Positions 1-64,000 of a DNA stretch of 64,000 nucleotides are shown piece after piece; position 1 is the stretch's first letter; each line of letters opens with the position of its first letter. The notes under the pieces are model-generated. The model was not told where the DNA came from and made no database searches. It saw nothing but the letters and a program-made list of their open reading frames with translations. Location of the stretch: positions 1-64,000 of the forward strand of contig NZ_JAMCCX010000011.1 of assembly GCF_024706985.1 (NCBI RefSeq). Reading direction: 5' to 3'. The stretch comes from Alicyclobacillus sp. SP_1 (GTDB lineage: Bacteria; Bacillota; Bacilli; Alicyclobacillales; Alicyclobacillaceae). Position numbers and translations under genes: made by a program.

Positions 1-236
1 GCCCCGCTCCGTGGTGAAGCGACAGCGACTATCTTACCTCGCCCTCGCTCCTTTTGCAAGTCTTTCTCCCGACTTTTTTGCTCTGTCACGGATTTTGGGG
101 CAAACAAACTGGTAAACGCCTTCTCTCGCTCGTCAAAGCCAACGGCGCAAAGCGCGCCAATACACTTAAAGACAAAATCAACATCAGGCGCTAGCCGGGG
201 ACGCAGTCTCTCATTGACACGCGCTAGGAGTCACGC

Positions 237-1616
237 CTATCCGCGTAGATTGGACGACAGTTGCGACTTTCTTGTGAACTCTATCTTCGATTCGGACAAA
301 AAACAGAGGCTGCGAACGCAGAGTGTCTTATAGAACTTGGGAACGAGAATGTAGAGACAGACTCTGGCCCTCGTACAAGCGACAAAGAATAACCGCCGCT
401 CTTCCGAACTTTCTGTACTCTCGGTGCTTCGATCTCGCAAATAAGGGCTATTAGCTACGGCACCAAGAATAATGACAACATCCCATTCTTGACCTTTCGC
501 TTCGTGAAAAGTTCGAAATTCAAGTGAATGAACGCGACCGTCATATGCCTTCCGAAATGATGTGTGTCTCAGGTATATCTGAAGTATCGGAAGCAATTGT
601 TGGCGAGTACGAGCTAGTACGGCGATGGACGTTTCAGTCCCACGCAAATAGTATTCCACGAGGAACCTGATTGTTTCAATTTCATCTGCTTCATCCCGAA
701 CTCGAATCGCCTGGGCGACTCCTGTCTCCAAACGAACCGGACGCATGGTTTTTGGCGCGCGGTCGACATTGTACTGAATAAGGGTTGATGCCACCTCGCA
801 AATCGTTCTGGCAGACCGGAAATTTGTTTGTAGATAATGTCGAGTCGCTAGAGGTACATAGGACTCGAAGTTCACTAACCATTCACTGGATGCCCCGCGA
901 AACGAGTAAATAGACTGGTCATCATCCCCTACAACATACATCCGCGCAGATGAATTCGAGCGAATTCGCTCGAATATTCTCCACTGCAGTGCGTTCGTAT
1001 CTTGAAATTCATCCACCAACATCAATCGGACGTTTTGGAACTCTAAAGGCAGGCCGTGGCTTTCGAGGATGCGGAGGAATTCCAGCACAATGTCATCAAA
1101 GTCCCACCTCTTTTCTGCGACCTTCAGTTGCTCATATCGGTGAAACGCACGGACGTAGGGTGAATCATCGACAGCAACGGGAAAGGTACTCTTAAGACGA
1201 GTCACCTCGGCTAAAAAGTTCTGGATTACCCGTGGACCCGTGGAATTCTCCGAGAATGCTTCGGACACTGCTTGTTTTGCAAGTTGGTACTGCTCACTGG
1301 ACTTCAGTAGCACAGGAATGTCTGGCATTTTCCGCAGTAACGAATGAAATAACTGGCTGTGAAAAGTGCCGAGGTGAAGCTTGTCCAATTGGGTCCCTAA
1401 CTCTGGGTGCTGTTCCAACAACCTTTTTCCGAGTTGGGTTGCCGATTTGCGTGTAAACGTCAGTGACATGATGTGCTCCGGCTCGATGTCGCGCGTTACA
1501 AGTTGCCTAGCCATGTACTCCGTTAAAACCGTCGTTTTCCCGCTTCCAGGTCCTGCAAACACAACCATGTCTCGAATCGGTTCCTCGAGCACACGCAGTT
1601 GTTCCTCGGTCCACAT
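237..1616 (-). CDS. Short UvrD/Rep-like superfamily 1 DNA helicase
   Basis: A 459-residue ATP-dependent helicase. Visible SF1A motifs are Walker A GPGSGKTT (22-29), motif Ia LTFTRKSA (52-59), motif II DEFQD (202-206), motif III GDDDQSIYSFRGA (230-242), motif V around FHEAKGQEWDVV (370-381) and motif VI RRLFFVACTRAR (about 407-418). The protein is much shorter than PcrA/UvrD (about 720 residues), so the 1B and 2B insertions are reduced or absent, and there is no nuclease domain. The ATG start has a strong GAGGAGG ribosome site about 6 bases upstream. Family knowledge suggests a role in repair or recombination; the specific role is unknown. It is the last complete gene at the left edge and is divergent from the phosphoesterase gene. 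Confidence 0.85.
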   Translation of the reverse strand: MWTEEQLRVLEEPIRDMVVFAGPGSGKTTVLTEYMARQLVTRDIEPEHIMSLTFTRKSATQLGKRLLEQHPELGTQLDKLHLGTFHSQLFHSLLRKMPDIPVLLKSSEQYQLAKQAVSEAFSENSTGPRVIQNFLAEVTRLKSTFPVAVDDSPYVRAFHRYEQLKVAEKRWDFDDIVLEFLRILESHGLPLEFQNVRLMLVDEFQDTNALQWRIFERIRSNSSARMYVVGDDDQSIYSFRGASSEWLVNFESYVPLATRHYLQTNFRSARTICEVASTLIQYNVDRAPKTMRPVRLETGVAQAIRVRDEADEIETIRFLVEYYLRGTETSIAVLARTRQQLLPILQIYLRHTSFRKAYDGRVHSLEFRTFHEAKGQEWDVVIILGAVANSPYLRDRSTESTESSEERRLFFVACTRARVCLYILVPKFYKTLCVRSLCFLSESKIEFTRKSQLSSNLRG

Positions 1617-1775
1617 CGACGAACCTCCTCATGAAAAAGATTCACACTGAGCATCGCCTAGATGCGATGTCACGTCGAATACGCACTGGAGAAGTTGTAC
1701 GACAATGCGTAAAATAATTGAAATAAGGCGATCTTGCATCACTTACATCACGCGATATCAGGAAGGAAGCGAGAC

Positions 1776-2468
1776 GTGCGTTACTTTGCAATTGCCGACC
1801 TTCATTTATCTTTTTCAAATCCCAAACCTATGAATTTGTTCGGTGAGCTCTGGGACAATCACGAACTAAAAATCAAACACACGTGGACTGATATGGTGCG
1901 TGAGGAGGATGTCGTTTTTATAGCTGGAGACATTTCTTGGGCGATGACTCTGTCAGACGCTATGAGGGATATAGAATGGATTGCTCAATTGCCTGGACAA
2001 AAAGTGATCATTCGCGGCAATCACGACTATTGGTGGAGCGGTATTAGCAAAATGCGCTCGTTGTTACCGCCCGGAGTTCACGCCTTGCAAAACGATGCCA
2101 TCGGTTTTGGAGATGTGGTTGTTTGCGGTTCCCGTGGCTGGCAGTTGCCGAGTCATCCCAGCTTTACGGGAGAAGACGAACGTCTCTACTCCCGGGAACT
2201 GGAACGACTGCGACTGTCTCTGGTCTATGCCGACTCTCTTCCCCACAAGACAAAAGTCGTGTTGCTGCACTATCCTCCGCTGTCTGCTGACGGGAATGAA
2301 ACGGCGATGACAAGATTGTTGGAACAATACGGGGTGTCTCTTTGCGTCTATGGCCACCTTCACGCACATGCACATCGCCACGCATATGTCGGTCGCCTTC
2401 ACGGCATACAATATCAACTTGTCAGCGCCGATTATGTCAATTTTCACCCTATGTTACTTCCCATTTAA
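1776..2468 (+). CDS. Calcineurin-like metallophosphoesterase
   Basis: About 230 residues. The metallophosphoesterase motifs appear in order: DLHLS near the start, GDISW, GNHDYWW, and the late GHLHAH metal ligands. It probably hydrolyses phosphomono- or diesters with a two-metal centre in the cytosol; the substrate cannot be read from sequence. The GTG at 1776 is preferred over an upstream TTG (1734) because GGAAGGAAG lies a normal distance before it and the DLHLS strand then sits at the N-terminus, as is usual. It is convergent with the methyltransferase gene; the two stops almost touch (2465-2468). Confidence 0.85.
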   Translation: MRYFAIADLHLSFSNPKPMNLFGELWDNHELKIKHTWTDMVREEDVVFIAGDISWAMTLSDAMRDIEWIAQLPGQKVIIRGNHDYWWSGISKMRSLLPPGVHALQNDAIGFGDVVVCGSRGWQLPSHPSFTGEDERLYSRELERLRLSLVYADSLPHKTKVVLLHYPPLSADGNETAMTRLLEQYGVSLCVYGHLHAHAHRHAYVGRLHGIQYQLVSADYVNFHPMLLPI

Positions 2469-3211
2469 CCTGCGTCTCGAGACAATTCGCAGCAGAATAC
2501 TGCACAGTTCATCAAATGAGCATTCTCTTGCATCCATTTCCCATTTTCCTGAACTACTTTTAGAATGTCTGGAGTGAGCACAGCGTTGTCCGAATTTGGT
2601 TGGTTCGATCCGCTCTGAATTTGTGCCATATCGACCATGGCACGATGGAGTGGCTGCATTCGGATGACCTGCACCGTGTCAAAACCAGCCGCGTAAAATT
2701 GCTTCAACCACGCCTTCTTATCGAGTACAGAAACTGCCCCATAGACGCGCCGTACTTCGGCACGCCAAGCCGCGTCGACTGGTGCACCGAGTACCATCTC
2801 CACGTCGACAAAGCGTCCCGGCCTCCTGAGTACTCGACCCACCTCGCGTAATGCGGAAACTGGATTGACGAACGCCAACACACTTTCACACACCACCAAG
2901 TCAAATTGGCGGGACTTAAACGGAAGTTTCTCAATATCCGCGACTTCCATTTGTATGTCTAGTCCTCTACTCTGCGCTCGATTTTGGCACCGGTCCACCA
3001 TGTCACGGCGAACGTCCACGGCGGTCACCTGACAGCCAAATTGCTCGCGCAGTTGGCAGGCAGTCCATCCTGTCCCACAACCCACGTCGAGCACACTCCA
3101 GGTTGAGTCGGGACGGACAGTATCCAGCCACAACTGAGTCATCTGCTGTCCGCCCGGATGTGCGTTCGACACATTGAGGGCCGCCAAGGTATCTTGATAG
3201 CTCACGGTCAT
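2465..3211 (-). CDS. Class I SAM-dependent methyltransferase
   Basis: About 248 residues with the Rossmann SAM-binding motif VLDVGCGTGW, an acidic strand-2 end (VTAVDVR), the ADIEKLPF segment and the LVVCESVLAF motif typical of UbiE/Methyltransf_11 proteins. It transfers a methyl group from S-adenosylmethionine to an unidentified small molecule. The start at 3211 is chosen because AAGGGAGAAGAC sits directly upstream; an upstream in-frame start (3277) adds 22 residues that look non-coding. The last three bases overlap the end of the convergent phosphoesterase gene. Confidence 0.8.
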   Translation of the reverse strand: MTVSYQDTLAALNVSNAHPGGQQMTQLWLDTVRPDSTWSVLDVGCGTGWTACQLREQFGCQVTAVDVRRDMVDRCQNRAQSRGLDIQMEVADIEKLPFKSRQFDLVVCESVLAFVNPVSALREVGRVLRRPGRFVDVEMVLGAPVDAAWRAEVRRVYGAVSVLDKKAWLKQFYAAGFDTVQVIRMQPLHRAMVDMAQIQSGSNQPNSDNAVLTPDILKVVQENGKWMQENAHLMNCAVFCCELSRDAG

Positions 3212-3307
3212 AGTCTTCTCCCTTTGTTTGCCGACGTAGCAGAAAAGCACTAGCGATGATAGACAAGGACGCGACACGAAACTAACTGGCTGTAAAAGAG
3301 ACCATGT

Positions 3308-4015
3308 TCAGTCAGGCAATAGGTTCTTTAGCGTCTTTCGGATAATGTTGGCCGAGATTGCGAAACCAATGCCCTGTGAACTTTGTGATACTGCAGTGTT
3401 CATTCCCACCACACGCCCATTCAAGTCAACAAGTGGTCCTCCACTGTTTCCTCGATTAATCGCGGCATCGGTTTGGATGAGACTTTCATATTTCCTACTA
3501 CCAATCGTCAAAGGTCGATCTTTTGCACTGACAATTCCAACAGTCACAGTATTGTCCAAGCCAAGAGGTGAGCCCATCGCGATGACCCACTGGCCTACGT
3601 CCACTTCACCATCGTCCGTCAAGCTGAGAATCGTGTAGGGCCCCTTCAATTCACGACTGCGGAGGATGGCAATGTCCTTTTCGGAATCCGCTGCAACTAC
3701 ATACGCTGGAACCGACGATTTTGAATTCATCGGTCGCAGCATGACACGAGATGCTCCCTGAATGACATGTTCGTTCGTCACGATGTATCCACGCGGATGA
3801 ATCATGAAACCCGTTCCAATATTGACGCTTCGGTAGGGGCGATCCGGTTGAACGTTGAAGGGTCCGAACAGTGGAAATCCACGGGTGGGCTCGTTTTGAA
3901 TAACCTCTATCCCATAAACAGCTTTTTGGTAGCGTTTAATGAGAGGAACAAAATCTGGGATGACATGGCTGGTTTTAGGTTGTCTGGAACCCACGGCTGA
4001 ACGGCGTCTCTGCAT
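3308..4015 (-). CDS. HtrA/DegP-type trypsin-like serine protease without PDZ or membrane anchor
   Basis: 235 residues. The chymotrypsin-fold triad is visible: His83 in TNEHVI, Asp114 in EKDIAIL and Ser191 in GNSGGP, with the family motifs IGTGFMI and VIAMGSPLG. Typical Bacillus HtrA proteins have an N-terminal transmembrane helix and a C-terminal PDZ domain. Both are missing here: the N-terminus is short and basic and the protein ends right after the protease fold. Protein quality control is the family role; a cytosolic location is inferred from the missing signal. The ATG is preceded by GAGGTGATTTACC. A stretch of nearly 400 bases without a gene separates it from the next gene. Confidence 0.82.
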   Translation of the reverse strand: MQRRRSAVGSRQPKTSHVIPDFVPLIKRYQKAVYGIEVIQNEPTRGFPLFGPFNVQPDRPYRSVNIGTGFMIHPRGYIVTNEHVIQGASRVMLRPMNSKSSVPAYVVAADSEKDIAILRSRELKGPYTILSLTDDGEVDVGQWVIAMGSPLGLDNTVTVGIVSAKDRPLTIGSRKYESLIQTDAAINRGNSGGPLVDLNGRVVGMNTAVSQSSQGIGFAISANIIRKTLKNLLPD

Positions 4016-4412
4016 GGTAAATCACCTCACTCGTCGGTAGCGAGTCGCTAACGGATCGTATGAGATGACGCATGGCACTGTGATAAGCACATCTCGTGCT
4101 CAAAGGCTATAGGCATGGGTGGAATTTAGTGTGGAAAATGATATCGGACGACGAAACGGCCGCGTCTTGTTCGCAAGACTTGCACGGTGCACGAAGGTGC
4201 ACCAAACAAGATGGAATCGTCTCGGACCTGATTCGCTACAAACGTTGCAACAGACTTAGACCGGAACAAGTGAGGTTGGTAAATCCACGACATTCTAATC
4301 CCTCCGGGCTTAAGATGTCCTGGAGAGCAGAATGTTATGAACGCACACAAAGCGTTGTGGTTTGGAAACTGCAAACGGCACCATGATACACTCATACGGA
4401 GGAGGCATGTTT
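4016..4412 (+). other. Gene-poor 397-base stretch with alternative RNA hairpins
   Basis: No convincing gene is seen. On the plus strand, as a leader of the DUF1450 gene, GTCTTG-TTCG-CAAGAC (4164-4179) forms a UUCG-capped hairpin and GGTGCAC-GAAG-GTGCACC (4186-4203) forms a second perfect one. CTTGTT (4166-4171) can instead pair with AACAAG (4205-4210), enclosing the second hairpin and excluding the first. This is a switch-like arrangement, but no known riboswitch consensus was recognised and no uridine-rich terminator was seen. Short open frames on both strands here lack family resemblance. Confidence 0.35.
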
Positions 4413-4637
4413 ATGTTCAATGCACCACTCGTAGAAATCTGCGAATCTAATCGCGCCAATGATGCGTTGCTGGAGGCGATGGAGGCAGGGGGGAAAATCA
4501 CATTGTTACGCTACGACTGCATGGGGCACTGTCTAACATGCCGAGACGAAGCTTATATGTTGCTCGACGGGGAGATGATCAGCGCCCCCACGTTAAAGAG
4601 TTTGTTGGAGCAACTGGACTTACTACTGCGAACATAG
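4413..4637 (+). CDS. DUF1450 (YuzB-like) small protein
   Basis: About 75 residues. The central YDCMGHCLTC segment, with three cysteines in C-x3-C-x2-C spacing, and the MLLDGEMISAPT segment match the DUF1450/YuzB family. Its molecular role is not known; the cysteines suggest metal or Fe-S binding (inference). GGAGGAGG ends one base before an ATG at 4407 and eight before the ATG at 4413, so the second ATG is the better start. A leader of several hundred bases with hairpins precedes it. Confidence 0.75.
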   Translation: MFNAPLVEICESNRANDALLEAMEAGGKITLLRYDCMGHCLTCRDEAYMLLDGEMISAPTLKSLLEQLDLLLRT

Positions 4638-4695
4638 ATGAACTGCCTTGTCGAGTTCTACCGACAAGGCTCGCGCTAATGAACGCTCAAAAAAT

Positions 4696-5505
4696 TTATA
4701 GCGTAAGAGTCACTTCATACCCCGAAAACTTCTTCAGATTAAAAACACCGCTGTCGAAAATGAGATATTGACCTTTCAATCCCACTAAAGTTCCTTCGGG
4801 GCCGGGGTTTTTGTCTAAAGATAAGGAGACGACTTTCTCCAGTGAATATTCTGCGGATGGATACGTGAAGGTGTGCACCGGAGACTCAGGTAGCGCCATC
4901 CCGTATTCTGACATTTCTGTGGAAATGCGCTCCAATGCATAGTGGCGCATCTTCTCCAGTTCCGCATAATCAGCTTCTCGCGACTTCAACATGCCTCGCC
5001 AATTTGTTTTATCGGCAATCGCTGTTGTAAGCGAATGCTCGATGATACCTGCATTCCGCCTTGTTTGGGTCTTCGCCAGCAAGACGGCAGCCATGGCACC
5101 TTGGTCAACCCAGCGTGTCAACTCTCGACCAGCGCGCGTCACCCCCACTTTCACGGAACTCGTGTAGGAAAGATAGACATAGTGAGGGATGAAACAATGC
5201 GTGTCTGCATAAGCGTTGTCTCGACAAGTTCCCAAGTGATGGTGACATATTTCTGGTTTCACGATGCAGAGGTCACATTCGGCCAAAGTTTGCACACAAG
5301 GAAAGCAGTACCCATTTTGGTATAGTTTATTGACGGAACGTCCACAAGCAACACAGAATTTACGGCCCGTGTGCGCCATAGTCAGGTGTGTCGAGAGGTA
5401 TGTATTTAAACCTATCGTGTGTCCGTCGAGCGATAGCTGATAGGATACAGGAACGGACGGCTCATGATTCAGTCCGTTTAATACACCAATGATTGTCTGA
5501 GCCAA
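4696..5505 (-). CDS. DUF2797 family protein with cysteine-rich N-terminal half
   Basis: 269 residues. It has a CVACG cysteine pair near residue 52, CFPC near 67, CDLC near 77 and a further C/H cluster (CHHH, CRDN) near 87-95, followed by a region containing RAGRELTRWVDQGA, RNAGIIEH and NWRGML. This layout fits the DUF2797 family, whose function is unknown; the N-terminal cysteines probably bind zinc. The start is a TTG with GGGAAGAAGG seven bases upstream. That ribosome site overlaps the stop of the upstream small gene, so the two are probably co-transcribed. Confidence 0.75.
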   Translation of the reverse strand: MAQTIIGVLNGLNHEPSVPVSYQLSLDGHTIGLNTYLSTHLTMAHTGRKFCVACGRSVNKLYQNGYCFPCVQTLAECDLCIVKPEICHHHLGTCRDNAYADTHCFIPHYVYLSYTSSVKVGVTRAGRELTRWVDQGAMAAVLLAKTQTRRNAGIIEHSLTTAIADKTNWRGMLKSREADYAELEKMRHYALERISTEMSEYGMALPESPVHTFTYPSAEYSLEKVVSLSLDKNPGPEGTLVGLKGQYLIFDSGVFNLKKFSGYEVTLTL

Positions 5506-5523
5506 TCTGCTGCCTTCTTCCCA

Positions 5524-5889
5524 TTACCGAGTATCGTGGCCCTGCTGCCCGAATGGCTGTGGCCCAGAGGGCAACCCCTCAAATTCCAATAACCAACCGG
5601 AACCTGACTCAAATACTACCACCTCAATAGATTCATCCATCATCAATAGGTGAAACAAGTTCATATCCGTTTTGAAATATGGGCTGAGGTGTTCATCGTG
5701 AAGGCGCAATGCCAGCACTCGATGACGTTCTTGTAAGGGAACAGGAATCCCATTGTGACCCTCAAAATCCTGTCTATCCGACCGCGACTTCCACAAGTTT
5801 CGCGAAACATTGGCTTTTAGAAACTCGTAGAGTGCTCGAATGGTTTTCGATTTGCGACTCTGTTCACTCACATATCCGTAGTTCGACAA
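5524..5889 (-). CDS. Hypothetical 121-residue protein
   Basis: Not recognised. It is charged and soluble: a basic N-terminal half (KSKTIRALYEFLKANVSRNLWKSRSDR), then a central LQERHRVLALRLHDEHLSPYF segment and a hydrophobic stretch SIEVVVFESGSGWLLEF. A GGAGG site precedes the ATG (TCCTCC on the plus strand at about 5895). It ends 18 bases before the DUF2797 start and probably forms a two-gene unit with it. No membrane segment or signal peptide is seen. Confidence 0.55.
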   Translation of the reverse strand: MSNYGYVSEQSRKSKTIRALYEFLKANVSRNLWKSRSDRQDFEGHNGIPVPLQERHRVLALRLHDEHLSPYFKTDMNLFHLLMMDESIEVVVFESGSGWLLEFEGLPSGPQPFGQQGHDTR

Positions 5890-5950
5890 TATCCGTCCTC
5901 CATATCAAACAGATGCGACCACATTCAAAAAAACACACCAATATGTACCA

Positions 5951-5987
5951 TCGCCCCCTTTGGTAAACCAACCGGATTAGGGGGCGA
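5951..5987. repeat. Inverted repeat downstream of the sirtuin gene
   Basis: TCGCCCCCT (5951-5959) and AGGGGGCGA (5979-5987) are perfect complements, with TGGT/ACCA inside the loop able to pair as well. No T-run follows on either strand, so it may be a weak terminator or a protein site. The rest of 5890-6119 is AT-rich and holds no gene that could be supported. Confidence 0.4.
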
Positions 5988-6119
5988 CAGGAAAAGAGGA
6001 TATGGGAAAGTCTGAAATCATTATAACCAAGTTGACGCTGATATGAAATAGGTAAATCCTAGTTTTCACTAGAATGAAAGACTCCAAAATAATTATCGAT
6101 TGTTAAAAATTTGTCGAAA

Positions 6120-6803
6120 TTATTCTAAAAGTGTTTGGAATAGTTGGGGTATAATGGTCTCACTTCTTTCGTTCACCCAAATCACGTTGGCAGTGTTTTG
6201 GTGAGCCAGATGAGGGAGCGAACGCAGAGGCGCTGCGTCTAGTTCTGTGCCGACAACCAACAATAAGTCAGCTCGGCCGACTTCGTCTACTGCCCAAGCA
6301 AAATGACGTACGGGCTCTCCTACAAAAACATATCCAGGCCGAAGAATAGTGGAACATCGCGGGCACAGGGGTATTGTAGGTTGAGCGAAGGATGCAGGAA
6401 AGGTGGTATGACAGTCATTACAGAACAGACGACTCAAGTTGCCGTGCAGTTCAATCAGGTGTGACGTACCGGCGTCTCTATGCAACTCGTCAACGTTTTG
6501 GGTGATGACCGTAAACCGTGCTCTGGCAATTGCGTCGTGAGCGGGATTGGGAATCGCCCGCCGCCACCAGTCTAGTATCATCCAGTAATCCTCAAAAAAT
6601 TCTGTCGGGCAGTTACGCCAGAATTTATATTCGAACAATTTGTGAATACTAGTTTTTCTGATTTTATCGAAATTCATTGGAAGTCCACTCGCCGCGCTGA
6701 TACCAGCTCCGGAGATAACAATAGGAAACCGCGCCGTGGCAATCATTTTGTGCACAGATTTCAAATTAGCTCTCCAGTTACTTCGGTTTATTTCGTAGAT
6801 CAT
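6120..6803 (-). CDS. Sir2-family (sirtuin) NAD-dependent enzyme, atypical
   Basis: 227 residues with the sirtuin core: NAD-binding GAGISAASG (32-40), TQNVDELH (101-108), catalytic His120 in IELHGN, four zinc cysteines (128, 131, 147, 150) and VGTELDAAP (184-192). The usual PTFRG/PDFRG loop after the first motif is replaced by LPMNFDK, so the conserved arginine of that loop is missing. The family deacylates protein lysines or, in some defence proteins, hydrolyses NAD; which applies here is undecided. The gene is visibly AT-richer than its surroundings and divergent from an XRE regulator, which suggests transfer. Confidence 0.78.
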   Translation of the reverse strand: MIYEINRSNWRANLKSVHKMIATARFPIVISGAGISAASGLPMNFDKIRKTSIHKLFEYKFWRNCPTEFFEDYWMILDWWRRAIPNPAHDAIARARFTVITQNVDELHRDAGTSHLIELHGNLSRLFCNDCHTTFPASFAQPTIPLCPRCSTILRPGYVFVGEPVRHFAWAVDEVGRADLLLVVGTELDAAPLRSLPHLAHQNTANVIWVNERSETIIPQLFQTLLE

Positions 6804-6914
6804 TGTCTCGTCTCACTCACTCATAACTTTAATTTTATTTTTGATTGATACTTTACAAGAGGCCGGGAATTTAATATATTGTTTGTGCATTGTAGAAATC
6901 AAACCATTGGAGGA

Positions 6915-7325
6915 ATGAAATTGCAAGATTGCCTTGGCACAAGAATCAGAAGGTTACGTCAAGACCGCCACTGGTCTCAACAGGAATTGTCTATGAGGGC
7001 CGGGATATCCACACCTCACATCTCGTCCATCGAGCGCAACAAACGACAACCCTCGTTGGAGTACGCCAAACGCATGGCAGATGCACTAGGAGTGCCGCTC
7101 ACAGCACTCAGCGACGACTCTAAAGATTTGCGCACACCGAAGCTCAAACGCTCACCAGAAGAATGGCCCTTGTCTATGCAAAACTTCATTCTCAATGAAG
7201 AGGCAGAGCCATACTTAGAGGCAGCTCAGCAACTCAGCAATCTACCGAAACAAGAATCTGACTTCGTGTCTCTCATTATCGAGTTGTTGACACAAAAGTA
7301 TAAGTACAACTCTCGGTCTATGTGA
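6915..7325 (+). CDS. XRE-family helix-turn-helix regulator
   Basis: About 136 residues. An N-terminal Cro/CI HTH (LGTRIRRLRQ, WSQQELSMRAG, STPHISSIERNKRQPSLEY) covers about residues 5-65. The C-terminal part is unassigned and helical. GGAGG ends one base before the ATG at 6915 and seven before an in-frame TTG at 6921, so translation may really begin at the TTG. It is transcribed away from the sirtuin gene across an AT-rich divergent promoter region and may control both genes (inference). Confidence 0.78.
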   Translation: MKLQDCLGTRIRRLRQDRHWSQQELSMRAGISTPHISSIERNKRQPSLEYAKRMADALGVPLTALSDDSKDLRTPKLKRSPEEWPLSMQNFILNEEAEPYLEAAQQLSNLPKQESDFVSLIIELLTQKYKYNSRSM

Positions 7326-7333
7326 CACATCTC

Positions 7334-7504
7334 TCACCACAGTATTTTAACGCCATAGCGACCTCGCTGCGTTCGAAACACTCCCACGTAGCGAGGAGGT
7401 TTTACTGGTACCACAGCGTAAGGATAACCATCCTCTAGACGAGCGGCCAAACAACTGGCTTGAAATCGACTGTCCATTAATTTCAACACGTATACCCAAG
7501 CCAT
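7334..7504 (-). CDS. Small hypothetical protein (about 56 residues)
   Basis: Not recognised. It begins MAWVYVLKLMDSRFQAS and ends RYGVKILW; basic C-terminal half, no clear membrane helix. GGGTGGAG lies nine bases upstream of the ATG at 7504, better than the GTG at 7519 buried inside that site. It lies between resE and the XRE gene, with which it is convergent. Coding status rests only on the ribosome site and the open frame. Confidence 0.4.
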   Translation of the reverse strand: MAWVYVLKLMDSRFQASCLAARLEDGYPYAVVPVKPPRYVGVFRTQRGRYGVKILW

Positions 7505-7580
7505 AAATAAGGTCTCCACCCTTTCGAGTTCTTATCCTGTTTGATATGCTTTCTGTCTATTCGTGTCTTCTCATTCGGCA

Positions 7581-9317
7581 TTAAAGCTGCTTTCTGAGTG
7601 GAATGACAATGGTAAAACTCGTGCCCCTTTCGGGAACACTGTCGGCTACGATGTCTCCGCCGTGAGCCATGACGATGTGTCTGGCGATGGCCAATCCTAG
7701 TCCGGTCCCGCTCGAACCGCGCGTTCTGGCCTTGTCTGCCTTATAGAAACGCTCAAAGATAAACGGTAGGTCCTCTGCCGGAACGCCCGTCCCAGTATCG
7801 CTCACCTCGAAGTGGACGTGCTGAGCACCCTGCGCGACAGAAAGTGCCACACGTCCAGCATGAGTGTGACGAAACGCATTGTCCAACAAGTTCGTAAACA
7901 CTTGCTCCAATCTATCCTCATCCGCTTCAAACAAAATGGGATGTTTTTCGACTTGAACTACAAACTCAATGCTTTTGTCTGCGGCGATGGCATAAAACTT
8001 GCGAGAAATTCTCCGTATGAACGCATTAGCTTCTACCGGCGCAAAATTCATTTGAAACTGCCCGGACTCCAAAGAGGCGAGATTTAGCAAGTCATTGACC
8101 AGTCGCTTCATGCGCAATGTCTCTTCGTGAATGATATTCATTAATTCTCGACGCGACTGAGGGTCTTCGTCAATGTCGTCTAAGAGTGCCTCAGAATAAC
8201 CTTGCAACATGCTGAGCGGTGTTCTCAATTCGTGCGAAACATTGGCCAGAAAGTCTTTTCTCAATCGGTCCATCTGCCGCTCATCCGTGACATCGCGCAA
8301 GACAATGAGGACTCCGCGAATGGTATTGCCACCGGGTTCCCGAAGGGGTGTAACGACAACCGTTATGTTGCGATTTTGCCAAACCATCTCCCGAGCCATC
8401 GATTCGCCTCGGTCTTGCACGGTGTAGAGCAGGCTTTGCAAGTATTCTGGGAGCTGGGAGGTGTCGATAACCCCCCTCTCCGATAAAGACATTTGGCGCA
8501 GGATGCGAAGTGCCGGTAGATTCGCCAAGGTCAGCCCGCCATCAGCATTGGTCGCTAGTACCCCATCCTGTAGAGACTCTAAGATGCTGGTTAGTTGGTC
8601 TCGCTCAACGGAGAGCGCATGGATTGTTTTACTGAGTTCGCCTGCCAGAGCATTAAATGTAGTGCCGAGCCTCCCCACTTCATCGCTTGTTACAACATTG
8701 ACCCGCGATTCGAAATTTCCGTCGGCCATTCGCTCTGCCGCTTGGTTCATTTCAATCAGAGGTCTTGACAAGTTTTTTGAGACAACAAAAGCCAACCCTG
8801 TCGTGAGAACCACGCCGAGCAACATGTCAAAGAGAATCAAATTTCTCATGTTGGTCAAAGGACTGTCCAACACGCTCGTCTTTTGCCGAATGGCGAGCAT
8901 TCCCAAAGACGTTCCGTTACTTTTTAAACGGATGTAGACCGCTATCTCAGGAGTGCCATGGATCGTCTGATGCAGAGACACGGGGAGACCCGTCGCGAAT
9001 TCTCGGCGCTGAACGGGGTTAAAGGATTCGTAGGCACTTCTTTCGGTAAGACGAGTGTCTAAATTAGGGGCATATGAAACATCTGCATCTTGAACCTTTT
9101 TTAGAAACAGTTGCATAAGTTCTGGTGTTAACGACTCTCGCTTTGTCTGATAGGACTGAGACAACACGACCGCCCATTTGGTCAGAGTCGAAGTCTGTTG
9201 TTGTTGAACAAAATTCGCAAAAAACTGTTGTAAAAGAATTGCCAGTAGCGCAAGTACCACCACAACCATACCTACGATAGTTATCCAAAGCTTGGATACA
9301 ATGCTATTCCGAATCAA
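7581..9317 (-). CDS. resE: Membrane sensor histidine kinase, ResE-like
   Basis: 578 residues. Transmembrane helix 1 is at about 10-32, an extracytoplasmic region to about 160, helix 2 at about 160-180, then HAMP, PAS (about 235-340), HisKA with phospho-acceptor His in FLANVSHELRTPL, and a HATPase with N, G1 (DTGTGVP), F and G2 (GTGLGLAI) boxes. It senses an unknown signal and phosphorylates the adjacent ResD-like regulator; in Bacillus the pair governs respiration and oxygen limitation. The start is a TTG whose bases overlap the resD stop (TTGA), so the two are translationally coupled. Confidence 0.87.
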   Translation of the reverse strand: MIRNSIVSKLWITIVGMVVVVLALLAILLQQFFANFVQQQQTSTLTKWAVVLSQSYQTKRESLTPELMQLFLKKVQDADVSYAPNLDTRLTERSAYESFNPVQRREFATGLPVSLHQTIHGTPEIAVYIRLKSNGTSLGMLAIRQKTSVLDSPLTNMRNLILFDMLLGVVLTTGLAFVVSKNLSRPLIEMNQAAERMADGNFESRVNVVTSDEVGRLGTTFNALAGELSKTIHALSVERDQLTSILESLQDGVLATNADGGLTLANLPALRILRQMSLSERGVIDTSQLPEYLQSLLYTVQDRGESMAREMVWQNRNITVVVTPLREPGGNTIRGVLIVLRDVTDERQMDRLRKDFLANVSHELRTPLSMLQGYSEALLDDIDEDPQSRRELMNIIHEETLRMKRLVNDLLNLASLESGQFQMNFAPVEANAFIRRISRKFYAIAADKSIEFVVQVEKHPILFEADEDRLEQVFTNLLDNAFRHTHAGRVALSVAQGAQHVHFEVSDTGTGVPAEDLPFIFERFYKADKARTRGSSGTGLGLAIARHIVMAHGGDIVADSVPERGTSFTIVIPLRKQL

Positions 9318-10021
9318 TTGGTGACCTCAAATTTGTAGCCTACGCCCCACACCGTTACAATATAATGACTTACTGGTTCAGAGATTTGGCCAAGTTTTTC
9401 TCGCAAGCGCTTCACGTGCGTATCAACGGTCCTCTGGTCTCCGTAAAACTGATAATTCCAGACATCTCTCAGCAACTCTTCGCGACTGAACACTTTGTCT
9501 GGGCGCTGTGCCATGTAAACGAGCAAATCAAACTCTTTAGGCGTCAGACTGACGTCTTCTTTATCGACTTCTACCCGTCGCGATTCAATGTGAATGACCA
9601 GTCCAGGAAACGCGAGGGATTGTTGCATGTCTGCACGAAAGAATTCAGTCTCTCCAGAGCGCTTGAGAAGAGCCTTTACGCGCATGACCAATTCCCTCGG
9701 AGAGAAAGGCTTGACCACATAGTCGTCTGCACCCAGCTCAAAACCGTGAACGCGACTCATTTCATCGCCAGCAGCCGTCAACATCATAATCGGTGTCTCT
9801 GCATGCTGACGAATTTGCGCACAGACGTCCCTCCCGTCCATTTCCGGAAGCATCAAATCCAGGATAATGAGAGAGAGGGGTTCTATGAGCGCAATGTCTA
9901 AAGCATCTTTTCCGTTCTCTGCTTCTAATACTTCAAATCCGCTTCTCTCCATGTACATTCTTACAAGACGTCGGATTCGCTCTTCGTCATCCACTATTAG
10001 AATTCGCGGCTTATGAGGCAC
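9314..10021 (-). CDS. resD: OmpR/PhoB-type response regulator, ResD-like
   Basis: 235 residues: receiver domain with Asp11/Asp12, phospho-acceptor Asp55 (ILDLMLPE) and KPFSPREL, then a winged helix ending RTVDTHVKRLREKLG and VTVWGVGYKFEV. These stretches and the neighbourhood (rluB, spmB, spmA upstream) match ResD of Bacillus. Unlike Bacillus, the cytochrome c maturation genes resABC are not between rluB and resD. The only plausible start is GTG, and the nearest GGAGG is unusually far (about 15 bases) upstream, so translation may be weak. Confidence 0.88.
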   Translation of the reverse strand: MPHKPRILIVDDEERIRRLVRMYMERSGFEVLEAENGKDALDIALIEPLSLIILDLMLPEMDGRDVCAQIRQHAETPIMMLTAAGDEMSRVHGFELGADDYVVKPFSPRELVMRVKALLKRSGETEFFRADMQQSLAFPGLVIHIESRRVEVDKEDVSLTPKEFDLLVYMAQRPDKVFSREELLRDVWNYQFYGDQRTVDTHVKRLREKLGQISEPVSHYIVTVWGVGYKFEVTN

Positions 10022-10065
10022 TTTCGATTCTCATCTCCTCCGTGGTGCGTCTCTTTTCTAGTTTC

Positions 10066-10094
10066 ATTATGCCGTGATGCGTGGCACGCATCAA
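10066..10094 (-). promoter_or_regulatory. Candidate sigma-A promoter of resDE with palindrome
   Basis: On the minus strand TTGATG (10094-10089), a 17-base spacer and CATAAT (10071-10066) form a reasonable promoter about 45 bases before resD. The 17-base palindrome GATGCGTGCCACGCATC (10076-10092) overlaps the -35 box and most of the spacer, where a bound repressor would block polymerase. That role is inference. Confidence 0.5.
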
Positions 10095-10119
10095 CCATTA
10101 TTCTCCGCTCTTCCACAGA

Positions 10120-10986
10120 TCAAAATTTGCTTCGTGGGCGCGTACGTTGGCGAAGATTCCGCGAGTTGGACGGCAGCGTGCCTGTGTCGTCACTCAATGG
10201 GTTCTTCTTTGCAATCTCTTCTTCGCGTGAATGTTTGGACACGGTCATTCTGCTCGGGTATGGTGGGACCTCCATCTTGGCCGTCTGATATAAGGTCTTC
10301 CATTCTTCTAGAGAAAGAAAACGCCATTGCCCCACGGCGAGACCTTCTAGAGATAGCGGGCCAAACTCAATACGCTTCAAGCGTTTCACTGGAAGGTCAA
10401 GCGCTTCAAACATTCGCCTGACTTGGCGATTGCGGCCTTCGTAAATCCGGAGATCAACGACAGACTCACGCGGGTGTTGGCGAAGGGCGGAAACCTCTGC
10501 TGGCGCAGTTCGACCGTCTTCTAAATCAATACCTTCAGAAAGTTGGCGCAAAATGGGCTTATCCACCATGCCGAGCACCGTAGCTCTATATAATTTTCCC
10601 ACATGTTGACTCGGATGCAAAAGACGATTGGTTAATTCACCATCATTCGTCAATAGAAGAAGGCCACTAGTGTCATAATCCAACCGCCCGACCGGGTATA
10701 CACGACAAGAAAGTCCCTCCAAGGAATCCATGACGGTCTTTCGGCCCTCTGGATCTGTGACCGACGAAATACGAGAAGTTGGTTTGTGCAGTATAAGGCA
10801 CACCTTGTCTTCCCGTTGAATCGGTTGACCATCGACTTCAATGACTTGGTTTTCGATGTCCACTTTGACACCAAGTTCACGGACTACAACTCCATCAACG
10901 CGAACTCGACCATCAGTTATCAGCTCTTCGCATTTTCTTCGCGAAGCGATTCCCGCAGATGCCATTACTTTTTGAAGACGTTCCAT
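10120..10986 (-). CDS. rluB: 23S rRNA pseudouridine synthase RluB-type
   Basis: 288 residues: N-terminal S4 RNA-binding domain (LQKVMASAGIASRRKCEELI, about 3-60), then the RsuA/RluB catalytic domain with the active-site motif GRLDYDTSGLLLLTNDG (Asp nucleophile) and GRNRQVRRMFEAL. It isomerises a uridine in 23S rRNA helix 89-90 by family knowledge. The C-terminus has a basic tail. It follows spmB, as in Bacillus, and has its own ATG with a modest GAGCGG ribosome site. Confidence 0.87.
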   Translation of the reverse strand: MERLQKVMASAGIASRRKCEELITDGRVRVDGVVVRELGVKVDIENQVIEVDGQPIQREDKVCLILHKPTSRISSVTDPEGRKTVMDSLEGLSCRVYPVGRLDYDTSGLLLLTNDGELTNRLLHPSQHVGKLYRATVLGMVDKPILRQLSEGIDLEDGRTAPAEVSALRQHPRESVVDLRIYEGRNRQVRRMFEALDLPVKRLKRIEFGPLSLEGLAVGQWRFLSLEEWKTLYQTAKMEVPPYPSRMTVSKHSREEEIAKKNPLSDDTGTLPSNSRNLRQRTRPRSKF

Positions 10987-11078
10987 ACAAACCGCTCCAG
11001 TTCATCGAGACATGCGCCCATTATATCTCCTTGACAGGGTTTGTCCAGTTTGCATGGTCGCGAACGAGTTCGGAGATG

Positions 11079-11621
11079 TTAGAGACCATGGCCCATGAAT
11101 ACATACACGGCTAAGACACTCGCCAAGACAGCGACCAAATCCGCCAAGAGTCCGACAGACAAAGCGTAGCGGAAATTCCGGATGCCTACGCTGCCAAAAT
11201 ATACGGTCAAAATATAGAGCGTGGTATCTGTGCTCGCTTGCATGGTCGAAGCCAGTAGTCCCAAAGCACTGTCGGGTCCATGTTTTTTAAAAACATCAAT
11301 CATCAATGCCAAACTGCCTTGACCGCTGATGGGTCGCAGTAAACCAAGAGGAGCTACTTCTGGAGGGATATGAAACAGATGGAGCACCGGAGTCATCCAG
11401 TGAATGACGGCAGCCATGGCACCAGAGACACGAAACACTTGCACCGCCACCATCATCGCCACTAAATGCGGAATCAACCGCACGGCAGTCCCGAAACCCG
11501 ATTTTGCGCCGTCGATAAATGTGTTGTAGAGTGGAATGCGGCGCACGAAGCCCGTAATAAGGATGGTGGCTACGAGAATCGGCAACAACCACTCCGACAC
11601 ATGGATCAGAGTGGATTGCAT
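11079..11621 (-). CDS. spmB: Spore maturation protein B
   Basis: 180 residues, multi-pass membrane protein of the nucleoside-recognition (Gate) family; characteristic stretches are GAKSGFGTAVRLIPHLVAMMVAV, LLRPISGQGSLALM and ASTDTTLYILTVYFGSVGI. In Bacillus SpmA and SpmB are needed for full spore core dehydration. Its ATG shares a base with the spmA stop (TGATG at 11621), so it is translationally coupled. No terminator was seen in the 92 bases before rluB. Confidence 0.9.
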   Translation of the reverse strand: MQSTLIHVSEWLLPILVATILITGFVRRIPLYNTFIDGAKSGFGTAVRLIPHLVAMMVAVQVFRVSGAMAAVIHWMTPVLHLFHIPPEVAPLGLLRPISGQGSLALMIDVFKKHGPDSALGLLASTMQASTDTTLYILTVYFGSVGIRNFRYALSVGLLADLVAVLASVLAVYVFMGHGL

Positions 11622-12211
11622 CAGACTCTCCTCCGTTTCGAGAACGCTCGGAATAGCCGATCAAAACAAAGCGCAGCCACCGTCCCGATGGCCGTCGCTA
11701 AAATGGTCGGTCCAATGACTGAAGTCGGATGGGCAGAGTGCATCTGCATTCGAACAGCAATGACCGTGGTAGGAATGAGAGTAATGCTCGCCGTGTTGAC
11801 CGCCAAAAATGTGCACATGGCGTCAGAGGCCACGTCTTTGTTTGGATTGAGTGTCTGAAGTTCTTTCATAGCCCGCAGCCCTAAAGGAGTTGCAGCATTG
11901 CCAATACCAAGGATATTGGCACTCATATTCGCAAGAATGGCACCCATGGCGGGGTGATCTACGGGCACTGAAGGAAACAGGCGGCGCGCCACCGGACGCA
12001 ACACCCGCGACAGGAGCGAAATGGCGCCAGATTTCTCAGCTATGTTCATCAGTCCCATCCACAAGACAATGACACTGATGAGTCCAATACAAAGTTCGAC
12101 ACCTGTCGCCGCGCCCGACAAAATCCCTTCGGAGACTTGCGGCATTCTTCCTGTAAAGAGGGCAGTTGCAATCCCCGTGACAAACAACAACAGCCAGATC
12201 AGGTCGATCAC
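11621..12211 (-). CDS. spmA: Spore maturation protein A
   Basis: About 196 residues, multi-pass membrane protein with the Gate-domain stretches LWMGLMNIAEKSG, ANMSANILGIGNAATPLGLRAM and FLAVNTASITLIPTTVIA, diagnostic of SpmA. It acts with SpmB in spore core dehydration. The GTG at 12211 is chosen because GGGAGGT lies seven bases upstream; the GTG at 12226 lies upstream of that site. The leader contains a tandem hairpin repeat array (12269-12382). Confidence 0.9.
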   Translation of the reverse strand: MIDLIWLLLFVTGIATALFTGRMPQVSEGILSGAATGVELCIGLISVIVLWMGLMNIAEKSGAISLLSRVLRPVARRLFPSVPVDHPAMGAILANMSANILGIGNAATPLGLRAMKELQTLNPNKDVASDAMCTFLAVNTASITLIPTTVIAVRMQMHSAHPTSVIGPTILATAIGTVAALCFDRLFRAFSKRRRV

Positions 12212-12268
12212 GCTAGCACCTCCCACAAAAGCATGTCCTGCTTTTGAAGGTATGCTGTTACGTGAACG

Positions 12269-12382
12269 TACATTCCCAAGAATGCAGCCTTACATTCCGA
12301 AGAACGCAACCTTATCTTTCGACGAATCCAACCATGCGTACATTCCGAAGAACGCAACCTTACATTCCGAAGAATCCAGATT
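12269..12382. repeat. Five tandem 22-bp repeats with UUCG-type hairpins
   Basis: Units lie at 12269-12290, 12291-12312, 12313-12334, 12339-12360 and 12361-12382, with a 4-base insertion before the fourth. Units 2 and 4 are identical; the others are degenerate. Read on the minus strand, each complete unit folds as GCGUUC-UUCG-GAAUGU, a six-pair stem on a stable tetraloop. Unit 1 has GCAUUC-UUGG-GAAUGU, in which an A-U pair replaces a G-U pair. The array fills the space between gerW and spmA. Confidence 0.75.
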
Positions 12383-12386
12383 TTCT

Positions 12387-12812
12387 TCAGTTGGGCCCGG
12401 GTGAGGACTCCGCACTCGAACCTTTGTGTCCATTGCCTTTAAAGAGAGATTGAATCTTGTCCATGACCATCGGCGCCATGTCCATCAGACGATCGTACAA
12501 CTGATTTTCGTTATCTGTTGAAAGTAGTCGGACTTGATTGCCGTGAACAATGAGAAACCCAATCGGAGTTATCGATACTCCTCCGCCCGAGCCACCGCCA
12601 AAAGGATGGGTGTCTTCGCCAGACCCAGAATGGCCCCCAGCTATGGAAAACTCACTTCCACCCGCTGCAAACCCAAAACCCACCTTAGAGATGGGGAGTA
12701 TCACGGTGCCGTCCGGGGTTTCAACGGGATCGCCAATTATGGTGTTGACATCCACCATCTCCCGGATATTGGCCATGGCTGTCTGCATCAGGCCTTGAAT
12801 CGGATGCTCCAT
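12387..12812 (-). CDS. gerW: GerW/YtfJ-family sporulation protein
   Basis: 141 residues. The family core is clear: TIIGDPVETPDGTVILPISKV, a glycine-rich GFGFAAGGSEF segment, GGGSGGGVSITPIGFLIV and a C-terminal DRLMDMAPMVMDKIQ helix. In Bacillus the protein is made in the forespore and is required for normal germination with nutrients. It has a good GGAGGAACC ribosome site and follows the DUF2953 gene directly, as ytfJ follows ytfI in Bacillus. Confidence 0.88.
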   Translation of the reverse strand: MEHPIQGLMQTAMANIREMVDVNTIIGDPVETPDGTVILPISKVGFGFAAGGSEFSIAGGHSGSGEDTHPFGGGSGGGVSITPIGFLIVHGNQVRLLSTDNENQLYDRLMDMAPMVMDKIQSLFKGNGHKGSSAESSPGPN

Positions 12813-13445
12813 CTAGAGGTTCCTCCTTCGCCACACGCGTAAAAAGCGAATTACCGCAATGATAGCGTGTCCGGCTGTGATAGAAAATATGCTGTCCGCC
12901 TTAACCTCGAATACCTTCTGCTGATAGGTCGGTGTGACTTCTAATTCAGGCATATTCCCAAAAGTGAACACATGCGTCAGCATTCCTACACCCGTTCCTA
13001 GAGCAATCCACAGTCCACCAGACAACACAGCCGTGCTGGCAGCGTCACCAGTTCCAATCAAAATCTGACAGCGAACGGTACGAATTCGCAAGTGCTGACG
13101 CGTAAACGCGAAGAGTGGACGAAAGTTCATCGCCAAGTCGTACCAGTCGGTAAGATGTTGAAAGAATGACCAAATGTCTTTGGTGGTGACCGTCTTGTTG
13201 TTCGATTGTTCGTCCGAACGGCCTTGATGCTCAAGTTGTACGCTCGGGCCGCTCTCCGTGACGGCCGGCCGAACAGCCAGTAGCTCTCCATGTAACTTTA
13301 CGAGCCCGAACAGGTAGGTCAGCGTATAATTGGCCGAGTCATCCCGACCCATGCGCTGAAACTGAATGCTGCCTACCACTGGCATAGAGAGGAGAAGCGC
13401 CAGCAAACACAGTCCTGCAAAGGAAATGACTATCGTCTGTAGCAT
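12813..13445 (-). CDS. DUF2953 (YtfI-like) membrane protein
   Basis: 210 residues. It has a hydrophobic N-terminal helix (about 3-25), a soluble middle with YTLTYLFGLVKLHGE, a linker rich in S/N/Q, then LRIRTVRCQILIGTGDAASTA, a second hydrophobic segment and a C-terminal FEVKADSIFSITAGHAIIAVIRFLR. This order fits DUF2953. Function is unknown, but its constant pairing with gerW/ytfJ suggests a sporulation role. It abuts the gerW start with no gap. Confidence 0.75.
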   Translation of the reverse strand: MLQTIVISFAGLCLLALLLSMPVVGSIQFQRMGRDDSANYTLTYLFGLVKLHGELLAVRPAVTESGPSVQLEHQGRSDEQSNNKTVTTKDIWSFFQHLTDWYDLAMNFRPLFAFTRQHLRIRTVRCQILIGTGDAASTAVLSGGLWIALGTGVGMLTHVFTFGNMPELEVTPTYQQKVFEVKADSIFSITAGHAIIAVIRFLRVWRRRNL

Positions 13446-13511
13446 GCCCTGGTCCCTCCGCCCGACAGACCGCTTTTCCCCCCTACTGTCTCCAGTATCC
13501 TTCGTGTCTAT

Positions 13512-14078
13512 TCAATCTCGAGGCAATGCGGATTCCTGTTCGAAGAGCACCAGCTTTTCCGCTTGCGGTTCTTCCGGCAATTCGGGCAGGTCTGCTAGAG
13601 ACAGCAATCCAAAGGTCTGCAAAAAATGGTCGGTCGTCCCGTATAAAATTGGGCGCCCCGGAGCATTCTCGCGCCCGACTTCGGCGATGAGCTGCCGATA
13701 AAGAAGTGTCTGTAACGCACGGTCCGAGTGCACACCGCGTATCGACTCAATTTTGCTGCGCGTAATCGGTTGTCGATACGCAACAATCGCCAGTGTTTCT
13801 AATGCAGCTGGAGACAGCGTGGTCGAGGTCGAGGATTCCGTCATTCGATGCAAGTAGTGTGCGTGTTCCGCTCGGGTGCTCAATTGCCAAACTCCCGCAA
13901 CTTCAAGCAGCTGAATGCCAGACTCGCGGGTTGACAGATGCTGTCGTAGTTCATCGCAGAGAGCCACGACTTCATGCGGCGGAACCTGCAGTATTCCGGC
14001 TAATTCTTGAGTCGACAGTCCGTCTGTCCCAGCAGCAAACAGGACAGCCTCTAGAGCGGGTACAATCTGCAACAACAT
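13512..14078 (-). CDS. scpB: Segregation and condensation protein B
   Basis: About 188 residues forming two winged helices; PALEAVLFAAGTDGLSTQELAGIL and LSPAALETLAIVAYRQPITRSKIESIRGVHSDRALQTLL are diagnostic, followed by GRPILYGTTDHFLQTFGL. ScpB binds the ScpA kleisin and acts with SMC in chromosome condensation. The ATG at 14078 has AAGGGTGAGA upstream; an in-frame GTG at 14090 lies inside that site and would overlap the scpA stop. Confidence 0.92.
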   Translation of the reverse strand: MLLQIVPALEAVLFAAGTDGLSTQELAGILQVPPHEVVALCDELRQHLSTRESGIQLLEVAGVWQLSTRAEHAHYLHRMTESSTSTTLSPAALETLAIVAYRQPITRSKIESIRGVHSDRALQTLLYRQLIAEVGRENAPGRPILYGTTDHFLQTFGLLSLADLPELPEEPQAEKLVLFEQESALPRD

Positions 14079-14086
14079 GACTTGTC

Positions 14087-14872
14087 TCACCCTTTATCAT
14101 GATGCTCCGCGGGCATCGATTCTGACACGACATCTTTCTCGGTATAGATAACTTCAATATCTGACAGCGGATGTGGCTGGATGCACTGGACGATTTGGTC
14201 TTTCATAAGCTCCAACAAGACAAGAAACGTTGCGACCAGTTCTGACCTCGTGTTGGCACTCTGCAGCAAGTCAAAAAAGAAACAGCGTCCATAGCGACGA
14301 AGGCGTTCCAGCAAATTTCGAGAAACATCCTCCATTCGCAAAACCGCCGTTCGAATTTCCGCCGCGGTAGTCTCTTTAGGCAAACGCCGGTATATCGCAC
14401 GAAAAGCATCCACCAAATTCCATACACTAACAGCCACTAAAGGGGTTGGACCGACGGACGCATACGGAGATAAATCCATCGGCTGGCGCGTGAACAGCAA
14501 AGCACGTTCCATCGCTCGCTCACGCAGAACCTCTGCACTGACCTTTATCTGCTCGTATTCCAACAACTGCTTGACTAAGTCCGTTCGAGGATCTTCCTCC
14601 GTCGTATCGACATCGGTTGCCTTTTGGGGCAACAACATTCTGCTCTTGATAGAGAGTAGCGTCGCGGCCATGACCACAAAATCGCTCGCAACCTCTAAGT
14701 AGGTCTCCTGCATCGTCGACAGATAAGCCATGTATTGATGCGTAACTTCTGCAATTGGAATATCATGTATGTCCATTTCTTGCTTGCGAATGAGGTGAAG
14801 CAACAGGTCGAGCGGACCCGTGAAATGTGGCAATTGAATCGCATAGTCTGGCTCGTCCAACGTGTTCAGCAC
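14087..14872 (-). CDS. scpA: Segregation and condensation protein A (kleisin)
   Basis: 261 residues. The N-terminal FTGPLDLLLHLIRKQEMDIHDIPIAEVTHQYM and DFVVMAATLLSIKSRMLLP segments bind the SMC head and ScpB; the C-terminal winged helix (LVATFLVLLELMKDQIVQC) binds the other SMC head. It is the kleisin of the SMC-ScpAB complex. The start is uncertain: the GTG at 14872 lies right at a GAGG, and a TTG four codons later is better spaced. Confidence 0.92.
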   Translation of the reverse strand: MLNTLDEPDYAIQLPHFTGPLDLLLHLIRKQEMDIHDIPIAEVTHQYMAYLSTMQETYLEVASDFVVMAATLLSIKSRMLLPQKATDVDTTEEDPRTDLVKQLLEYEQIKVSAEVLRERAMERALLFTRQPMDLSPYASVGPTPLVAVSVWNLVDAFRAIYRRLPKETTAAEIRTAVLRMEDVSRNLLERLRRYGRCFFFDLLQSANTRSELVATFLVLLELMKDQIVQCIQPHPLSDIEVIYTEKDVVSESMPAEHHDKG

Positions 14873-14899
14873 CTCGCAGGTACAATGTGATTCTCAAGA

Positions 14900-15523
14900 C
14901 TACGGTGCTATACCAAACAAGCGAGACAAACTTCCCGTAACTGCTTGAATCCAGGGAATGTAGATGGAACTCATCACGCCCGGAATCAAGACCAGTAACA
15001 ACAAGATAAAGGGCCCGTAGACATCCATAGGAGTGAAAAAACGCTCCGCAGAAGGAGGAAAGATATTTCTCAAGATTCTTGAGCCATCCAGCGGTGGAAT
15101 AGGAATCAAATTAAAGAGGAATAGACTGACGTTGATATAAACGCCGATGTAGACCACTTCACCGCCAAACGAATACGGGCTGAGCGGTGTAAAACGCAAA
15201 ACCAACAAGCAGAGCACCGCCAAAATAAAGTTAGAGATGGGACCTGCCGCAGCAACCGCAATGATGCCTGCCCGCCGCCAGCGAAGTGCCGTCGGATTGA
15301 AAGGAACAGGTTTTGCAAAGCCGATGGGGCCGAATAAGATGAGCAATATGCCAAGAAGCTGAAGATGAGAGAGAGGATTGAGCGTCAAACGACCGTTTCT
15401 GCGAGCCGTCTTGTCCCCTAACAAATCTGCAGCAAGAGCATGGCTAAATTCGTGAATCACCAAGCTGGCGAGAATGACGAAAATTTGAATGATGTATAGT
15501 GGGTCCGTAAAATTCCCAAACAC
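14900..15523 (-). CDS. Site-2 protease-like M50 membrane metalloprotease
   Basis: 207 residues with several membrane helices. The zinc-binding HEFSHA motif lies near residues 24-29, and the second metal motif is in LFNLIPIPPLDGSRIL (DG ligand). NPLSHLQLLGILLILFGPIGFAKPVPFNP is typical of the small YwhC-like branch of M50. It presumably cleaves within membranes; the substrate is unknown. It sits directly upstream of scpA, as in many Bacilli. Confidence 0.87.
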   Translation of the reverse strand: MFGNFTDPLYIIQIFVILASLVIHEFSHALAADLLGDKTARRNGRLTLNPLSHLQLLGILLILFGPIGFAKPVPFNPTALRWRRAGIIAVAAAGPISNFILAVLCLLVLRFTPLSPYSFGGEVVYIGVYINVSLFLFNLIPIPPLDGSRILRNIFPPSAERFFTPMDVYGPFILLLLVLIPGVMSSIYIPWIQAVTGSLSRLFGIAP

Positions 15524-15606
15524 ATAGCTGTCCCCCTACGCGGTTGATTATACCGAATGGATGAAAAATTGGTCAAGAAAAGGAATACTGGACGGTACAT
15601 AGACCT

Positions 15607-16401
15607 TCATCGTCGTTGCGAAAAAGGGTGAGTTTTCGTATAGACACGGCCGCGCAGAGACCATATCTTTCGTTCGACGGCGCTCTTCCAGCGGCACGAG
15701 CCATTGCGCGTGTGAAGAGCAGTCAGGGTCAGCGGATGATTCGCGCATGATAGAATGTAGAGCGTGTTTTGTTCTATGAGCGGCGCGCCTACAGGCAGAA
15801 CGTGCACGTAAGAAAAAAGTCGCGAGGAATCTTCCACAAATCGGCGCAGTGGCCCTCGCGGCGGAAAATAACCGATGAGATTGAAAATCGCGTAACCATT
15901 CGGAGTAAGTCGTTCCCGCAAAGCAGTTAGGAAAGAGTGGCGGAGAATCGTTGGGTGCATGGAATTGGCAAGATACACATCGACAAACGTCAAATCATAC
16001 ACTGATTTCGATTGTTGAAGAAAGACAAAAGCATCGTTCACAAAATAGGCAGCTTGCTCTTGTGTCGGTGCTCCAAATAAAGTGATGGCTTTCTGAATCA
16101 CGTCTTGTCGAATATCCACCCCAGTCAACGTTGCGAACGGAAACTGATGTTGAACACTTCTGAGCGCTGTGCCAGTCCCCACACCCAGTGACAAGAAATC
16201 CGTAACAGGTCGGTCCAGCGACTCAAGTATGAATTGAAAAGCGCGCTGATAGGCAAACACGGGACTCAAGGGATGTTTCAAATTAAGGGCACCTTGCCAA
16301 CCACCGTGATCCCCAAAGCGCAAGTATCGTATATGTCGTCGCTCCACCACATCTGGACTCGGTATGTATAAAGATGGCGGCCGCACATTATTTTGATCCA
16401 C
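15607..16401 (-). CDS. Spermidine synthase-like methyltransferase-fold protein
   Basis: About 264 residues. Key parts are IRYLRFGDHGGWQGALN, the nucleotide-binding FLSLGVGTGTALRSV and TGVDIRQDV, and YDLTFVDVYLANSMHP, resembling the spermine/spermidine synthase superfamily. Whether it makes polyamines is unclear because the acidic aminopropyl-transfer motif is not evident. The GTG at 16401 is chosen because GAGAGGGGGAGTG precedes it; upstream residues in the frame look spurious. Confidence 0.6.
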   Translation of the reverse strand: MDQNNVRPPSLYIPSPDVVERRHIRYLRFGDHGGWQGALNLKHPLSPVFAYQRAFQFILESLDRPVTDFLSLGVGTGTALRSVQHQFPFATLTGVDIRQDVIQKAITLFGAPTQEQAAYFVNDAFVFLQQSKSVYDLTFVDVYLANSMHPTILRHSFLTALRERLTPNGYAIFNLIGYFPPRGPLRRFVEDSSRLFSYVHVLPVGAPLIEQNTLYILSCANHPLTLTALHTRNGSCRWKSAVERKIWSLRGRVYTKTHPFSQRR

Positions 16402-16489
16402 GCGACACTCCCCCTCTCTTCCAGCCCTGAAGACCAGTATAGGCTGGAGAGAGGATGCTCGCAAAGCAGATACAGCACTCGTCGCCTCA

Positions 16490-16627
16490 TCAAGACAATG
16501 CGGCGCTGGGCTGCCGACGCCAAAAACGGCTTAAGTGTGGCCAGACCGGGCGCACCACGCCAATGAACGTTTGAAACATGCCAAAGTATCGAAACAGGCG
16601 AGGAAGGAACATCAACATAGAGATCAT
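16490..16627 (-). CDS. Small basic hydrophobic protein after spoVA (45 residues)
   Basis: A 45-residue protein beginning MISMLMFLPRLFRYFGMF and ending with a basic RFWRRQPSAALS tail; one amphipathic or membrane helix is likely. AGGAGGTGAACCG precedes the ATG at 16627, a very strong ribosome site, so it is probably translated. It follows the spoVA genes by 64 bases and may belong to that sporulation operon. No family was recognised. Confidence 0.5.
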   Translation of the reverse strand: MISMLMFLPRLFRYFGMFQTFIGVVRPVWPHLSRFWRRQPSAALS

Positions 16628-16691
16628 CGGTTCACCTCCTAGAATCCTTGCTACAACATATGCCTCCGTTTCCCTGGGGTTGTGGGCTCTT

Positions 16692-17294
16692 TTAACGCGA
16701 CTCCTGTAATCCAACTTTGCCGCGCTTTAAAATGGCCTGAATGGCTGCCGTCGATATGGGGCTACCACGCTCTGGCGCATCCCGCCCATTCATTTTCCCG
16801 ATGTCACCGACTCCAACAATGACCGGGATGGTGTACCGCTCCAAAATGTCCACGGTGTCTCCGCACAAGATATAGCCAGCAACGGGCTCTCCCTCTTTGT
16901 CGACCGCTGTCTGCACCAACTGTCCACCAGCCGTAATAGAAAAATCGACAGCGGTTCCGACGGCGCCCTCGGTGTGGGAAGCAACTGCCACAACACCGAT
17001 GACGTCCATTTGAGGATGCGTCAGCAAAACACTCAGTGCTTGTTCGGCGTGACTCTGAGAAGCATCCCCATTGTCGTCAAACATGACGATAACCGGGTCG
17101 TACCGGGCGCTCTGAATCAGTTCGACTAACTCCACACCACCCAGTGGCGTGGGATTGCCGGCACTGCGTGAAATGAGGCGGCACCCGGTTCTTCGCGCTG
17201 CCATTTGGAGCGCCCGCCGTGCCAAACTGTCTCCGTCCGTCACGACAATCACCCTGCGCCGACCGCCACCATCGTTTTTACGATCCGCTGTCAT
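16692..17294 (-). CDS. spoVAEA: Stage V sporulation protein AEa (soluble)
   Basis: 200 residues without membrane helices. [45 protein letters not shown] and the late [16 protein letters not shown] are typical of the cytosolic SpoVAEa protein. In Bacillus the spoVA products move dipicolinic acid across the inner spore membrane. Its ATG overlaps the spoVAEb stop by four bases, so expression is coupled to that gene and is presumably forespore-specific. Confidence 0.88.
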
Positions 17295-17650
17295 CCGCGT
17301 GGCCTGGACAATGCCGCCGCCAAGAAACCGAAGACGATGGCTGCCGAAATGCCTGCACTCGTCACCTCAAAAATTCCCGTGATGATCCCAATCAAACCGT
17401 GCGTTTTCGCTTCCAACAGAGCGCCATGTACGAGCGCATTGCCAAAGGATGTGATGGGAACGGTGGCACCTGCACCAGCAAAGCGGATGAGTGGATCGTA
17501 CAACCCTAAACCATCCAAAATCGCTCCGCTCACGACGAGAATCACCATAATGTGACCAGGCGTGAGTTTTGTGAAGTCTAAAATGAGTTGACCAACGGCG
17601 CAAATTCCACCTCCCACCAAGAATGCGAATAAGAATATCCACGGACTCAT
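17291..17650 (-). CDS. spoVAEB: Stage V sporulation protein AEb (membrane)
   Basis: About 119 residues with three to four membrane helices: [39 protein letters not shown] and [19 protein letters not shown], plus [21 protein letters not shown], a hallmark shared with SpoVAC. It forms part of the dipicolinic acid channel of the spore inner membrane. The ATG at 17650 shares a base with the spoVAD stop. Upstream in-frame residues from 17824 are antisense-like read-through inside spoVAD. Confidence 0.9.
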
Positions 17651-18672
17651 CAGGAGCTTGCCTCCTTTCGCTCGAGGACGATGGCGTGGGATATGCCAGG
17701 AATCGATTGGCCTTGTTGTGCGCTGACGGAGGAAAGGAGAGCACCGGTGGCACTGACGAGAATTCGTCGATATTTGCCTTGCTTTAACTCGTGCAGCAGA
17801 TAACCGAACGTGACGAGTGAACAACAGGCGCCGCCACTTCCGCCGGAAAATACTTCGGATTGGTGTGGCGAATAGATGAGCATACCGCAGTCCGTCAGTT
17901 GAGTTAAATGAGAAAACCCGCGCTCTTCGAGCATTTCGCGTAAAATCTGATGACCAATGTGGCCGAGATCTCCGGTGGCTATGCAGTCGTAATCGGCTGG
18001 AGATCGACCCGTATCGGCGAAATGCCTAACCAGTGTATCCAACGCTGCAGGTGCCATGGCCGCACCCATTTCCCATGGACTGGTCACTCCGAAGTCGACA
18101 ATTCGACCGATGGTCGCATGCGTCATCACGATGTCCTGAGGACTTCCACCAAGCACGGCCACTCCCGAACCGGAAACCGTCCGCTGAGCAGTTGGCGGTT
18201 TTTGCACCCCATATTCGGTCGGATATCGAAATTGACGCTCGGCAGCGCTCGTGTGGCTAGACGTTCCTGCAACGGCATACTCCGCGTAGCCATGTTCCAC
18301 CAACATACCAGCGATAATCAGTGCTTCACAAATGGTCGCGCATGCACTATAGACACCCAACATCGGAATTGGCATTTCTTTCAAGCCCATGTAAAAGGAA
18401 GTCAACTGTGCGCTCAAGTCGCCTCCGACGACCATCCCGACTTGTTCCGGTCGCAGGTCTGCTTTTTGCAACGCAACTTCAGTAGCCTGCTGAAAGAACA
18501 GTTGCTCGCTCTTTTCCCATGTCTCTCCGTTTAGGCGGTCATTAGTATGTTTCACATCAAAGAAACTCTGCAGTGGTCCCTCACTTTCCAATTGACCAGC
18601 CACAGTTCCAACGGCGCGAAGTGCAATAGGACGTTCAAAGGACCAAGATTGTCGGCCTAACTTTGTCACCAC
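17650..18672 (-). CDS. spoVAD: Stage V sporulation protein AD
   Basis: About 340 residues with a thiolase/ketosynthase-like fold. Family stretches are [34 protein letters not shown] (Cys at the thiolase nucleophile place), [30 protein letters not shown] and [18 protein letters not shown]. SpoVAD binds dipicolinic acid in the forespore. GAGGAGAG lies six bases before GTG 18672 and nine before GTG 18669; by comparison with Bacillus either is right, whereas the ATG at 18693 lacks a ribosome site. Confidence 0.92.
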
Positions 18673-18682
18673 GAATCTCTCC

Positions 18683-19150
18683 TCATGCCACATGAACCAC
18701 CAGGTAGTGTATCAGGGACACGAAAAATGCAGCTACCACGCCATAAGTGATGACGGGGCCAGCTAATTTAAACATGTTCCCACCAATTCCCGAGACAAGA
18801 CCCTCGGAGCGATGTTCCATGGCAGCAGATGCAATGGTATTGGCAAAACCAGTCACCGGAACGGCTGAACCGGCACCCGCCCAACTCGCGAATTTATCGT
18901 ACACTCCCAGAGCCGTCAGAGTGGCCGATGCAAAGATGAGTACGGCTACCGTTGGGTTACCCGAATCTTGAATGGAGAAGTGTGCAAATCGATAAAAACA
19001 CCATTGCACCACTTGTCCGATTTCACAAATTAGTCCTCCAATCAAAAAGGCGCGAACCGTATTGAGGAAAATCGGTCTCGCTGGTCGGTGATTCTTGATT
19101 TTTGCTTGGTACTGAGTTCGCTCGTCTCGAGTTGCGGTCGTCACGCACAT
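18683..19150 (-). CDS. spoVAC: Stage V sporulation protein AC
   Basis: About 155 residues. After a basic N-terminus come membrane helices FLNTVRAFLIGGLICEIGQVVQW, VAVLIFASATLTALGVYD and VITYGVVAAFFVSLIHYLV, with the shared channel motif WAGAGSAVPVTGFANTIASAAMEH. SpoVAC is a mechanosensitive-like channel subunit for dipicolinic acid. The ATG at 19150 is one base after GGGGAGGT; the GTG at 19144 is better spaced and may be the true start. SpoVAA, SpoVAB and SpoVAF are not encoded here. Confidence 0.9.
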   Translation of the reverse strand: MCVTTATRDERTQYQAKIKNHRPARPIFLNTVRAFLIGGLICEIGQVVQWCFYRFAHFSIQDSGNPTVAVLIFASATLTALGVYDKFASWAGAGSAVPVTGFANTIASAAMEHRSEGLVSGIGGNMFKLAGPVITYGVVAAFFVSLIHYLVVHVA

Positions 19151-19174
19151 ACCTCCCCTGTCATTCCCTGTACG

Positions 19175-19204
19175 TATTGTGTCCGGTTTGTCAGCCCGAC
19201 ACGC
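19175..19204 (-). promoter_or_regulatory. Candidate forespore (sigma-F/G) promoter of spoVA operon
   Basis: On the minus strand GCGTG (19204-19200), an 18-base spacer and CACAATA (19181-19175) resemble the sigma-G pattern GHATR-N17/18-CATnnTA with one mismatch in each box. It lies downstream of the sigF terminator and just before spoVAC, where a forespore promoter is expected. Confidence 0.4.
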
Positions 19205-19222
19205 ATCTTTGTCGTGGTAAAA

Positions 19223-19260
19223 AAATACTCGCTGAAGTGTTTTCACTTCAGCGAGTATTT
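19223..19260 (-). terminator. Rho-independent terminator after sigF
   Basis: A perfect 17-bp stem (19223-19239 with 19244-19260) and a 4-base loop, followed on the minus strand by a run of T residues (sense TTTTTTT at about 19227-19221). It separates the spoIIA operon from the spoVA operon. Confidence 0.85.
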
Positions 19261-19279
19261 CATCGGTCGATCCGGCGCT

Positions 19280-19357
19280 GTTTACTCCAGTTGCTGACGG
19301 ATTGGTTGTGGATGCGATGTGTTTACTCGAGTTGCTGACGAATTTGTTGCAGAATGC
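19280..19357. repeat. Diverged tandem duplication of the sigF 3' end
   Basis: About 37 bases at 19321-19357 (the end of sigF) are repeated at 19280-19315 with roughly 31 matches; both copies end in the codons for IRQQLE and a TAA stop. The offset is 41 bases. The second copy lies after the sigF stop and before its terminator. Confidence 0.8.
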
Positions 19358-20081
19358 GCTTTTCCAATCGCGACACCTGAACTTGGGAAATTCCGAGAAG
19401 ACTCGCCACATCCGATTGTGTCTTGTCTCGGAAAAAGCGCATATAAACGATAAATCGTTCGCGTTCCGGCAATCGATTCAAGACTTCATGTAACGCCAGG
19501 CGGTCAAACCATTCGGAGTTCTCCTCGTCTGCAATTTGGTCCATGAGATAAATCGGATCGCCATCGTTTTCGAAGACCGTCTCATGAATCGAGGCTGGAG
19601 TCCGAAGCGCCTCTTGCGCAAAGACGACTTCCGACGGCTCTAAGTCCATCTCTTTGGCCAATTCCGCAATATGCGGTTGCCTGCCCAAAGTTTTTGCCAA
19701 TTCATCGCGTACATGCCGGATTTTTTTTGCAGTTTCCTTTAAGCTTCGGCTCACTTTGACGGTACTGTCGTCACGCAGAAAGCGCTGGATTTCACCAATA
19801 ATCATCGGCACAGCATAGGTCGAAAATTTCACGTCGTAGCTCAAATCAAACTTGTCGATGGCCTTCATGAGTCCAATGCATCCAATCTGGAATAAGTCTT
19901 CTGGGTCATACCCCCGATTGAGAAAACGTTGAACCACAGCCCACACCAAACGCTGATTACCGAGCACCAGCGTGTCTCGAGACGCTGTGTCTCCGGACTG
20001 ACTGCAATGAATGAGGTGACGAACCTCTTCGTCAGACAGTTTCACTCTCTTTTGAGATGTATCCTTCGACTGTTCCATCAT
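19323..20081 (-). CDS. sigF: RNA polymerase sigma-F factor
   Basis: About 252 residues with region 2 (GYDPEDLFQIGCIGLMKAIDKF, VKFSTYAVPMIIGEIQRFLRDD), region 3 and region 4 (DKTQSDVASLLGISQVQVSRLEKRIL). This is the first forespore-specific sigma factor, held by SpoIIAB and released by SpoIIAA. The ATG at 20081 follows TAGGGGAATAG; a second ATG is adjacent. It ends IRQQLE, and a diverged copy of that tail with its own stop lies 41 bases downstream. Confidence 0.93.
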   Translation of the reverse strand: MMEQSKDTSQKRVKLSDEEVRHLIHCSQSGDTASRDTLVLGNQRLVWAVVQRFLNRGYDPEDLFQIGCIGLMKAIDKFDLSYDVKFSTYAVPMIIGEIQRFLRDDSTVKVSRSLKETAKKIRHVRDELAKTLGRQPHIAELAKEMDLEPSEVVFAQEALRTPASIHETVFENDGDPIYLMDQIADEENSEWFDRLALHEVLNRLPERERFIVYMRFFRDKTQSDVASLLGISQVQVSRLEKRILQQIRQQLE

Positions 20082-20091
20082 GTCTATTCCC

Positions 20092-20562
20092 CTATGACGG
20101 TTGCTGGGAAGGGTCATCTCCCACAGTTTTCACCAGTGTCACGCGTGTACCACAGCCTGGGGACGATTCGAGCTCCATCAAATCCATGAATGTTTCCATG
20201 ATGGTCATCCCCATTCCACTACGTTCCAAATCCGGTCTGGACGTATAAAGAGGCTGGCGAGCCACAGAAATATCTTCGATTCCTGCACCATCATCTTCTA
20301 TGGTGATTTTTACGGTATGGTCGAGAATGGAACACTCTATACGTACTTCTCCAAACGAATTTTCGTAGCCGTGAATGATGGCGTTGGTAACAGCTTCCGA
20401 AACTGCGGTCTTAATCTCCGTCAATTCCTCCAAAGTTGGGTCCAACTGTGCGACAAAAGAGGCCACGGCAACTCGTGCAAATGATTCATTCTCAGACTTG
20501 CTCGGAAACTGCAGGCGAATATAATTTTCCACAGCAACGGACGGACTCACCCGGCTTGACAA
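20092..20562 (-). CDS. spoIIAB: Anti-sigma-F factor and serine kinase SpoIIAB
   Basis: 156 residues of the GHKL fold: N-box [14 protein letters not shown]1 box EDDGAGIED, and [15 protein letters not shown] as the G2 region. It binds sigma-F, and phosphorylates SpoIIAA on serine. TTG start with AAAGGGGTG upstream, one base after the spoIIAA stop, so translation is coupled. A C-terminal extension after RVTLVKTV is short and polar. Confidence 0.93.
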
Positions 20563-20563
20563 G

Positions 20564-20911
20564 TCACAACACCCCTTTCACGTGCGCCAAAGCTTCTCGT
20601 TCGGATGGAAACACGGGAAGAACTCTGTATACGCCCGACATTTTCAAAATTTTCTCTAACGATGGATTGATTTCACACAAGGCCATCGCGCCGCGCATCT
20701 CTTTTAGCTTCTTGTATCTTCCTAGAATCAATCCGATCCCGCTGCTATCCATGAAATCGATGCTCGCAAAAGACATGACGAGTGCTCGGTATCCCCCCAG
20801 GGTGAGGGCTTTCTCTACTTCGCTTCGGATGCTTTCAACGGAATGATGGTCTAAGTCTCCGTGCAGCCTTACCACCAACACTTCCTGATGCACCAATGTT
20901 TCTACACTCAA
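20564..20911 (-). CDS. spoIIAA: Anti-anti-sigma-F factor SpoIIAA
   Basis: 115 residues, STAS domain; the phospho-acceptor serine lies in [17 protein letters not shown]. Dephosphorylated SpoIIAA attacks the SpoIIAB-sigma-F complex in the forespore. TTG start with AGGAAGAG upstream. It is the first gene of the spoIIAA-spoIIAB-sigF operon; a sigma-H promoter with Spo0A boxes lies upstream. dacF, which precedes this operon in Bacillus, is here separated by a divergent regulator gene. Confidence 0.93.
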
Positions 20912-20950
20912 TTGAACTCTTCCTTTCGCCAGCAGGTTTCAAGTCTACGT

Positions 20951-21017
20951 ATTCGAATCGCGAGAGACGGTTCCTGCTCGTCGACAAAAGCTCCTGAAAG
21001 TCACGAGCATCCGACAA
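20951..21017 (-). promoter_or_regulatory. Sigma-H promoter and two Spo0A boxes upstream of spoIIAA
   Basis: On the minus strand GCAGGAACC (-35; 20977-20969), a 13-base spacer and CGAAT (-10; 20955-20951) fit the sigma-H pattern AGGAWWT-N12/14-HGAAT. Upstream lie TTGTCGAC (20987-20980) and TTGTCGGA (21017-21010), matches to the Spo0A box TTGTCGAA, 30 bases apart (about three helical turns). The expected start of transcription is about 33 bases before spoIIAA. Confidence 0.65.
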
Positions 21018-21080
21018 AAATTCCGCAGCAAAGAATGAGAATTTATAGTACAATCTAGGAAACACGCTAGGAGGAAAATC

Positions 21081-22346
21081 ATGACTAATATCGGGGATGC
21101 TTTGAGATACCATCGTCGTTCGAAAGGGATGACGCAGCAAGAATTGGCGGAAGGCCTCGTCACTTCGAGCATGATTAGCCAAATTGAATCCAATCGAGCA
21201 CTGCCAAGCGGAAAATTGGTAGAACAATTAGCAGAGCGGTTAGGGGTTCGCGTGGAGGATTTGCATGCAACCGTCCATCCATTAACCGATTTTATGCAAT
21301 ATTTGCGCAAAGCGCGAATGCTGATAGACCAAGAGAAGTACGAGCAAGCCATAGAAATTTTAGAACAATTGATTGAGCACGGAGACGGCCAAGTCAAGGC
21401 AGACAACGTGCACCAGCTACTCGCAGATTGCTATGCAAAGCTCAATCAAATTGAGAAAGCCTGTGAAGCCTACGAAATGGTGGTCCAGGTATCCATTGAG
21501 CGTGAAGATATCGCATCTGCCGTTCACGCATACTACAACATGGGCAATCTAGAGCGCCGACGCAAGCGCATGTCTGTGGCTCAAATGTATTGGACGAGAG
21601 GCTGCTTCCTTCTGCAAAATTATCCAGACTTGAAAATGCCCGTCAGTCTCAAGTTACACGCGAATCTTTCCCGCCTCTATCTTGACCATATGGATTACAC
21701 AAATGCCTATCACGAGTACAAACTCGTCGAAGTACTGGCGAAGGAGTTTGGAGTGTCTTCTGATTTGGCTAAAGCTTACCATGGTTTGGCCTACTGTCTC
21801 ACTGAGATGGGCAAATTTGACGAAGCGCTAAAATACAACCAATTGGCGATGCAGATGTATGAAGCGTCGAATCAAGAACGCGGACTTCGCCAATGCCAGG
21901 TCAATCATGCCTACACCCTGCGCTCCGCAAAGAGGTTTGATGCCGCTCTGCTCTACTTGTCTGGTATCGTCGATGCTAAGGAGACGATGCGCGATCCGAT
22001 GCGGCTGGCGAATGCTCGTACCGAAAGAGCCGAAGTCTATCTGGCCTTAGGGCAAATTGAACAGGCAGCGGCAGATGTAGCCGCAGCTCGCGAACTGGTC
22101 GGAAGCAATTCGACCATTCTCTGCCAACTACACTTCCTCCAAGCACAAATTTACAAAGAGACTGGCAACATGCCCTCTGCATTCGAAGAGTTGACCAAGT
22201 CAATGGATTGCCTCGGACCAGACCGAGATGAGTTATATGGAGAATTAGTACACTACCAGCTCCAATGGCTGAGAGAAGCCTATGGTCCGGACACAGATTT
22301 AATCACCGCTCCGGTCATCCAATTAGCCATGCGAACAGTCTCCTGA
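21081..22346 (+). CDS. XRE-type HTH regulator with tetratricopeptide repeats (RRNPP-like)
   Basis: 421 residues: N-terminal HTH (IGDALRYHRRSKGMTQQELAEGLVTSSMISQIESNRALPS, residues 4-43) followed from about 70 by helical TPR-like repeats (for example YEQAIEILEQLI, ACEAYEMVVQ, AYYNMGNLERRRKRM, AYHGLAYCLTEMGKFDEALKYNQLAMQMYE). The layout fits peptide-sensing regulators such as Rgg/PlcR/NprR, but the ligand is unknown and no signal-peptide gene was found adjacent. AGGAGGAAAATC precedes the ATG. It diverges from spoIIAA and shares its control region. Confidence 0.82.
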   Translation: MTNIGDALRYHRRSKGMTQQELAEGLVTSSMISQIESNRALPSGKLVEQLAERLGVRVEDLHATVHPLTDFMQYLRKARMLIDQEKYEQAIEILEQLIEHGDGQVKADNVHQLLADCYAKLNQIEKACEAYEMVVQVSIEREDIASAVHAYYNMGNLERRRKRMSVAQMYWTRGCFLLQNYPDLKMPVSLKLHANLSRLYLDHMDYTNAYHEYKLVEVLAKEFGVSSDLAKAYHGLAYCLTEMGKFDEALKYNQLAMQMYEASNQERGLRQCQVNHAYTLRSAKRFDAALLYLSGIVDAKETMRDPMRLANARTERAEVYLALGQIEQAAADVAAARELVGSNSTILCQLHFLQAQIYKETGNMPSAFEELTKSMDCLGPDRDELYGELVHYQLQWLREAYGPDTDLITAPVIQLAMRTVS

Positions 22347-22573
22347 GTCCATCCAACCACGGGTCGCAAAGTGACGGGCGAGACTAGCCATTGAATTGAA
22401 ATAAGACGAGAACTTTAGGAGCTGGGCATGGGGACGCATCGACGGTCCCCTGTTCGCTCGTTTGGTGGTTTTCTCGATGGGTGTTTTTCTCGATGGATGG
22501 TCACAGACCATTTCCGGTGAAATAAGATTTTTCTTTTTGAATCGCCAGAAATCTCTGCTGTTCGACAACAGGG
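22347..22573. other. Convergent intergenic region between the TPR regulator and dacF
   Basis: No supported gene. It contains a short imperfect direct repeat with the core TTTCTCGATGG at about 22471-22499, and a small inverted repeat CTGTTCGACAACAG (22558-22571) just beyond the dacF stop, which may help stop transcription. An open frame across the minus strand (22323-22568) lacks family resemblance. Confidence 0.4.
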
Positions 22574-23836
22574 CTAAGGTGTCTTACCGAAACTGAAAAA
22601 TGATTGAAAAGCGCGCCCCACTCGATACATCAGGGTCGCCTTCTCGACATCTCGTACAGCAAAGATTGGATAATGTCCAACCCATCTGTCGGACACCTTC
22701 ACATTCAGCGTGCCGATGCGATCACCTTTTTTGATAGGGCTACGCACTTCGTTCCAGACAACCGTCTTTTCAATCGCAGCATTTTGGCCCCTTTCAAGGA
22801 TGGCCCCCACGGGGGCATTGACCATGCCTGCAACGACCCTCTCTCTGCCTCCTTTCACTGGACATTGACCAACAATGTCTCCGCGTTTATAGAGCGAACG
22901 AAACTCGTACTGCGCAAACGCCCAGTTCAACATGGACGTCACTTCACCATTTCGCACGGTCGGCTTTGGTTCCCCGAGGACGACCGCAATCATTCTCATC
23001 CCGTGTTTTTTCGCAGTAGCGGACAAGCAGTATTTTGCTTCGGACGTATATCCGGTTTTCATCCCATCCAAGCCGTCATAGAAACGCACTAACTTGTTTG
23101 TATTGACCAACCACAGCGGCCGTGCCGACTCTTTGCGGAGGTAATCACTGTATATGGATGTCCATGTCGTGATTTGCGGGTGCTCAAGCAAAGCTCTTGT
23201 CATCAAGGCTATATCGTAAGCGGAAGAGTAGTGGTTGGCGGCAGGCAGCCCGTTACAATTCGCAAAATGTGTGTCTTTCATACCTAGACTCGCAGCTCGC
23301 GCGTTCATGCGCATGACAAAATTGTCGACGGTCCCTGACAAATGCTCAGCCAAAGCGACGCAAGCATCGTTCGCAGAAGCCATGGCAATACCTTTCATAA
23401 GATCTTGAACGGTCATCTCTTCCCCAGATTCGAGAAAGATTTGAGACCCTCCCATGCTAGCCGCATAGTCACTGGCACGAACGCGGTCTGTCAACTTTAA
23501 TTTACCACTATCGACAGCCTCCATGACGAGTAGCATAGTCATGATTTTGGTAATACTCGCCATTGGCATCCGCGTGTGTTCGTTCTTAGCAAACAGAACT
23601 TTGCCAGTGGCAGGTTCCATAATCACCGCCGAGCGTGCTTGTTTCGCCAATGCAGGGGATTGTGGTTCCACCTTCTCGACGCTCATCCTCTGCAGTGGTC
23701 CCAAATGGGCTGTCTCTGAAACCGTCGGCTGGGAGACATCTGCAAATGCAGTCGGTTTACCGATAAGGTCGACTGTCACACCGGATAACAGAATTCCCGC
23801 AAAAGCTATTGGCATCATGCGCTTCCCTGAGTTCAT
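22574..23836 (-). CDS. dacF: D-alanyl-D-alanine carboxypeptidase (DacF-type PBP5)
   Basis: 420 residues: signal peptide (about 1-32, ending TAFADV), peptidase S11 domain with SITK (SxxK nucleophile serine), SANDACVALAE (SxN) and MKTGYTSEAKY (KTG), then a C-terminal PBP5 beta domain. It trims the pentapeptide of peptidoglycan; in Bacillus the forespore DacF sets cortex cross-linking. Its place beside spoIIA supports that role. The C-terminal FQSFFSFGKTP may be an amphipathic membrane anchor. Confidence 0.88.
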   Translation of the reverse strand: MNSGKRMMPIAFAGILLSGVTVDLIGKPTAFADVSQPTVSETAHLGPLQRMSVEKVEPQSPALAKQARSAVIMEPATGKVLFAKNEHTRMPMASITKIMTMLLVMEAVDSGKLKLTDRVRASDYAASMGGSQIFLESGEEMTVQDLMKGIAMASANDACVALAEHLSGTVDNFVMRMNARAASLGMKDTHFANCNGLPAANHYSSAYDIALMTRALLEHPQITTWTSIYSDYLRKESARPLWLVNTNKLVRFYDGLDGMKTGYTSEAKYCLSATAKKHGMRMIAVVLGEPKPTVRNGEVTSMLNWAFAQYEFRSLYKRGDIVGQCPVKGGRERVVAGMVNAPVGAILERGQNAAIEKTVVWNEVRSPIKKGDRIGTLNVKVSDRWVGHYPIFAVRDVEKATLMYRVGRAFQSFFSFGKTP

Positions 23837-23930
23837 CGGTTTAATGCCCCTCCCTCAACAAGACCTGTCCCTCGTATCAAGAAGTAGTGTGCGCTAAGGC
23901 CATGGGAATATGAAAATAATTTCGACGCAA

Positions 23931-23958
23931 AAAGACGAGGCGTAGGTCCCTCGTCTTT
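23931..23958 (-). terminator. Terminator after the DUF1540 gene
   Basis: AAAGACGAGG (23931-23940) pairs with CCTCGTCTTT (23949-23958) around an 8-base loop; on the minus strand the stem is followed by a short T-run. It separates the DUF1540 transcript from dacF. Confidence 0.7.
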
Positions 23959-23994
23959 GCTCCGCAACACAGCTTGCTACGCCATTCTTATGGG

Positions 23995-24198
23995 TTAATG
24001 GATGGGAAGTAGAGCGTCCGGAGAATGTGTTTTGTCTTGAGGCTTAAAGTCTCGGTACACATAAGTGGCACACATCGTCCCGCGCGACGTCCCAACAATG
24101 GCATTGCCCGTAGTACCGATTTCAATCTCGGGCGCCATACATGCATCGCGTTCGTGATACTTACATTCTTCGACCAAACAGCGAACCCCTTTTGGCAT
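23995..24198 (-). CDS. DUF1540 small cysteine protein
   Basis: 67 residues with cysteines at about 7, 12, 19 and 43 (VRCLVEECKYHERDACMAPEIEI and GTMCATYV), the DUF1540 signature, probably a metal site. Function unknown; such proteins are frequent in spore formers. Its ribosome site GGGGGTG lies inside the 3' arm of a 9-bp hairpin seven bases before the ATG, so translation is expected to be restrained unless the hairpin opens. Confidence 0.8.
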   Translation of the reverse strand: MPKGVRCLVEECKYHERDACMAPEIEIGTTGNAIVGTSRGTMCATYVYRDFKPQDKTHSPDALLPIH

Positions 24199-24205
24199 CT
24201 TGTAT

Positions 24206-24230
24206 CACCCCCATGCTCAGTATGGGGGTG
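24206..24230 (-). promoter_or_regulatory. Hairpin sequestering the DUF1540 ribosome site
   Basis: CACCCCCAT (24230-24222, minus strand) and ATGGGGGTG (24214-24206) pair perfectly around a 7-base loop. The 3' arm is the ribosome site of the following gene. The hairpin also sits 13 bases after the deoB stop but has no T-run, so it is not a standard terminator. Confidence 0.55.
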
Positions 24231-24242
24231 TAGCGGTATGTC

Positions 24243-25442
24243 TCATGCGCGAAGAGAAGGCAAACAATCTGCCAACAGAGGCAACATGCTTGTCCCCGGT
24301 CCAATGGGCGGGACAGAAAAATATTCTGCAAGCGTGGCACCGAGATCGGCAAATGTAGACCTATCGCCGAGAGGGACGATACCTGTCAACAATTTCGACC
24401 ACAACAGGAGAGGAACCCATTCGCGCGTGTGATCCGTTCCTTCTGTGGTCGGGTCACAGCCATGGTCTGCGGTAATGCAAAGTAAATCGTGTTCTGTCAA
24501 AGTGTCCAGAACTTCCCGCAACTGTACGTCGAATTGTTCAATGGCCCGAGCAAACCCGACTGGGTCGTTACGATGGCCATAGAGAGAATCGAAATCCACT
24601 AGGTTGATATAGACAAGACCAGACCGCACGTTACCCAACGTCTCGATTAAGCGGTGCATGCCGTCCACATTACCCTCTGTATGAATCGCGTCCGTGATGC
24701 CTGAACCACCGTAGATATCGTGAATTTTACCAAGACCGACTACCTTGATGTCACGGTCCGCAAGCTCGTTCAGCACGGTTCTTCCAAAATTCAAAGAGTA
24801 GTCTCTCCGATGGGTCGTACGCACATAATGTCCAGACTGACCCTGAAACGGCCGGGCAATGACCCTACCCACACCGTGTTCTCCAACCAAAATGCTTCTA
24901 GCCTTCTCACACCACTCATACAGAAGCGTGAGCGGAACAATATCCTCATGGGCCGCAATCTGAAATACGCTGTCAGCGGAAGTATACACAATCGGACATT
25001 TTGTCAGCTCGTGTTCCGGCCCATACAATTCGATGACTGCCGTTCCTGACATCGGTTTGTTACAGAGCGCTTTGCGACCGATGGAACGCTCGAACGCATC
25101 CATGACCTCTGCCGGGAATCCATGCGGGTAGACGGGCAAGTCCTTCTCTAAGACGACGCCAACGAATTCCCAGTGACCGTTGGTCGTGTCTTTCCCGTGC
25201 GATTGCTCCCGCATTTTCCCATAAGCACAGGGAGTGGCTTGATTGGGCGCCACGCCCGGAATGTCCTCAATGTTTCCAAGTCCGATCCGCTGTAAATTGG
25301 GAACGTGCAGTCCGTGCACAGCTTGTGCCACATGCTTTAACGTATTCGACGCCACGTCCGCTTTTCCATAATGAGCGGCGTCCGGGGCTGCCCCACAACC
25401 GACACTGTCCAGAACAATCCAGACAAAGCGACGTTCTGTCAT
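24243..25442 (-). CDS. deoB: Phosphopentomutase
   Basis: About 399 residues of the alkaline phosphatase superfamily: metal ligands in VWIVLDSVGCGAAPDA, HGKDTTNGHWEF with the phospho-threonine, GVGRVIARPFQGQ, YINLVDFDSLYGHRND and CITADHGCDPTTEGTDHTRE. It interconverts (deoxy)ribose 1- and 5-phosphates in nucleoside salvage. ATG at 25442 with GGGAGGTC upstream; the longer frame to 25553 reads through the leader. It sits next to a YqzK-like gene as drm does in Bacillus. Confidence 0.93.
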   Translation of the reverse strand: MTERRFVWIVLDSVGCGAAPDAAHYGKADVASNTLKHVAQAVHGLHVPNLQRIGLGNIEDIPGVAPNQATPCAYGKMREQSHGKDTTNGHWEFVGVVLEKDLPVYPHGFPAEVMDAFERSIGRKALCNKPMSGTAVIELYGPEHELTKCPIVYTSADSVFQIAAHEDIVPLTLLYEWCEKARSILVGEHGVGRVIARPFQGQSGHYVRTTHRRDYSLNFGRTVLNELADRDIKVVGLGKIHDIYGGSGITDAIHTEGNVDGMHRLIETLGNVRSGLVYINLVDFDSLYGHRNDPVGFARAIEQFDVQLREVLDTLTEHDLLCITADHGCDPTTEGTDHTREWVPLLLWSKLLTGIVPLGDRSTFADLGATLAEYFSVPPIGPGTSMLPLLADCLPSLRA

Positions 25443-25503
25443 GAAAAGACCTCCCATCCATTCAATCGACGCCTTGAAGTCATTCCCGTTAGAATCTTTT
25501 CCA

Positions 25504-25758
25504 TTAATGAATGAAAAGTCCAAAGCGAATGGTGTTGAGGATATTTTCCCCAATGGCTGTCCAATCTACAGAATACCCATGTGCCGCATGAGATGCAAAG
25601 ACCGCAATGTAGGGTGGCGATGGAAGGCGATTCCGAGGCAGTAGAGGCAGTTTTTGAAACACTCTGGACAGGTGCACGATGAGGAGAATCAGCACAGTCA
25701 GAAACGAGAAAAACAGAATCATGTCCAGAAACTCTCGAAAGAACGAATGGGGCCGCAC
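25504..25758 (-). CDS. Small membrane protein, YqzK/DUF4227-like
   Basis: 84 residues: one membrane helix (MILFFSFLTVLILLIVHL, about 13-30) followed by a basic, proline-rich LPRNRLPSPPYIAVFA segment. GTG start with a strong GGAGGAGG site. Position between spoIIM/RNHCP and deoB corresponds to yqzK in Bacillus, and the shape (one N-terminal helix, P-x-AVF) fits DUF4227, but the identity is not certain. fur and xerD, present nearby in Bacillus, are missing here. Confidence 0.6.
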   Translation of the reverse strand: MRPHSFFREFLDMILFFSFLTVLILLIVHLSRVFQKLPLLPRNRLPSPPYIAVFASHAAHGYSVDWTAIGENILNTIRFGLFIH

Positions 25759-25832
25759 TCGAATTCCTCCTCCGTTTCGGCACTTTGCCCGGTCAATCGG
25801 GCCCCCTACTTCTCGTCGGGAAAAGACCCATA

Positions 25833-26162
25833 TTATCCCTTGCGCCGAAAGATGTCCATAGCCGCTTCCAGAGAATCTGGCTGGAGCGGATCGTCAAAAT
25901 CGAGAATGTTTTTTGAAAGAGCATTGCATCGTTCGCATTGATGCACCACTTGGTATCCTTTTTTCGAGTGATAGACAATTTCGATAGGCTTCATCAATCC
26001 ACCGCAGTCGGCAGAGCGGTCTCCCGGATAGACATCTAAATGCACCGAATGTAAGCAGTGCGGGCAATGATTTCGGCAGGACTTATGGGATGGGAGCACG
26101 GCTTCTCCGCACTGAACGCAAACAAAACTTTCATTGATATCGGTAAATCTAGAACTCACCAC
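25833..26162 (-). CDS. RNHCP-domain zinc protein
   Basis: 109 residues. FVCVQCG and CRNHCPHCLHSVHLD give two CxxC pairs including the family name motif RNHCP, followed by YPGDRSADCGGLMKP and a second pair CERCNAL. The family binds zinc; its role is unknown. GTG start, with a second GTG directly after; AGGAG lies upstream. It follows spoIIM by about 100 bases. Confidence 0.82.
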   Translation of the reverse strand: MVSSRFTDINESFVCVQCGEAVLPSHKSCRNHCPHCLHSVHLDVYPGDRSADCGGLMKPIEIVYHSKKGYQVVHQCERCNALSKNILDFDDPLQPDSLEAAMDIFRRKG

Positions 26163-26262
26163 GCCATGATTCTCTCCTAAACGACCGCGGGGCCCTTTGA
26201 TATGGGGTACAGTGGCAACGGACGATTTGATGATGATTTAACGGTATTCTCTTTTATTGTAT

Positions 26263-26934
26263 TCAATGGAGCAGCCCTACGAGAAGATGTGGCGCAATAA
26301 AAATTTGGACAAAGTCGGCGACAGCGAGTCCGCCCAAGCATGCCACAAAAGCACCTGTATAGCGGAAGACGCGCAACAATAAACTTGGTAGGGCGAAAGA
26401 CTGCCGAAGAATGTGCATAGAGAAGCGAATAGCGATGAGAGCTGCGATGAGAAGGGTGGTATAAGCGAGAAATTGATGAGTAAATATTCCCAAAATTGAA
26501 ATCCACAACCCATTCCACCCAAAATGGAGAACTGTGAATCCAATTGCGAATCCGATGGAAAAGGCTCGAAGAAACAGCGTCACCAGAATAAAGGGTATTC
26601 CAATCACGGAAAGACCCAAGACCCACAACAAGGCCAGCAATCGACCATCAGAAATCAACCGTTGCCACAGAACGTCTTGGCTCGGCGGAAACTGATGGGT
26701 GTGTATGGCCGATAGGAGACTTTGAACCCGATTGACTAAGACAAACGATTCTGCCGGAGACAGTTGCCCTGCAACAATTCCTCCAAAAAGAAGACCACAC
26801 ACAGACACTGCCATCAAGAATACGGTCACATTCCACTCGCGCTGCAGAAATTTCCCCCACAAGTGGAGTCTCGCAGCCGGATTGGCTTTAGAATCAACGG
26901 CCATGAGTCGAGTCGAATGCCAATCACGCGTCAT
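26263..26934 (-). CDS. spoIIM: Stage II sporulation protein M
   Basis: About 223 residues with five to six membrane helices; VFLMAVSVCGLLFGGIVAGQL, FILVTLFLRAFSIGFAIGFTVLHFG and GIFTHQFLAYTTLLIAALIAI fit SpoIIM. In Bacillus it scaffolds the SpoIID-SpoIIP-SpoIIM peptidoglycan machine that drives engulfment. The ATG at 26934 follows AAAGGATGG; a longer frame begins at 27003. Neighbour Nudix gene upstream matches Bacillus gene order. Confidence 0.86.
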   Translation of the reverse strand: MTRDWHSTRLMAVDSKANPAARLHLWGKFLQREWNVTVFLMAVSVCGLLFGGIVAGQLSPAESFVLVNRVQSLLSAIHTHQFPPSQDVLWQRLISDGRLLALLWVLGLSVIGIPFILVTLFLRAFSIGFAIGFTVLHFGWNGLWISILGIFTHQFLAYTTLLIAALIAIRFSMHILRQSFALPSLLLRVFRYTGAFVACLGGLAVADFVQIFIAPHLLVGLLH

Positions 26935-27087
26935 CGGGATCGACCATCCTTTCACAGAGAGGTCTGCATTCCTACGAACCTCGTTCGAAGGTACATGACA
27001 CAATCTATGAGATGGTGATAGACTTTATGCCCGAAGAGGCTTGTATAGAGTACCTATGCATCCCTTTGACCCATCTGAATCAAGGGC

Positions 27088-27657
27088 TTATTCGTCTCGG
27101 CGCATAGCCAGCCAAGCATAGATACCAACAAGAGTTTTTGCATCTTGAAGTTCCCCGTGCTCAAGAAAACGCAAGATTTCTTCCCGCGGAAAAATAGAGA
27201 CCGCGAGAAATTCATCCTCGTCTAGTTTCTGCTGAGATGGTAGAAGCGAATCTGCTCGAAACAACCAAATCCGTTCATCAGCAAAACCAGGAGACGTGTA
27301 AAAGTCATGGATTAAGTGTACCGATTGCGCGGCGTACCCGGTCTCTTCCAGCAGTTCACGCATCGCGGCTGATGTCGGGTCTTCGCCTGCCTCTAATTTG
27401 CCGGCGGGCAGTTCCCATAGAAAGCAATTGGGCGCCGTGCGGTATTGTCGGACAAGAAGCAAGTGGTCGGGGCTGGGCTCTGCTAAAACGGCGACGGCTC
27501 CTGGATGCCGCACGACTTCTCGGTCGGTCACCCGGCCGTTCGGTAATTGTACCTGAAGGCGGTCCAAGTCGATGATTCGCCCCGAATAGAGGCGGTCTGT
27601 ATGAAGCAACGTCTCTCCTTCTGGGTGCGAAGGACCGCCGCATCTGTTACTGTCCAT
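27088..27657 (-). CDS. nudF: Nudix hydrolase, ADP-ribose pyrophosphatase type
   Basis: 189 residues with the Nudix box G-x5-E-x7-REUxEE as GKLEAGEDPTSAAMRELLEE (about 86-105). The preceding FLWELPAG and following PGFADERIWLF match the ADP-ribose pyrophosphatase group that cleaves ADP-ribose to AMP and ribose 5-phosphate. The start overlaps the end of the M20 peptidase gene by 11 bases, so the two are probably co-transcribed. Confidence 0.85.
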   Translation of the reverse strand: MDSNRCGGPSHPEGETLLHTDRLYSGRIIDLDRLQVQLPNGRVTDREVVRHPGAVAVLAEPSPDHLLLVRQYRTAPNCFLWELPAGKLEAGEDPTSAAMRELLEETGYAAQSVHLIHDFYTSPGFADERIWLFRADSLLPSQQKLDEDEFLAVSIFPREEILRFLEHGELQDAKTLVGIYAWLAMRRDE

Positions 27658-28786
27658 CAGAACTCAACTTCTCTCCGGCCTCTAAGGTACAGAAAGTCGT
27701 GGCGATTTTCGCAGCCTCCACAATATCCTCAAGACGAATCATCTCTGATGTCGAGTGTATCTCTTCATACCCGATGCCAATGTTCAAAATGGGCAGACCT
27801 GCGGCCGACAAAATATTTGCATCGCTACCACCACCAACTTCTACAGGCACTGGTTGATGCCCCAACCTCTGCATCGCGGCTTCAATCCGCTGGCGCGCCG
27901 GAGAGTCGGAACCATATCGAAAGCCATCATACATTTTCTGGTGACGAAATTCCACGCGTGCCGCGTTCTCGGCAGCTGTCGCCTCAAAGACTTGTTGCAT
28001 CTGATGAATGATTTTCTCCAGTTTCTCAGCATTTCGGCTGCGAATTTCCCCGAGCAAGCGAGCGCGTTCGGCGACGACGTTGGTCGGGCTCTCTCCGACA
28101 AAACTGCCAATGTTGACGGTCGTCTCTTCATCAATCCGCCCGTGCGGCATCTGCGCGACCGCACGCGCGGCAACCCGAATGGCCGAGATGCCTCGTTCCG
28201 GAGCTACACCCGCATGCGCCGACTTGCCAACAAAGGTCGCTTCCCACTTGACCTGAGTAGGTCCGGCAACAGGAATGGTGCCAATCGCTCCACCCGAGTC
28301 CAGCGACAGCCCTACGTCCGAGTGGATTAGACTCATATCCAAATGGCGGGCTCCCTGCAGCCCAATCTCCTCGGCGATGGTCAGCACAACCTGAATTTGT
28401 CCATGCGGCACGCGATTCTGAACAATGTATCGCACGGCAGACAAAATTGCAGTCACGCCCGCCTTGTCGTCGGCACCTAAAACGGTCGATCCGTCACTAT
28501 GCACGACTCCAGCGTCTACGCGGGGGCTGACCCCCCGACCGGGTTGAACGGTGTCCATATGCGCTGCCAGCAGCACTTTAGGAAGGGACGAATCTCCCGG
28601 CAACGTGGCAATCAAATTTCCCGTCTCGCCTCCAAGTTGTTCTCCCGCTTGGTCAAACGTTATAGAAAACCCCAGTTCAGCCAACTCTTTTTGGCAACGC
28701 TGCGCCATCCGACCTTCTTCGAGAGAGTGGCTCGATATTTGCACCAATTCCAGAAACGTTCTTTCAATCCACTCCGCATTCATGTC
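27647..28786 (-). CDS. M20-family metallopeptidase (YqjE/PepT-like)
   Basis: About 379 residues. Zinc ligands appear in LLAAHMDTVQPG (H, D), GADDKAG, the catalytic EEIGLQGA and the last VGGGSDANI/EEIHSTSEM histidine; a dimerisation domain lies in the middle (about 180-290). It cleaves short peptides. The likely start is the ATG of MNAEWIERTF at 28786; the frame extends to 28825. In Bacillus YqjE is near other yqj catabolic genes, as here. Confidence 0.82.
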   Translation of the reverse strand, partial: DMNAEWIERTFLELVQISSHSLEEGRMAQRCQKELAELGFSITFDQAGEQLGGETGNLIATLPGDSSLPKVLLAAHMDTVQPGRGVSPRVDAGVVHSDGSTVLGADDKAGVTAILSAVRYIVQNRVPHGQIQVVLTIAEEIGLQGARHLDMSLIHSDVGLSLDSGGAIGTIPVAGPTQVKWEATFVGKSAHAGVAPERGISAIRVAARAVAQMPHGRIDEETTVNIGSFVGESPTNVVAERARLLGEIRSRNAEKLEKIIHQMQQVFEATAAENAARVEFRHQKMYDGFRYGSDSPARQRIEAAMQRLGHQPVPVEVGGGSDANILSAAGLPILNIGIGYEEIHSTSEMIRLEDIVEAAKIATTFCTLEAGEKLSSDGQ

Positions 28787-28890
28787 CATGAACCGTCCAC
28801 ACTCCTTTGTAAACAAGCGATGCACTGACTGGCACGTTGACGCCCGACACTCGTCTTGTTAGCCATTCGGTCGTCGAAGAAAGGGCGCAC

Positions 28891-30435
28891 TTACAACGGA
28901 ATGTTTCCGTGTTTTCGCTGCGGGCGCGCTTCTTGCTTGTGTTCTAGTAACTCGAGCCCTTCAAAGAGAAGTCGCCTTGTTTCGCGTGGGTCGATGACAT
29001 CGTCTACCATTCCCGCCCCTGCGGCGACGTAAGGATTCGCAACCTTTTCGCGATATTCTTGAATTCGCAGAGACCGAGCTTGTTCCGGATTCTCTGCCGC
29101 GGCAATTTCTTTGGCATAAATGATATTGGCTGCTCCTTCGGGTCCCATGACCGCAATTTCGGATGCTGGCCATGCATACACTAAGTCGGCGCCAATCGCT
29201 TTACTGTTCATCGCGACATACGCACCGCCGTACGCCTTGCGAAGAATCACCGTAATTTTCGGGACCGTGGCCTCCGAGTACGCGTAGAGAATTTTCGCGC
29301 CGTGGCGAATGATGCCACCGAGTTCCTGTTTTACTCCAGGAATAAATCCGGTAACATCTTCCAGGGTGATGAGTGGAATTTGAAAGGAATCACAAAACCG
29401 AATAAACCGCGCCACTTTGTCGGACGAGTCAATGTCCAGTCCACCCGCCATGAATTTGGGTTGATTGGCTATGAGCCCAACCACACGCCCACCAATTCGT
29501 CCAAAGCCGACCACAGCATTTCGTGCAAAGAGCTTTTGTACCTCGAAAAAATCTCCATCATCGACGAGTCGGCCAATGATGTCTTTGACATCGTAGACTT
29601 TCGACCCTTCATCTGGAATGAGTTCGAGAATCGACTCATCCGGTTCCCATGAGCCCGCATAAGGCACCGTCGGCGGCTTTTCCGAGTGCGATGACGGCAA
29701 GAAGCTGAGCAAACGTCGCACTTCCGCCAACGCCTCTTCTTCCGAAGGAGAAGAAAAATGTGCCACCCCGCTGACGGCTTCTTGCACGCGTGCGCCACCC
29801 AGTTCTTCGCTTGTGATTTTTTCACCGGTGACCGTTTCAATGACTTTCGGACCAGTGATAAACATTTGACTGGTCCCTTCAACCATGAAAATGAAGTCGG
29901 TAATCGCCGGAGAGTAGACTGCTCCACCAGCACACGGTCCCATAATAATAGAGATTTGCGGAATAACCCCAGAATAAATCGCATTTCGATAAAATACATG
30001 ACCATACCCGTCGAGTGACACTACGCCTTCCTGAATACGCGCCCCTCCAGAGTCATTCAAACCGATAATGGGCGATCCCGTTGCTACCGCCATGTCCATC
30101 ACGTTGGCGATTTTTCGTGCATGCACCTCACCGAGCGCTCCGCCAAAGACCGTAAAGTCTTGCGCAAAGATGTATACTTTGCGTCCGTCGACGGTTCCGT
30201 AGCCAGTGACTACTCCCTCCCCTGGAGCATCGATGGAGTCCATCCCCAGATACGGCGCTCGCGTGTGAGCAAAAGCGAACAACTCTCGGAAGGACCCTTC
30301 GTCTAAAAGCATCTCGATGCGTTCGCGGGCCGTATATTTGCCTTTCTCGTGTTGCTGAAGGATGCGTTTGTCGCCGCCTCCAAGCTGAATTTTCCGGCGT
30401 TTGTCATCCAACTCTGTCAACTTTCGCTCCATCAT
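28891..30435 (-). CDS. Acyl-CoA carboxylase beta (carboxyltransferase) subunit, propionyl-CoA type
   Basis: 514 residues: two crotonase-like carboxyltransferase halves with [52 protein letters not shown], and in the second half [26 protein letters not shown] and the end KHGNIPL typical of PccB/MmdA. It would carboxylate propionyl-CoA with biotin carried by another protein; no biotin carboxylase or carrier gene is in the window. It overlaps the upstream fused epimerase gene by four bases. Confidence 0.87.
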
Positions 30436-31259
30436 TGTGCATGCTCCTTTATCCTTTGACAGTACTCTGTCAACACCCCGTTTGAAGCTGCAGGATGGAC
30501 AAATCCGATGAGCTTGCCATGCCCACCTCGCCTCGGTTTTTCGTCCAACAGCCGGTAGCCAGCGTTCTGGGCGCGCAGGAGTGCCTCTTCGACACTATCC
30601 ACTTCGTAAGCGATGTGATGCATTCCTGGCCCACGTTTCTTGAGAAACGTAGCCACCGCGCTCGCTTCTGACAGAGGTTCCAAAAGCTCCAAAAACGTCT
30701 CGCCGGCTTGAAGAAATGCGACCTTAACGTGATCGTCTGGAATCGTCTCCTCGTGAACCAGCGGAAGACCGAGATGTTCAGTATAGAATGCAATGGACTT
30801 GGCGATAGAGTCTACGGCGATGCCAATGTGGTCAATGCGCCCCGTCAAGGGCGGCAAGACTGATGCCTTCGCCACGTGCTGCCGAATGTATTCTGCCATG
30901 CCGTGTATGCTCGAACCCGGTGTAAATATCTCAGCAATACCAGACTGCTTAAGCAGAGGAATGTCTTGTTCGGGAATGACTCCGCCGCCGATCACGAGAA
31001 TGTCTCCGGCTCCTCTTGCGCGCAAAGCCTGCACGACCTCTGGAAATAAATCCATGTGCGCTCCAGACAGCGACGAGAGGCCGACGCAGGCAACATCTTC
31101 TTGCACTGCGACCGCCGCAATTTGGTCTGGCGTCTGTCGCAGTCCCGTATAAATAACCTCCATGCCTTCATCCCGTAACCCTTGAGCCACAACCAAGGCT
31201 CCTCGGTCGTGACCATCAAGACCCGGTTTTGCCACCAATACTCGTATTGGATTTGCCAA
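30432..31259 (-). CDS. Fused methylmalonyl-CoA mutase B12-binding subunit and methylmalonyl-CoA epimerase
   Basis: 275 residues with two domains. Residues 1-130 are the cobalamin-binding domain: GLDGHDRG (His17 as lower cobalt ligand, D-x-H-x2-G), LSSLSGAH and [11 protein letters not shown]. Residues 142-275 are a vicinal oxygen chelate epimerase with [10 protein letters not shown] (His144), TFLELLEP and MHHIAYEV metal ligands. It completes the mutase encoded upstream and interconverts methylmalonyl-CoA epimers. TTG start with GGAGG seven bases before it. Confidence 0.85.
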
Positions 31260-31286
31260 CTTGTCACCTCCATTCGCGTTTCCCAG

Positions 31287-32942
31287 TCAATAAAGCGGGG
31301 GACGATATTCGCCAAAAACATCGCGCAGTGTGTCACAGATTTCTCCGACCGTCGCGTAATTGCGAACCGCTTGCACGATGAACGGCATCAGGTTGTCCGT
31401 AGCAGTAGCCGCTCTGTGGAGCTCATCCAGCGACTGGCGCCAAGGTTCCACCGCCCTCTCCCCGCGAAGTTTCGCCAAACGCTCTGTCTGAATGCGACCA
31501 AGTTCAGGATTGACGCGAAGAATCTCCGGCGCCTCCTCTTCTTCGCTCGTGAACTTGTTCACTCCGACGACTGTCTGCGTTCCATTCTCAATCTCTAATT
31601 GCGTACGATAAGCGGCATGATGAATCTCCTTTTGCATATACCCCTGTTCAATGGCCGCCACCGCACCGCCGAGTGCATCAATGTGTTCAATGTATTGTGT
31701 TGCCCGAGCTTCAAGATCACTCGTGAGCGACTCCAGGAAGTAACTCCCTCCCAGCGGATCGACCGTATCTCCAACATGATTCTCATATGCCAGAATCTGC
31801 TGAGTGCGTAGCGCAATTCGCGCCGAAGACTCGGTCGGCAAGGCCAGTGCCTCGTCGCGACTATTGGTATGTAAGCTCTGCGTTCCTCCCAGGACCGCGG
31901 CCAGCGCCTGGACTGTGACACGCACCACATTGTTGTCAGGCTGTTGAGCGGTGAGGGTGCTACCCCCTGTTTGGGTATGGAATCGCAGTTGCAGCGATTT
32001 TGGGTTTTTCGCTCCAAACCGCTCTTTCATGATGTGCGCCCACATGCGACGAGCCGCCCGAAACTTGGCAATTTCTTCAAAGAAATCGTTATGGGCATTA
32101 AAGAAAAAGGAAAGCCTCGGCGCAAAGTCGTCAATTTTCAATCCTTTATCCAATGCTGCCTGAACGTAAGCGATGGCATTCGACAGCGTGAATGCAATTT
32201 CTTGTACCGCAGTCGATCCCGCTTCGCGTATATGGTATCCGGAAATGGAAATCGTGTTCCAATTAGGGACCTCGGACGCGCAGTAAGAAAAAATGTCCGT
32301 AATCAATCGCATCGAAGGCTTAGGTGGATAAATGTAAGTCCCTCGAGCCACATACTCCTTCAAAATGTCATTTTGAATGGTCCCCGACAACTTGCTCCAT
32401 GGAACGCCAGTACTCTCGGCCACCACGAGGTACATCGCCAGCAGGACGGAGGCAGGTGCATTGATGGTCATGGACGTACTCACATCGGCAAGTGGAATGT
32501 CCCGCAGTAACAATTCCATGTCGAGACGCGAAGAAATAGACACACCGACCTTCCCGACTTCTCCTTTAGAAAAGGGATGGTCCGCATCGTAGCCAATTTG
32601 CGTCGGAAGGTCAAACGCGGTGCTCAGACCAGTTTGACCTTGTTCCAATAAGTAGCGGAAGCGAGCATTCGTCTCCTCGGCGGAGCCAAAGCCAGCATAT
32701 TGCCGCATGGTCCAAAAACGCGTGCGGTACATAGTTGGCTGTATGCCCCGCGTATACGGAAATTCACCCGGAAGGCCGAGCTTTGTCGCATACTCATCGT
32801 CTGCGACTCCGTGCTCTGGAAGATATAGACGCTCTACGGGTATCTCCGACGTCGTGCGAAATTCGGTCTGGCGTTCTGGGCGTTTTGCTACCTGGGCTTC
32901 CGTTGAATCCAACCAGCGCTCATAGTCGTCTCGCATCGTCAC
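31287..32942 (-). CDS. Methylmalonyl-CoA mutase large subunit (catalytic)
   Basis: 551 residues of the TIM-barrel domain only, with [51 protein letters not shown] and [16 protein letters not shown]. It rearranges (R)-methylmalonyl-CoA to succinyl-CoA with adenosylcobalamin. The cobalamin domain is supplied by the next gene, as in two-subunit mutases. GTG start overlaps the lipB stop (GTGA), with GGAGGGAAG upstream. Confidence 0.92.
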
Positions 32943-33652
32943 AGTGAGCTTCCCTCCAAAGCGTCGCTCGGAACGCGTTCAACAGCGACGTCAAACACTT
33001 CTGCGAAGCGACGGTAGAGACGTTCTTCCCACTCGTCGTAAGACGCATCCGTGCCCAATTCGTTTGCCACAGACGTCACGCTTCGATCCGTTATTCCACA
33101 GGGCACAATGGTTTTAAAATCCTCTAGATTGGTGGTCACATTGAGTGCGATGCCATGCGAGGAGACAAATTCACCCGATGGGCGGCGCTTCATACGCGCC
33201 CCGACCGCGCAAATTTTCCCATCTCCAACCCAGACTCCTGGATAATCCTCATTCCGTGTGGCAACAATTCCGACTTCCGAGAGAGCGCGAATGACCATTT
33301 CTTCTAGGTTTCGAACATACTTCGCCACGTCGTTTCCGAATGGTCCCAAATGCAAAATGGGATACACAACCAACTGTCCCGGACCATGGTAAGTGACATC
33401 TCCGCCGCGGTCGACCTCTAACACATCGAAGCCTCTCGCGTTCAAATCGCTGGGCGAGGCCAAAATATGTTCGGACGACCCGTTCCGGCCAATCGTGATG
33501 GTCCGCGGATGCTCCACAGTGTAGACCGTCTGCAAGTCGTCCTGCTCCGCCAACAGCGACTCTGCGCGTTGTTGCTGAATCTGCAACGCCTTTCGGTAGT
33601 TCATGCGATTCAGCGCCACAAAGCGCACATGTTCAGAAAATTCTTCTGGCAT
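32939..33652 (-). CDS. lipB: Lipoyl(octanoyl) transferase
   Basis: 237 residues. [47 protein letters not shown] and the catalytic Cys in [13 protein letters not shown] identify LipB. It moves octanoyl from acyl carrier protein onto lipoyl domains. Many Bacilli use LipM/LipL instead, so its presence beside lipA and the E2 gene is notable. It is in the branched-chain catabolic operon. Confidence 0.9.
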
Positions 33653-33746
33653 CTAACCACCCCATATTCGACTCTATGCGATCTGCGGCGAAATCCCCCA
33701 TCTTGTCCCAAGCCTCTTCGCCAGAACGATGCACTCTGCCACCCTG

Positions 33747-34694
33747 TCAAATCGACGACTGTGCCGACTGCAGAGGCAGCCCATCTGCTCTCAAGACCTG
33801 TTCGTGAGCGTGGTAAGAACTTCGAACCATCGGACCAGACTCAACATGTGCGAATCCCCTGGAAAGCCCTTCTCCACGCAGGCGCAGAAATTCGGTTGGA
33901 GTGTAAAATTTCTCCACTAACAAGTGGCGTTTGGTTGGCTGCAGATATTGTCCAATCGTCAAAATATCCACGTGAACAGAACGGAGGTCGTCCATCGTTT
34001 CTAAAATTTCATCGATGTCTTCTCCTACTCCAACCATTAGGCTGGATTTGGTTCGAATGTCCGGCCGGAGTTGCTTAGACTTCTCCAACAGCGCCAGTGT
34101 TCGCTCATACTTGGCGCGTGACCGGACCTTGTCGGACAGGCGCCGCACAGTCTCCACGTTGTGATTGAGAATATCCGGTGAAGCATCCAACACCACTTTC
34201 AACGCATTCCAGTCGCCCTGGAAGTCCGGTATCAAGACTTCTACCCCGCAACTTGGTACACGTTTGCGAATCGCCTCAATAGTAGCGGCAAAAATTGAGG
34301 AACCGCCGTCTTTCAAATCATCGCGTGCAACGGAAGTGACGACCACATGCTGCAAGTTCATCTGCTCTACAGCCTCGGCTACATGCTCGGGTTCAGCCAA
34401 GTCCAACTCAGTGGGACGCCCAGTATGAACCGCACAGAACCTGCAGGCACGCGTACAGGTTTCTCCCAAAATCATAAACGTCGCAGTCCGATTTTGCCAA
34501 CATTCATATATGTTGGGGCACTTTGCCTCTTCACAAACGGTGTGCAACGACTTAGAGCGCATCAGTTGTTTGAGTTCTTGATACTCTTCGCCCGTATTGA
34601 GTTTAATTTTAAGCCACTCTGGCCGTGACAGTGCTTGCTCGCGCATGATACGCGCCTTTTCCGCCTGCTTCTCCGCAAATTGTGACTTCACCAT
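33747..34694 (-). CDS. lipA: Lipoyl synthase (radical SAM)
   Basis: About 315 residues. The auxiliary cluster cysteines are in [13 protein letters not shown]; the radical SAM CxxxCxxC is in [10 protein letters not shown]; the terminal serine motif is in [10 protein letters not shown]. It inserts sulphur into octanoyl groups. ATG at 34694 preceded by GAGAGGTGAC; the frame from 34772 extends into the intergenic region. Coupled with lipB it would activate the E2 of the same operon. Confidence 0.93.
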
Positions 34695-34795
34695 GTCACC
34701 TCTCACGCCCCTCTGTACATAGTTTAGCCGTTTGAACCATAAATTCAAAAGCCCAGCCGCTCCAACGTCCAAGCGACCGGGTGTGTTCGACTATG

Positions 34796-36079
34796 CTAGT
34801 ACTGAGACCAGTCTACCGTGGTTTCAAGACGATGTTTAACTTCCTTCAAAAATTGGCCCGCCACCCATCCATCGAGTACACGGTGATCTAGAGACAAGCA
34901 AAGATTCACCATGCTCCGAATAGCCAACATGTCCTGCACGACCACAGGGCGCTTGACGACGGACTCCACGGAAAGAATGGCCGCTTGCGGCGCATTGAGG
35001 ATTGGTTGAGACAAGATAGAACCAAATGCCCCAGTATTGTTCACGGTGAACGTGCCACCCTCCATATCTTGCACCGTCAGTTTGCCAGTGCGCGCATCGC
35101 TCGCCAAGCGATTCAACTCATGAGCGATACCACGTACACTGAGCCGGTCAGCATCATGGATGACGGGTACGACGAGAACGTCGTCTGTAGCAATGGCAAT
35201 CGACAGATGAACATGTTTCATCACTCGAATCTCGTCGCCGACCCACGCTGAATTAAGCATGGGGAACTTCTTCAGAGACTCCGCGATGACTTTGATAAAG
35301 AAAGGAAGAAACGTCAACTTGATACCTTCAGTACGCTCGAAGTTGCTCTTGTGAGCGTCGCGGTAGGTTGCCAACCCGGTGACATCAGCCTCCACCATGG
35401 TCCAGGCGTGAGGAGCATTACGTTTGCTTTCCACCATCCTCTTGGCAATCGTCCGCCGAATCGGAGATGGTTTCACTACCTCAAAATCGCCACTCGGCGC
35501 TGTATGTGAAAGTCGCTCCGCTGGCTTTGACTCTGTGTCTGTTGGCGCTGCCACCGTCTCGTCAACAGGGCTCGATGATGCCACGGATGAGGTGGACTGG
35601 GGTGGATTCGCGATATGCGCAAGAACGTCCTTGCGCGTAATGCGTCCCCCTTCTCCCGATCCGCTGACTTCGTTCAAATCGAGATCATGTTCTTCTGCTA
35701 ATCGAAGTACTGCAGGAGAATAGCGCCCGCGCATAGATTTATCGGGCATCGGCGGCTTCGATTCGGCTGGCACCTCTGCCGTCGTAGCGGACACGCTCTT
35801 AGGCGAATCCGCTGCTTCCTCCTTAAGACTTTCAGAAGGCACAGAACCTGCTTCCTGCACTCGGCAGATGAGCGTGCCGACGGCAACCGTGTCGCCCTCA
35901 GCCACCAGCAATTCCGCGACGATTCCGGAGACATCGGAAGGCACCTCTGCCGTCACCTTATCGGTCACAACTTCCGCCAATGGTTCGTATTTCGCCACCG
36001 GATCTCCCACTTGTTTCAGCCAACGTCCAATGGTGCCTTCGGTTACGCTTTCTCCCAATTGCGGCATTTTGATATCCAT
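34796..36079 (-). CDS. bkdB: Branched-chain 2-oxoacid dehydrogenase E2 (dihydrolipoyl acyltransferase)
   Basis: 427 residues: lipoyl domain 1-75 with lysine in EVVTDKVTAEVPS, a linker, peripheral subunit-binding domain (about 116-153, SPAVLRLAEEHDLDLNEVSGSG), a Pro/Ser/Thr linker and the catalytic domain with SLDHRVLDG. It transfers the acyl group to CoA. The order E1 alpha, E1 beta, E2, and the neighbouring leucine dehydrogenase, point to branched-chain substrates rather than pyruvate. AAGGAGGTGATGG precedes the ATG. Confidence 0.9.
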   Translation of the reverse strand: MDIKMPQLGESVTEGTIGRWLKQVGDPVAKYEPLAEVVTDKVTAEVPSDVSGIVAELLVAEGDTVAVGTLICRVQEAGSVPSESLKEEAADSPKSVSATTAEVPAESKPPMPDKSMRGRYSPAVLRLAEEHDLDLNEVSGSGEGGRITRKDVLAHIANPPQSTSSVASSSPVDETVAAPTDTESKPAERLSHTAPSGDFEVVKPSPIRRTIAKRMVESKRNAPHAWTMVEADVTGLATYRDAHKSNFERTEGIKLTFLPFFIKVIAESLKKFPMLNSAWVGDEIRVMKHVHLSIAIATDDVLVVPVIHDADRLSVRGIAHELNRLASDARTGKLTVQDMEGGTFTVNNTGAFGSILSQPILNAPQAAILSVESVVKRPVVVQDMLAIRSMVNLCLSLDHRVLDGWVAGQFLKEVKHRLETTVDWSQY

Positions 36080-36105
36080 CGACCATCACCTCCTTGCAAA
36101 ACTGT

Positions 36106-37089
36106 TTAGTAACGAGCCAACGTTCGAATCGCGTTTGCGATTTTGTCGGCCGAGAGCATGTACTCTTTTTCCAACACTGAGGAAAACGGCATGGCTGGGA
36201 CTTCTGGCCCACAGAGTCGCTGAATGGGTGCATCAAGGTCAAAGAGACAGTGTTCGGCGATGGTTGCTGACACTTCCGCACCCACTCCGCAGACTTTATT
36301 ATCTTCGTGCACGACGAGCACCTTACCAGTCTTTCTCGCGGACTCCCAAATCGCATGTTCGTCCAAAGGTCGCAAGGTACGCAAATCGAGTACGTGGGTG
36401 CTAATTCCCTCTTCAGAAAGTTTTGCAGCAGCCTCTAATGCAAATTGCACGGCGAGTCCGTAGGCGATCACTGTCACGTCATCCCCTTCACGGCGAACCT
36501 TCGCGGACCCGATGGGCACACTGTACTCTCCTTCAGGAATTTCTTCTTTGATGAGCCGATAGAGACGTTTATGTTCAAAAAACAGCACAGGGTCTGGGTC
36601 ACGGATGGCAGACACCAGCAGGCCCTTGGCATCTGCAGGAGACGAGGGCACGACGACTTTCAGTCCCGGAAAATGGGTGAACAGAGTCTCGACGCTTTGC
36701 GAATGATACAACGCGCCGTGCACGCCGCCGCCAAACGGCGCTCGAATCACGATGGGACAAGACCAATCCCCGTTTGACCGGTACCGCATACGCGCTGCTT
36801 CCGACAGAATTTGATTGACAGCAGGCATGATGAAGTCGGCAAACTGAATTTCTGCTACCGGCCGCAATCCTCGCGCGGCGGCACCAATGGACACCCCAAC
36901 GATCGCCGATTCTGCGAGCGGTGTGTCCAAAACTCGCTCTTCTCCAAATTGCTCAATCAAGCCTGCTGTTACTCGGAAAACTCCACCTCGGACTCCCACA
37001 TCTTCACCAAGAACAAACACGCGGTCGTCGCGCTTCATCTCTTCTGCCAATGCGTCGTGAATCGCTTCAATGAATTGTCGAACGGCCAT
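36106..37089 (-). CDS. bkdAB: 2-oxoacid dehydrogenase E1 component, beta subunit
   Basis: About 327 residues with the transketolase pyrimidine domain (VFVLGEDVGVRGGVFRVTAGL, DTPLAESAIVGVSIGAA, AEIQFADFIMPAVNQILSEAA) and C-terminal domain (GSAKVRREGDDVTVIAYG, VVHEDNKVCGVGAEVSA). With the alpha subunit it decarboxylates branched-chain 2-oxoacids using thiamine diphosphate. The ATG at 37089 overlaps the end of the alpha subunit gene, with a purine-rich GGAAGGGGGG upstream. Confidence 0.9.
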   Translation of the reverse strand: MAVRQFIEAIHDALAEEMKRDDRVFVLGEDVGVRGGVFRVTAGLIEQFGEERVLDTPLAESAIVGVSIGAAARGLRPVAEIQFADFIMPAVNQILSEAARMRYRSNGDWSCPIVIRAPFGGGVHGALYHSQSVETLFTHFPGLKVVVPSSPADAKGLLVSAIRDPDPVLFFEHKRLYRLIKEEIPEGEYSVPIGSAKVRREGDDVTVIAYGLAVQFALEAAAKLSEEGISTHVLDLRTLRPLDEHAIWESARKTGKVLVVHEDNKVCGVGAEVSATIAEHCLFDLDAPIQRLCGPEVPAMPFSSVLEKEYMLSADKIANAIRTLARY

Positions 37090-38101
37090 TAGTCTCAGTC
37101 CCCCCTTCCGCAAAGACGTGTTTCATGAGCGTCGAGACGTCTGGAGGAGCCGCCTTGTCTGCATACTCTGTTGCTTCATTGACCTGTGCCAAAATTTTCG
37201 CGCGCAACTCCGCATCTTTGGTCTCATCCATCAATCCAACCGACGTAAGATAGCTGCGCATTCTCTCAATAGGCTCGCCTCTTCTGGCTTCGGCAACTTC
37301 TTCTCGGGAGCGATAGGACCTGTCATCGTCGTCACTGGAATGAGGAACAAGGCGATATGTCTTCGCCTCGACCAAGGTCGGTCCCTCTCCGCGTCGGGCT
37401 CGTTCCACCGCCGCCTTGACCACGGCATAGACTTCAACGGCGTCCATTCCATCGACAACGACACCAGGAAATCCGTAGGATGCAGCGCGATCGGCCACAT
37501 TCTCGCAAGCAATTTGCTTTTTTACTGGAATAGATATCGCGTACTGATTATTTTCGCAAAAGAAGATCACTGGAAGCTTGTGAATTCCGGCAAAATTAGC
37601 AGCTTCATGAAAGTCTCCTTGATTGCTTGTACCTTCTCCGAAGGAGACCAGAGACACAGACTTTTCTCCGCGCATTTTACTAGCCAAAGCCATGCCGACG
37701 GCGTGAGGAATCTGCGTTCCCACGGGGCTGCTGCCTGTGAGAATGTTGCGCTGGCGGTCTCCAAAATGGCCCGGCATTTGACGCCCACCACTATTCGGGT
37801 CTTCTGCTTTGGCGAATGCCGACAGCAGCTCATCGCGCGCACTGTGTCCGTAAATAAGAACCAAACAAAGGTCCCGATAGTAGGGAGCAATCAGGTCCAT
37901 CGCGGGGTCTAACGCAAATCCTGCACCTGCCTGCGCTGCTTCCTGGCCTTGACACGATATGACAAAAGGAATTTTCCCAGCCCGATTCAAGACCCACATT
38001 CGCTCGTCCACGGTCCGCGCGAGCAACATCTTTTCATACATTGCCAGAACGTCTTCGTCCGTCAAACCAACTTCTCGATGTCGCGGTAGTTCACTGGACA
38101 A
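37067..38101 (-). CDS. bkdAA: 2-oxoacid dehydrogenase E1 component, alpha subunit
   Basis: 344 residues. The thiamine diphosphate motif GDG...NN is seen as SFGEGTSNQGDFHEAANFAGIHKLPVIFFCENNQYAIS; note GEG in place of GDG. GRQMPGHFG and TGSSPVGTQIPHAVGMALA precede it and the phosphorylation-loop-like RLVPHSSDDDDRSYR follows. It binds thiamine diphosphate and the 2-oxoacid. The last 23 bases overlap the E1 beta gene. Confidence 0.9.
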   Translation of the reverse strand: MSSELPRHREVGLTDEDVLAMYEKMLLARTVDERMWVLNRAGKIPFVISCQGQEAAQAGAGFALDPAMDLIAPYYRDLCLVLIYGHSARDELLSAFAKAEDPNSGGRQMPGHFGDRQRNILTGSSPVGTQIPHAVGMALASKMRGEKSVSLVSFGEGTSNQGDFHEAANFAGIHKLPVIFFCENNQYAISIPVKKQIACENVADRAASYGFPGVVVDGMDAVEVYAVVKAAVERARRGEGPTLVEAKTYRLVPHSSDDDDRSYRSREEVAEARRGEPIERMRSYLTSVGLMDETKDAELRAKILAQVNEATEYADKAAPPDVSTLMKHVFAEGGTETNGRSTIH

Positions 38102-38152
38102 TCTGTCTCTCCTCCTTCAGACAAAAGTTCAAATCAACTCGCCAACGAAAGT

Positions 38153-39574
38153 TCAGGCGTGAATTGCGCGGCCATCGACTGCCAAAGCAGCTTCGCCGAG
38201 AACTTCCGCCAATGTAGGATGAGGATGAATGGTGTGAGCAATCTCCCACGGCGTGGCGTTTAAGACCATCGCCAAGCTCGCCTCAGAAATAAGGTCCGTC
38301 GCATGGGGTCCCACCAGATGGACGCCAAGAATGTCTTCTGTTTCTGCATCTGCAACCACTTTTGCGAATCCCGAACCATCGCCGTGAACAAGCGCTTTGC
38401 CAATCGCCTGAAAGGGAAACTTGCCCACTTTGACGCGGTGACCTCGTTTGGTCGCTTCGGCTTCCGTCCATCCAATCGAGGCTACCTCCGGCCGACTGTA
38501 TGTACAGCGGGGGATGTGTTCCGAAAGGAGCGGTCGAGGACTTCTTCCGCTCATCACTTCGACGGCATGAATGCCTTCATGCGCTGCTACATGTGCTAAT
38601 TGGATACCGCCGATGACATCGCCGATGGCAAAAATATTTTCCTCAGCAGTTCGGTAATCAGTGTCCACCTGAATAGCGCCGCGTTCGAGCTTGATCTCGG
38701 TCGCTTCAATTCCGATGTTCTCTACAACCGGTGTTCTTCCTACGGCAACCAAGACTTTGTCGACACTCAATTCCACCGTCTGACCGTTTTGTTCATAGGC
38801 CAGAGTAACAACCTCCGAAGTCCGCATTTGCTCCGGGAGTACCTTGGCCCCGGTCACCACGTGTACACCTCGTGAACTGAGTGCACGATGGACCTCACGG
38901 CTAATCTCCTCATCTTCAAGCGGCAAAATGCGCGGCATAAATTCCAGCACCGTCACATCCACTCCGAAGTCGGAGAGCATCGAAGCCCACTCAATGCCAA
39001 TAGCACCACCGCCGATAATCGCAAGCGACGATGGTAATTCCGCCCATTCTAGTGCATCGTCAGAAGAAACCACCCGCACTCCGTCGAGGGTCAGACCGGG
39101 CAACGTATTAGGCTTAGAGCCAGTCGCAATTAATGTGAACCGCGGAGACAAAATTTCCGTTTCCCCATCCGAATATTCGACGGAAACGGCTCCTGACTGT
39201 GGAGAAAAAATGGACGGCCCCATAACTCGACCAATACCTCGAATCACGCGTATCTCATGTTTTTTCATGAGGAATTCAACACCACGGTGCAACTGCGCGA
39301 CGACCTTTTCCTTTCGTGCCATGGCCGTCGTGAGTTGAAATTCCAAGCCCGTCACTTCAATGCCAAAATCTGCAGACTCTTTCATCTGTGCCATCAATTC
39401 CGCACTGCGTAACAAGGCTTTACTGGGAATACATCCCCTGTGGAGACACGTGCCTCCCAGCTTGTCTTTCTCCACCACCGCCACCCGTAAGCCCAGTTGC
39501 GAGGCCCGAATGGCAGCAACATATCCACCAGTGCCACCACCCAATACAACCAAGTCCAATTCTGTTTCCGGCAT
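38153..39574 (-). CDS. lpdA: Dihydrolipoyl dehydrogenase (E3)
   Basis: 473 residues: FAD-binding VVLGGGTGGYVAAIRASQLG, redox-active pair in GGTCLHRGCIPSKALL, NAD-binding IIGGGAIGIEWASMLSDFG, and the catalytic HPHPTLAE near the C-terminus. It reoxidises E2 dihydrolipoamide and yields NADH. Its place between bcd and E1 alpha marks it as the dedicated E3 of this complex. The ATG has a GGAGGCGC ribosome site. Confidence 0.93.
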   Translation of the reverse strand: MPETELDLVVLGGGTGGYVAAIRASQLGLRVAVVEKDKLGGTCLHRGCIPSKALLRSAELMAQMKESADFGIEVTGLEFQLTTAMARKEKVVAQLHRGVEFLMKKHEIRVIRGIGRVMGPSIFSPQSGAVSVEYSDGETEILSPRFTLIATGSKPNTLPGLTLDGVRVVSSDDALEWAELPSSLAIIGGGAIGIEWASMLSDFGVDVTVLEFMPRILPLEDEEISREVHRALSSRGVHVVTGAKVLPEQMRTSEVVTLAYEQNGQTVELSVDKVLVAVGRTPVVENIGIEATEIKLERGAIQVDTDYRTAEENIFAIGDVIGGIQLAHVAAHEGIHAVEVMSGRSPRPLLSEHIPRCTYSRPEVASIGWTEAEATKRGHRVKVGKFPFQAIGKALVHGDGSGFAKVVADAETEDILGVHLVGPHATDLISEASLAMVLNATPWEIAHTIHPHPTLAEVLGEAALAVDGRAIHA

Positions 39575-39626
39575 CTTAGCGCCTCCTTTCTCTTAGACCG
39601 ACAGGGCCTATCTCTGTAAAGCGATG

Positions 39627-40718
39627 CTATTTCTGAAGTACCGTGCGACTTCCCTGAACGAATGTGCTACGAACTTGTTGCATCAATTGTATACGTTCCT
39701 CCGCCATGTGGTCGGCGGCCGCATAGGATGGGATACTTTCACGCTCTGAAACAGCGTACAATTCGAGCATGATATTGTAAATATTGTCCACTTTCTTCAT
39801 CGCTCGGTCAGCCTGATATCCTTCTAATTCATCCGCCACATTAATAAGTCCGCCAGAGTTAATGACGTAATCGGGGGCGTAGAGAATCCCATGGCTATGA
39901 AGCCAGTCACCATGCCGAGCTTCTCCCAACTGATTGTTTGCGGAACCGGCAATCGCCTTGCACTTCAATTTAGGCAGAGTCTGGTCGTTCAAAACTGCGC
40001 CTAGCGCACAGGGAGCGAGAATATCGCAGCGTACATCAAATATCTCTTGAATGCCGACTGCCTCAGCCCCGAATTCTTCCTTCGCGCGCATCACCGCGTC
40101 TGGATTAATGTCGGTCACCACCAGCTTGCCACCGGCATCATGAATTTGTTGCGCCAAGGCATAACCCACACTACCCAAGCCCTGAATGGCGACCGTCTTA
40201 CCGCTCAAGTCGTCGCTTCCAAGTGCAACTTTGGCAGTGGCCTGCATCCCACGAAACACGCCAAAAGCAGTCATCGGACTAGGATTACCACCGGAACCAT
40301 AGGCCTTCGACACGCCGGTGACAAAGGTGGTTTCCGTATGAATCATGTCCATATCAGACACCGTGGTGCCCACATCTTCTGCCGTGATATAACGCCCGCC
40401 GAGGCTTTGGATATATCGTCCGAGGGAGCGGAACAACGCTTCACTTTTATCTTTCTTCGCGTCTCCGATCACTACCGTCTTACCGCCACCCAGGTTGAGC
40501 CCGGCTGCGGCTGCCTTGTATGTCATTCCGCGAGAGAGTCGAAGCGCATCCAGAAGTGCCTCTTCTTCAGAAGCATATGGCCACATCCGGCATCCTCCAA
40601 GAGCTGGGCCTAACGTCGTGTCATGAATGGCAATAATCGCCTTGAGACCAGACGCTTTGTCGTGACAATATATCACTTGCTCATAGTCATATTCCGATAG
40701 ATAATCAAATAATTCCAT
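39627..40718 (-). CDS. bcd: Leucine (branched-chain amino acid) dehydrogenase
   Basis: 363 residues. [44 protein letters not shown] includes the catalytic lysines of the Glu/Leu/Phe/Val dehydrogenase family; [13 protein letters not shown] and the NAD motif [15 protein letters not shown] follow. It deaminates Leu, Val and Ile to 2-oxoacids. It is the first gene after the regulator and probably starts the operon. Confidence 0.92.
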
Positions 40719-40793
40719 TTAATAGTCCCCCCGTCTTTCTCATAGGAATCTACGTAGTTCGCTATCGGAGAAGAAAGCGCTACCGTACTTCCG

Positions 40794-40900
40794 AGTATAG
40801 TCGAATTGAAACGACCACTACCAAAGACAGAAAACGCAGTATTTTCTCCCAGAGAACAGTGTGAAGTTTTTTGCGCACCGTGCAAAATATTGCAAGCAAG
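40794..40900 (-). promoter_or_regulatory. Control region of the branched-chain operon
   Basis: Between bcd and the regulator gene, repeated TTGC/GCAA half-sites form two inverted repeats: TTGCGCACCGTGCAA (40871-40885) and TGCAA-AATA-TTGCA (40881-40894). On the minus strand TATACT (40799-40794) could be a sigma-A -10 box, but no good -35 box is seen, as expected for an activator-dependent promoter. No TGGCAC-N5-TTGCA sigma-54 element was found; only a bare GG-N10-GC core exists near 40836-40849. Confidence 0.4.
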
Positions 40901-40921
40901 CGTTTTCATATAAACTTTGAG

Positions 40922-42982
40922 TCACGGTCCGTCACTACCCATTTTGTAGTATAACGACCGCACCGAAATGCCGAGTCTCCTCGCAGTCTCCGTCTTATTT
41001 CCGCCCGTCTCCGAGAGCGTTTGCTGAATGAGAAGCTTTTCTATGGATTTCATTCTATCTGCAAGCGTTCCATGTAATGGGAGCATGGACGGCAACGCCT
41101 CGGCCGTCGTTGTCTGCTCCAAATTCGGAAATCCGAGCGGCGGAAGATGATGCGCACGAAGTTTCGTCTCCGCATATCCGACCGCCATCATGGCCCGTCC
41201 TAACACATTCTCCAATTCTCGGACGTTACCAGGCCAGTCCCATCGTGAAAGGGCAGCAATTGCATCGGGATCAACCTCTGTGACGTTTCGACCATAAGTT
41301 TGATTATGGCGCGAAACAATGGCTATCGCCAACTGCGCCAAGTCTTCTTTGCGGTATCGCAGCGGTGGAATAAAGATAGGTATGACATTCAGACGATAGT
41401 ATAAATCCTCGCGAAAGGTGCCACGAGCCACCGCCTGTTCTAAATTCACGTGCGTTGCACAGATGAAACGCACATCCACTGGCACCGGTCGACTTCCGCC
41501 GACCCGGACAATCTCCCTCTCTTGAATGGCGCGAAGCAATTTGGCTTGCGTAGCCAAGCTCAACTCTCCAATTTCGTCCAAAAACAACGTACCGCCGGAT
41601 GCATCTTCCATCAATCCGACGCGCTTTTGCGCACTCATTTCCCAAGTGCTTGGTTCCTGACCAAACAACTCAACTTCGAGTAAACCCTCGCCGAGAGAGG
41701 CACAGTTGACGCGCAAAAAAGGTTTTCCAGCGCGGTCACTCTCCTGATGAATGGCGTGCGCGAACAATTCTTTCCCCGTTCCCGACTCTCCGCGCAGCAA
41801 AACTGTCGCTGGCGTAGCCGCCGCGCGTTTGGCTTGTTCAATGGCGACGACCATCGACTGGCTACCACCGACAATGTCAGCAAAACTGTACCGTGCAGAC
41901 AATGAGCGAAGGAGTCGATTCGCCTTGTTCAATTCAGCATTCAACCGGGCAATCTCCGAAATGTCGTGAATCACGCCAACGGCACCGCGCAACTCCCCCT
42001 CTACCCAAATCGGAGCAACATCGACAATCACTTCGCGACGCTGCAAACCAACCTTAAGAGGCACGCTCTTAACGGGTTTGCCCGTACGCAGGACTTGAAG
42101 GTGCATACTTTCGCCCTCCGCTATGTCCACTTCTGCCGGATGGCCGATGACCTCTTCAGGGGACAGTCCCGTCAATCTTGTGTAAGCCGGATTGATGAGA
42201 AGTCCCATCCCATTCTTGTCAACGACCGAAATGGCATCCTGTGTACTTTGAATAACCGCTTCAAGCCACTGTTGCAGTTCCCTTAAATTGGTGACTTCTT
42301 CAGCCAATCGCCGAACTTCCGTGACATCTCGAAGAACGACCATAGCTCCAATGCGACTCCCATTTTCATCATCGATTGGCAGGCAGTGCACGACTAAGTC
42401 TGTCCCCGTGTCGGAGGTCATTTGCAAAACGCGACCGTCATGCCCAGAGAGAACAGGCCGTACCGTTTCATCCGGAATCCAATTCGTCGACTTACGGCCT
42501 CGAATTTCATGCTCTGGTGTGCCGAGCAGTCTGGAAGCTGCCGCATTGCAGAAGGTGACACGCGTCCCTAAGTCGATACCAATCATGCCATCATGGGTAG
42601 CGTCCAAAATCCGCTGCAGATCTCGCTGACGTGTCCTTGCTGCTCCAATCAACCGCTCTTTTTCTCCCATAAGAAGGAGAAAGAACTTTAACGCAGACGC
42701 CGGAACGACAATCGGCTCCACAGGAAATCGGCGCAACAGGCTCATGTAGACCGCAGTGTCTCCAGTCACCTCCAAAATGACATCAATCTGAGAACGAACA
42801 ACCTGCAAGGCAGCGTCGATATCGTTTGCAACTGGGATCCCTTTCTCCTTGGCCACTGCGATGCCTGGCGCTGACCCATCGATGTCTACCACGCAAGCAA
42901 TAGAAACTTCTCGGTAGTCTGCCAGTGTATGGAGTACCTTGGCTCCGCCTTTACCCGCTCCAATGAGAATCAGGTTCATCAC
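40922..42982 (-). CDS. BkdR-like AAA+ transcriptional regulator lacking the GAFTGA loop
   Basis: 686 residues: N-terminal Rossmann-like segment (LILIGAGKGGAKVLHTLAD), two PAS domains (about 120-225 and 240-345), an AAA+ domain with Walker A GESGTGKE (398-405), Walker B GGTLFLDEIGEL (463-474) and FREDLYYRLN (523-532), and a Fis-type HTH at the end. The sigma-54 contacting motif GAFTGA, expected after ELFGQE, is replaced by PSTWEMSAQ (about 443-451). It probably senses a branched-chain metabolite and regulates the adjacent operon by another mechanism. Confidence 0.85.
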   Translation of the reverse strand: MMNLILIGAGKGGAKVLHTLADYREVSIACVVDIDGSAPGIAVAKEKGIPVANDIDAALQVVRSQIDVILEVTGDTAVYMSLLRRFPVEPIVVPASALKFFLLLMGEKERLIGAARTRQRDLQRILDATHDGMIGIDLGTRVTFCNAAASRLLGTPEHEIRGRKSTNWIPDETVRPVLSGHDGRVLQMTSDTGTDLVVHCLPIDDENGSRIGAMVVLRDVTEVRRLAEEVTNLRELQQWLEAVIQSTQDAISVVDKNGMGLLINPAYTRLTGLSPEEVIGHPAEVDIAEGESMHLQVLRTGKPVKSVPLKVGLQRREVIVDVAPIWVEGELRGAVGVIHDISEIARLNAELNKANRLLRSLSARYSFADIVGGSQSMVVAIEQAKRAAATPATVLLRGESGTGKELFAHAIHQESDRAGKPFLRVNCASLGEGLLEVELFGQEPSTWEMSAQKRVGLMEDASGGTLFLDEIGELSLATQAKLLRAIQEREIVRVGGSRPVPVDVRFICATHVNLEQAVARGTFREDLYYRLNVIPIFIPPLRYRKEDLAQLAIAIVSRHNQTYGRNVTEVDPDAIAALSRWDWPGNVRELENVLGRAMMAVGYAETKLRAHHLPPLGFPNLEQTTTAEALPSMLPLHGTLADRMKSIEKLLIQQTLSETGGNKTETARRLGISVRSLYYKMGSDGP

Positions 42983-42993
42983 ATACCTCCTCG

Positions 42994-43524
42994 TCAGTCG
43001 GTCGATGCCATAGGCACGTTAAAGGTGCCGCTTTTTCCACCAGACTTGTGTACTACCTGCAAATCTCGAATGACCATACCTCGGTCAATCGCCTTGCACA
43101 TGTCATAGACCGTCAAAGCGGCGACCGAACACGCAGTCAACGCCTCCATTTCAATACCAGTTCGATAGTGTGCCGAAACAGTCACCTGAAATTCGAGTGT
43201 CGCACGTTCGCCTTGTCTGTCGAGAAAATGATGCGCAACCTGAACACTGGTCAAAGGTATCGGATGGCACAGTGGAATGAGATCCGGCGTTTTTTTGGCT
43301 CCCATCGAGGCGGCTAATTCGGCGACTAGCAAAACATCCCCTTTTTTAAGCAATCTCTGTTCTACTTGCTCGCGAGTACTCTGCAACATGTCAATCAGCA
43401 CACGCGCAGTCGCAACGCGGTAAGTCACCTCTTTGTTGGATATATCGACCATCGTTGCCCGGCCGTGTTCATCAAAATGGGTAAGTTGACCTTGATTGAC
43501 TGACGTGTCGCCGTTTTGATTCAA
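42994..43524 (-). CDS. moaC: Cyclic pyranopterin monophosphate synthase MoaC
   Basis: 176 residues. MVDISNKEVTYRVATA, KKTPDLIPLCHPIPLTSVQV, YRTGIEMEALTACSVAALTVYDMCKA and HKSGGKSG are diagnostic; the KSGGKSG lysine and the MEALTA region line the active site. It acts in molybdenum cofactor synthesis. TTG start with AAGGAGACG about nine bases upstream. It precedes the bkdR-like gene by 11 bases, so the two may be co-transcribed although functionally unrelated. Confidence 0.92.
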   Translation of the reverse strand: MNQNGDTSVNQGQLTHFDEHGRATMVDISNKEVTYRVATARVLIDMLQSTREQVEQRLLKKGDVLLVAELAASMGAKKTPDLIPLCHPIPLTSVQVAHHFLDRQGERATLEFQVTVSAHYRTGIEMEALTACSVAALTVYDMCKAIDRGMVIRDLQVVHKSGGKSGTFNVPMASTD

Positions 43525-43768
43525 AGAATTCGTCTCCTTCTATGTACAATGTAAAAGCACAATTTAAAAGTAGAATGTAACATGATGCACTGTCTTTCGC
43601 GGTCATCATGGGCCATGAACTTCGCGATGGGTTGTGCGACATGTTAAAATACAGGGCGTCTCTTGCACCTCGTGCTTTCAGTGATTGCGTCCACGGTGCA
43701 GAAACAGCATACTACAAATTGTGGCGAGACTCACTGAACAGCCGCGTCATAGGATGGGAGGCGGAGTC

Positions 43769-44461
43769 ATGGATGTCCGCGTAAAATTGTTTGCAAACTT
43801 GAAGGAAGCCGTGGGCCAAGACGAGGTTGTTGTGTCTCTGCCGGACGTTACAAGTATTGCCACACTTCGTTCTGTTCTGGCAGAGCATTTTCCCGGTATG
43901 AGAAGTATTCTTCCCAAATGTGTGTTTGCTGTAAATCAACAAATTGTCAGTGAAGATGACATGCTGTCCATCCATGCGGAAGTTGCCGTTCTTCCGCCTG
44001 TCGGCGGCGGCTGCACGGACTCCTTAGATGCAGAGTCGACGGACAACGTCTACTGCGTTCTCACGGAAAAGGAGCTCTCGGTGCAACGTGCGTATGACGC
44101 ACTCATCCACCCAAACTGGGGCGGAACGGTGCTCTTTTGCGGGACAGTGCGGGAGTGGACGGGAGAAAAGCAAACGTCTCATTTGACGTACGAAGCGTAC
44201 CGCTCCATGGCTATTCAACAAATGCAAGATTTGCAAAGGCAAGTGGAGGCGGATTATCCAGGAGTGCGCACTTTGATGTGGCATCGCTTGGGCCGCCTAG
44301 AACTGACCGATATTGCCGTCATTTGTGCGGCTGCTTCTCCGCACCGGGACGCAGCATTTTTGGCAGCACGCACTTTGATTGAGCGATTAAAGAAGGAAGT
44401 TCCTATTTGGAAAAAAGAATTCTACGTGGATGGTCAACCAGAGTGGCGCGAGAACGAATGA
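43769..44461 (+). CDS. MoaD-MoaE fusion (molybdopterin synthase)
   Basis: About 230 residues. Residues 1-81 are a ubiquitin-like MoaD domain ending PPVGGG; residues about 95-230 are MoaE (GGTVLFCGTVREWT, YEAYRSMAIQQM, WHRLGRLELTD, KEVPIWKKEFYVDG). Molybdopterin synthase needs a free MoaD C-terminal Gly-Gly thiocarboxylate, which here is internal (44003-44011), so cleavage after GG is predicted, as described for mycobacterial MoaX. GGGAGGCGG precedes the ATG. Confidence 0.88.
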   Translation: MDVRVKLFANLKEAVGQDEVVVSLPDVTSIATLRSVLAEHFPGMRSILPKCVFAVNQQIVSEDDMLSIHAEVAVLPPVGGGCTDSLDAESTDNVYCVLTEKELSVQRAYDALIHPNWGGTVLFCGTVREWTGEKQTSHLTYEAYRSMAIQQMQDLQRQVEADYPGVRTLMWHRLGRLELTDIAVICAAASPHRDAAFLAARTLIERLKKEVPIWKKEFYVDGQPEWRENE

Positions 44462-44503
44462 CAGAACGTTATTTCTCGCGCCGCAGCCGGAAAATATAGA
44501 CAA

Positions 44504-45514
44504 CTACTCGATGAAGAATCGCAGAACTCCATCCACGGTCTTGGAACATATGGCCCCGTCTGCTTCCAGCCAGTCGAGAAATCCTAATATCTCCGACAGG
44601 ATGAGCGACGGTTGGTCCATTCGATGCGGAAAGTACTGAGCAGTATAAAACCAAGCACTTTCTCCAGGTGACGTTCTCACCAACTCCCAAACTTTGTCGC
44701 GTCTGCGTTCTTGGTCCAACAGACGTTGTTTGATGAGGTCGTGCGGATGCTCGACGGGTGAACCGTGTCCGGCCAATACGACGTTTATCGGAAGCTCCAG
44801 TAACCGGCGCAAGTTGTTGCGATAGTCAAGGAGACTTCGAGTGCGTTTTGCTTGCGCCCCTGAGGCAGCTCCAAGTTCGGGTTCGACGAGAGCGTTCGAT
44901 GAGATGCGCCCAATCAACTGGTCTCCTCCGAAGAAAGTACCAGTGGCTTCCTCCCAAAGCCCAATGGCTGCCTGTGCATGTCCTGGAACTTCTACAACAT
45001 TCATCGTCGGTAAACAATCGGGTCGGTCGCCATCTATCAATGAGCCATTAACTACCGACTGGTCGTTCAATTGTTGCAAAAATAAAAACTCGCTCATGGC
45101 TTTCTGCTGCAAATGCTCTGGCATGTCACACAAGGTATACAACGCCTGATAAAAGTCCATGCGATATCGGTCTCCCTGCAGTGCGGCGTCCACCCAGTAA
45201 GCAACATCAGGATGACTGTACACAGGAACTCCTTCGGACTGAATTTTCCCCGCCAATCCAACGTGATCGACATGCCCATGAGTCAATATCAGCGCCGACA
45301 AATCGCCATAATGGTAAACTCCCTGAGTTCTTAATCCTTGGATTAGTGCTGTTTCCGACTCCTTGCGATTCGGTCCGCAGTCCAATAGAACTGCCTGCCC
45401 GTCCTGTTTGATGAGATATGCATTAACAGCTCCGACCGGCAGTCCAGTGGGTACGCTGATGCAATGAACCGTCCTATCGAGACGCTCCGAAACAGCTGTG
45501 ATGTCGTTCTTCAT
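44504..45514 (-). CDS. MBL-fold metallo-hydrolase
   Basis: About 336 residues. The metal motif is THGHVDHVG, with VEVPGHAQAAIGLW and VLAGHGSPVEHP supplying further ligands; the N-terminus VNAYLIKQDGQAVLLDCGP is typical of YflN/GloB-like enzymes. It probably hydrolyses a thioester or lactone; substrate unknown. A C-terminal helical tail of about 90 residues follows the fold. The ATG at 45514 has GAGGTGGATG upstream. Convergent with moaDE. Confidence 0.82.
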   Translation of the reverse strand: MKNDITAVSERLDRTVHCISVPTGLPVGAVNAYLIKQDGQAVLLDCGPNRKESETALIQGLRTQGVYHYGDLSALILTHGHVDHVGLAGKIQSEGVPVYSHPDVAYWVDAALQGDRYRMDFYQALYTLCDMPEHLQQKAMSEFLFLQQLNDQSVVNGSLIDGDRPDCLPTMNVVEVPGHAQAAIGLWEEATGTFFGGDQLIGRISSNALVEPELGAASGAQAKRTRSLLDYRNNLRRLLELPINVVLAGHGSPVEHPHDLIKQRLLDQERRRDKVWELVRTSPGESAWFYTAQYFPHRMDQPSLILSEILGFLDWLEADGAICSKTVDGVLRFFIE

Positions 45515-45691
45515 TTCATCCACCTCGCGTTCCACTTTTCGAATGTCATGACTTCCTCTTCATCATACTGTGCTCCGGCTGTATCGGCAAACTTATATTC
45601 TACAATACTTCTAAACGTCCACTAGGATTCATAGACTGACAGTGTCTCACAAAGACGTGAACAGCCTGTTCGGAAGTGAGGATTTGGACCG

Positions 45692-47044
45692 ATGCGACAT
45701 ACCGGATGGAATGGTCTGAAAAAGAAAATAGTCTTGTGGACGTTTTGCCTCGCTTGCTTCGTCGGATTGACGCGATTGGGAATGGATTTGGTCTTTGGCC
45801 AGTCTGATTCAGCAGCTTGGAGTGGTTGGAAGTCAACGAGTCTGTCGGATATTGAGCTAAACGAGTTAGCCGGCGTCTCTCAAATTGCTCTGTCTGCGAC
45901 GACCGACCCAGGCTCAACTGGGCCCAGGCACAGTCCACTGCAATGGGTTGCCGAGACGCTCCACTTGCCGTTCATACATCCTTGGCGATTGCTAGAATAT
46001 CAATTACCCAGCGCCAATGCTCGGCGTTTACCCCAAGATGGCTCCCAATCCAGTCTCCTAAGCTCAATTTTCCAGTGGCAACCGAGCTCGCACAAAATTG
46101 CCCTTGGTTGGATGCCGCAAGAGTCCGCCGCAGAAAGTGACCAATTGATTCTGGATAATCCCGGTATGAATGTGGTCTCTCCAACGTGGCTGGAACTCGG
46201 GTCGAGTCGGGGAGATATCACAGGCCGAATTCAAAACAGTGTCGTTCGGTTCGCTCATCAGCATCATGTGCAAGTTTGGGTTCTCATCACCAACCAATTT
46301 CGTTCCAACTTGACATCCCGGTTTCTCTCGTCGTCCGCCGCTGAGAATCACTTTATAAAACAATTGAAGACGCTTGTCGTTGAAGACCGACTGAATGGCA
46401 TTAATTTGGATTTCGAAAACATGGACAGCGCTGACCAGGCAGCTTACACATCGTTTGTAGGTAAACTCGACCGAACATTGACCTCAATCCATGCCGACCT
46501 GTCCGTAGACGTGACCCCCGACATTGTGCCGCTTGTCGACAACTCAGCATATTTTCATGCTGGTCTGGCCGCAAACTGTCATCAACTCATTCTCATGGCC
46601 TACGACGAGCACTGGGGCGGGGATTCAGTTGCCGGTCCTGTGGCATCGCTGCCTTGGGTTCGGCAGTCCGTTCAAGACTTATTGGACACCGGGGTACCTG
46701 CCGATAAATTAGTTCTCGGCGTACCGTTTTACACGCGTTTTTGGCATATGCATCCACAAGGATATATCACGAGTGAAGCCGTCGCACTCGACATGGTTCC
46801 GAATATCCTAACTGCACATCACGCAAAAGCGTCTTATGACTCGTCCCTAGGTCTGATGTATGCTCGCTATCCCGTGGCCAGCGGTTATGAGCAGGTCTGG
46901 TTTGCTTCAAAAAAGACGTTACAGACAAAACTCCAAATGGTGAACAATGACGGATTGGCCGGAGTAGCCGTCTGGTCTCTTCCCCTGTCTGCACCATCCA
47001 CGTGGAAGACTCTCGTCGATCAACTGCGTCAGTCGATTGCCTGA
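45692..47044 (+). CDS. Exported glycoside hydrolase family 18 protein
   Basis: 450 residues: an N-terminal signal anchor (VLWTFCLACFVGLTRLGMDLVF), about 130 residues of variable sequence, then a GH18 barrel with NGINLDFENM (catalytic Glu), LSVDVTPDI, QLILMAYDEHWGG and GVAVWSL. Relatives in spore formers (YdhD/YaaH type) cleave cortex or wall amino sugars. No LysM domain is seen. The next gene follows 17 bases later with its own ribosome site. Confidence 0.82.
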   Translation: MRHTGWNGLKKKIVLWTFCLACFVGLTRLGMDLVFGQSDSAAWSGWKSTSLSDIELNELAGVSQIALSATTDPGSTGPRHSPLQWVAETLHLPFIHPWRLLEYQLPSANARRLPQDGSQSSLLSSIFQWQPSSHKIALGWMPQESAAESDQLILDNPGMNVVSPTWLELGSSRGDITGRIQNSVVRFAHQHHVQVWVLITNQFRSNLTSRFLSSSAAENHFIKQLKTLVVEDRLNGINLDFENMDSADQAAYTSFVGKLDRTLTSIHADLSVDVTPDIVPLVDNSAYFHAGLAANCHQLILMAYDEHWGGDSVAGPVASLPWVRQSVQDLLDTGVPADKLVLGVPFYTRFWHMHPQGYITSEAVALDMVPNILTAHHAKASYDSSLGLMYARYPVASGYEQVWFASKKTLQTKLQMVNNDGLAGVAVWSLPLSAPSTWKTLVDQLRQSIA

Positions 47045-47061
47045 AAGGAGTTGCTGTCTGT

Positions 47062-47559
47062 ATGGACAAAGTACTCGTCGGCGTTGCCGCCGTCACCACA
47101 GCGGCTTACATCGGTTATAGCATTTATCGACCACACACAGCACAAGAGGGCATCGCGTCGACGGCCTCCATGCTCATGCAGGCAGCGCCCTGGATTATTG
47201 TGTCCATGCTCGCTGCAGGCTTAATCTCACAAATACTGGACACGCACGTCATCGCACGATATTTAGGGCCACAGAGTGGCTTCATGGGTATTGTCACCGG
47301 TGCGTTGTTTGGACTTGTTGGAACGGGATCTCGCTGGGCCGTATATCCGTTAGCTGCAGGACTGTTGGGGGCCGATGCGTCCCCTGGGGCGGTGTTCGCG
47401 TTTCTCACTTCCTGGCAGTTGGTCTCTTTGCCCCGCGTACCTGCAGAGTTTCCTTTTCTTGGGGTTCGATTCACCATACTTCGAGCGGTCTTTTCTTTCG
47501 CTATGGCGATTTTCGGAGGCACACTGATGAATCTTGGTCTAAATTGGTTCTCTAGATAA
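47062..47559 (+). CDS. Small membrane protein, half-size permease (ArsP/YraQ-like)
   Basis: 165 residues with four to five hydrophobic segments: VLVGVAAVTTAAYIGYSIY, MLMQAAPWIIVSMLAAGLISQIL, VTGALFGLVGTGSRWAVYPLAAGLL, AVFAFLTSWQLVSLPR and ILRAVFSFAMAIFGGTLM. This resembles one half of the DUF318/ArsP permease family. Substrate unknown. ATG with GAAAGGAG 11 bases upstream; it follows the GH18 gene closely. Confidence 0.6.
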   Translation: MDKVLVGVAAVTTAAYIGYSIYRPHTAQEGIASTASMLMQAAPWIIVSMLAAGLISQILDTHVIARYLGPQSGFMGIVTGALFGLVGTGSRWAVYPLAAGLLGADASPGAVFAFLTSWQLVSLPRVPAEFPFLGVRFTILRAVFSFAMAIFGGTLMNLGLNWFSR

Positions 47560-47612
47560 CGGTCCTCTGGGCTATGCAAAATAGACAGAATTCGGTCCAG
47601 TCGAACAGACAG

Positions 47613-47643
47613 GCACCCTGAGTGTTGGTGTCACTCAAGGTGC
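47613..47643. terminator. Possible bidirectional terminator hairpin
   Basis: Arms 47613-47624 (GCACCCTGAGTG) and 47632-47643 (CACTCAAGGTGC) pair with one mismatch around a 7-base loop. It lies between convergent genes. No clear T-run follows on either side. Confidence 0.45.
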
Positions 47644-47704
47644 TCCGTCGACCGTATTTCGTTGCTACTTGTCGCATATGGAGTCACAACGCGCCGCGTC
47701 CACG

Positions 47705-48523
47705 CTATTGTATGACTTGTCGAGCAAAAACCAGGGCTCGTCCCATCCAAGTCGTGGCCAACGGAACTTCGACGACCTTCCGATATCCGCCGCCTTCTTC
47801 AATGACCATGCCGTGACCCGCATAAATACCCACGTGCCCTCCGCCAGTGGCATTGGTGGATGTGCGGAAGAAGAGCAAATCGCCCATTTGAAGGTCTGAT
47901 AGCGGTACTGGGGTTCCCACGTGATAGCGTTGATAGACGGACGACCCGGAAAATGAGATTCCCAACGCTGTTCGATAGACCCACGCCGTAAAATTAGAGC
48001 AATCAAACCCGACACCTGGCACCTGATGGCCCCACCAATAGGGTACGCCCAACTGAGTTTTAGCTACTTGAATGACTTTCTCAGCCTCGTGTTGTTCGGT
48101 TGCCGATAACGTGGTGCCATTTCCCAAACTACTCCCTTGTGCATGAGCGTGAGTCGGATGAGTGACCGCTTGAGCATGTTTGCTCGGTACTTCATTCGTG
48201 CTCGGCGCGCTCGATTGAGTCTCCACTAAATGCGTGAAGTGTGGATTCGTCGTGATATAGAGAGTGTGGTGCTGCCATTCCACCTCATACCAATAGCGAT
48301 TGACTTTGCTGACAAGCGGAGCGTCTTCTCCCAGCAACAAACGTCCGTAGAGCGGCGACTGAAGACTGGCTGCAGTATGAAAGTCGACATATCCGTGAAT
48401 GGTCTGGACGGAAAGTGGATTCGTAGCCGCTTCGGCAACCGTGCCCACACCAGGCACACCCAATAAGCAGATAGCTGCGGCACTTCCAAATCGCGACAAT
48501 CGCTTGAAACGCAAAGTCATCAT
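47705..48523 (-). CDS. Exported NlpC/P60 endopeptidase
   Basis: 272 residues: signal peptide (about 10-33, ending VAEAA), an SH3-like region (VDFHTAASLQSPLYG and WYEVEWQ), a His/Ser-rich linker, and an NlpC/P60 domain with catalytic Cys in VGFDCSNFTAWVY and His in GGGHVGIYAG. It cleaves D-Glu-diaminopimelate bonds in wall peptides. Convergent with the GH18/permease pair. Confidence 0.87.
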   Translation of the reverse strand: MMTLRFKRLSRFGSAAAICLLGVPGVGTVAEAATNPLSVQTIHGYVDFHTAASLQSPLYGRLLLGEDAPLVSKVNRYWYEVEWQHHTLYITTNPHFTHLVETQSSAPSTNEVPSKHAQAVTHPTHAHAQGSSLGNGTTLSATEQHEAEKVIQVAKTQLGVPYWWGHQVPGVGFDCSNFTAWVYRTALGISFSGSSVYQRYHVGTPVPLSDLQMGDLLFFRTSTNATGGGHVGIYAGHGMVIEEGGGYRKVVEVPLATTWMGRALVFARQVIQ

Positions 48524-48592
48524 CCTCTCAGGAGTGGAGTCCTCTCATGGCAACCCTATGACTACGGTCAACGAACTTGTGCCAACGTCATG

Positions 48593-49255
48593 TCACTTCG
48601 CGAAGATGAATGGACCAATTTCGTTCGTTCGAGGCTGAGACCATACCCAACTTCCTGACGGCGTTTGCGCCGGGTTGAAGAAGACCATCGCTCCAGGGAC
48701 GAGATCGACCTGCTTCGCCAATACATCCTCGGCGGCGGTATAGGCAGAGGAAACGGGGGTATTATAAATGAACCCGTTTGTCGTACAAGAGAACTGAGCA
48801 TATCCATCACTTTGTTGAAAGACAACGTCATACACATTACTTCCATATCCGAAACTCTCAAGTCGATGGAGAACAACGTCGCCAACCGCAATTTGCGCAC
48901 TCATACTGGTTCCCTGTGCTTCAGCAGAAATGAGGTGAGCCATCCAATAGAGATTCGCACTGGTATCATAAGGGGAAGACACACTGGCCTCCATCGAGTT
49001 CATGACAGGTAAATTGTTTACAGTCGCGCTCGGGAGTTTCAATTGCGTGCCAACCAAGATGTCCAGTGCAGGTACCTGAGGATTTGCTGCTTCGAGCGCA
49101 TTCAGACTCACGCCATATTGCTGCGAGATAGTCCAGAAAGTCTGCCCGGATTGAACGGTCACGGTCGACAAAGTAGCTGCCTGAGCTGTGACGACTCCGG
49201 TCAGCAAAACGGCGGATGCAGAGGCGATAGCAACGGAAAGTTTTCGCTTCAACAT
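48593..49255 (-). CDS. LysM and SleB-type cell wall hydrolase
   Basis: 220 residues: signal peptide (1-26, AQAA), one LysM domain (VTVQSGQTFWTISQQYGVSLNALEAANP), then a Hydrolase_2/SleB-like domain with MAHLISAEAQG (catalytic Glu), QIAVGDVVLHRLES, NVYDVVFQ and QFSCTTNGFIYNTP. The family lyses cortex or wall. About 250 bases upstream of it hold no gene. Confidence 0.85.
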   Translation of the reverse strand: MLKRKLSVAIASASAVLLTGVVTAQAATLSTVTVQSGQTFWTISQQYGVSLNALEAANPQVPALDILVGTQLKLPSATVNNLPVMNSMEASVSSPYDTSANLYWMAHLISAEAQGTSMSAQIAVGDVVLHRLESFGYGSNVYDVVFQQSDGYAQFSCTTNGFIYNTPVSSAYTAAEDVLAKQVDLVPGAMVFFNPAQTPSGSWVWSQPRTNEIGPFIFAK

Positions 49256-49506
49256 ATGGATTAAACACGTCTCCCTCTCACAGTTTGCCTCCGAGGTTAG
49301 TTGTCGGGTTCAGGCGGTCGAGAACGCCTGTTTGGTAAGAACCAAATTCACCCCAAGTGCTGAACTTTGCCAAGTGCTTCGCTCAGCAACAAAAATCCCC
49401 CGTACATCTATAACATAGACGATTCGGCTGAAGTGGCGTGCTAGAACAGTATCATGAAACCCGTGAATTGTAACGAATCAATTTCTGACAGTCGTACTAT
49501 ATTATT
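49256..49506. other. Intergenic stretch upstream of the LysM-SleB gene
   Basis: About 250 bases; nothing recognisable beyond the hydrolase ribosome site at the left edge (GGGAGACG on the minus strand). No RNA gene or repeat seen. Confidence 0.4.
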
Positions 49507-50412
49507 TTACGAATAATTGTTCTTGCGGGGGTATTTTAGGCGAATCGAGGAGTCACTAAACCACATACCAAGAAGGATGAACGCCGCGCCCAGCATAGCA
49601 TCGAGGGACATTCGTTGATGAGCCCACCACCAGGACAACACGGCAGCAAATACTGGTTCCATAGTAAAAATAATAGCTATTTGCGATGCCGATATGGCTC
49701 GTTGGCCGATATTTTGAATGTAATAAGCAAACGCTGTAGCCAATACCCCGTTAACTAAGAGCGCTATCATGACCTGTGGTTGACTGAAGGGAATTGTAGA
49801 CCACGTATGATTTCCCGAAATAACTTCCGTCGAAAAAAAGGATAACAGCGCCATCACACCAATCTCAAGCCACGCCAAAGTCAGCGGGTGTATGTCGGGA
49901 GAAAATCGGTCAATCAAGAGAACCTGGAGTGCCATGAACAGTGCACAAGCCAATCCATACCAAACGCCAACATTGAGTCCGAACAACTGTGTCCCACACA
50001 GTAAGAACAGTCCCAGGAGGGCGAATAGAGAACCACCCCATAGGCGCATACCGGGTTTTTTTGCACGGCGCAACAAAAGCGACAACATGGGAACTAACAC
50101 CACGGACAATCCCGTTAAAAAAGCGCTGGTCGCGGCGGATGTTGTCTCCAAGCCAAAAGTCTGAAATGCATATCCCAGGTACAAAACGACACCAACGCCC
50201 AATCCCACAAGCACGTTGCGACGCGTCAGACCAGCTCTGGCCGATTTTTGGAGTACTACTGGAAACGTCAGTAAAACAGCAGCCATTGTAAACCGAACCG
50301 CCAAGAACGCAAAAGGTGATATGTAAGGCAAGGCAGACTTCGTCAGCGTGAAGGTCGCTCCCCAAACGAGCGTCACGAATAGAAGCAACAAGACCATCCC
50401 TCTTTGATGCAT
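49507..50412 (-). CDS. EamA/DMT-family transporter
   Basis: About 301 residues, ten membrane helices in two EamA repeats: WGATFTLTKSALPYISPFAFLAVRF, TTSAATSAFLTGLSVVLVPMLSLLL, and in the second half LAYYIQNIGQRAISASQIAIIFTMEPVFAAVLSWWW-like sequence. Substrate unknown, likely a metabolite or amino acid exporter. ATG at 50412 with AAAGGAGAAAATC upstream; the frame to 50520 is spurious. Confidence 0.82.
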   Translation of the reverse strand: MHQRGMVLLLLFVTLVWGATFTLTKSALPYISPFAFLAVRFTMAAVLLTFPVVLQKSARAGLTRRNVLVGLGVGVVLYLGYAFQTFGLETTSAATSAFLTGLSVVLVPMLSLLLRRAKKPGMRLWGGSLFALLGLFLLCGTQLFGLNVGVWYGLACALFMALQVLLIDRFSPDIHPLTLAWLEIGVMALLSFFSTEVISGNHTWSTIPFSQPQVMIALLVNGVLATAFAYYIQNIGQRAISASQIAIIFTMEPVFAAVLSWWWAHQRMSLDAMLGAAFILLGMWFSDSSIRLKYPRKNNYS

Positions 50413-50672
50413 AAAGATTTTCTCCTTTATCATCGATTGCAAAAGACCACCTGACGGCAAACAAGCACTTCCCTGCAAGTCGCCTTGAGCAAGACTCCAT
50501 TCATGAGTGTACTCCGTCATACGAGCGTGACGCTAGTGGCAGTTTTGGGAGAATAATCGGTTGGGGGCTTACATACAGAGCATTAAGACATGACACTTCT
50601 CTTTCATGAAAATTCCATATTTTAGTTGCATGGACACATTTGGAGGATGAGAAAGAGGATAGGGGTGAGTCT
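50413..50672. other. Divergent promoter region between transporter and 3D-domain genes
   Basis: About 260 bases with no supported gene. Between 50560 and 50640 the sequence is AT-rich and likely contains the promoter of the 3D-domain gene, but no box pair was strong enough to assign. Confidence 0.4.
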
Positions 50673-51560
50673 TTGCGTACTCAAAAAACAGCTCCGTTAT
50701 TGGCATCTGCGGCGCTCGTTGCGTTTACCGCAGACTACCTGGCTCCGTTGCCGCCGGTAACATTCGGCCAACGGCTGGTTTTTTCTCAAATCAATCTGCT
50801 TGAGTCTGTCCAGACCATTCACGCGATGAATCCCTACAGAGCCGACCCATCCCACCCCCGAAATCTAACCATGAAAGTGTCTTATCACCGACACCAACGG
50901 CGAGCAAATCGGCCATCCGGGGCTAGGAGCCAGCTCGAGTCACACCCAGTTTACGGAATTTCCAACGGGCCAAGCCATCCAGAAGAACATGTAGAGACTT
51001 TTTTGCTTCGCAAAAATGTACCCTATCCGCGCATTCAACGCCCTACCGTGTCCATGCCAGCCGGGCAAATTAAGGTGATTCAAAAAGGTCGCCCGGGGCA
51101 AAAGATCACGTCGATGAAAATCGTATATCTGTCCGGCAAACGAATCGCAACTCGCGAGACCGTCCATGTTATCCCAGCTATTCCGGAAATCACTCTTGTC
51201 GGACAAAAACAAACACGGATAAAGTCCGTCACAACCAATGTGCCAACCGCTCGCTCTCTGACTTCTCGTTCAGAGACCCCGCTTGAACATTCCGAAGCGA
51301 TTTCGGTTCTGGCCACTGCCTATGTGGCAGGAGGAACCACGGCGACAGGAGTACCTGCAGAGCCTGGAGTCATTGCCGTTGACCCCTCCGTGATTCCTCT
51401 GGGGTCCCGAGTTTACGTCCCGGGTTTTGGAACGCTTGTGGCTGCGGACACGGGCGGCGACATTGTCGGTGACCGAATTGACATCTGTGTGAGCACTTAT
51501 ACGGAGGCCATCGACTTTGGCCGACGCGATTTGACGATTTACGTGCTACAGTCTTCTTGA
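50673..51560 (+). CDS. Exported 3D-domain (YabE-like) wall protein
   Basis: About 295 residues: weak N-terminal hydrophobic segment (APLLASAALVAFTADYLAPL), basic middle part, a G5-like stretch (about 145-190), then a C-terminal 3D domain with VLATAYVAGGTTATGVPAEPGVIAVDPSVIPLGSRVYVPGFG and DTGGDIVGDRIDI, the three aspartates of the lytic fold. It may cleave peptidoglycan as in Rpf/MltA-like proteins. The start is unsure: TTG 50673 follows GGGGTGAG; TTG 50640 is also in frame. Confidence 0.75.
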   Translation: MRTQKTAPLLASAALVAFTADYLAPLPPVTFGQRLVFSQINLLESVQTIHAMNPYRADPSHPRNLTMKVSYHRHQRRANRPSGARSQLESHPVYGISNGPSHPEEHVETFLLRKNVPYPRIQRPTVSMPAGQIKVIQKGRPGQKITSMKIVYLSGKRIATRETVHVIPAIPEITLVGQKQTRIKSVTTNVPTARSLTSRSETPLEHSEAISVLATAYVAGGTTATGVPAEPGVIAVDPSVIPLGSRVYVPGFGTLVAADTGGDIVGDRIDICVSTYTEAIDFGRRDLTIYVLQSS

Positions 51561-51603
51561 CCCTCTGCGCTCTCCAGCATGTGTTACCCGTATAAGGGCG
51601 TAT

Positions 51604-52401
51604 TTAACCGACTCTGTGCTCCATTCGAAGTTTGTCTGCAATCATTGCGATAAACTCAGAATTCGTTGGTTTTGTTTTCGAGGCGCTCACGGTATACCCA
51701 AACATGGTGCGAATGGCATCCATGTTTCCTCTTCCCCAAGCAACCTCAATGGAATGCCGAATGGCGCGTTCCACGCGGCTTGGCGTTGTCTTATAACGTT
51801 CCGCAATGCGCGGATACAATACCTTTGTAATGGAGCCCAAAATTTCAACATCCTGAAACACAATGCCGATAGCTTCGCGCAAATAATGATACCCTTTAAT
51901 GTGCGCGGGAACTCCAATTTCGTGAATGATTTGCGTAATTTGTGCATCGACCGTTTTTCTTCCCGGCACCTGTGATGACATTGAATATAAGGCCAGATTG
52001 TTTGAAGAAGTCGCCGCAACTGGGGCATTCGAGGAATAGACAATTTGCCGAATTCGTTCGGCCAGCGTCGACATATCAAACGGCTTTAAGATGAAATAGG
52101 ACACACCCAATTCTGCGGCACGGCGAGTGACATGTTCTTGACCGAATGCCGTGAGCATGACAACTTTAGGCAGCTTTGAGCACATCTCAGTCAGTCGTTC
52201 CAGAGTCCCAATTCCATCTAAAACAGGCATGATGATGTCCAACACAATGACATCGGGAACTCTTTCGCGCACCAGTTCCAACACTTCCGTACCGTTGTAG
52301 GCGACACCAGAAACATTCATATCGCCTTGTGCTGAGATAAATTCCGCCAACACATCCGCAAATTCCTTGTTGTCATCCGCAATTAACACATCTAAGACCA
52401 C
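51604..52401 (-). CDS. spo0A: Sporulation master regulator Spo0A
   Basis: About 265 residues: receiver with VLIADDN, phospho-acceptor Asp55 in VIVLDIIMP and FILKPFD, then the sporulation-specific effector domain ([45 protein letters not shown]). It activates entry into sporulation. The GTG at 52401 is preferred, seven bases after GGGGGG. Three Spo0A boxes and a sigma-H-like promoter lie upstream, suggesting autoregulation. Confidence 0.95.
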
Positions 52402-52433
52402 CAGAAAACCCCCCTGCATTCACTGTGAATCAT

Positions 52434-52517
52434 TTTCGACAAATCGGGGGGGAGTCCTGCCAAATACTATGCAATACTTTTCGCCGTGTTCATAGGCTAT
52501 TCGACATATTTCGACAC
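52434..52517 (-). promoter_or_regulatory. spo0A control region: sigma-H-like promoter and three Spo0A boxes
   Basis: Perfect TGTCGAA cores occur at 52441-52435, 52506-52500 and 52516-52510 on the minus strand; the last two are exactly ten bases apart. AGGACTC (52458-52452), 13 bases and CGAAA (52438-52434) resemble a sigma-H promoter with one mismatch in the -10. The first box overlaps that -10 and would repress; the upstream pair could activate (inference). Confidence 0.65.
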
Positions 52518-52543
52518 ACTTCCGTCGATTCGCTCGTACGTCG

Positions 52544-53821
52544 TCAGCGATGGACGTGTGCCGTACGATGCTCGAGTCGCATCCCAGGATGGCTCTTGTC
52601 TGTTGCCAACATCCATTCTGCAAACACTCCGTAGCCTCGCGTCGGATCGGACACAAAGACATGCGTCACGGCTCCTACCAAACGCCCGTCCTGGACAATG
52701 GGGCTGCCGCTCATTCCTTGAACGATGCCACCTGCCTGTTTTAACAGTCGTGCATCTGCCACGCGAATGACAAAGCTCTTGGGTTCGATCCGCCGAATGT
52801 CACCCAATCTCTCAATATTGACCCGAAACGACTCCACTCGCTGCTGATGCAACACTGTAAACACGATGGCAGGTCCAACATGCACTTCGGAAGGCTTAGC
52901 GACGGGCATCAACGGGCCAGTCTCACTGTCAACATCATCGTTGCCAAAGACTCCAAAATCATTGTTGCTATCAATGTCTCCCATCGGGCGTCCTCGCGAG
53001 GAAAACTGTCCTCTCTTTTCGCCCGGTTCTCCGGACTGTCCCCGAATAATACTGACAATGTGCGCAGGATATACGAAACCCCGCCCGTGGATGGGTTGTC
53101 CGGTATCTAGGTCCGTCACAACATGACCTAAAGCGCCGAATCGGTGCGTCGTCGGATTGAAGTAAGTCAAAGTCCCCACACCAGAAGCACGGTCTCGCAC
53201 ATACAGTCCCAAATGAGATATGCCGTGATCGTCAAGTTTGGGTCTGACGGTCAACATTTTTTCTCGTCCGAGGCTGTCAACTTGAATTTGAACCGCATGG
53301 GTCGCGTGCGCCACGCGTAATGCCAAGTCTGCTGCCGAATGAATTTTGTGACCGTTGATACCAACAATCATGTCCCCGATCCGAATCGACGACGACTTCG
53401 CGGGTGAGGGAACGTCTCCGAGGGATTGAAAGCCTACGACCATAGCGCCATCTGCTTGCAGGCGAATGCCTACCGACTGTCCACCAATATGAACGTATTG
53501 ACGGGGCGCGGCATCTGCTGGATGCACATGGCGATTTCCAGAAGCGATGAAATGCGTCAACCACCCAGAAGAAAACATGGACTCCCATGACATGCTCTGA
53601 ACACCTAGCAGTGGATGATGAGTACTGGAAGCACTATCGTCGACATGGTGAGGAAGCCATTCAGAACTATATTGAACAGGTAATGCTGCGTTTGTCTCTT
53701 GACCGTGGCCGTGCATGGGCACAGCCAGGCCATGTAAGCTGCTTGCCCACAATGAACTGCCAATTCCAACAGATGAACTCAGCGCAACAAGGTACGCCCA
53801 TTTCTTGAGCCACCTACACAT
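52544..53821 (-). CDS. spoIVB: SpoIVB serine peptidase (S55)
   Basis: About 425 residues: signal anchor (WLKKWAYLVALSSSVGIGSSLWA), a variable region, PDZ domain (VGIRLQADGAMVVGFQSLGDVPSPAKSSSIRIGDMIVGINGHKI), and the S55 domain with catalytic His in RFGALGHVVTD and Ser in GIVQGMSGSPIVQDG. In Bacillus it is secreted from the forespore and triggers pro-sigma-K processing. ATG at 53821 with AAGGGAG upstream. A CCACG/CGTGG hairpin lies in its leader. Confidence 0.92.
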   Translation of the reverse strand: MCRWLKKWAYLVALSSSVGIGSSLWASSLHGLAVPMHGHGQETNAALPVQYSSEWLPHHVDDSASSTHHPLLGVQSMSWESMFSSGWLTHFIASGNRHVHPADAAPRQYVHIGGQSVGIRLQADGAMVVGFQSLGDVPSPAKSSSIRIGDMIVGINGHKIHSAADLALRVAHATHAVQIQVDSLGREKMLTVRPKLDDHGISHLGLYVRDRASGVGTLTYFNPTTHRFGALGHVVTDLDTGQPIHGRGFVYPAHIVSIIRGQSGEPGEKRGQFSSRGRPMGDIDSNNDFGVFGNDDVDSETGPLMPVAKPSEVHVGPAIVFTVLHQQRVESFRVNIERLGDIRRIEPKSFVIRVADARLLKQAGGIVQGMSGSPIVQDGRLVGAVTHVFVSDPTRGYGVFAEWMLATDKSHPGMRLEHRTAHVHR

Positions 53822-53930
53822 TGCAGCATCTCCCTTCGACAGACACCTCCACGTCTTTTGCGTGGTCTTAAGGTACCCGACGAAGCCGGCAATATGACGT
53901 TCAAAATGAGCCTGCCACGGCAATCAGCCG

Positions 53931-55604
53931 CTAAAGTTGACAATAACTTTTCAAAAGGGCTCGAGCGTGTTCTAGCGCTGTGGAATCCGCCACAGACGAA
54001 CCTAAGAGACGTGCCACTTCGTCAATGCGCTCCGTCTCATGCAGATACTGCACCGTGGACCGCATGGAGTTTTCTAAGACTTCTTTGCGGACTATGTAGT
54101 GGTCGTGTCCAGAAGCAGCAATCTGCGCTGAATGCGTGACACACAGTACCTGACGATGTTCAGAAAGTATGCGTAATTGTTCGGCAATCCGCTGGGCCGC
54201 AACCCCGCTTACACCAGTATCAATCTCGTCAAAAATCAGTGTATCGACTTCATCGACTTCGGCTAATACCACTTTGAGTGCCAACAAAGTCCTTGACAAC
54301 TCGCCTCCCGAAGCAGTTTTCGCCAACGGTCGCAGTTCTTCTCCAACATTGGATGTGAAAATATATTCAATCTGCTCCGCACCCATGGGGCTTATCTCCC
54401 GGGGCACAAAGTGTACTTGAAAATCAGCGTGGTCCATGTCCAACTGCTTTAAGACGCGAACGGTCTCGGCAGACAGCTTATGGGCAATCTTCTTTCTTTC
54501 TTCCGTCAAGTGTGCAGCCGCTTCAAGAAGTGCTTGCTTGCGCTCAGAGGCGCGTCTTTGAGCCTCCTCCATGCGATCCTCCAAATTGCTGAAGACATCC
54601 AATTCGGCGACGATACGTTCCCGATAGGCTAGTACCTCTTCGATAGTGCTTCCGTATTTCCTCAACAAGGAACGTATCACGGCGAGTCTATCTTCGACCT
54701 CTTGGAATCTCTCCGGCTGAAATTCCAGGGTTCTTCCGAACTTTTGCAAGGTCACTTCCGCCTCTTCTGCATGGACACGCGCCGTATTCAACAGCGCCAC
54801 GACTTCATTCAATTCTGGATGAAATTCGCACACGGAGGACAATGTCGTTTCGGCGTGCGCCAACTCGGCGACAATTCCACCCGAGTCAGTGCCTCCGTCT
54901 AAACCAACCATCGCTTCATCAAAGGCATGGCGAATTTTGTCTGCTGCCTGCAGCCGTTTTCTCTCCAAACGTAACGCATCGTCTTCCCCGACCGAGAGTG
55001 CGGCTTGGTCAATTTCATCACGCTGAAACGCAAGCATGTCCATTTTCATGAGACGCTCACGACTACTGGTATGTAAGGATGTGACCAATTCATCGGCTTC
55101 CTGCCATTCTGTATAGCAATTTCGAACGCGATTTACCAAGTCTTCTAAGTGACCGTAACTGTCCAACAAGAGCATTTGAACGCTTGGCTGCAGCAGACCA
55201 TGTTGCTCGTGCTGACTGTGCTGCTGGACTAACAAACTGCCAATTTCCCGCAACATTCGGACGTTCACGGACCGACCATTGAGCTTGCAGATAGACCGCC
55301 CATTTCTCGATACCCTTCTATGTAGGATGAGATCAGCCTCGACTTCAATACCCCACTCAGTCAACTTCGAGGAAAGAAGAACCGGCATGACGGGCAAGTG
55401 GAACGTTCCCTCGACCAAACCTTCATCGTAGCCAGTTTGAATCATTTCTGGAGAAAAGCGCTCGCCTAATAAAAAGCCAATCGAGTCCAGCAATACGGAC
55501 TTTCCGGCACCCGTCTCTCCGGTGATGACGGAAAGTCTAGAACCAATGACCCACTCCACGCGCTCCATTAAGCCGATATGTTCTACGGTCAACTCGACCA
55601 ACAT
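53931..55604 (-). CDS. recN: DNA repair protein RecN
   Basis: About 557 residues, SMC-like ATPase: Walker A VITGETGAGKSVLLDSIGFLLG near the N-terminus, long coiled coils in the middle, and C-terminal signature TASGGELSRTLLALKVVLAE with Walker B VDTLIFDEIDTGVSG. It acts early at double-strand breaks. ATG at 55604 with AAGAGGTG upstream, almost touching the nadK stop. Confidence 0.93.
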   Translation of the reverse strand: MLVELTVEHIGLMERVEWVIGSRLSVITGETGAGKSVLLDSIGFLLGERFSPEMIQTGYDEGLVEGTFHLPVMPVLLSSKLTEWGIEVEADLILHRRVSRNGRSICKLNGRSVNVRMLREIGSLLVQQHSQHEQHGLLQPSVQMLLLDSYGHLEDLVNRVRNCYTEWQEADELVTSLHTSSRERLMKMDMLAFQRDEIDQAALSVGEDDALRLERKRLQAADKIRHAFDEAMVGLDGGTDSGGIVAELAHAETTLSSVCEFHPELNEVVALLNTARVHAEEAEVTLQKFGRTLEFQPERFQEVEDRLAVIRSLLRKYGSTIEEVLAYRERIVAELDVFSNLEDRMEEAQRRASERKQALLEAAAHLTEERKKIAHKLSAETVRVLKQLDMDHADFQVHFVPREISPMGAEQIEYIFTSNVGEELRPLAKTASGGELSRTLLALKVVLAEVDEVDTLIFDEIDTGVSGVAAQRIAEQLRILSEHRQVLCVTHSAQIAASGHDHYIVRKEVLENSMRSTVQYLHETERIDEVARLLGSSVADSTALEHARALLKSYCQL

Positions 55605-55608
55605 GTTT

Positions 55609-56478
55609 TCACACCTCTTGACTTGCCGCATCATCCTTAGGATTTCTCAACTTTTTACGCAGCACCGAAAAAAATTCGCGGTCTCTCCATTTAACTAGGG
55701 TCGTACTTTGTGGAGCGCGACGAATCAGGACTTCATCTTCGGGTTCCAGATTAAAGCCTACTTGACCGTCTACCGTGAGACCAATTTCTTTGTGAGCAGC
55801 ATGCACCATGAGCCGAATTTGCTGCCGACTGTCAATCACGAAGGGTCGGGCGGACAAGGTATGTGGACAAATCGGCGTGACTAACAAAATCTCTAAATGG
55901 GGTGCGACGATGGGGCCCCCACACGACAGAGAATATGCGGTCGATCCCGTTGGTGTTGAAACCAGCACCCCGTCTCCGCGATATGTGTCTACAAATACGC
56001 TGTCCACATACACGTCAATGGTAGCCATGCGACCAAAAGTACCTTTGGCGATCCCGATATCGTTCAGTCCACTGAAAGAAGTCAACAACTTGCCGCTCCG
56101 ACGAACAACCGCTTCAAACATAATGCGCGTTTCCAAGACGTAATCTTTGTCCGCAAGGCGGCGAATTGCTTCCTGCAATTCATCAGGATGAGACTCTGTC
56201 AGAAAGCCCATGTGACCTACATTGATTCCGAGCAGAGGAACTTGGTAAACAGCCAGCTGTCGAGCGACGGCAAGTAACGTGCCGTCCCCGCCCAAAACCA
56301 CAACCACTTCAGCACTTCGCAACTCAGCTTCATCCCACGTTGCGTTGTAGAGAGCGTCTGCATCTGCCCGATAACTGGAAACATCAAATCCATGTGCTTG
56401 GAGAAGCTCCTGCACGCGGCCTAAGACTGCACAGGCTTTCGGCTTATCCGGATTGAACAATAGAACTGCCTTTCGCAC
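55609..56478 (-). CDS. nadK: NAD kinase
   Basis: About 289 residues. VVVLGGDGTLL (GGDG motif), GINVGHMGFLTE, NDIGIAKG and GDGVLVSTPTGSTAYSLSCGGPIV are the conserved NAD kinase parts. It phosphorylates NAD to NADP. The GTG at 56478 has AAGGAGAC upstream; the frame continues spuriously to 56697. In Bacillus ahrC lies between tlyA and recN; here nadK and an unknown gene occupy that place. Confidence 0.92.
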   Translation of the reverse strand: MRKAVLLFNPDKPKACAVLGRVQELLQAHGFDVSSYRADADALYNATWDEAELRSAEVVVVLGGDGTLLAVARQLAVYQVPLLGINVGHMGFLTESHPDELQEAIRRLADKDYVLETRIMFEAVVRRSGKLLTSFSGLNDIGIAKGTFGRMATIDVYVDSVFVDTYRGDGVLVSTPTGSTAYSLSCGGPIVAPHLEILLVTPICPHTLSARPFVIDSRQQIRLMVHAAHKEIGLTVDGQVGFNLEPEDEVLIRRAPQSTTLVKWRDREFFSVLRKKLRNPKDDAASQEV

Positions 56479-56507
56479 CTCTTGTCTCCTTCCCACGCTA
56501 GACAAGA

Positions 56508-57029
56508 TTAATGATGATTTAAAAGTACCATTCCAATCATCACACCGACTGCAAAAACACCAGACAGTCGAAATCGTCTGCGCCACCGCACGAATTTTGG
56601 AATGAATACGTCGTAGTCGAGGATATGGAGCGTCTCTCGATGCAGATTGACTACAAGAATGCCCTTCACATCGAGCAAGGAATACAGAGGAAAACAATTT
56701 GCCAACAACGTATGGGCTGTAGACTCAGATTCACCCTCGGCACAGATTACTTTCACAGCATAGTACGCTCCGTCTTTCCTTACAATAAAATCAACAAAAA
56801 ATTTTTCCTCATGAGACTGCATATCCGCATAACCAATCCAACCAGCCGTCTCCGTTTGCCGAATTAACTCATATCCCTGTGCCTCCAGAAATCGGCGGGC
56901 TGCGGTACGATGCCCATCCATCCCGCTCCACGCCAGACGTAAAGTGCGTCGCAGTCGGATGTTTCGAGCAACGTACCAGAAGACTAGTGTGCTTCCCATC
57001 ACTCCGAGAAAGCCAATCACCACTGTCAT
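56508..57029 (-). CDS. Hypothetical membrane protein with nuclease-like core
   Basis: About 173 residues. Membrane helices lie at each end (VVIGFLGVMGSTLVFWYVA and LSGVFAVGVMIGMVLL). Between them GYELIRQTETAGWIGY, KFFVDFIVRKDGAYYAVKVICAEG and GILVVNLH have the strand order of PD-(D/E)xK nuclease-fold proteins (D-x10-xVK), but the usual acidic residue before the lysine is V or A, so it may be inactive. No family name assigned. ATG at 57029, GAGG upstream. Confidence 0.55.
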   Translation of the reverse strand: MTVVIGFLGVMGSTLVFWYVARNIRLRRTLRLAWSGMDGHRTAARRFLEAQGYELIRQTETAGWIGYADMQSHEEKFFVDFIVRKDGAYYAVKVICAEGESESTAHTLLANCFPLYSLLDVKGILVVNLHRETLHILDYDVFIPKFVRWRRRFRLSGVFAVGVMIGMVLLNHH

Positions 57030-57065
57030 CGACCTCACTTCGTTGACAAGGAACGTCGCCTGACC

Positions 57066-57902
57066 TCAGTTTTCAAGCACGTTCTGGAACCGGTGCTCTT
57101 TCCAAGCACGTTGAACCAGTGACCGAACCGATAGGTCGTCAAACCCACGGTCGACCTCTCCAGAAAGCCGCCACCACCCCAAAAATTCGATGTTCCCGTC
57201 CCCACCCGTCACCGGCGATACGTCAAGTCCCAACACCGACCAACCTGCTTGTCGCACATATTCCAGCATGTCCAAGAGAACCCTAAAATGAACCTCCGGG
57301 TCACGCACAATTCCGCCTTTTCCAACGGAATCCCTCCCGGCTTCAAACTGCGGCTTGATGAGAGACAAGACATCTGCTCCTGGTGCCGCGACCTCCGCAA
57401 TTTTCGGAAACAACAAAACGGTTGAAATGAAGGAGACATCCATCACGACCAAGTCAGGCTTCGGCGCAAATCGCGCTGCATCGACATGCCGAAAATTTGT
57501 TCTCTCCATCACTTCAACCCGTTCGTCCTGGCGAATACTCCACGCGAGCTGACCATACCCAACATCAACAGCGAAGACCCTTGTGCATCCGTGTTGCAAC
57601 AGACAGTCCGTAAATCCACCCGTTGACGCACCGACATCCAAAGCGATGCGCCCAGCACAGGGAACACGAAATTGTTCCAGAGCATGATTTAACTTGAGTC
57701 CTCCACGACTGACGTACGGCGGCGCGGAGCCGCGCACGTCAATCTCGTCTAAAGCTCGTATGGAAAGGCCAGGTTTATCCGCAACCCGCCCATTCACAAA
57801 GACCCAGCCAGCCATAACCGCTCGACGGGCAGCTTCTCTACTCGGGAATTTCTCCTGTTCAAACAGCCATACATCTAAACGCTGTCGATCCGTTCGACTC
57901 AA
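57066..57902 (-). CDS. tlyA: TlyA-type rRNA methyltransferase
   Basis: 278 residues: S4 domain (QRLDVWLFEQEKFPSREAARRAVMAGWVFVNG, about 7-65), then FtsJ fold with IALDVGASTGGFTDCLLQHG, VFAVDVGYGQLAW, VVMDVSFIST and SLIKPQFEAGRD. It methylates rRNA ribose (2'-O) in actinobacterial relatives. It follows dxs with seven bases between, as in Bacillus yqxC. Confidence 0.9.
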   Translation of the reverse strand: MSRTDRQRLDVWLFEQEKFPSREAARRAVMAGWVFVNGRVADKPGLSIRALDEIDVRGSAPPYVSRGGLKLNHALEQFRVPCAGRIALDVGASTGGFTDCLLQHGCTRVFAVDVGYGQLAWSIRQDERVEVMERTNFRHVDAARFAPKPDLVVMDVSFISTVLLFPKIAEVAAPGADVLSLIKPQFEAGRDSVGKGGIVRDPEVHFRVLLDMLEYVRQAGWSVLGLDVSPVTGGDGNIEFLGWWRLSGEVDRGFDDLSVRSLVQRAWKEHRFQNVLEN

Positions 57903-57909
57903 TCATCCC

Positions 57910-59784
57910 TCAACTCCCGGTAATGTAGCGCGTTGCCGGCGATTTTCGGACCATCTGGAGCATACTACCAACGACAGCATCCACCGTCAGGCCAACGTCC
58001 TGTAGCAACTCCGCGCGATTTCCATGTTCCACAAACCGATCCGGCAACCCCATTCTCGTTAAAGGCACCGCGTATCCTTCATCCACCAAAAACTCTGCTA
58101 CAGCACTTCCCACACCACCAGCCAACGCGGCTTCTTCCAGCGTGAGTAAGGGCACCTGCGCCGATGCAAAATGGCGAACCATCCCGACGTCTAAAGGCTT
58201 AACGAAGCGTAAATTCACCACACTCATCGAGAGACCGTGTTGTGCAAAGAGGCGCTCCGCTGCTTGGGATGCCAACTCAACCATAGGACCGAGAGCCAAA
58301 ATTGCGCCGTCTCGCCCTTCACGAATCACTTGAGACTTTCCGATGGGAATCGACTCAATCGGAGACTGCAACGCCACGCCGAGTCCATCTGCCCTCGGGA
58401 AGCGAACGGCTACCGGACCGGGCTGCTCGAGAGCCGTTTTCAGCATGCGTCTCAACTCGTTTTCGTCTTTCGGCATCATCACCGTCATGTTAGGAATGGC
58501 TCGAAGATACGATACATCAAACGCTCCCTGATGGGTCTCACCATCTGGTCCAACCAAACCAGCACGGTCCACTGCAAAAACAACCGGAAGTTTTTGAATC
58601 GCGATGTCGTGAATCAGTTGGTCGTAAGCTCTTTGTAGAAATGTCGAGTAGACTGCAAATACTGGTCGCATGCCACTCGCTGCGAGTCCACCACACAAAG
58701 TGGTCGCGTGTTGCTCTGCGATGCCCACGTCAAAGAACCGTTCAGGAAAGCGAATCCCAAATTTATCCAAACCTGTACCGCTTGGCATAGCCGCAGTCAC
58801 CGCAACAATTTTCGGATTCTCTTCGGCTAGTTCGATGAGCGTTTTGCTAAACACGCTCGTGTAAGACGGTGCAGTGGCTGGTTTAGCAGCGCTCGGCCAA
58901 GCATGCCACTTATCTGGCGCATTCTCTGCTGAAGCGTACCCTTTTCCTTTTTCGGTAATGACGTGCAACAAAACAGGGCCTTCCATTTGCTTTGCGTCCT
59001 CAAGCACGTCCATGACGGCGTTTAAATCGTGCCCATCAATCGGGCCTAAATATTTGAATCCGAATTCCTCAAAGAGATGTCCGGGAACGACCAAATGGCG
59101 TACCGAGTCTTTCACCCGCTCTAGAGCGCGTGTAAGTTTTGGCCCAATGGCGGGGAGTCTGCGCAAGGACTGCTCGATTTCCGCCTTTGCGCGGGAATAT
59201 GTAGGGTCGCTTCGGAGTTTGGTTAAATAGTTGGACAGAGCTCCGACATTCTCCGAGATGGACATCTCGTTATCATTCAAAATCACGAGCAAGTTGGTAC
59301 CCACGTGTCCAGCGTGATTCAACGCCTCCATCGCCATCCCGCCCGTGAGAGCGCCATCTCCAATGACGGAGACAACATGGTGGTTACCACCTTCTGCATC
59401 TCTGGCAATCGCCATGCCCAGAGCCGCAGAAATTGAAGTACTCGCATGGCCAACTCCGAATTGGTCATGTACACTTTCCTCGCGCTTTGGAAAGCCCGCC
59501 ATCCCTTTGAATTTGCGCAGAGTAGAAAAACGCTCACGGCGGCCAGTTAAAATTTTATGAACATAAGCTTGATGACCAACATCCCAAACGAGCTTATCGA
59601 TGGGACTGTCAAAGACACGATGCAGTGCGACAGTCAATTCGACTACGCCGAGATTCGCCCCAAAATGTCCCCCAGTCTTCGAAACGGAGTCCACCAAGAA
59701 TTGGCGTATCTCGATGCAGAGTTCCTTGAGTTGCTCGTCATCTAAGCTCTTTAAATCCTGTGGGCTATTGATGTGTTCTAACAT
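57910..59784 (-). CDS. dxs: 1-Deoxy-D-xylulose-5-phosphate synthase
   Basis: About 624 residues. VWDVGHQAYVHKILTGRR, the thiamine diphosphate motif GDGALTGGMAMEALNHAG...NDNEMSIS, LHVITEKGKGY, GIAEQHA and DRAGLVGPDGETHQGAFD are conserved. It starts the MEP isoprenoid pathway. The ATG at 59784 gives the normal length; the frame to 59955 lies over oapA. It follows oapA by four bases. Confidence 0.93.
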   Translation of the reverse strand: MLEHINSPQDLKSLDDEQLKELCIEIRQFLVDSVSKTGGHFGANLGVVELTVALHRVFDSPIDKLVWDVGHQAYVHKILTGRRERFSTLRKFKGMAGFPKREESVHDQFGVGHASTSISAALGMAIARDAEGGNHHVVSVIGDGALTGGMAMEALNHAGHVGTNLLVILNDNEMSISENVGALSNYLTKLRSDPTYSRAKAEIEQSLRRLPAIGPKLTRALERVKDSVRHLVVPGHLFEEFGFKYLGPIDGHDLNAVMDVLEDAKQMEGPVLLHVITEKGKGYASAENAPDKWHAWPSAAKPATAPSYTSVFSKTLIELAEENPKIVAVTAAMPSGTGLDKFGIRFPERFFDVGIAEQHATTLCGGLAASGMRPVFAVYSTFLQRAYDQLIHDIAIQKLPVVFAVDRAGLVGPDGETHQGAFDVSYLRAIPNMTVMMPKDENELRRMLKTALEQPGPVAVRFPRADGLGVALQSPIESIPIGKSQVIREGRDGAILALGPMVELASQAAERLFAQHGLSMSVVNLRFVKPLDVGMVRHFASAQVPLLTLEEAALAGGVGSAVAEFLVDEGYAVPLTRMGLPDRFVEHGNRAELLQDVGLTVDAVVGSMLQMVRKSPATRYITGS

Positions 59785-59788
59785 CCTG

Positions 59789-60400
59789 CTACACACCCCG
59801 CTTCCGACGCTTCCTCCATCCCCGCTCGTCGCGAAATCGTCGGATTCCACTTTTGCGCGATAAGGTCGCCGCAGTTTCCCAAACTTGGGCGGCAAACAGG
59901 ACAATAGGAGTCGGAGAATGAATTGCAACTGTCTTTCCAATAGCTTTCGAACCAACGGTGATGGAAGTGATGAAAGCCGTCAATACAATGGCGATAGCCT
60001 CTTTGTACCAACCGTGCAATTCAATCGATTTGACGAGTTGCACGCTCACCGCGAGTGCACCTGCACCACTCAAAACGCCAGCAATATCGCCAATCACATC
60101 TGAACAAACGCTCGCCACTTTCTCCGCATTGCGGACAATTCGTATGGCTTTCTTTGCGCCATATACGCGTTTCGAAGCCATCGCGTGAAACGGTGTCTCG
60201 CGCGCAGCGGCAGCGGCCAAACCAAGCATATCGAACGCTACGCCAACCATGACGATACACAGTACACTGACCAAGCCGACATACCACGTTGCCCGATTTA
60301 AGGCAATCGTCGACGTGTCAAACACAGCACTCATGGGAAGAGTAATCGCCGCAATCACCAAGGCAAATCGAATCGGTGTGCGCTTTGCCTTGTTCCGCAT
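59789..60400 (-). CDS. oapA: OLE-associated membrane protein OapA (DUF21/CNNM-like)
   Basis: 203 residues with four membrane helices (about 12-27, 37-62, 105-125, 138-158). The linker AAARETPFHAMASKRVYGAKKAIRIVRNAEKVASVCSDVIGDIAGVLSGAGA is the most conserved part and resembles DUF21/CorB-type proteins. Location exactly between the OLE RNA and dxs matches oapA of Bacillus halodurans, whose product binds OLE RNA at the membrane. The C-terminus is strongly basic (RRFRDERGWRKRRKRGV). ATG with AGGAGAGG upstream. Confidence 0.78.
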   Translation of the reverse strand: MRNKAKRTPIRFALVIAAITLPMSAVFDTSTIALNRATWYVGLVSVLCIVMVGVAFDMLGLAAAAARETPFHAMASKRVYGAKKAIRIVRNAEKVASVCSDVIGDIAGVLSGAGALAVSVQLVKSIELHGWYKEAIAIVLTAFITSITVGSKAIGKTVAIHSPTPIVLFAAQVWETAATLSRKSGIRRFRDERGWRKRRKRGV

Positions 60401-60424
60401 AGATTGAGCCCTCTCCTAATCGTG

Positions 60425-61025
60425 CCTTTAATCGGGTGGCAGCACTCTGAGTAAACGCTGTGGCTTAGGTCCAGTTGGTTTTCCCAAGAAGGCGCCTTCG
60501 CGTCACCGCACAGGCGGTTTCCCTTTCAGCCTTCCTTGACTGCGTCGCCGACAATCAGACTAGATTACCACTTAGTCCACACTATAATCCTCAGAGCGCC
60601 AAGCCAATGGCGAACAGTCTAGGCGTTTTCCGCGACAGCCGGGACCACTCTCTAGCCTCTTTTGCAGAACGGATTTCACCTGGCACGGGCAGTCATACCT
60701 TGGCCGAGGTTGACCGCTTGTACCCCAGGATCCTTCAGCACCACTCAAGGCAGGCTACACTGCACACAGATTGCCTCCGCATGCAGGTTCATACCCCAAG
60801 CCGTAACCCCATTAAACGCGAGCCACGCACTTAGGCCTCCGCGAAAGCTGGGTCGAGTTCCACATGCCATTGCGGCTCTCCCATCTTTCTTAACTCCCAG
60901 CATCAGCCCAAGGCTGGGCGCCTCAAGCCAACACCAGGAACTTCATCGATGTGCCCTTTGGCGGATTTTTAGCCCCGCCTTCAAGAGTGGGCGGCCGACT
61001 AGAATACTGCGCCACCCTCCGTGTA
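60425..61025 (-). ncRNA. ole: OLE RNA (ornate, large, extremophilic RNA)
   Basis: A roughly 600-base region between ispA and oapA with no gene on its own strand. It is rich in complementary segments: the ends pair (GGGTGG 61017-61012 with CCACCC 60439-60434, extended by CAG/CTG), GGCGG pairs with CCGCC around a loop near 60959-60981, and ACCGC-CTGT-GCGGT near 60505-60518 is followed by GACG as in kink-turns. Size, orientation and neighbours (ispA, oapA, dxs) match OLE RNA loci of extremophilic Bacilli. The 5' end is set by an extended -10 at 61031-61039. Confidence 0.8.
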
Positions 61026-61030
61026 CGCTT

Positions 61031-61039
61031 AGTATACCA
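61031..61039 (-). promoter_or_regulatory. Extended -10 promoter of OLE RNA
   Basis: TGGTATACT on the minus strand is an extended -10 element (TGnTATAAT-like). No good -35 box is present, which an extended -10 can tolerate. Predicted start near 61024, seven bases before the terminal stem of the RNA. Confidence 0.5.
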
Positions 61040-61103
61040 CAGCATTTGCAAAGATCTTCAGGAGACCTCCAGATTCCAAAAACACACGAAAACATCCAAG
61101 TCT

Positions 61104-61973
61104 CTATCGATCACGGTTCACCACCATCGACAGCATCTGCTGCAATACGTCGCTGTCGACTGAGAGGGCACTCAATTCCTCGAAAGCCATTTCTTGGACG
61201 CTGTGCAATCGAGCTCTGGCTTCAGACAATCCGAGCAAGGACGGGTAGGTCAACTTTCCGTGCGCCTCATCTGAGCCAACGGTCTTGCCGAGGATAGCAG
61301 TGTCTCCCGTAACATCCAAGATATCGTCGACAATCTGGAATGCCATGCCCAAGTGGCCGCCAAACGCTCTCAAATGCTCGTGGTCTGACGGAGACACCGC
61401 TGCCGTCAGTCCGCCAATCACGACGCACGCCTGTAACAGTTTTCCCGTTTTGTGCAAATGAATGAATTCCAGGTCCTCCAGAGACGCCTCGCGATTTTGT
61501 TCCGCTTCCATATCTGCCGTCTGACCCAAGACCATTCCCTGCATCCCGGCGGCCTCCGCTAACGTCCGAATCACATTTATCTGAATGGAGTCACTCACGG
61601 ATGTTTTCCGCGTCATCAATTCGAACGCCAATGTTTGGAGCGCGTCACCAGCCAGTAATGCGATGGCCTGTCCGAAGATGCGGTGATTCGTGGGTTGTCC
61701 TCTTCGCAAGTCGTCGTTGTCCATACACGGCAAATCGTCGTGAATTAAAGAATAGGCATGGATACATTCGACAGCTGCCGCGAACGGCAACAAGTTTTGT
61801 TCATGTTGGCCAAACATCGTACCAGTAGCCAGAATAAGAGCTGGGCGAAGCCGCTTTCCGGGGGATAAGAGGCTGTACTTCATCGACTGGTGAAGAGTCG
61901 ACGAAACCGGTATTTGTTCGTCCAGATATTTTTCAACCATTTTCGCCCAGCGAGCAATATCGCGCTGAATCAA
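61104..61973 (-). CDS. ispA: Polyprenyl (farnesyl/geranyl) diphosphate synthase
   Basis: 289 residues. First aspartate-rich motif in SLIHDDLPCMDNDDLRRG, second in AFQIVDDILDVTGD; PGKRLRPAL binds the pyrophosphate. It condenses IPP and allylic diphosphates. Part of folD-xseA-xseB-ispA operon; stop followed by about 80 bases before the OLE RNA start. Confidence 0.92.
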   Translation of the reverse strand: MIQRDIARWAKMVEKYLDEQIPVSSTLHQSMKYSLLSPGKRLRPALILATGTMFGQHEQNLLPFAAAVECIHAYSLIHDDLPCMDNDDLRRGQPTNHRIFGQAIALLAGDALQTLAFELMTRKTSVSDSIQINVIRTLAEAAGMQGMVLGQTADMEAEQNREASLEDLEFIHLHKTGKLLQACVVIGGLTAAVSPSDHEHLRAFGGHLGMAFQIVDDILDVTGDTAILGKTVGSDEAHGKLTYPSLLGLSEARARLHSVQEMAFEELSALSVDSDVLQQMLSMVVNRDR

Positions 61974-61984
61974 ACCGTCTCCCC

Positions 61985-62209
61985 CTACTCTGGTAAACCT
62001 GAACCTCCATCGAGTTTGGCGCTCAATTGCTCAATTTGCAACTCGGCCTCATCCAGTTGTCTGCGGCAAAACAACACGAGATCCATCGCAGTCTTATAAC
62101 GGACAATGGATTCGGCCAGCGGGAGTTCCCCGGACTCTAATTGTCGCACCGCATCTTCCAGAGACTTCATAGCCACTTCAAAGCTCATCTGCTCTTCACT
62201 CACTGCCAT
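61985..62209 (-). CDS. xseB: Exodeoxyribonuclease VII small subunit
   Basis: About 74 residues, coiled-coil hairpin typical of XseB (FEVAMKSLEDAVRQLESGELPLAESIVRYKTAMDLVLFCRRQL). It assembles with XseA. ATG at 62209 is two bases after GGAGGAA; a GTG at 62203 is better spaced. The ribosome site lies directly after the xseA stop. Confidence 0.9.
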   Translation of the reverse strand: MAVSEEQMSFEVAMKSLEDAVRQLESGELPLAESIVRYKTAMDLVLFCRRQLDEAELQIEQLSAKLDGGSGLPE

Positions 62210-62216
62210 TTCCTCC

Positions 62217-62248
62217 TTCAATGTGGCGAACCTTCAATGTGGCGAACC
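62217..62248. repeat. Perfect 16-bp tandem duplication at the xseA 3' end
   Basis: TTCAATGTGGCGAACC occurs twice in direct succession (62217-62232 and 62233-62248). It spans the last xseA codons and stop, next to the xseB ribosome site. Confidence 0.95.
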
Positions 62249-63570
62249 TTTACTTCTCCATTCGACAAGCGGACGCGAAGAATTTCCTGTGGATGGACTT
62301 GCTCCACTAAACTAACCACTTTCTCGTCTGGTCCATCTCCAGAGTAAACAACGCTAAAACCTCGAGACAGAACGGACAGAGGATTTAGAGCGACCAACGC
62401 CGCAGACTTTCGCTCGAGTGCCACGTCCCGATTGTGCCAATTGCGGCGCACGCTTTCAGATAAAATAGCGCTCACAAGATTCACTTTTTCTCGATTTAAC
62501 TTCAATCTGCGTTCTGGGCTCATTTTTCGCACGCGCTGATGAAAGTCGTCGAGACGTCGCTTCAAAAGCTGCAACGGTCGAATTGAACTCGACTGTAATT
62601 GCTGTTGCAGAAAATCCAGCGACTGCCTCCGCTTATCGACAAAAAGAGTCGGCTGTTGAAAGACTGGCCTTTTATCGATGTTCTCGATTCGCTCGCGCCG
62701 CCTCAAACTTTGCTGTCGCCAAGCGTTGTGCGCACGCACGAGCGATTCGTTTATCCATGAAAAAAGCTCGTCCTGATGAGGAGCGACTAATTCGGCAGCC
62801 GCCGTTGGAGTTGCGGCACGCACGTCTGCGGCAAAGTCACAAAGAGTCACGTCCGTCTCGTGACCCACCGCCGAAATGACTGGGATTGACATCCCTGCTA
62901 CCGCACGCACCACAATTTCTTCATTAAAGGGCCACAGTTCTTCGAGTGACCCACCGCCTCGCCCAATGACAATCACATCGATGGCGGGACGGACTTTCTT
63001 CAGTTGGTTCAGTCCGGCTACTAAACTCGCTGCAGCGTCTGGACCTTGGACCAAGGCTGGCGCCACGAAGACTTTGGCCAACGGATATCGCCTTTGAAGT
63101 GTCGTACAGATGTCACGCAAAACGGCACCAGTCGGCGAAGTGACCACGCCAATACGAGTTGGAAAGCGCGGTAAAGATTTTTTTTGAGCGACATCAAACA
63201 AGCCCTCGTCTGTTAGTTTTTTCTTTAATTGTTCATAAGCAACATAGAGAGCCCCTAGTCCATCCGGTTGCATGGCATCCACGTACAACTGATACTGGCC
63301 ATCTCGCTCAAAAACGCCAACGGATCCACGGCATACAACTTTCATGCCATCTTCCGGACGGAAAGGAAGATTTCGATTACGACTGCTAAACATGACCGCT
63401 CGGAGGCGACTGCTTTCATCTTTCAAGGTAAAATACATGTGCCCGCTACTGTGATGTTTGAAATTTGATATTTCGCCAGATACGTGACACTGCGATAAGC
63501 GCTCGTCCGATTCAAGTCGCGTTTTGATGAACTGATTCAACGCTGCTACCGAATAAATGGGTTTTTCCAT
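62218..63570 (-). CDS. xseA: Exodeoxyribonuclease VII large subunit
   Basis: 450 residues: OB-fold (CHVSGEISNFKHHSSGHMYFTLKDE), then the catalytic domain with RIGVVTSPTGAVLRDI, VIVIGRGGGSLEELWPFN and SAVGHETDVTLCDFAAD, then a coiled coil. It degrades single-stranded DNA. The last codons include a perfect 16-bp tandem duplication (62217-62248) that changes the reading frame at the C-terminus. Confidence 0.93.
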   Translation of the reverse strand: MEKPIYSVAALNQFIKTRLESDERLSQCHVSGEISNFKHHSSGHMYFTLKDESSRLRAVMFSSRNRNLPFRPEDGMKVVCRGSVGVFERDGQYQLYVDAMQPDGLGALYVAYEQLKKKLTDEGLFDVAQKKSLPRFPTRIGVVTSPTGAVLRDICTTLQRRYPLAKVFVAPALVQGPDAAASLVAGLNQLKKVRPAIDVIVIGRGGGSLEELWPFNEEIVVRAVAGMSIPVISAVGHETDVTLCDFAADVRAATPTAAAELVAPHQDELFSWINESLVRAHNAWRQQSLRRRERIENIDKRPVFQQPTLFVDKRRQSLDFLQQQLQSSSIRPLQLLKRRLDDFHQRVRKMSPERRLKLNREKVNLVSAILSESVRRNWHNRDVALERKSAALVALNPLSVLSRGFSVVYSGDGPDEKVVSLVEQVHPQEILRVRLSNGEVKVRHIEGSPH

Positions 63571-63574
63571 TGAC

Positions 63575-64000
63575 TCAAGACGCCCCTAACTGCACTCTCT
63601 TCTTCCCAAGCGTGACTGTGTTCTGCAGTAGCATGGCCACCGTCAATGGCCCCACGCCTCCAGGCACGGGAGTGATATAAGCAGCAACTTCCGATACCTC
63701 TGCGAAGCGTACATCTCCAACCAAGCGGTCTTTTACATAGTTGTTGCCAACATCAATCACTACTGCTCCCGGCTGAACATCGTCTCCTCCAATCAAACCT
63801 GCACAACCAGCCGCCACGACTAAAATGTCTGCCTGTCTCGTTACCTCAGACAAATTTTTTGTCTGTCTGTGGCATGTGGTCACGGTAGACCCTGCAGACA
63901 TCAACAGCAAACTCATCGGTTTGCCGACAATATTGCTGCGGCCGACCACGACCGACCGCTTGCTCCTTGGGTCAATCGAGTACCTTCTCAGCAATTCCAT
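63575..64000 (-). CDS. folD: FolD bifunctional protein, partial (C-terminal half)
   Basis: 141 residues of the NADP-binding half, cut by the window edge. [35 protein letters not shown] and [21 protein letters not shown] identify methylenetetrahydrofolate dehydrogenase/cyclohydrolase. It makes 10-formyl-THF. It ends four bases before the xseA start. Confidence 0.92.

Follow-up and report, generated by a model that had tools for sequence, protein, structure and literature searches.

Judged by its sequence, the minus strand of positions 61031–60420 of the window (the whole 64,000 nt stretch of DNA that was analysed) is a full-length and ordinary OLE RNA locus in a relative of Alicyclobacillus. 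OLE is a very large bacterial RNA that acts together with a membrane protein to help cells resist stress (PMC9723947, PMC11332333, PMC12265935, PMC12286853). Evident in the sequence are the full-length RNA, a conserved extended −10 element, the closing helix P1, the oapA and dxs genes downstream and, elsewhere in the genome, genes for OapB, OapC and bS21. We consider it very probable that the locus represents the ole gene of a bacterium of the family Alicyclobacillaceae, with its own promoter, a P1-closed product and oapA-dxs following, and that its RNA would form an OapA-bound regulatory particle like that of Halalkalibacterium halodurans.

The OLE family is already known and the present copy is not unusual. 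The general interest of the locus resides in the question of what OLE RNA does and in the setting of its host, as species of Alicyclobacillus are acidophilic to moderately acidophilic, and Alicyclobacillus montanus comes from acidic hot springs (PMC13064119). In a host group with such a habitat, OLE RNA provides a test of the proposal that the RNA protrudes through the membrane.

An OLE RNA locus between ispA and oapA

An earlier note on this DNA had identified the interval as OLE RNA flanked by ispA, oapA and dxs, and had suggested a search with the Rfam covariance model. This identification held. When the whole window was scanned with all Rfam families using cmscan, the OLE model (RF01071) matched the minus strand at 61031–60420 from model position 1 to 616 of 616, with a score of 512.9 bits (E = 1.5e-147) against a gathering score of 50 bits, and the three genes lie where they had been placed. 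A genome-wide search indicated that the RNA is present in single copy. Its sequence is 86% identical to the copy in A. montanus, the nearest genome of its genus among those searched, and 63–74% identical to copies from Bacillaceae and Paenibacillaceae.

The space between the ispA stop codon (61104) and the oapA ATG (60400) is 703 bases long and carries no recognisable gene, as the note had described. A protein-coding reading of this gap was rejected, since its four mechanically called open reading frames gave no match to any Pfam family. Upstream, on the same minus strand, is an ispA-type farnesyl diphosphate synthase gene (61104–61973; NF045485 FPPsyn, 352 bits, cut-off 275). Downstream is oapA (59789–60400, minus strand), which encodes the 203-amino-acid OLE-associated membrane protein A, relatives of which were found in 80 loci; nearly all of those scanned adjoin OLE. 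A ribosome binding site for oapA, AGGAGAGGG, can be read from the sequence at 60409–60417 (minus strand). The dxs gene for DXP synthase follows (57910–59784, minus strand; TIGR00204, 861 bits), and its ATG at 59784, also read from the sequence, lies 4 bases past the oapA stop codon. Farther upstream on this strand are xseB, xseA and folD, and beyond them nusB, an amaP-like gene, a yqhY-type Asp23 gene, accC and accB (names read from translations), giving the order accB-accC-yqhY-amaP-nusB ... folD-xseA-xseB-ispA-OLE-oapA-dxs. The arrangement ispA-OLE-oapA-dxs is the published setting of OLE RNAs.

The note's statement that OLE is always near oapA, ispA and dxs applies here but is slightly too strong in general, as one genome has a second OapA gene away from all three. 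In Pullulanibacillus camelliae this second gene (L030:2995-3573, also L126), whose product is approximately 50% identical to the OapA of the window, has neither OLE nor ispA nor dxs alongside. The genome is not a case of oapA without OLE, because a different contig carries OLE and another, adjacent oapA; the second protein may have been acquired without its RNA partner. Two further RNAs were noted during the scans. A c-di-AMP riboswitch at 49270–49439 (minus strand, 68.7 bits) is the only other Rfam match within the window, and it precedes genes for a LysM cell-wall hydrolase-like protein (48593–49255) and an NlpC/P60-like protein (47705–48523), both named from their translations. In Oceanobacillus salinisoli, a Bacillaceae-1 RNA is found just upstream of OLE (L069:2141-2241, 39.4 bits).

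Conserved structure, promoter and predicted transcript ends

Our main alignment holds 65 OLE copies, comprising that of the window, 34 from other members of its family and 30 from Bacillaceae, Paenibacillaceae and relatives, and 207 of its 612 positions are invariant. In a 36-row alignment evaluated with the Rfam structure plus P1 and P3/P3.1, 91.2% of cells are paired, compared with 79% in shuffled alignments and 40–44% when the structure is slid, and two-sided changes occur at 123 of 178 pairs (79 in shuffles; none of 500 shuffles as high). The dense complementarity that the note had remarked upon exceeds chance, in that the minus strand of 61017–60434 folds at −255.8 kcal/mol, whereas shuffled sequences fold at −222.8 ± 6.1 (z = −5.5; 0 of 100 as good). 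The P1 and P3 helices are recovered in single-sequence folding too.

P1 is the closing helix, formed by GGGUGG (61012–61017, minus strand) with CCACCC (60439–60434), a terminal pairing that the note had picked out. Although P1 is absent from the Rfam consensus line, 389 of 390 cells are paired across the 65 copies, with exchanges of G-C for A-U and compensatory changes at three pairs. The P3/P3.1 stem consists of 14 pairs between 60983–60997 and 60652–60636 (minus strand), located by duplex folding and by the alignment; approximately 97% of its cells are paired and 12 of the 14 pairs show two-sided changes. The A-rich loop of P4 (60966–60973, minus strand) corresponds to a published A-A dimer contact (PMC12286853, PMC12265935), and its AAAAA run is invariant in our alignments. 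A GGCC palindrome in the P9 (L9.3) loop at 60702–60705 (minus strand) corresponds to the kissing-loop dimer contact (PMC12286853) and is found in the loop of the aligned rows. Thus, at the level of primary sequence, both published dimer contacts that can be read directly are present and conserved. The P12.2/P13 region, the published binding site for OapB, is placed from the consensus at 60486–60536 (minus strand); the corresponding alignment helices, numbers 23 and 24, have 95–99% of cells paired, with compensatory changes.

The size of the RNA and the number of its invariant positions could be taken to favour catalysis, and it has been speculated that OLE is a ribozyme, for example a c-di-AMP synthase (PMC11332333), in which case OapA would merely be its anchor. 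However, OLE is not known to be catalytic, and we regard this role as decidedly unlikely.

An extended −10 element, TGGTATACT (TGnTATAAT), is located at 61039–61031 on the minus strand, without a convincing −35 element; scanning this strand for two-hexamer consensus promoters gave nothing. When the 90 bases upstream of P1 were scanned allowing one mismatch, such an element (at least 7 of 8 matches) was present in all 65 copies and perfect in 50, compared with 8.8% (one mismatch or none) and 0.3% (perfect) in shuffled sequence. The extended −10 box described in the note is thus conserved, and it would set the 5′ end. The element ends 11–19 bases before P1 in most copies and 13 bases before it in the window, so the RNA is expected to start near 61024. 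Accordingly, the Rfam match, from 61031 onwards, would open with bases of the promoter rather than of the RNA, and the P1-bounded RNA occupies 61017–60434. In 14 family members, among them some Alicyclobacillus species, the element ends 25–54 bases before P1 (L089-L091, L095-L097, L099, L101, L103, L106-L108, L110 and L111), and a longer 5′ tail is expected on these OLE RNAs.

A scan of the minus strand found no terminator-like site from OLE to oapA. The 3′ end is therefore probably generated by processing, which has also been proposed for the H. halodurans RNA (PMC9723947). The same lack of a terminator, the position of OLE directly upstream of oapA, and the spacing of only 4 bases between oapA and dxs would also be expected if OLE were nothing but a long leader that controls oapA-dxs expression in cis. 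Against such a leader stand the long conserved structure, which P1 closes upon itself, the promoter that immediately precedes it, and the location of the oapA ribosome binding site outside the OLE structure. Moreover, the H. halodurans RNA has protein partners, abundance and phenotypes of its own (PMC9723947). We therefore consider an exclusively cis-acting role exceedingly improbable, and favour an RNA that functions within a particle.

OapA and the proposed OLE particle

OapA has the helical make-up of a membrane protein and a basic tail, in agreement with the note's description of the downstream gene. The 'DUF21-like linker' claimed there fared less well, as it corresponds to the membrane region (residues 44–177), which matches the CNNM/DUF21 profile (PF01595) weakly, scoring 17.4 bits against a cut-off of 28.4. 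Weak matches to this profile (E up to 0.1) were obtained for 36 of 41 OapA proteins. In an alignment of 41 OapA sequences, 29 residues are invariant, among them D101 and D105 of the DxxxD motif, which has been reported as distinctive of OapA (PMC11332333). Searches of PDB sequences with OapA or an OapA profile gave nothing credible, and only a fold search tied the protein to CNNM. With an AlphaFold model of OapA (pLDDT 87), the best six PDB matches were all CNNM/CorC transporters, at modest E values of 0.004 to 0.3. The predicted fold thus resembles the CNNM/CorC/MpfA Mg2+ transporters, but OapA differs from these in lacking the CBS and CorC domains, in carrying DxxxD and in falling below the Pfam CNNM cut-off. 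On the basis of the model, OapA may work like a CNNM protein, although we do not class it as one.

A search of the host genome found no CNNM/MpfA match, which is in line with the published anticorrelation between OLE and MpfA. Five of 41 family genomes (G004, G007, G008, G014 and G029; the loci of three are L116-L118) encode a full CNNM (MpfA-like) protein in addition to OLE, and replacement of one by the other is therefore not strict.

Genes for the other partners were also found. The solved structure of OapB (PDB 7k9b, 'OLE-associated protein B') is matched at E = 2.1e-15 by a 118-amino-acid frame that lies between adk and infA, an 82-amino-acid protein between rpoC and rpsL matches the YbxF-type structures 3v7e and 4lck (E = 2e-20) and is assigned as OapC, and the bS21 gene is present. 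All four partners of the H. halodurans OLE ribonucleoprotein (OapA, OapB, OapC and bS21) are thus encoded in this host.

How the particle might work can be outlined from published studies of H. halodurans and clostridial OLE RNAs (PMC9723947, PMC11332333, PMC12265935, PMC12286853). The RNA would be made from its own promoter and, given the lack of an intervening terminator, trimmed from a longer transcript that includes oapA and dxs. It would dimerise through the P4 loop, the P5.1/P6.1 loops and the P9 GGCC kissing loop, and be folded or locked by OapC and OapB. OapA, with its CNNM-like fold, would hold the RNA at the cell membrane and probably handles divalent metal ions; membrane localization and stress phenotypes are known for the H. 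halodurans RNA (PMC9723947, PMC12265935). The assembled particle would then adjust ion (Mg2+) balance, and also growth when cells face cold, alcohol or nutrient stress. By analogy, OLE RNA may serve as a regulatory domain for OapA, in the manner of the CBS and HlyC/CorC domains of protein-only MpfA transporters.

Acidophilic hosts and the location of domain 2

OLE RNA is present in all 41 genomes of the family, 40 of them by search and the 41st (G026) as a partial copy at a contig end. Absence from G026 was considered and rejected, because its oapA contig (L024) extends only 116 bases beyond oapA on the upstream side, where the last 89 bases of OLE are retained. In the literature searched we found no paper that joins OLE RNA with Alicyclobacillus, and a GTDB-wide survey (PMC11332333) probably counted genomes of this genus.

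Lyon and Breaker proposed in 2025, from cryo-EM geometry, that P3/P3.1 spans the membrane, leaving domain 2 (P1, P2 and P10–P15) and OapB on the outside (PMC12265935). In an acidophile, this model would place approximately a third of the RNA at acid external pH. If true, it would mean that a natural RNA keeps its fold and its function at low pH, outside the cell; domain 2 would have to survive acid in Alicyclobacillus and strong alkali in H. halodurans. As all genomes examined from this acidophilic family have OLE, with a domain 2 essentially like that in hosts from other habitats, these organisms offer a natural experiment.

The stem itself is compatible with the proposal. P3/P3.1 has 13–15 pairs in all 35 Alicyclobacillaceae copies and 12–16 elsewhere, its pairing is supported by the compensatory changes described above, and it reaches the approximately 12–14 pairs needed to span a membrane. 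Its length, as read from the sequences, fits the transmembrane model, but length alone is no proof of insertion. In the 35 Alicyclobacillaceae copies relative to the 30 from other families, the shift towards G-C pairs in P3 is +0.19 (95% interval 0.08–0.31), the highest point estimate of three regions, with overlapping intervals.

A and C are the bases that are protonated in acid. Domain 2 shows no loss of A + C in the acidophile group, and its net divergence is not above that of domain 1 (unpaired positions, 0.042 versus 0.067; paired positions, 0.114 versus 0.121), the bootstrap intervals of both differences including zero. The G-C pair shift is alike in domain 2 (+0.118) and domain 1 (+0.110), and the rise fits the higher GC content of the acidophile loci (57% versus 44%). 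A further point against an outside location is that the gene for OapB, the protein that binds domain 2, lies among genes of cytosolic translation. Among these 35 and 30 copies, therefore, we found no domain-2-specific divergence or composition shift beyond that of domain 1, where the footprint that acid should leave on RNA is itself not established. This outcome weakly favours a domain 2 that is unexposed to acid; it carries little weight both for that reason and because the comparison group is mixed, positions within a domain are not independent, and acid habitat was assigned by family. Overall, we consider a membrane-crossing OLE RNA unlikely, and the stronger claim that OLE RNA of acidophiles crosses the membrane and has its conserved domain 2 working outside in acid highly unlikely. 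A domain 2 that is inside the cell, or shielded, is more likely than one exposed outside, and acidophiles are well suited to deciding between the two.

Relative to known representatives of RF01071, the RNA described here belongs with the full-length class (PMC11332333), as it shares the complete model match, the consensus helices, the dimer loops, the ispA-oapA-dxs setting and the presence of OapB and OapC. In P8 and P9 it is shorter than Paenibacillus OLE RNAs, and its host is a member of the acidophilic Alicyclobacillaceae rather than an alkaliphile or a clostridium.
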